Positions 1 through 10,949 of a stretch of DNA of 10,949 nucleotides are shown here, in pieces. The DNA is from an uncultured Lachnospiraceae bacterium. Lineage in GTDB: Bacteria; Bacillota_A; Clostridia; Lachnospirales; Lachnospiraceae. The position numbers were made by a program, and so were the translations under genes. A model generated the notes under the pieces. That model was not told the origin of the DNA. It did not search any database and was given only the letters and a program-made list of their open reading frames with translations. Positions within the stretch are counted from its first letter, which is position 1. Each line of letters starts with the position of its first letter. Where the stretch lies: positions 1 through 10,949 of the forward strand of contig CAMWWS010000056.1 in the NCBI GenBank assembly GCA_947178085.1, written 5' to 3'.

Positions 1-1577
1 TATCTGTAGTATGCATTGATTATTTGGATATAGTTTTATATGCAGATAAAGTGGATATGTTTTTGTTTGTTGACGAGAATGAATTTCGCGCCTGTGCCAT
101 ATTGCTCAGGATGCTAAAAGGGGAGGAACATGCTGGAAGAGATAAAATGAAAACGTATTTTAGCTGTCGTGTAACAGCAGACAGCTATTTAAGTGATCAA
201 TGCGCGGTTTATTTGAAAAGGCTTTATGATAAGGGTGTCAACATTGTTGCTTTGACACATAATTCAACTCCTTATTATAGGGAGCTGATCAAAAAAATTC
301 AGGATAAATTTGCGAAGATGGGGGAGGATTTTAGTAATATTTTGCCCAAATCCGGATATAAAGATTTTTTTGAGGATTTATATAGTGAAGCATATGTGGA
401 TGAAATTATGCATATGCCGTTTAAGGTCGAATATAATGGAGGGATATTAAGACTGAAGGATAGTCAGAGCAAATATTATACTGTTACAAACGGAGAGAGA
501 ATGACAGTTGATCAACCGAATAAATTTGATAGGAGCATTTATTTTCTTGGTCCATGTTATATATATGGGCATTATGTTGAAGATAGAAATACGATTGCAA
601 GTATTGTGCAAAAATATCTTTGTGAGAAGGGAAGTATAGCCAGATGTGTAAATTATGGTGCCGTGGGGATGAGTTATGGTTATAATTGTCTGCCTTGTAT
701 TGCTGCAATACCGTTACGGAAAGGGGATATTGTCGTAATTGACCGCCCGCCCTATGGAATAGAAGGAGTAAAATATCTTGAAATTAGTTCAATTTTAGAG
801 AAATATGATGTGAATATAGCATGGATGGTGGAGCATCCTATGCATTGTAATCATAAAATGAATAAGGTATATGCAGATGCCATCTATGAGGAAATAGAAC
901 CGATTCTTACAGAGAAGACGCAAGGGCACGGAGAATTGGTGGAAAAGGATGAAAACTATATTAAATTGTTATACCTTCAGCGTTACTTTACGGGATGTAA
1001 CTTTCAGCAATTTCACCGAATAGGCTCTATTGTGATGAACTGTAATCCATTCACATATGGACATCGGTACTTGATAGAGCAGGCGTTAAAGTCAGTAGAT
1101 TTTTTGATTATCTTTGTGGTAGAAGAAGATAAATCATGTTTTTCATATATAGAAAGATTTTCTATGATTAAGGAAGGGGTTGCTGATCTGGAAAATGTTA
1201 TGGTTGTTCCAAGCGGACCATTTATTTTGTCGCAAATGAGCTTTCCGGAATATTTTATCAAGGAAACAAGTGAAGATTTGAATAAACACACGGAGCAGGA
1301 CATTATGACTTTTGTAGAAAAAATAGCGCCGCAGTTGGGTATTCAGTGTCGTTTTGTGGGTGAAGAACCAGAGGATGAGGTGACAGAACAGTATAATATG
1401 GCAATGAAGAAAATTCTTCCGCAATACGGTATGGATTTGATTGAAATACCTCGTAAAATGGTAAATGAGAAACCAATTAGTGCGTCCTTGGTACGGGAAT
1501 GTATAGAAAAAGGTAATATAGACCAATTGGCAGAACTGGTGCCAGTAAGCACACGAGCATTTCTTGGGATGGCATAG
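1..1577 (+). CDS. SGNH-like domain fused to a citrate-lyase-ligase (CitC)-type nucleotidyltransferase, 5' partial
   Basis: The reading frame is open to the left edge and the first possible start (TTG at 24) has no ribosome site, so the true start probably lies outside the window. Numbering from base 24, residues 170-300 look like an SGNH-hydrolase fold: a block-I-like FLGPCYIYG (174-182), an NYGAVG block, and a late His-rich segment (MHCNH, His274/His277). The usual GDS serine is replaced by Gly-Pro-Cys (Cys178). Residues about 333-517 match the C-terminal domain of [citrate (pro-3S)-lyase] ligase: NPFTYGH (341-347, the HxGH-type nucleotide-binding motif), EEDKS, and ISASLVR (485-491, the ISxSxxR motif). 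That family transfers AMP or another nucleotide from an NTP. No citrate lyase genes are nearby, so an adenylyl- or cytidylyltransferase role in glycan modification is more likely than citrate lyase activation; the substrate is unknown. The N-terminal 160 residues are unrecognised. It is clearly AT-richer than the genes downstream. Confidence 0.8.
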   Translation, partial: SVVCIDYLDIVLYADKVDMFLFVDENEFRACAILLRMLKGEEHAGRDKMKTYFSCRVTADSYLSDQCAVYLKRLYDKGVNIVALTHNSTPYYRELIKKIQDKFAKMGEDFSNILPKSGYKDFFEDLYSEAYVDEIMHMPFKVEYNGGILRLKDSQSKYYTVTNGERMTVDQPNKFDRSIYFLGPCYIYGHYVEDRNTIASIVQKYLCEKGSIARCVNYGAVGMSYGYNCLPCIAAIPLRKGDIVVIDRPPYGIEGVKYLEISSILEKYDVNIAWMVEHPMHCNHKMNKVYADAIYEEIEPILTEKTQGHGELVEKDENYIKLLYLQRYFTGCNFQQFHRIGSIVMNCNPFTYGHRYLIEQALKSVDFLIIFVVEEDKSCFSYIERFSMIKEGVADLENVMVVPSGPFILSQMSFPEYFIKETSEDLNKHTEQDIMTFVEKIAPQLGIQCRFVGEEPEDEVTEQYNMAMKKILPQYGMDLIEIPRKMVNEKPISASLVRECIEKGNIDQLAELVPVSTRAFLGMA

Positions 1578-1599
1578 AATAATAGGAGGTCATACAGAA

Positions 1600-1707
1600 G
1601 TGAAAATCGATAATGGTGTAGAGATGAAATTTGAGAAGCTCAATATGCAGAATCATTTTTTTGAGGATATGGAACAGATAGAATGTATTATGCACGAAAA
1701 AATGTGA
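1600..1707 (+). CDS. Small hypothetical ORF of 35 codons, possibly a gene remnant
   Basis: A GTG start at 1600 is preceded by a strong AGGAGGT at 1584-1590 with 9 bases of spacing. The frame runs 35 codons to TGA at 1705-1707. The product is acidic and Met/Glu/Phe-rich, with no signal peptide or membrane segment and no recognisable family. It starts 22 bases after the stop of the upstream nucleotidyltransferase gene, as the next gene of that operon would. The near-consensus ribosome site suggests it is, or was, translated. It may be a genuine small protein, or the 5' stub of a longer gene lost when the downstream glycosyltransferase cassette was joined here. The 1708-1879 stretch after it holds no further ORF that I can support, only an AT-rich leader with a possible promoter. 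Confidence 0.4.
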   Translation: MKIDNGVEMKFEKLNMQNHFFEDMEQIECIMHEKM

Positions 1708-1765
1708 GTAAAAGGGCGCAAACTATTATATATGTCTGCTTTTTTTCTGCATTTCATTAATGCCT

Positions 1766-1814
1766 GTCAGATTAGCCAGCCTAAGAGCTTCCTAGCATTC
1801 TGACGATATATAAT
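1766..1814 (+). promoter_or_regulatory. Possible promoter with adjacent inverted repeat
   Basis: A perfect -10 hexamer TATAAT lies at 1809-1814, about 65 bases before the GT2 gene start. The region 15-18 bases upstream (AGCTTC/CTTCCT) is a poor -35 match. A 6-bp inverted repeat GTCAGA (1766-1771) / TCTGAC (1799-1804) ends just before the -10 and could be a protein-binding site or chance. The gap of about 170 bp after the small ORF makes an independent transcription start for the glycosyltransferase operon plausible. Confidence 0.3.
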
Positions 1815-1861
1815 GTTAAATGACAAGTTGATTATTTTCTAGAGAAAGAAAATTCTGATAT

Positions 1862-1866
1862 AGGAG
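1862..1866 (+). promoter_or_regulatory. Ribosome binding site deciding the start of the first GT2 gene
   Basis: AGGAG at 1862-1866 leaves only 1 base to the GTG at 1868 but 13 bases to the ATG at 1880. The GTG is sterically too close to use this site, so ATG 1880 is preferred, although the spacing is on the long side. Confidence 0.55.
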
Positions 1867-1879
1867 AGTGACGATAAAG

Positions 1880-3247
1880 ATGACGGATATTTCAGTCATT
1901 GTGCCGATTTATAATGTGGAATTGTATTTGAAGGAATGTCTAGACAGCCTGACCGCCCAAAGCTATCAAAATATGGAGTTTATCTGTATCAATGACGGTT
2001 CTACAGACGGTTCACTAAAGATTCTTCGTGAATATGAGAAGAGAGACAGCAGGATCAAAGTATTGGACAAGCCGAACGAAGGCTACGGAAAGACGATGAA
2101 CAGAGGGCTTCAGATGGCGGAGTCTCCGTGGATCGGCATTGTGGAAAGCGATGATTTTGTAAAGGAAACAATGTTTGAGAAGCTGTATGAGTCGGCAGAT
2201 AGCAGTGATGTAGATCTGGTCAAATGCAATTTCTATAAATACAAGGTAAAAGAAGGAAAAAATATAGATTACAGCAAAGAATATCCGGAGGAACTGTTCG
2301 GAAGGGAGATCTGCCCGCTGGACCATCCAGAGATTTATGATGCGCACAACAGTGTTTGGGCGGGAATCTATCGTAAGAGTTTTTTGGACGCGAACCATAT
2401 CCGGTTCAGCGAGACGCCTGGCGCTTCCTACCAAGATATTTCTTTTAACTTTAAGGTGCTTTCCTCTGTTGGGAAGATGAAGCTGATTGAGGATGCGTTG
2501 CTTTATTACCGTACGGATAATTTGCAATCTTCAGTATATAATCCGAACAAAATCTTTTGCATGTCCGATGAAATACATGTGATTGAAGCGTACATAAAAG
2601 AGCAATCGGAAGAAAAGCAGAAGAAACTGTGGCCAATCTGTATGCGGAAGAAGTTTTATGATTACAGATGGAATTATCTGCGTCTTGCTCCGGAATTCCA
2701 GTATGCTTTTCTGAAATTGATGTCGGATGAATTTGCGGCTGACGAAAAGGAAGGAAAGTTTGAGAGGATTTTCTGGCGCAGTGAAAAGCACAGGGAAGAA
2801 CTGCGGGAGATGATAAATGATCCAGGAACTTTTTTTAAGAAAACGCGCAACGAGCAGTATGTGGATGAGCGAATTCAACTTGCGGGTACAGTGAATCAGA
2901 AGATATTTATGAAGGGGATTTTACAGGAAGTAAAAGATTCAGATTACACTGTGATTTACGGCGCCGGTATAAGGGGAAAGTGGATGGCGGAGAGACTGCT
3001 TGAAAAGGGAATTTCTCAATCAAAACTTTTGTTTGTTGTATCGCATAAAGGAGAAAACGAGGAAGTGTTAGGTATTCCTGTAATGGAAGTTGACAATCTA
3101 AAGACCATAAAAGATAAACTGTTTGTCATTGTTGCGGTAAAAGGAGAAGCGCAGATAGAGATGCTGGCAAATTTACAGAAGCTGGGCATTGAAAATGTTG
3201 CTCTGGCGGATGATGAGTTTCGGAAGTTGATTCAGATTCCGTTATGA
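1880..3247 (+). CDS. GT2 family glycosyltransferase with C-terminal Rossmann-like (PglD-N type) module
   Basis: This 455-residue cytosolic protein should transfer a sugar from a nucleotide-sugar donor during surface-glycan synthesis. Residues 4-115 carry the GT-A signature: SVIVPIYN, INDGSTDG (37-44) and the DxD-type metal site ESDD (89-92). A PGASYQD segment (180-186) holds the probable catalytic acidic residue. Residues 355-450 form a separate alpha/beta module opening with VIYGAGIRG (358-366), followed by VVSHKGENE and GIPVMEV. It resembles the N-terminal domain of PglD and the C-terminal domain of some methyltransferases. I chose ATG 1880 over GTG 1868 because of the ribosome-site spacing and because family members begin just before the ISVIVP strand. 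There are no membrane segments. It is paralogous to the next gene, with the three GT motifs at identical residue numbers. Acceptor and donor cannot be read from sequence. Confidence 0.9.
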   Translation: MTDISVIVPIYNVELYLKECLDSLTAQSYQNMEFICINDGSTDGSLKILREYEKRDSRIKVLDKPNEGYGKTMNRGLQMAESPWIGIVESDDFVKETMFEKLYESADSSDVDLVKCNFYKYKVKEGKNIDYSKEYPEELFGREICPLDHPEIYDAHNSVWAGIYRKSFLDANHIRFSETPGASYQDISFNFKVLSSVGKMKLIEDALLYYRTDNLQSSVYNPNKIFCMSDEIHVIEAYIKEQSEEKQKKLWPICMRKKFYDYRWNYLRLAPEFQYAFLKLMSDEFAADEKEGKFERIFWRSEKHREELREMINDPGTFFKKTRNEQYVDERIQLAGTVNQKIFMKGILQEVKDSDYTVIYGAGIRGKWMAERLLEKGISQSKLLFVVSHKGENEEVLGIPVMEVDNLKTIKDKLFVIVAVKGEAQIEMLANLQKLGIENVALADDEFRKLIQIPL

Positions 3248-3296
3248 TGTTTTTGTGATAACCGATTAGGTGGATATACAAACAAAGAAGCGGGGT

Positions 3297-3326
3297 TTGA
3301 CTGAAACCGTTTTAATTAAATATAGA
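3297..3326 (+). promoter_or_regulatory. Possible promoter upstream of the second GT2 gene
   Basis: TTGACT (3297-3302, five of six -35 consensus bases) and TATAGA (3321-3326, four of six) are separated by 18 bases in the 127-bp gap before the gene at 3375. The -35 overlaps a small hairpin GGTTT-gactg-AAACC followed by GTTTT (3294-3313), which might act as a weak terminator for the preceding gene instead. The two readings compete and neither is strong. Confidence 0.3.
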
Positions 3327-3374
3327 ATTGTAATAGTAAGATTAGAAAATATGTAAAAGGAGATATATTATAAA

Positions 3375-4736
3375 ATGCCTAAAATATCTATTTTACTGCC
3401 ATCCTTAAACGTGGCAGCGTACATTCGTGAGTGTATTGAGAGTGTGATAAACCAGACGCTTTCAGACATTGAAGTCTTGTGCATTGATGCGGGTTCCACA
3501 GACGGAACCTGTGAGATTATTCAGGAATATGCCGCCAAGGACAGCCGGGTGCGCTTCATTCCTTCTGAGAAGCGAAGCTATGGCTATCAGGTGAATTTGG
3601 GTATGGAGTTGGCACAGGGGGAATACATAGGAATCGTGGAGACGGACGATTCCGTGGAGCCGGATATGTATGAGGTCCTCTATCAGAAGGTTCTGGAGCA
3701 GGATTTGGATTATGTGAAGGCAGGATTTTATACTATGGTTACGCCTTATGAGGGAGAAAAATATCTTTTGGAGCATGGTTTGGGCGACACGGAACAGGTT
3801 TTTTCTTATGAATACTTTATTGAAAAAAAGCTTTCTCCGGATGTTTATATATGGAACGGGATATATAAGAAATCTTTTTTACAAGAGTTTGATATCCGTT
3901 TGAATGAGAGTCCGGGCGCTGCTTTTCAGGACTGCGGCTTCCGCTATTTGGTAGACATGCACCTTCGAAGAGGAATGTTTATCAACCGATTGTTTTATCA
4001 TTACAGGCGGGATAATGCCGCAGCTTCAACCTACAATCCGCATTTTGTTCGTTTCAATCTAGAGGAATGCCGCTATATCCGAGAACGAATGGCACGTGAC
4101 GGCATCACGGACAGGGGAAGGCGTGCCTATATGGCGAGGGAGACAGTGATGATGGCGCTCGCTCCTTATACGACTTTCCGGGAGCACAGTTTGCCGACTG
4201 ACGAGATTTTTGCGGATTTGAACGAATTTCGGAAGATTATTTTTGCTGACAGGGAGCAGGAGCTTTTAAAGCAGGAGGAAATGCTTCCGGAACACTGGAT
4301 TGAGATGTGTCTATTTTTGGAAGAACCGGAGGCCTATGAGGTCTATATCGGTATCAAGGCCAAAATGAACTTTAACGTTTACAATCATTTTGTGCGGGAA
4401 ATGGCTGAGAAGAAACAGTTGATAGTGTTCTGTACTGGAAAAGTGGCGAAGTTCGCCCTGTGTCTTTTTCGGATGAATCGTTTGGAGAATATTGTTGCTT
4501 TATGTGATAACAACTCGGAAAAATGGGGCACAAGCTATTACGGGAATACCGTTTTGTCTCCGGAAGAGGCGTTTAGGCGCTATCCCGAGGCACACTATTT
4601 GGTGGCTAAAATGGGGGATTGGGAGGTAATCGAGAAGCAGCTGAAGGAGGCAGGTATCGGTCAGGAACGAATATCTATATACAGACTGCCACTCAATGCG
4701 TTTGGCAGTACGAATCTGTTTATGCGGGGACTGTGA
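3375..4736 (+). CDS. GT2 family glycosyltransferase with degenerate C-terminal Rossmann-like module
   Basis: This 453-residue GT-A glycosyltransferase is predicted to use a nucleotide-sugar donor in the cytosol. Residues 4-115 contain SILLPSLN, IDAGSTDG (37-44) and ETDD (89-92); PGAAFQD (180-186) gives the probable catalytic base region. All three sit at the same residue numbers as in the gene upstream, and both share a later YNP motif, so the two are tandem paralogues that have diverged widely. The first motif reads DAGSTDG rather than the usual NDGSTDG. Residues about 347-440 hold a Rossmann-like module, but its glycine loop is worn to FCTGKVAK, while the second motif DNNSEKWG (378-385) is intact. 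AAGGAGA at 3357-3363 precedes ATG 3375 by about 11 bases. The next gene begins 26 bases after the stop. Linkage and sugar are unknown. Confidence 0.9.
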   Translation: MPKISILLPSLNVAAYIRECIESVINQTLSDIEVLCIDAGSTDGTCEIIQEYAAKDSRVRFIPSEKRSYGYQVNLGMELAQGEYIGIVETDDSVEPDMYEVLYQKVLEQDLDYVKAGFYTMVTPYEGEKYLLEHGLGDTEQVFSYEYFIEKKLSPDVYIWNGIYKKSFLQEFDIRLNESPGAAFQDCGFRYLVDMHLRRGMFINRLFYHYRRDNAAASTYNPHFVRFNLEECRYIRERMARDGITDRGRRAYMARETVMMALAPYTTFREHSLPTDEIFADLNEFRKIIFADREQELLKQEEMLPEHWIEMCLFLEEPEAYEVYIGIKAKMNFNVYNHFVREMAEKKQLIVFCTGKVAKFALCLFRMNRLENIVALCDNNSEKWGTSYYGNTVLSPEEAFRRYPEAHYLVAKMGDWEVIEKQLKEAGIGQERISIYRLPLNAFGSTNLFMRGL

Positions 4737-4744
4737 TTTAACAG

Positions 4745-4756
4745 AAGGAGAGAAGG
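4745..4756 (+). promoter_or_regulatory. Double ribosome binding site of the four-domain fusion gene
   Basis: AAGGAG (4745-4750) and GAAGG (4752-4756) run almost together. The second lies 6 bases before ATG 4763. A TTG at 4757 in the same frame adds only two residues and directly abuts the site, so ATG 4763 is preferred. Confidence 0.5.
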
Positions 4757-4762
4757 TTGAAA

Positions 4763-7099
4763 ATGACATCAGAACAACGGTTAAGGGAGCTTCCCAAAGC
4801 AATTATCAAGTGGTATGAAATAGAAAAGATAAGCACAATTGGCTGCGTCATATTTGAAGAGGGAAACAGTCAATTGATTGCTGAGGCGTTGGAGGAAAAA
4901 GGGTTGGATGTCAGCCGCTTGGCACTTCGTGAGTTGGAAAATAGTCGGCTATATGGCGGTAAGTATGATATTATAGTTGCTGTTGATATCATTGAGTACG
5001 CATCTGATGCTGTAATTTTGCTAAAAAACATAAAAAGCTTGCTTATATCTGAAGGAAAATTGCTGCTAGCAGCGGACAACCGTTTAGGCATTAGATATTT
5101 CTGCGGAGATCAGGACTTTTTCACATATAAAAATTATGATAGTATAGAAAATTATCGGCATTTGTTGTATTGGGAGCGAGAGTCCATGAAAGGTAGAGCT
5201 TATGATAAGGCAGAGATACGCCGTTTTTTGGAAAACGCTGGGTTTTTAAAGCACCGCTTTTTTTCGGTATTTCCTAGAATTTCCAATCCGCAACTTCTTC
5301 TTGCGGATGATTATATTCCAAATGAAGCGTTGGATATCAGAGTCTTTCCTGAATATAACAATCCCAATACAGTTTTTCTTTTGGAGGAGGAGCTTTATCC
5401 GTCTCTTATGGAAAACGAGCTGCTTCATGGCATGGCAAATGGTTTTTTTATAGAATGCCCACTTCAAGGAGAATGCTCTTTGATAAATCAGGTTACGCTT
5501 TCAGGAGAACGTGGACTGGAACATGCGATGGCTACTGTCATACGAAGTGACGGAACGGTAGAGAAGCGTGCGTTGTATAAAAAAGGTGTAGAAAAACTAC
5601 AGCAGCTTTCTGACAATAACACTTATTTGTCAGCACATGGCGTACTTATGATAGACGCTAAAATTAAGGGAGAGGCTTTTGTAATGCCTTATATAACCGG
5701 AATGCCTGCTAATGAATACTTTCGCGACCTGTTAAAACGTGATAAAGAAGCTTTTTTAGAGAAACTGGATGTTTTCTGGGAGATCATTTTGCATTCTTCG
5801 GAGCCTGCGGATGTTAATTTAATAAACTGGGAACAGTTTGAGCCGGGGTGGGAGAAACGTAAAAAAGACGATCCAAATCGCGACAAATGGCGGCAGGTTG
5901 CATTTGGTTCGGAAGAAGAACGCGAAGCGTTAGGGGTTATACTGAAAAGAGGATATCTTGATCTGGTTACACTGAATTGCTTTTATATAGATGATGCTTT
6001 CGTTTTTTATGATCAGGAGCTGTATCTTGAAAATGTACCGGCAAAGGCGATTATGATCAGAACGATTGAGTTTATCTATAAATTTAATGATCAGTTTGAT
6101 AATATTATTCCAAGAGGTGAGCTTTTCGAACGATACGGAATGAAGCAGTATATGGCTTTGTACCAGAAATTTATCAGTTACTTTCTGAAAGTGCTACGGG
6201 ATGATGATGGACTTTCTGATTACTTTAAAGAGGGTAGAAGAGAACTTGACACGATTTTGGAGAATCGCAAGAGAATGAATTATGCGGAAGAAGAATATCC
6301 GATGATTTTTAAGGATATTTTTCATCAGACAAGAGGGCGGCGGCTTTATCTGTTTGGTTCTGGAAAATATGCGGAGTATTTTTATGAAAAATATGGACAA
6401 ATATATCCTGTAAGCGGATATGTGGACAATGATAAAAAGCGATGGGGAACACAGGTTAACGGACTGCCGGTGCTTGCGCCGGAAGCGCTAAAAGAAATGA
6501 ATCCGGCAGAGTATAAAGTTATTATTTGTATTAAAAACTATATGCCGGTTGTGCAGCAACTGAAAAAGGCAAGAATCCCTAATTTTAGTGTATATAATCC
6601 GAATGCAGTATACGATGATATGGTGGGGCAGCGGTTTTCACATTCAGAACCTGTGGCAAATAAAGCGAACGAAAAAAAATATAATATTGGTTATGTGGCA
6701 GGGGTATTTGATCTGTTCCACATTGGTCATCTAAATCTGCTCAGACGTGCAAAGGAACAGTGTAATTATTTGATAGTGGGCGTTGTCACGGATGAGGGCG
6801 TCATAAAGCATAAGAAATCAAATCCTAAGATTCCGTATGAAGAGCGTGTTGCAATTGTACGCGCCTGTCGTTATGTGGATGAGGCAGTAGAAATACCGCT
6901 CGATAACGGGGACACCGACGAAGCCTATCGCAGATATAGGTTTGATGCGCAGTTTTCCGGAAGTGATTATGCGGACGACCCGAAATGGCAGGCAAAAAAG
7001 GACTTCCTGCAAATGCATGGGGCGGATTTGGTATTTTTCCCCTATACGGAAGGAATAAGCACTACGCAGTTGAAGGATATGGTGAATGATGAAAAGTAA
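4763..7099 (+). CDS. Four-domain fusion: methyltransferase-like, kinase-like, Rossmann-like, and CTP-dependent cytidylyltransferase
   Basis: The 778-residue product has four parts. Residues 1-250 resemble class I SAM methyltransferases of clostridial glycan loci (DIIVAVDIIEY from 69, DNRLGIRYFCGD from 105), but the glycine-rich SAM loop is replaced by IGCVIFEEGNSQ (26-37). Residues about 255-490 look kinase-like (choline kinase/RIO type): candidate ATP lysine in EKRALYKKG (267-275), hinge-like MPYITG (308-313), catalytic-loop-like D400 and N405, and a DFG-like DQE at 417-419. Residues 525-615 are a Rossmann-like module (LYLFGSGK, then DNDKKRWG at 555-562). Residues 638-778 are a glycerol-3-phosphate/choline-phosphate cytidylyltransferase: GVFDLFHIGH (HIGH 653-656), RYVDE and GISTT near the end. 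The kinase-like and cytidylyltransferase parts could phosphorylate an alcohol and activate it as a CDP derivative. The cytidylyltransferase is the surest call; the kinase fold and overall substrate are inferred. It overlaps the next gene by 14 bases. Confidence 0.8.
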   Translation: MTSEQRLRELPKAIIKWYEIEKISTIGCVIFEEGNSQLIAEALEEKGLDVSRLALRELENSRLYGGKYDIIVAVDIIEYASDAVILLKNIKSLLISEGKLLLAADNRLGIRYFCGDQDFFTYKNYDSIENYRHLLYWERESMKGRAYDKAEIRRFLENAGFLKHRFFSVFPRISNPQLLLADDYIPNEALDIRVFPEYNNPNTVFLLEEELYPSLMENELLHGMANGFFIECPLQGECSLINQVTLSGERGLEHAMATVIRSDGTVEKRALYKKGVEKLQQLSDNNTYLSAHGVLMIDAKIKGEAFVMPYITGMPANEYFRDLLKRDKEAFLEKLDVFWEIILHSSEPADVNLINWEQFEPGWEKRKKDDPNRDKWRQVAFGSEEEREALGVILKRGYLDLVTLNCFYIDDAFVFYDQELYLENVPAKAIMIRTIEFIYKFNDQFDNIIPRGELFERYGMKQYMALYQKFISYFLKVLRDDDGLSDYFKEGRRELDTILENRKRMNYAEEEYPMIFKDIFHQTRGRRLYLFGSGKYAEYFYEKYGQIYPVSGYVDNDKKRWGTQVNGLPVLAPEALKEMNPAEYKVIICIKNYMPVVQQLKKARIPNFSVYNPNAVYDDMVGQRFSHSEPVANKANEKKYNIGYVAGVFDLFHIGHLNLLRRAKEQCNYLIVGVVTDEGVIKHKKSNPKIPYEERVAIVRACRYVDEAVEIPLDNGDTDEAYRRYRFDAQFSGSDYADDPKWQAKKDFLQMHGADLVFFPYTEGISTTQLKDMVNDEK

Positions 7100-8234
7100 T
7101 AACAAAATAGTTAGCCTTGACGAGCTTGTGGATATATTGCGGTGTGCAAAACGGATAAAGCTTTATGGGGCAGGGCTGCGACTTATGTCTTTTATGGAAA
7201 TGACAGAAGAGATAGGGATGACGTTTTTAGCGGAATGTATTTTGGTGTCTTCAAATAAGGGCAATCCTGATACGGCTTACGGCATTCCAGTGGTAGAGGT
7301 TTCAAAGGCATCTTTCCATAAAGGTGATGTTATTCTGCTTACCATGAGTGATAATTTTGTGGAAGATGCGGTGAAAAAACTCGCGGACTACGGCGTGACG
7401 GAAAATGTATATGAGATAGATTATACTATAATTGATAGTATGCCGTACCGGAAAGTATATGAGAGCATAGAATCGTTTCTGAAAACATATCCAAACTTAG
7501 AGAGCAAGTACAATATACCTGTTGAAACAGAAAAAAGATATGTGTGGACTTGTTGGTGGCAAGGGGAAGATAATGCCCCTTTGCTTGTTAAAAAATGTTT
7601 GGAGAGTCAGAGAGAACATTTGCCGGAGCAAACAGAACATGTCATCATAACATGGGAGAATTATCGGAATTATATAGAATTACCGGAATATCTGGTAGAA
7701 AAGGCGATGAGCGGAAAAATTAAACCGGCTCATTTGGCGGATATCACAAGATGCTGTCTGCTTTATAAATATGGCGGAATATGGCTTGATTCTACGGTAT
7801 ACCTTTTGGATGAACTTCCGGAAGAATGCTTTGAGTATGAAATTATGACGCGAAGCACAGGTGAACGAATATACTGTACCAATGTTTCGTGGGTAACATG
7901 GTTTTTAGGCGGCAGAAAAAGAGAAGAGATGTTTCGTTTTATAATGGAAGCGTTTTTTTCATATTTAAGTTGCTATGATGAAATATCAAATTATTATATG
8001 ATTGATTTTCTTATTGCAATTTCCTGTCGAGAGCTTGAAGGAATTGAGGAAAAGCTGAGTAAAGTTCCAATCAACAATGTGCATGCTACACAGCTTCAGA
8101 AACACCTGCATGAAGCATTTGATGAAAGAGCCTTCCGTATTTATACGGAAGGTGGATATCTCCAGAAACTAACCTATAAAGAAAGTGGATACAGCGAAAA
8201 TTCCATATACAGTTATCTGGTGAGTGCTGATTGA
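7086..8234 (+). CDS. Glycosyltransferase of the Caps_synth/GT32-like type with N-terminal Rossmann-like module
   Basis: The protein has 382 residues. Residues 23-115 are the Rossmann-like module, here at the N-terminus: KLYGAGLRLM (25-34), then VSSNKGN and GIPVVEV, the same motif subtype as in the first GT2 protein. Residues 150-380 match the capsular polysaccharide synthesis (Caps_synth, GT32-like) family: YVWTCWWQGEDNAP (152-165), a HLADITRCCLLYKYGGIWLDSTV block with D219 and the DxD-like D235, and the aromatic-rich C-terminal half. Such enzymes transfer hexoses from nucleotide sugars in capsule or O-antigen synthesis. ATG 7086 overlaps the upstream stop by 14 bases, with AAGGA at 7073-7077, which suggests translational coupling; ATG 7089 is an equally possible start. 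There are no membrane segments. Donor and acceptor are unknown. Confidence 0.85.
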   Translation: MMKSNNKIVSLDELVDILRCAKRIKLYGAGLRLMSFMEMTEEIGMTFLAECILVSSNKGNPDTAYGIPVVEVSKASFHKGDVILLTMSDNFVEDAVKKLADYGVTENVYEIDYTIIDSMPYRKVYESIESFLKTYPNLESKYNIPVETEKRYVWTCWWQGEDNAPLLVKKCLESQREHLPEQTEHVIITWENYRNYIELPEYLVEKAMSGKIKPAHLADITRCCLLYKYGGIWLDSTVYLLDELPEECFEYEIMTRSTGERIYCTNVSWVTWFLGGRKREEMFRFIMEAFFSYLSCYDEISNYYMIDFLIAISCRELEGIEEKLSKVPINNVHATQLQKHLHEAFDERAFRIYTEGGYLQKLTYKESGYSENSIYSYLVSAD

Positions 8235-8244
8235 AAAAGAAAGC

Positions 8245-8248
8245 GAGG
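8245..8248 (+). promoter_or_regulatory. Ribosome binding site deciding the start of the first TIM-barrel gene
   Basis: GAGG at 8245-8248 lies 6 bases before ATG 8255. A TTG at 8231 in the same frame would add eight basic residues (KKKARHY) that overlap the upstream stop and lack their own site. The paralogous downstream protein also begins directly at its first strand, which supports ATG 8255. Confidence 0.55.
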
Positions 8249-8254
8249 CACTAT

Positions 8255-9529
8255 ATGAAAAAAGTCTGTGCAATAGCGGGAACAATTATGGATCCTTCTA
8301 ATCCGAGACAGAGTATTAAACAATTAAGAACGGTAGGAATCGAAGAAATTATGTTCGATTTTAGCCTTTTCGTATCAGCAGAGGGACTGCTAATCGATAG
8401 ATATGGGGAAGAACCAAAGTTTAAACCTGCATTGGCGAAGAAATACTATGAGAAAGTTATTGGGCAGTTGACTGATTTTGAATTTCTACCTTCCATAGCG
8501 AGACTTCCATTTCTTAATGTGATGTTGAGTGCAAAGAATAAGTGTTATGAATATACAGATTTAAATGAACTGATATTACGTATTAACAGGGACTGTATCG
8601 TAGCTTGCGAGGAAATTGGCTGCAAAAATATAATTATTCAACCGCTGTTCGCTGGTATAGAGAGAGGAAAAGAATGGAAAGTAAACCGAAATTTTTATTT
8701 GGAGCTTGCTTCAGCATGTAGAAAAAAAGATACGAGACTATTACTAATTAATCAGTGTCAGAATCATAACGGACATTTTGTGCGCGGTGTTTGTTCTGAA
8801 GGATTTGAAGCGGCACAGTGGATTGATGAGCTTAACAAGGAAGTTGCAATGGAGCGTTTTGGATTTTGCCTTGATATTGGAAATTGCAATCTCTGCGGAC
8901 TGAATATGCAGGGGATGATTAAGGAACTGAGCGGAAGAATCCAGGCGGTCATTCTTACGGAAAATGATGGACGAAATATGGCTAAATTACTTCCGTTTAC
9001 GAGTGCGTACGGAAGACAATCCGTTCTGGACTGGCTTAGTGTGATTAGGGGACTTAGAGAACTGTCATATGACGGATATCTGATTTTGGAAACAGTGGAT
9101 ACTACAGTATCTTTTTCGCCGCTTTTACAGCCGTATTTATTTCCGATATATAATGCGCTTCTTGATTATTTTGAAATGCAGATTAGCATTGAGAAGGACT
9201 TAAAAAGGTATGAGCATATCGCACTTTTTGGAGCAGGGAATATGTGCCGCAATTATATGAAGTGTTATGGAGAAAAGTATCCTCCTCTTTTTACTTGCGA
9301 TAATAATTCCAAGCTGTGGAATACGGAATTTGAAGGGCTAAAAGTGAAATCACCGGAGGAATTAAGAAGTCTTCCGGAAAACAGTGGTGTGATTATCTGT
9401 AATATTTTTTATCGTGAGATAGAGGAACAATTGCGGGGAATGGGAATTAAAAACATTGGCTATTTCAATGATGAGTATATGCCATCGTTTTATTTTGACA
9501 GATTGAAGAGGGAAGAAGATGATGATTGA
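8255..9529 (+). CDS. Degenerate sugar isomerase/epimerase-like TIM barrel with C-terminal Rossmann-like module
   Basis: The 424-residue product has an AP-endonuclease-2/xylose-isomerase-like TIM barrel (residues 1-305) that aligns with the protein encoded next door. In the shared scaffold the expected metal and catalytic residues are mostly changed: the strand Glu is Asn166 (LLINQ), Asp207 remains, the following His is Asn210 (FCLDIGN), the HIHDND histidine is Thr235 (ILTEND), and the final Glu279 (ILETV) remains. Metal-dependent epimerisation of the usual kind therefore looks doubtful. It may be a pseudoenzyme partner, or bind a ligand or another cofactor. Residues 320-415 form the Rossmann-like module (ALFGAGNMC, GAG 326-328; DNNSKLWN 349-356; KSPEEL). 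It starts 20 bases after the upstream stop and overlaps the downstream paralogue by 11 bases, which fits co-expression of the two. There is no signal peptide or membrane segment. Confidence 0.8.
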   Translation: MKKVCAIAGTIMDPSNPRQSIKQLRTVGIEEIMFDFSLFVSAEGLLIDRYGEEPKFKPALAKKYYEKVIGQLTDFEFLPSIARLPFLNVMLSAKNKCYEYTDLNELILRINRDCIVACEEIGCKNIIIQPLFAGIERGKEWKVNRNFYLELASACRKKDTRLLLINQCQNHNGHFVRGVCSEGFEAAQWIDELNKEVAMERFGFCLDIGNCNLCGLNMQGMIKELSGRIQAVILTENDGRNMAKLLPFTSAYGRQSVLDWLSVIRGLRELSYDGYLILETVDTTVSFSPLLQPYLFPIYNALLDYFEMQISIEKDLKRYEHIALFGAGNMCRNYMKCYGEKYPPLFTCDNNSKLWNTEFEGLKVKSPEELRSLPENSGVIICNIFYREIEEQLRGMGIKNIGYFNDEYMPSFYFDRLKREEDDD

Positions 9530-10469
9530 TATCGGAGTTCAGACAAATAACGTTGTCAATGACACGCATCCGGAGGAAGGCTTTGCACAGTTAAAGCGTG
9601 CCGGTTTTTCCTGTGCGGATTTCAGTTTAAACGGATATCTTTTGAATACATCGCTTTATCGGTCTGAATTAAATGGCTTTTTTGACCAGTCAGTTCAGGA
9701 GTTAGAGCAGTTCTTTGCTCCACATAAGCAAGGCGCGGCGGCCGCAGGAATTACAATAAATCAAATGCATATGCCGTATCCAATTTACGTACCAAATGCT
9801 GACAAAGAAATCAATGATTATTTGTGGAATCAGATGGCACCTAAAAGCATGGCAATATGCCGTTATTTGGACTGTAAATATATCGTAATACATGGTTTTA
9901 AACTGGCACATTTTCTGGGTTCGGAAGAATTAGAGTGGCAGGAAACAGCGAAATTTATTGATACAATTGCTCCGTTGGCAAAGGAAATGGGAATTACCAT
10001 ATGCATCGAAAATCTATATGACAGCATAGGCGGTCATCTTGTAGAAGGACCATGTTGTAATGTAAGAAAAGCGGTAGAGCGTATTGATGACTTTAATGAA
10101 AAATACGGTGCAGAGGTTTTGGGATTTTGCTTTGATACGGGTCATGCAAATCTTGTCGGGATAGACTTTGAGAATTTTATCACAATGCTTGGCGATCGGC
10201 TCAAGGTTTTACATATCCATGATAATGACGGTATTTCGGATTTACATCAGATACCGTTCACATTTACAATGACAAGGGAGAATAAGCCATCGACCGATTG
10301 GGATGGATTTATCAGAGGGCTTAGAAACATTAAATTTGATAAGGTGTTGAGCTTTGAAACAGCCCCTGTGCTTACGGCATTTCCGGAAGTCATGAAGCAG
10401 GATGTATTGGGTTTTATTGCAAATATTGGCAGATACTTTTCGGAGAAAGTTGAAAATATAGTTTTATAA
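9519..10469 (+). CDS. Sugar phosphate isomerase/epimerase-like TIM-barrel protein
   Basis: The 316-residue product is a full-length single-domain member of the xylose isomerase-like TIM-barrel family (AP endonuclease 2 fold), whose members isomerise or epimerise sugars, inositols or keto-polyols with a divalent metal. The ligand set is present: Glu164 (CIENL), Asp206 and His209 (FDTGHAN), His232/His234 (HIHDND) and Glu280 (SFETA). Earlier histidines occur in QMHMPYP and VIHGF. This contrasts with its upstream paralogue, which lost most of these. It has no Rossmann module. ATG 9519 overlaps the upstream gene by 11 bases, with a purine-rich GAGGGAAG just before it; ATG 9522 is an alternative start. 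It is the last gene of the operon, followed by a strong terminator. The exact substrate cannot be inferred; supply of a sugar or polyol precursor to the glycan pathway is a guess from context. Confidence 0.85.
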   Translation: MMIDIGVQTNNVVNDTHPEEGFAQLKRAGFSCADFSLNGYLLNTSLYRSELNGFFDQSVQELEQFFAPHKQGAAAAGITINQMHMPYPIYVPNADKEINDYLWNQMAPKSMAICRYLDCKYIVIHGFKLAHFLGSEELEWQETAKFIDTIAPLAKEMGITICIENLYDSIGGHLVEGPCCNVRKAVERIDDFNEKYGAEVLGFCFDTGHANLVGIDFENFITMLGDRLKVLHIHDNDGISDLHQIPFTFTMTRENKPSTDWDGFIRGLRNIKFDKVLSFETAPVLTAFPEVMKQDVLGFIANIGRYFSEKVENIVL

Positions 10470-10487
10470 AGAGGGTTTTATGAAACA

Positions 10488-10526
10488 GAGGTGGAGCTTA
10501 GATCAAAAGCTCCACCTCATATTTTT
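10488..10526 (+). terminator. Strong rho-independent terminator between convergent genes
   Basis: A perfect 12-bp stem GAGGTGGAGCTT (10488-10499) / AAGCTCCACCTC (10507-10518) with a 7-base loop is followed by ATATTTTTG. It lies 18 bases after the stop of the TIM-barrel gene and ends the + strand operon. The right arm and loop lie inside the last codons of asnB on the other strand, whose TAA is at 10498-10500. Read from the minus strand, the stem is followed only by TGTTTCATAAAA, a poor U-tract, so termination of asnB by the same hairpin is less certain. Confidence 0.85.
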
Positions 10527-10949
10527 GCAGCCAATAATTGACTTGAAGCAGATATGCCAAAAGCTGTGGACCTGCCATGAGCTGCCCATAGAATGGTCTG
10601 CCATAATCGGACGGACGCTGGATAAACTCAAGCGTCTTGTCAAGACTTATCAGTTCCCGCAAAGGCGCGCGCGTGTCGGAAAGCGCTTCAATAATCGCTG
10701 TACGCAGAAGATTTTCGTATGCCGGATCATACGTCTTAGGATACGGACTCTTTTTGCGGTAAAGCACCTCTCCGGGAAGAAGTCCTTCCGCGGCGGCGCG
10801 CAGAAGTCCCTTTACAACGCCGTCCTTACATTTCATCTCCCATGGTACATTCCAGAGATACTCCACGATACGATGATCTGCAAAGGGAACGCGCGCTTCC
10901 AGTCCTGTGTGCATGCTTGTGCGGTCCATTCTGTCAAGAAGCGTCTGCA
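10498..10949 (-). CDS. asnB: Asparagine synthetase (glutamine-hydrolysing), C-terminal fragment
   Basis: About 150 codons of the 3' end are present; the frame stays open to the right edge, so the ATG at 10929 is internal and the gene continues outside. The fragment shows the conserved C-terminal blocks of AsnB: LLDRMDRTSM, GLEARVPFADHR, WEMKCKDG and KKSPYPKT followed by DPAY. AsnB makes asparagine from aspartate, ATP and glutamine; the glutaminase and most of the ATP-pyrophosphatase domain lie beyond the window. It converges on the glycan operon with 28 bases between the stop codons. Its base composition is visibly more GC-rich than the operon, so it probably marks chromosomal backbone flanking the accessory cluster. 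Some AsnB-like proteins act in glycan or cell-wall amidation rather than asparagine supply; the fragment does not distinguish these. Confidence 0.88.
   Translation of the reverse strand, partial: QTLLDRMDRTSMHTGLEARVPFADHRIVEYLWNVPWEMKCKDGVVKGLLRAAAEGLLPGEVLYRKKSPYPKTYDPAYENLLRTAIIEALSDTRAPLRELISLDKTLEFIQRPSDYGRPFYGQLMAGPQLLAYLLQVNYWLQKYEVELLI

What the first reader, a model, noticed from the sequence alone, without database searches (positions are those of the whole stretch)
1880..9529. One Rossmann-like module shared by five consecutive, otherwise unrelated enzymes
Five adjacent proteins each carry a 90-100-residue alpha/beta module with a glycine loop after a hydrophobic strand: C-terminal in two GT2 proteins (358 on; 349 on), internal in the fusion (528 on), N-terminal in the Caps_synth protein (25 on), C-terminal in the first TIM barrel (322 on). 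It resembles PglD-N/methyltransferase C-terminal domains. The same module on different catalytic types suggests a common job, such as docking the enzymes into one assembly or sensing a shared nucleotide-sugar or cofactor. The last TIM-barrel protein lacks it.
Basis: partly seen in the sequence, partly recalled or inferred. Interest (0 to 1): 0.75.

Follow-up and report, generated by a model that had tools for sequence, protein, structure and literature searches.

The report
Shared Rossmann tag across sugar enzymes
Five neighbouring sugar-processing enzymes in a gut bacterium carry the same small protein module, and in related bacteria this module marks gene clusters of otherwise unrelated soluble enzymes, which suggests that a common small-molecule signal or meeting point governs how they build a glycan.

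Summary
All five proteins carry one homologous Rossmann-type module of about 90 residues; TIM2 lacks it. Profiles grown from two disjoint seeds converge (398 and 383 carriers, 382 shared, of 1148 ORFs; 0 hits in 2296 decoys). Models from two disjoint alignments share their best solved relatives: Rex, WbaP's accessory domain, PglD-type acetyltransferases.

It is a property of loci. In 81 loci chosen through TIM1, 399 of 1148 ORFs carry the module, on 21 Pfam families so far. In four relatives, 12 of 21 GT2 matches in module-dense places share a frame with a module; 0 of 129 elsewhere do. No ORF inside the module runs looks like a flippase or polymerase; module-free GT2-rich stretches have such ORFs.

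Beyond the finding: TIM1's module (73% mean identity) is better conserved than its own barrel (46%), whose metal-site His is lost in 74 of 74; TIM2 keeps the site in 75 of 75.

The ligand-loop glycines are kept in 96-97% of modules. No locus-matched pairing signal was found. I favour shared nucleotide sensing in a soluble glycan pathway over docking; neither was tested. Known domain kind, apparently undescribed use.

The parts
1868..3247 (+). GT2a, GT2-family glycosyltransferase with C-terminal module (ATG start probably at 1880)
   Evidence: PF00535 120 bits; 455-aa form P0121
2951..3196 (+). module core of GT2a (group B)
   Evidence: E 7.2e-15 with alignment A1, which contains it
3375..4736 (+). 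GT2b, GT2-family glycosyltransferase with C-terminal module
   Evidence: PF00535 98.8 bits
4413..4676 (+). module core of GT2b (group A)
   Evidence: E 1.0e-20 with A1, which contains it; weak NeuD_NnaD match
4757..7099 (+). Fus: methyltransferase-like, kinase-like, module, then cytidylyltransferase
   Evidence: PF01467 64.7 bits at 647-773; Methyltransf_23 below cut-off; the kinase-like label is by eye on the family consensus, no family match
6338..6595 (+). internal module core of Fus (group A)
   Evidence: E 7.4e-23 with A1, which contains it
7086..8234 (+). Caps: Caps_synth glycosyltransferase with N-terminal module; start overlaps the end of Fus
   Evidence: PF05704 203 bits
7149..7406 (+). 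module core of Caps (group B)
   Evidence: E 1.1e-11 with A1, which contains it
8231..9529 (+). TIM1: xylose-isomerase-like barrel with altered metal site, C-terminal module (ATG start probably at 8255)
   Evidence: PF01261 42 bits; metal-site columns
9215..9460 (+). module core of TIM1 (group A)
   Evidence: E 8.1e-23 with A1, which contains it; 73% mean identity over 57 loci
9519..10469 (+). TIM2: xylose-isomerase-like barrel with intact metal site, no module; follows TIM1 directly in 64 of 73 loci
   Evidence: PF01261 80 bits

Best explanation
The module is a non-catalytic nucleotide-binding Rossmann domain of the PglD_N / CoA_binding_3 / Rex kind, and a class of soluble glycan-assembly loci has it attached to many of its enzymes. 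The most likely working is that each copy binds a common small ligand, a nucleotide or activated-sugar by-product such as UMP, CMP or a CDP/UDP-sugar, and that binding changes the activity or self-association of the attached enzyme, so that glycosyltransferases, methyltransferases, Fus and TIM1 are throttled together. Shown here: shared homology and (predicted) fold, locus-specific tagging, absence of membrane-export-like ORFs inside the module runs, retention of the ligand-loop residues, and TIM1's altered barrel beside a strongly conserved module. Inferred: that the modules bind a ligand, which ligand, and that binding regulates. TIM1 is read, by inference, as a sensor or adaptor subunit for the intact isomerase-like TIM2 next to it.
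Against: No ligand was tested, and modules of different carrier clusters share only about 17 to 31% identity, so one common ligand is not assured. Group B has Val where group A has Asp (that Val is 90% or more in the 39 rows of A3, column matched; Val in 57 of 401 overall), so ligand contacts may differ. Kept glycines may reflect only the fold. WbaP's domain also takes part in the dimer, so the precedent does not speak for sensing alone. A regulatory domain on so many enzymes of one pathway would be unusual.
Confidence: 0.42

Rival explanations
1. Docking tags: modules pair with each other (homo- or heterotypically) and gather the soluble enzymes of a locus into one assembly, with the altered TIM1 barrel as hub.
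For: Up to 10 of 15 ORFs of a locus are tagged (L070); adjacent same-strand carriers are 268 of 1067 ORF pairs against 138 +- 7 with labels shuffled inside loci; a natural Fus+Caps fusion with two modules exists (L011); the WbaP domain contributes to a dimer; the runs hold no membrane ORFs that could anchor the pathway; TIM1 keeps its module while its barrel drifts.
Against: No locus-matched signal: for the eight most frequent pairs of carrier clusters, same-locus and different-locus identities differ by at most 0.011 (for the three largest 0.204 vs 0.207, 0.227 vs 0.228, 0.306 vs 0.305); Fus and TIM1 module partial correlation -0.01. An invariant interface would escape both tests. The WbaP dimer hairpin (Ser259 at its turn) lies beyond the stretch 147-243 that aligns with the modules.
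Confidence: 0.28
2. Inherited appendage without a common present job: several enzyme families acquired the domain long ago for folding or local substrate binding, and loci share it because such genes travel together.
For: Module identity follows the carrier cluster and not the locus; the same module is on an FkbM methyltransferase in a genome with no other match at 1e-6 (L114) and probably on solved 2py6.
Against: It does not readily explain why 129 of 129 GT2 matches outside module-dense places lack it, nor the presence on 21 Pfam families at N-terminal, C-terminal and internal positions, nor TIM1's module being better kept than its barrel.
Confidence: 0.22
3. The module is catalytic, an NAD(P)-dependent oxidoreductase or nucleotide-sugar step carried by each enzyme.
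For: Rex and dehydrogenase NAD domains are among the relatives.
Against: Only about 90 residues without a second substrate domain of its own, beside recognisable catalytic domains of many kinds.
Confidence: 0.05

Closest known systems
WbaP accessory domain (PF13727, CoA_binding_3) of large monotopic phosphoglycosyl transferases, and the same domain in PglF/CapD dehydratases
   Different: WbaP is a membrane protein, its domain is longer (146-272) and has a swapped hairpin; the window modules do not match PF13727; no locus-wide tagging is described in the passages read
PglD_N (PF17836) of sugar N-acetyltransferases (PglD, PerB, VioB, WeeI)
   Same: Fold and weak sequence matches
   Different: There the domain holds the sugar nucleotide for an acetyltransferase (recalled); no acetyltransferase here; window modules are below the cut-off
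C2185-like_N (PF22674)
   Same: Two carriers exceed its cut-off (L052 40 bits, L084 47 bits); the newer PF22674.3 is listed, without coordinates, for P0001, which equals the window's TIM1 over the module
   Different: The local PF22674.2 detects none of the five window modules
C-terminal domain of sugar C-methyltransferases (Methyltransf_14; KijD1, D-mycarose C-methyltransferase)
   Different: Known on one enzyme type (recalled)
Clostridioides difficile type A flagellin glycan pathway (CD0240-CD0244)
   Same: Glycosyltransferase, proposed cytidylyltransferase, methyltransferase and TagF-like transferase act on flagellin (passages of PMC10714395); Fus and a Glyphos_transf carrier cluster offer like activities, and some module loci lie near flagellar genes
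   Different: I did not look for the module there; the target here is unknown

Membership tests
PglD_N (PF17836) | Pfam gathering score of 23.4 bits | tested here: not met
   No PF17836 hit at E up to 1 for the window proteins; best of the 30 scanned carriers 22.6 bits (L076)
PglD_N (PF17836) | Domain joined to a sugar N-acetyltransferase (recalled) | tested here: not met
   No acetyltransferase family in the window proteins or the 30 scanned carriers
C2185-like_N (PF22674) | Pfam gathering score of 27 bits, version 2 | tested here: not met
   No window module matches, though the L052 and L084 carriers do and version 3 is listed for P0001 without coordinates
CoA_binding_3 / WbaP accessory domain (PF13727) | Rossmann fold of the same arrangement | tested here: met
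CoA_binding_3 / WbaP accessory domain (PF13727) | Pfam gathering score of 25 bits | tested here: not met
   No PF13727 hit in the window proteins at E up to 1
CoA_binding_3 / WbaP accessory domain (PF13727) | Nucleotide sensing | not testable with these tools
Nucleotide-binding Rossmann domain | G-x-G loop after strand 1 | tested here: met
   First Gly 387 and second 384 of 399; the window's GT2b reads C-x-G
Nucleotide-binding Rossmann domain | Acid after strand 2 | tested here: inconclusive
   Asp in 324 of 401; present in GT2b, Fus and TIM1, absent in GT2a and Caps
Metal-dependent xylose-isomerase-like epimerase (TIM1) | Glu, Asp, His, Glu metal ligands (roles recalled from D-tagatose 3-epimerase) | tested here: not met
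   His kept in 0 of 74, first Glu in 47, Asp in 65, last Glu in 10
Metal-dependent xylose-isomerase-like epimerase (TIM2) | Glu, Asp, His, Glu metal ligands (roles recalled) | tested here: met
   Each kept in 75 of 75

The most novel reading that the evidence does not exclude
A soluble glycan assembly line: one Rossmann module works as a universal tag that gathers a swappable set of cytosolic glycosyltransferases, methyltransferases and CDP-activating enzymes around a barrel protein that has lost its metal site (TIM1), so that a bacterium can exchange enzymes and still feed them into one nucleotide-gated complex.
Probability: 0.17. Interest if true: 0.87.

Novelty: new variant of a known kind. 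Interest (0 to 1): 0.62.

Why it matters
Bacterial glycan loci are usually read as lists of independent enzymes. Here a third of the ORFs around TIM1 (399 of 1148 in 81 loci), on 21 Pfam families, share one extra domain that family libraries mostly miss. If it senses a nucleotide or docks, it offers a handle for pathway-wide control, a way to recognise this class of loci from sequence, and possibly a portable tag for grouping glycosyltransferases. It also gives a place to test what the WbaP-type accessory domain does, away from the membrane. The TIM1/TIM2 pair adds a candidate pseudo-isomerase beside its intact partner.

Tried and rejected
Chance or generic Rossmann similarity: rejected, because reversed and shuffled ORFs gave 0 hits and whole genomes outside the clusters gave mostly single hits. 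Of five such hits checked two are of Rex type (label recalled from PF06971 + PF02629), two are Polysacc_synt_2 dehydratases with PF13727 and one is an FkbM methyltransferase with the module. The decoys control for composition, not for other real Rossmann domains; the whole-genome background is the control for those. Pairwise alignment alone was not enough: four of ten pairs do not exceed shuffles.

Locus-specific pairing code: looked for and not found. Recent copying of modules inside a locus: not supported, same-locus identity is hardly raised.

Flagellin glycosylation as the general purpose: only a lead. 9 of 81 loci show flagellar or chemotaxis-like ORFs within the stretch held. In G005, G006 and G008 one module cluster lies about 9, 17 and 12 kb from Flagellin_N matches, but the clusters G003:C56, G008:C30, G008:C8 and those of G004 and G010 have none within about 75 kb or none on the contig, and module-free GT2 matches also lie near flagellins.

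Limits and dropped rows. One search counts GT2 matches, not genes (a few frames hold two); 150 of the 151 rows were listed and used; four modules in frames of 620, 627, 635 and 638 aa (CapD-like length) were left out of the count of neighbouring modules. Of the 9 GT2 matches without a module in module-dense places, 3 have one with the wider profiles, 4 do not, one is cut off by the stretch and one lies outside it; the 129 elsewhere were re-tested with those profiles only where they fall in L108-L110 (0 carriers among 47 ORFs). In some searches at most 27 candidates per genome were scored, so counts there are lower bounds, and they include Rex- and CapD-type background. The 135 matches include that background too. 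Iterated profiles drifted to wider models and were replaced by those. Pfam was run on representatives of 30 of 44 carrier clusters: three had no family at E 0.01 and three only matches below cut-off. The 81 loci were chosen through TIM1 and over-represent its surroundings. The two models were not superposed on each other.

Literature: 10 searches showed no paper on PF22674 and none on this module as a locus-wide tag; two searches listed 10 of 21 and 10 of 52 papers, the rest unseen, and the library lacks most subscription papers. Of PMC10942596, PMC12802240 and PMC10714395 I saw passages, of the others listings.

Full report
WHAT THE WINDOW HOLDS. The window is G000:C177:1-10949 in a 3.19 Mb draft genome of 460 contigs; loci with TIM1 relatives are mostly labelled Lachnospiraceae. 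In order on the + strand: an open-ended citrate-lyase-ligase-like protein (3-1577), GT2a (1868-3247), GT2b (3375-4736), Fus (4757-7099), Caps (7086-8234), TIM1 (8231-9529), TIM2 (9519-10469); an asparagine-synthase end lies on the - strand. Pfam finds the catalytic domains but no family over its cut-off on the five modules; NCBIfam gives weak NeuD-type matches on GT2b and Fus.

HOW WIDE IT IS. The 81 loci hold 399 carriers with 403 modules; the position is C-terminal in 230, N-terminal in 89, internal in 76, and 4 ORFs are little else. After masking the modules, single-linkage clustering leaves 44 carrier clusters, 24 of them single. Families over the Pfam cut-off in the window's carriers and the 30 scanned representatives, related families counted apart: GT2, Caps_synth, AP_endonuc_2, cytidylyltransferase, Glyphos_transf, FkbM, DUF4422, Glycos_transf_1/4, Methyltransf_11, RgpF, WbsX, TylF, GT-D, GT10, GT92, Methyltransf_24, Fer4_12 (with Radical_SAM just below cut-off), GT61, asparagine synthase, GT8, DUF1919: 21. 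The 81 loci were chosen through TIM1, so they over-represent its surroundings.

IS IT A PROPERTY OF LOCI. In 11 other genomes of the window's genus the 58-row module alignment A1 finds 7 to 61 matches each at E 1e-3, against 0 to 3 in eight genomes of other families of the order. In six of these genomes 115 of 135 matches lie within 5 kb of another; 9.5 are expected for uniform placement. That alone could reflect clustering of sugar genes, so I listed GT2 matches of four genomes (150 of 151 rows) and asked which share a frame with a module: 12 do, all in places with two or more other modules within 8 kb; 9 in such places do not; the 129 elsewhere do not (Fisher p 1.7e-12, matches not independent). 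With wider profiles 3 of the 9 also prove to be carriers. Fourteen stretches from module loci hold 109 carriers among 240 ORFs; three GT2-rich control stretches hold 0 among 47. In the class, 55 of 196 genomes have any match at 1e-6, 13 of them (own included) three or more; in the phylum 26 of 199 at 1e-8, 11 (own included) with three or more (lower bounds, background included). Five single hits checked are two of Rex type, two CapD/PglF-type dehydratases and a lone FkbM carrier.

WHAT KIND OF PATHWAY. In loci with three or more carriers, none of 71 non-carrier ORFs inside the module runs has six or more predicted membrane segments, against 33 of 501 outside the runs, and none of 399 carriers has three (a simple hydropathy count). 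In the stretches from related genomes the figures are 0 of 240 ORFs in module loci and 10 of 47 in the control stretches. The pathways thus look soluble, without flippase or polymerase inside the run; export genes elsewhere are not excluded. Carriers are packed: 218 of 268 neighbouring same-strand carrier pairs are 50 bp apart or less, overlaps included. TIM2 follows TIM1 directly in 64 of 73 loci, and Fus is the gene next to TIM1 in 37 of the 60 loci where both were found; in the window Caps lies between them.

TIM1 AGAINST TIM2. Over 57 loci with TIM1, TIM2 and Fus, mean pairwise identity is 73% for the TIM1 module, 46% for its barrel, 68% for TIM2, and 51, 43, 47 and 65% for the Fus module, methyltransferase-like, kinase-like and cytidylyltransferase parts; so in Fus the module is not the best-kept part. 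At the columns of the xylose-isomerase-like metal site (ligand roles recalled), TIM2 has Glu, Asp, His, Glu in 75 of 75. TIM1 has the His in 0 of 74 (Arg in 64), the first Glu in 47, the Asp in 65, the last Glu in 10; two further active-site His are also 0 of 74; the window's TIM1 reads Ile, Asp, Thr, Glu. The barrel still keeps conserved pocket-like motifs, so it may bind something or have changed chemistry. I read TIM1 as an adaptor or sensor for TIM2. This is inference.

MECHANISM. For ligand binding: the two loop glycines are kept in 387 and 384 of 399 modules and the Asp after strand 2 in 324 of 401, and the relatives bind nucleotides or sugar nucleotides. The WbaP accessory domain is stabilised by UMP, UDP and UTP, takes part in the dimer through a swapped hairpin, and UMP inhibits WbaP (passages of PMC10942596). 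For docking: density of tags, a natural Fus+Caps fusion in L011 (1159 aa, two modules), and the TIM1 pattern. Against locus-matched docking: same-locus and different-locus identities differ by at most 0.011 in the eight commonest pairs of clusters, no partial correlation between Fus and TIM1 modules, and the WbaP hairpin lies outside the aligned stretch. An invariant common interface would escape the first two tests. I put shared ligand sensing first (0.42), docking second (0.28), inherited appendage third (0.22).

CHEMISTRY, A LEAD. Fus joins methyltransferase-like, kinase-like and cytidylyltransferase parts, and a cluster of 17 carriers in 16 loci, whose scanned representative is a Glyphos_transf protein, fits CDP-linked transfer. 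For the C. difficile type A flagellin glycan a cytidylyltransferase, a TagF-like transferase and a methyltransferase are proposed (passages of PMC10714395). Flagellar neighbours occur in a minority of loci only.

NOVELTY. The domain kind is known: Pfam has related families, and solved structures of relatives exist. I found no description of its use as a locus-wide tag in the ten searches made. Hence: new variant of a known kind.

Noticed in passing
window 7086-7099; L011 6439-9918: Fus and Caps overlap by 14 bases in the window and form one 1159-aa ORF with two modules in L011.
   Followed up: partly
window 8231-9529 and 9519-10469: TIM1 and TIM2 are related barrels; TIM1 has lost the metal-site His while TIM2 keeps the whole site.
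   Followed up: yes
G000:C460:3099-3745: Two modules back to back in frames of 406 and 403 aa. In the 81 loci 36 of 268 neighbouring carrier pairs are a C-terminal module followed by an N-terminal one.
   Followed up: no
G005:C23:4918-24810: Eight Flagellin_N matches on one contig about 9 kb from a module cluster.
   Followed up: partly
L067 3-1853; window 10498-10947 (-): L067 has an asparagine synthase with a module; the asparagine-synthase end in the window has no room for one.
   Followed up: no
window 3-1577: Protein with a citrate-lyase-ligase-type nucleotidyltransferase end; a relative of 625 aa lies among the carriers of L070. It has no module.
   Followed up: no
L072 144-1616; L076 478-1953; L011 3577-6396: Single proteins with two modules, usable for testing module-module contacts within one chain.
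   Followed up: no
PDB 2g6t and 2py6: Two solved proteins, one uncharacterised from C. acetobutylicum and one FkbM methyltransferase, have this fold at or near the N-terminus and may be solved carriers.
   Followed up: no
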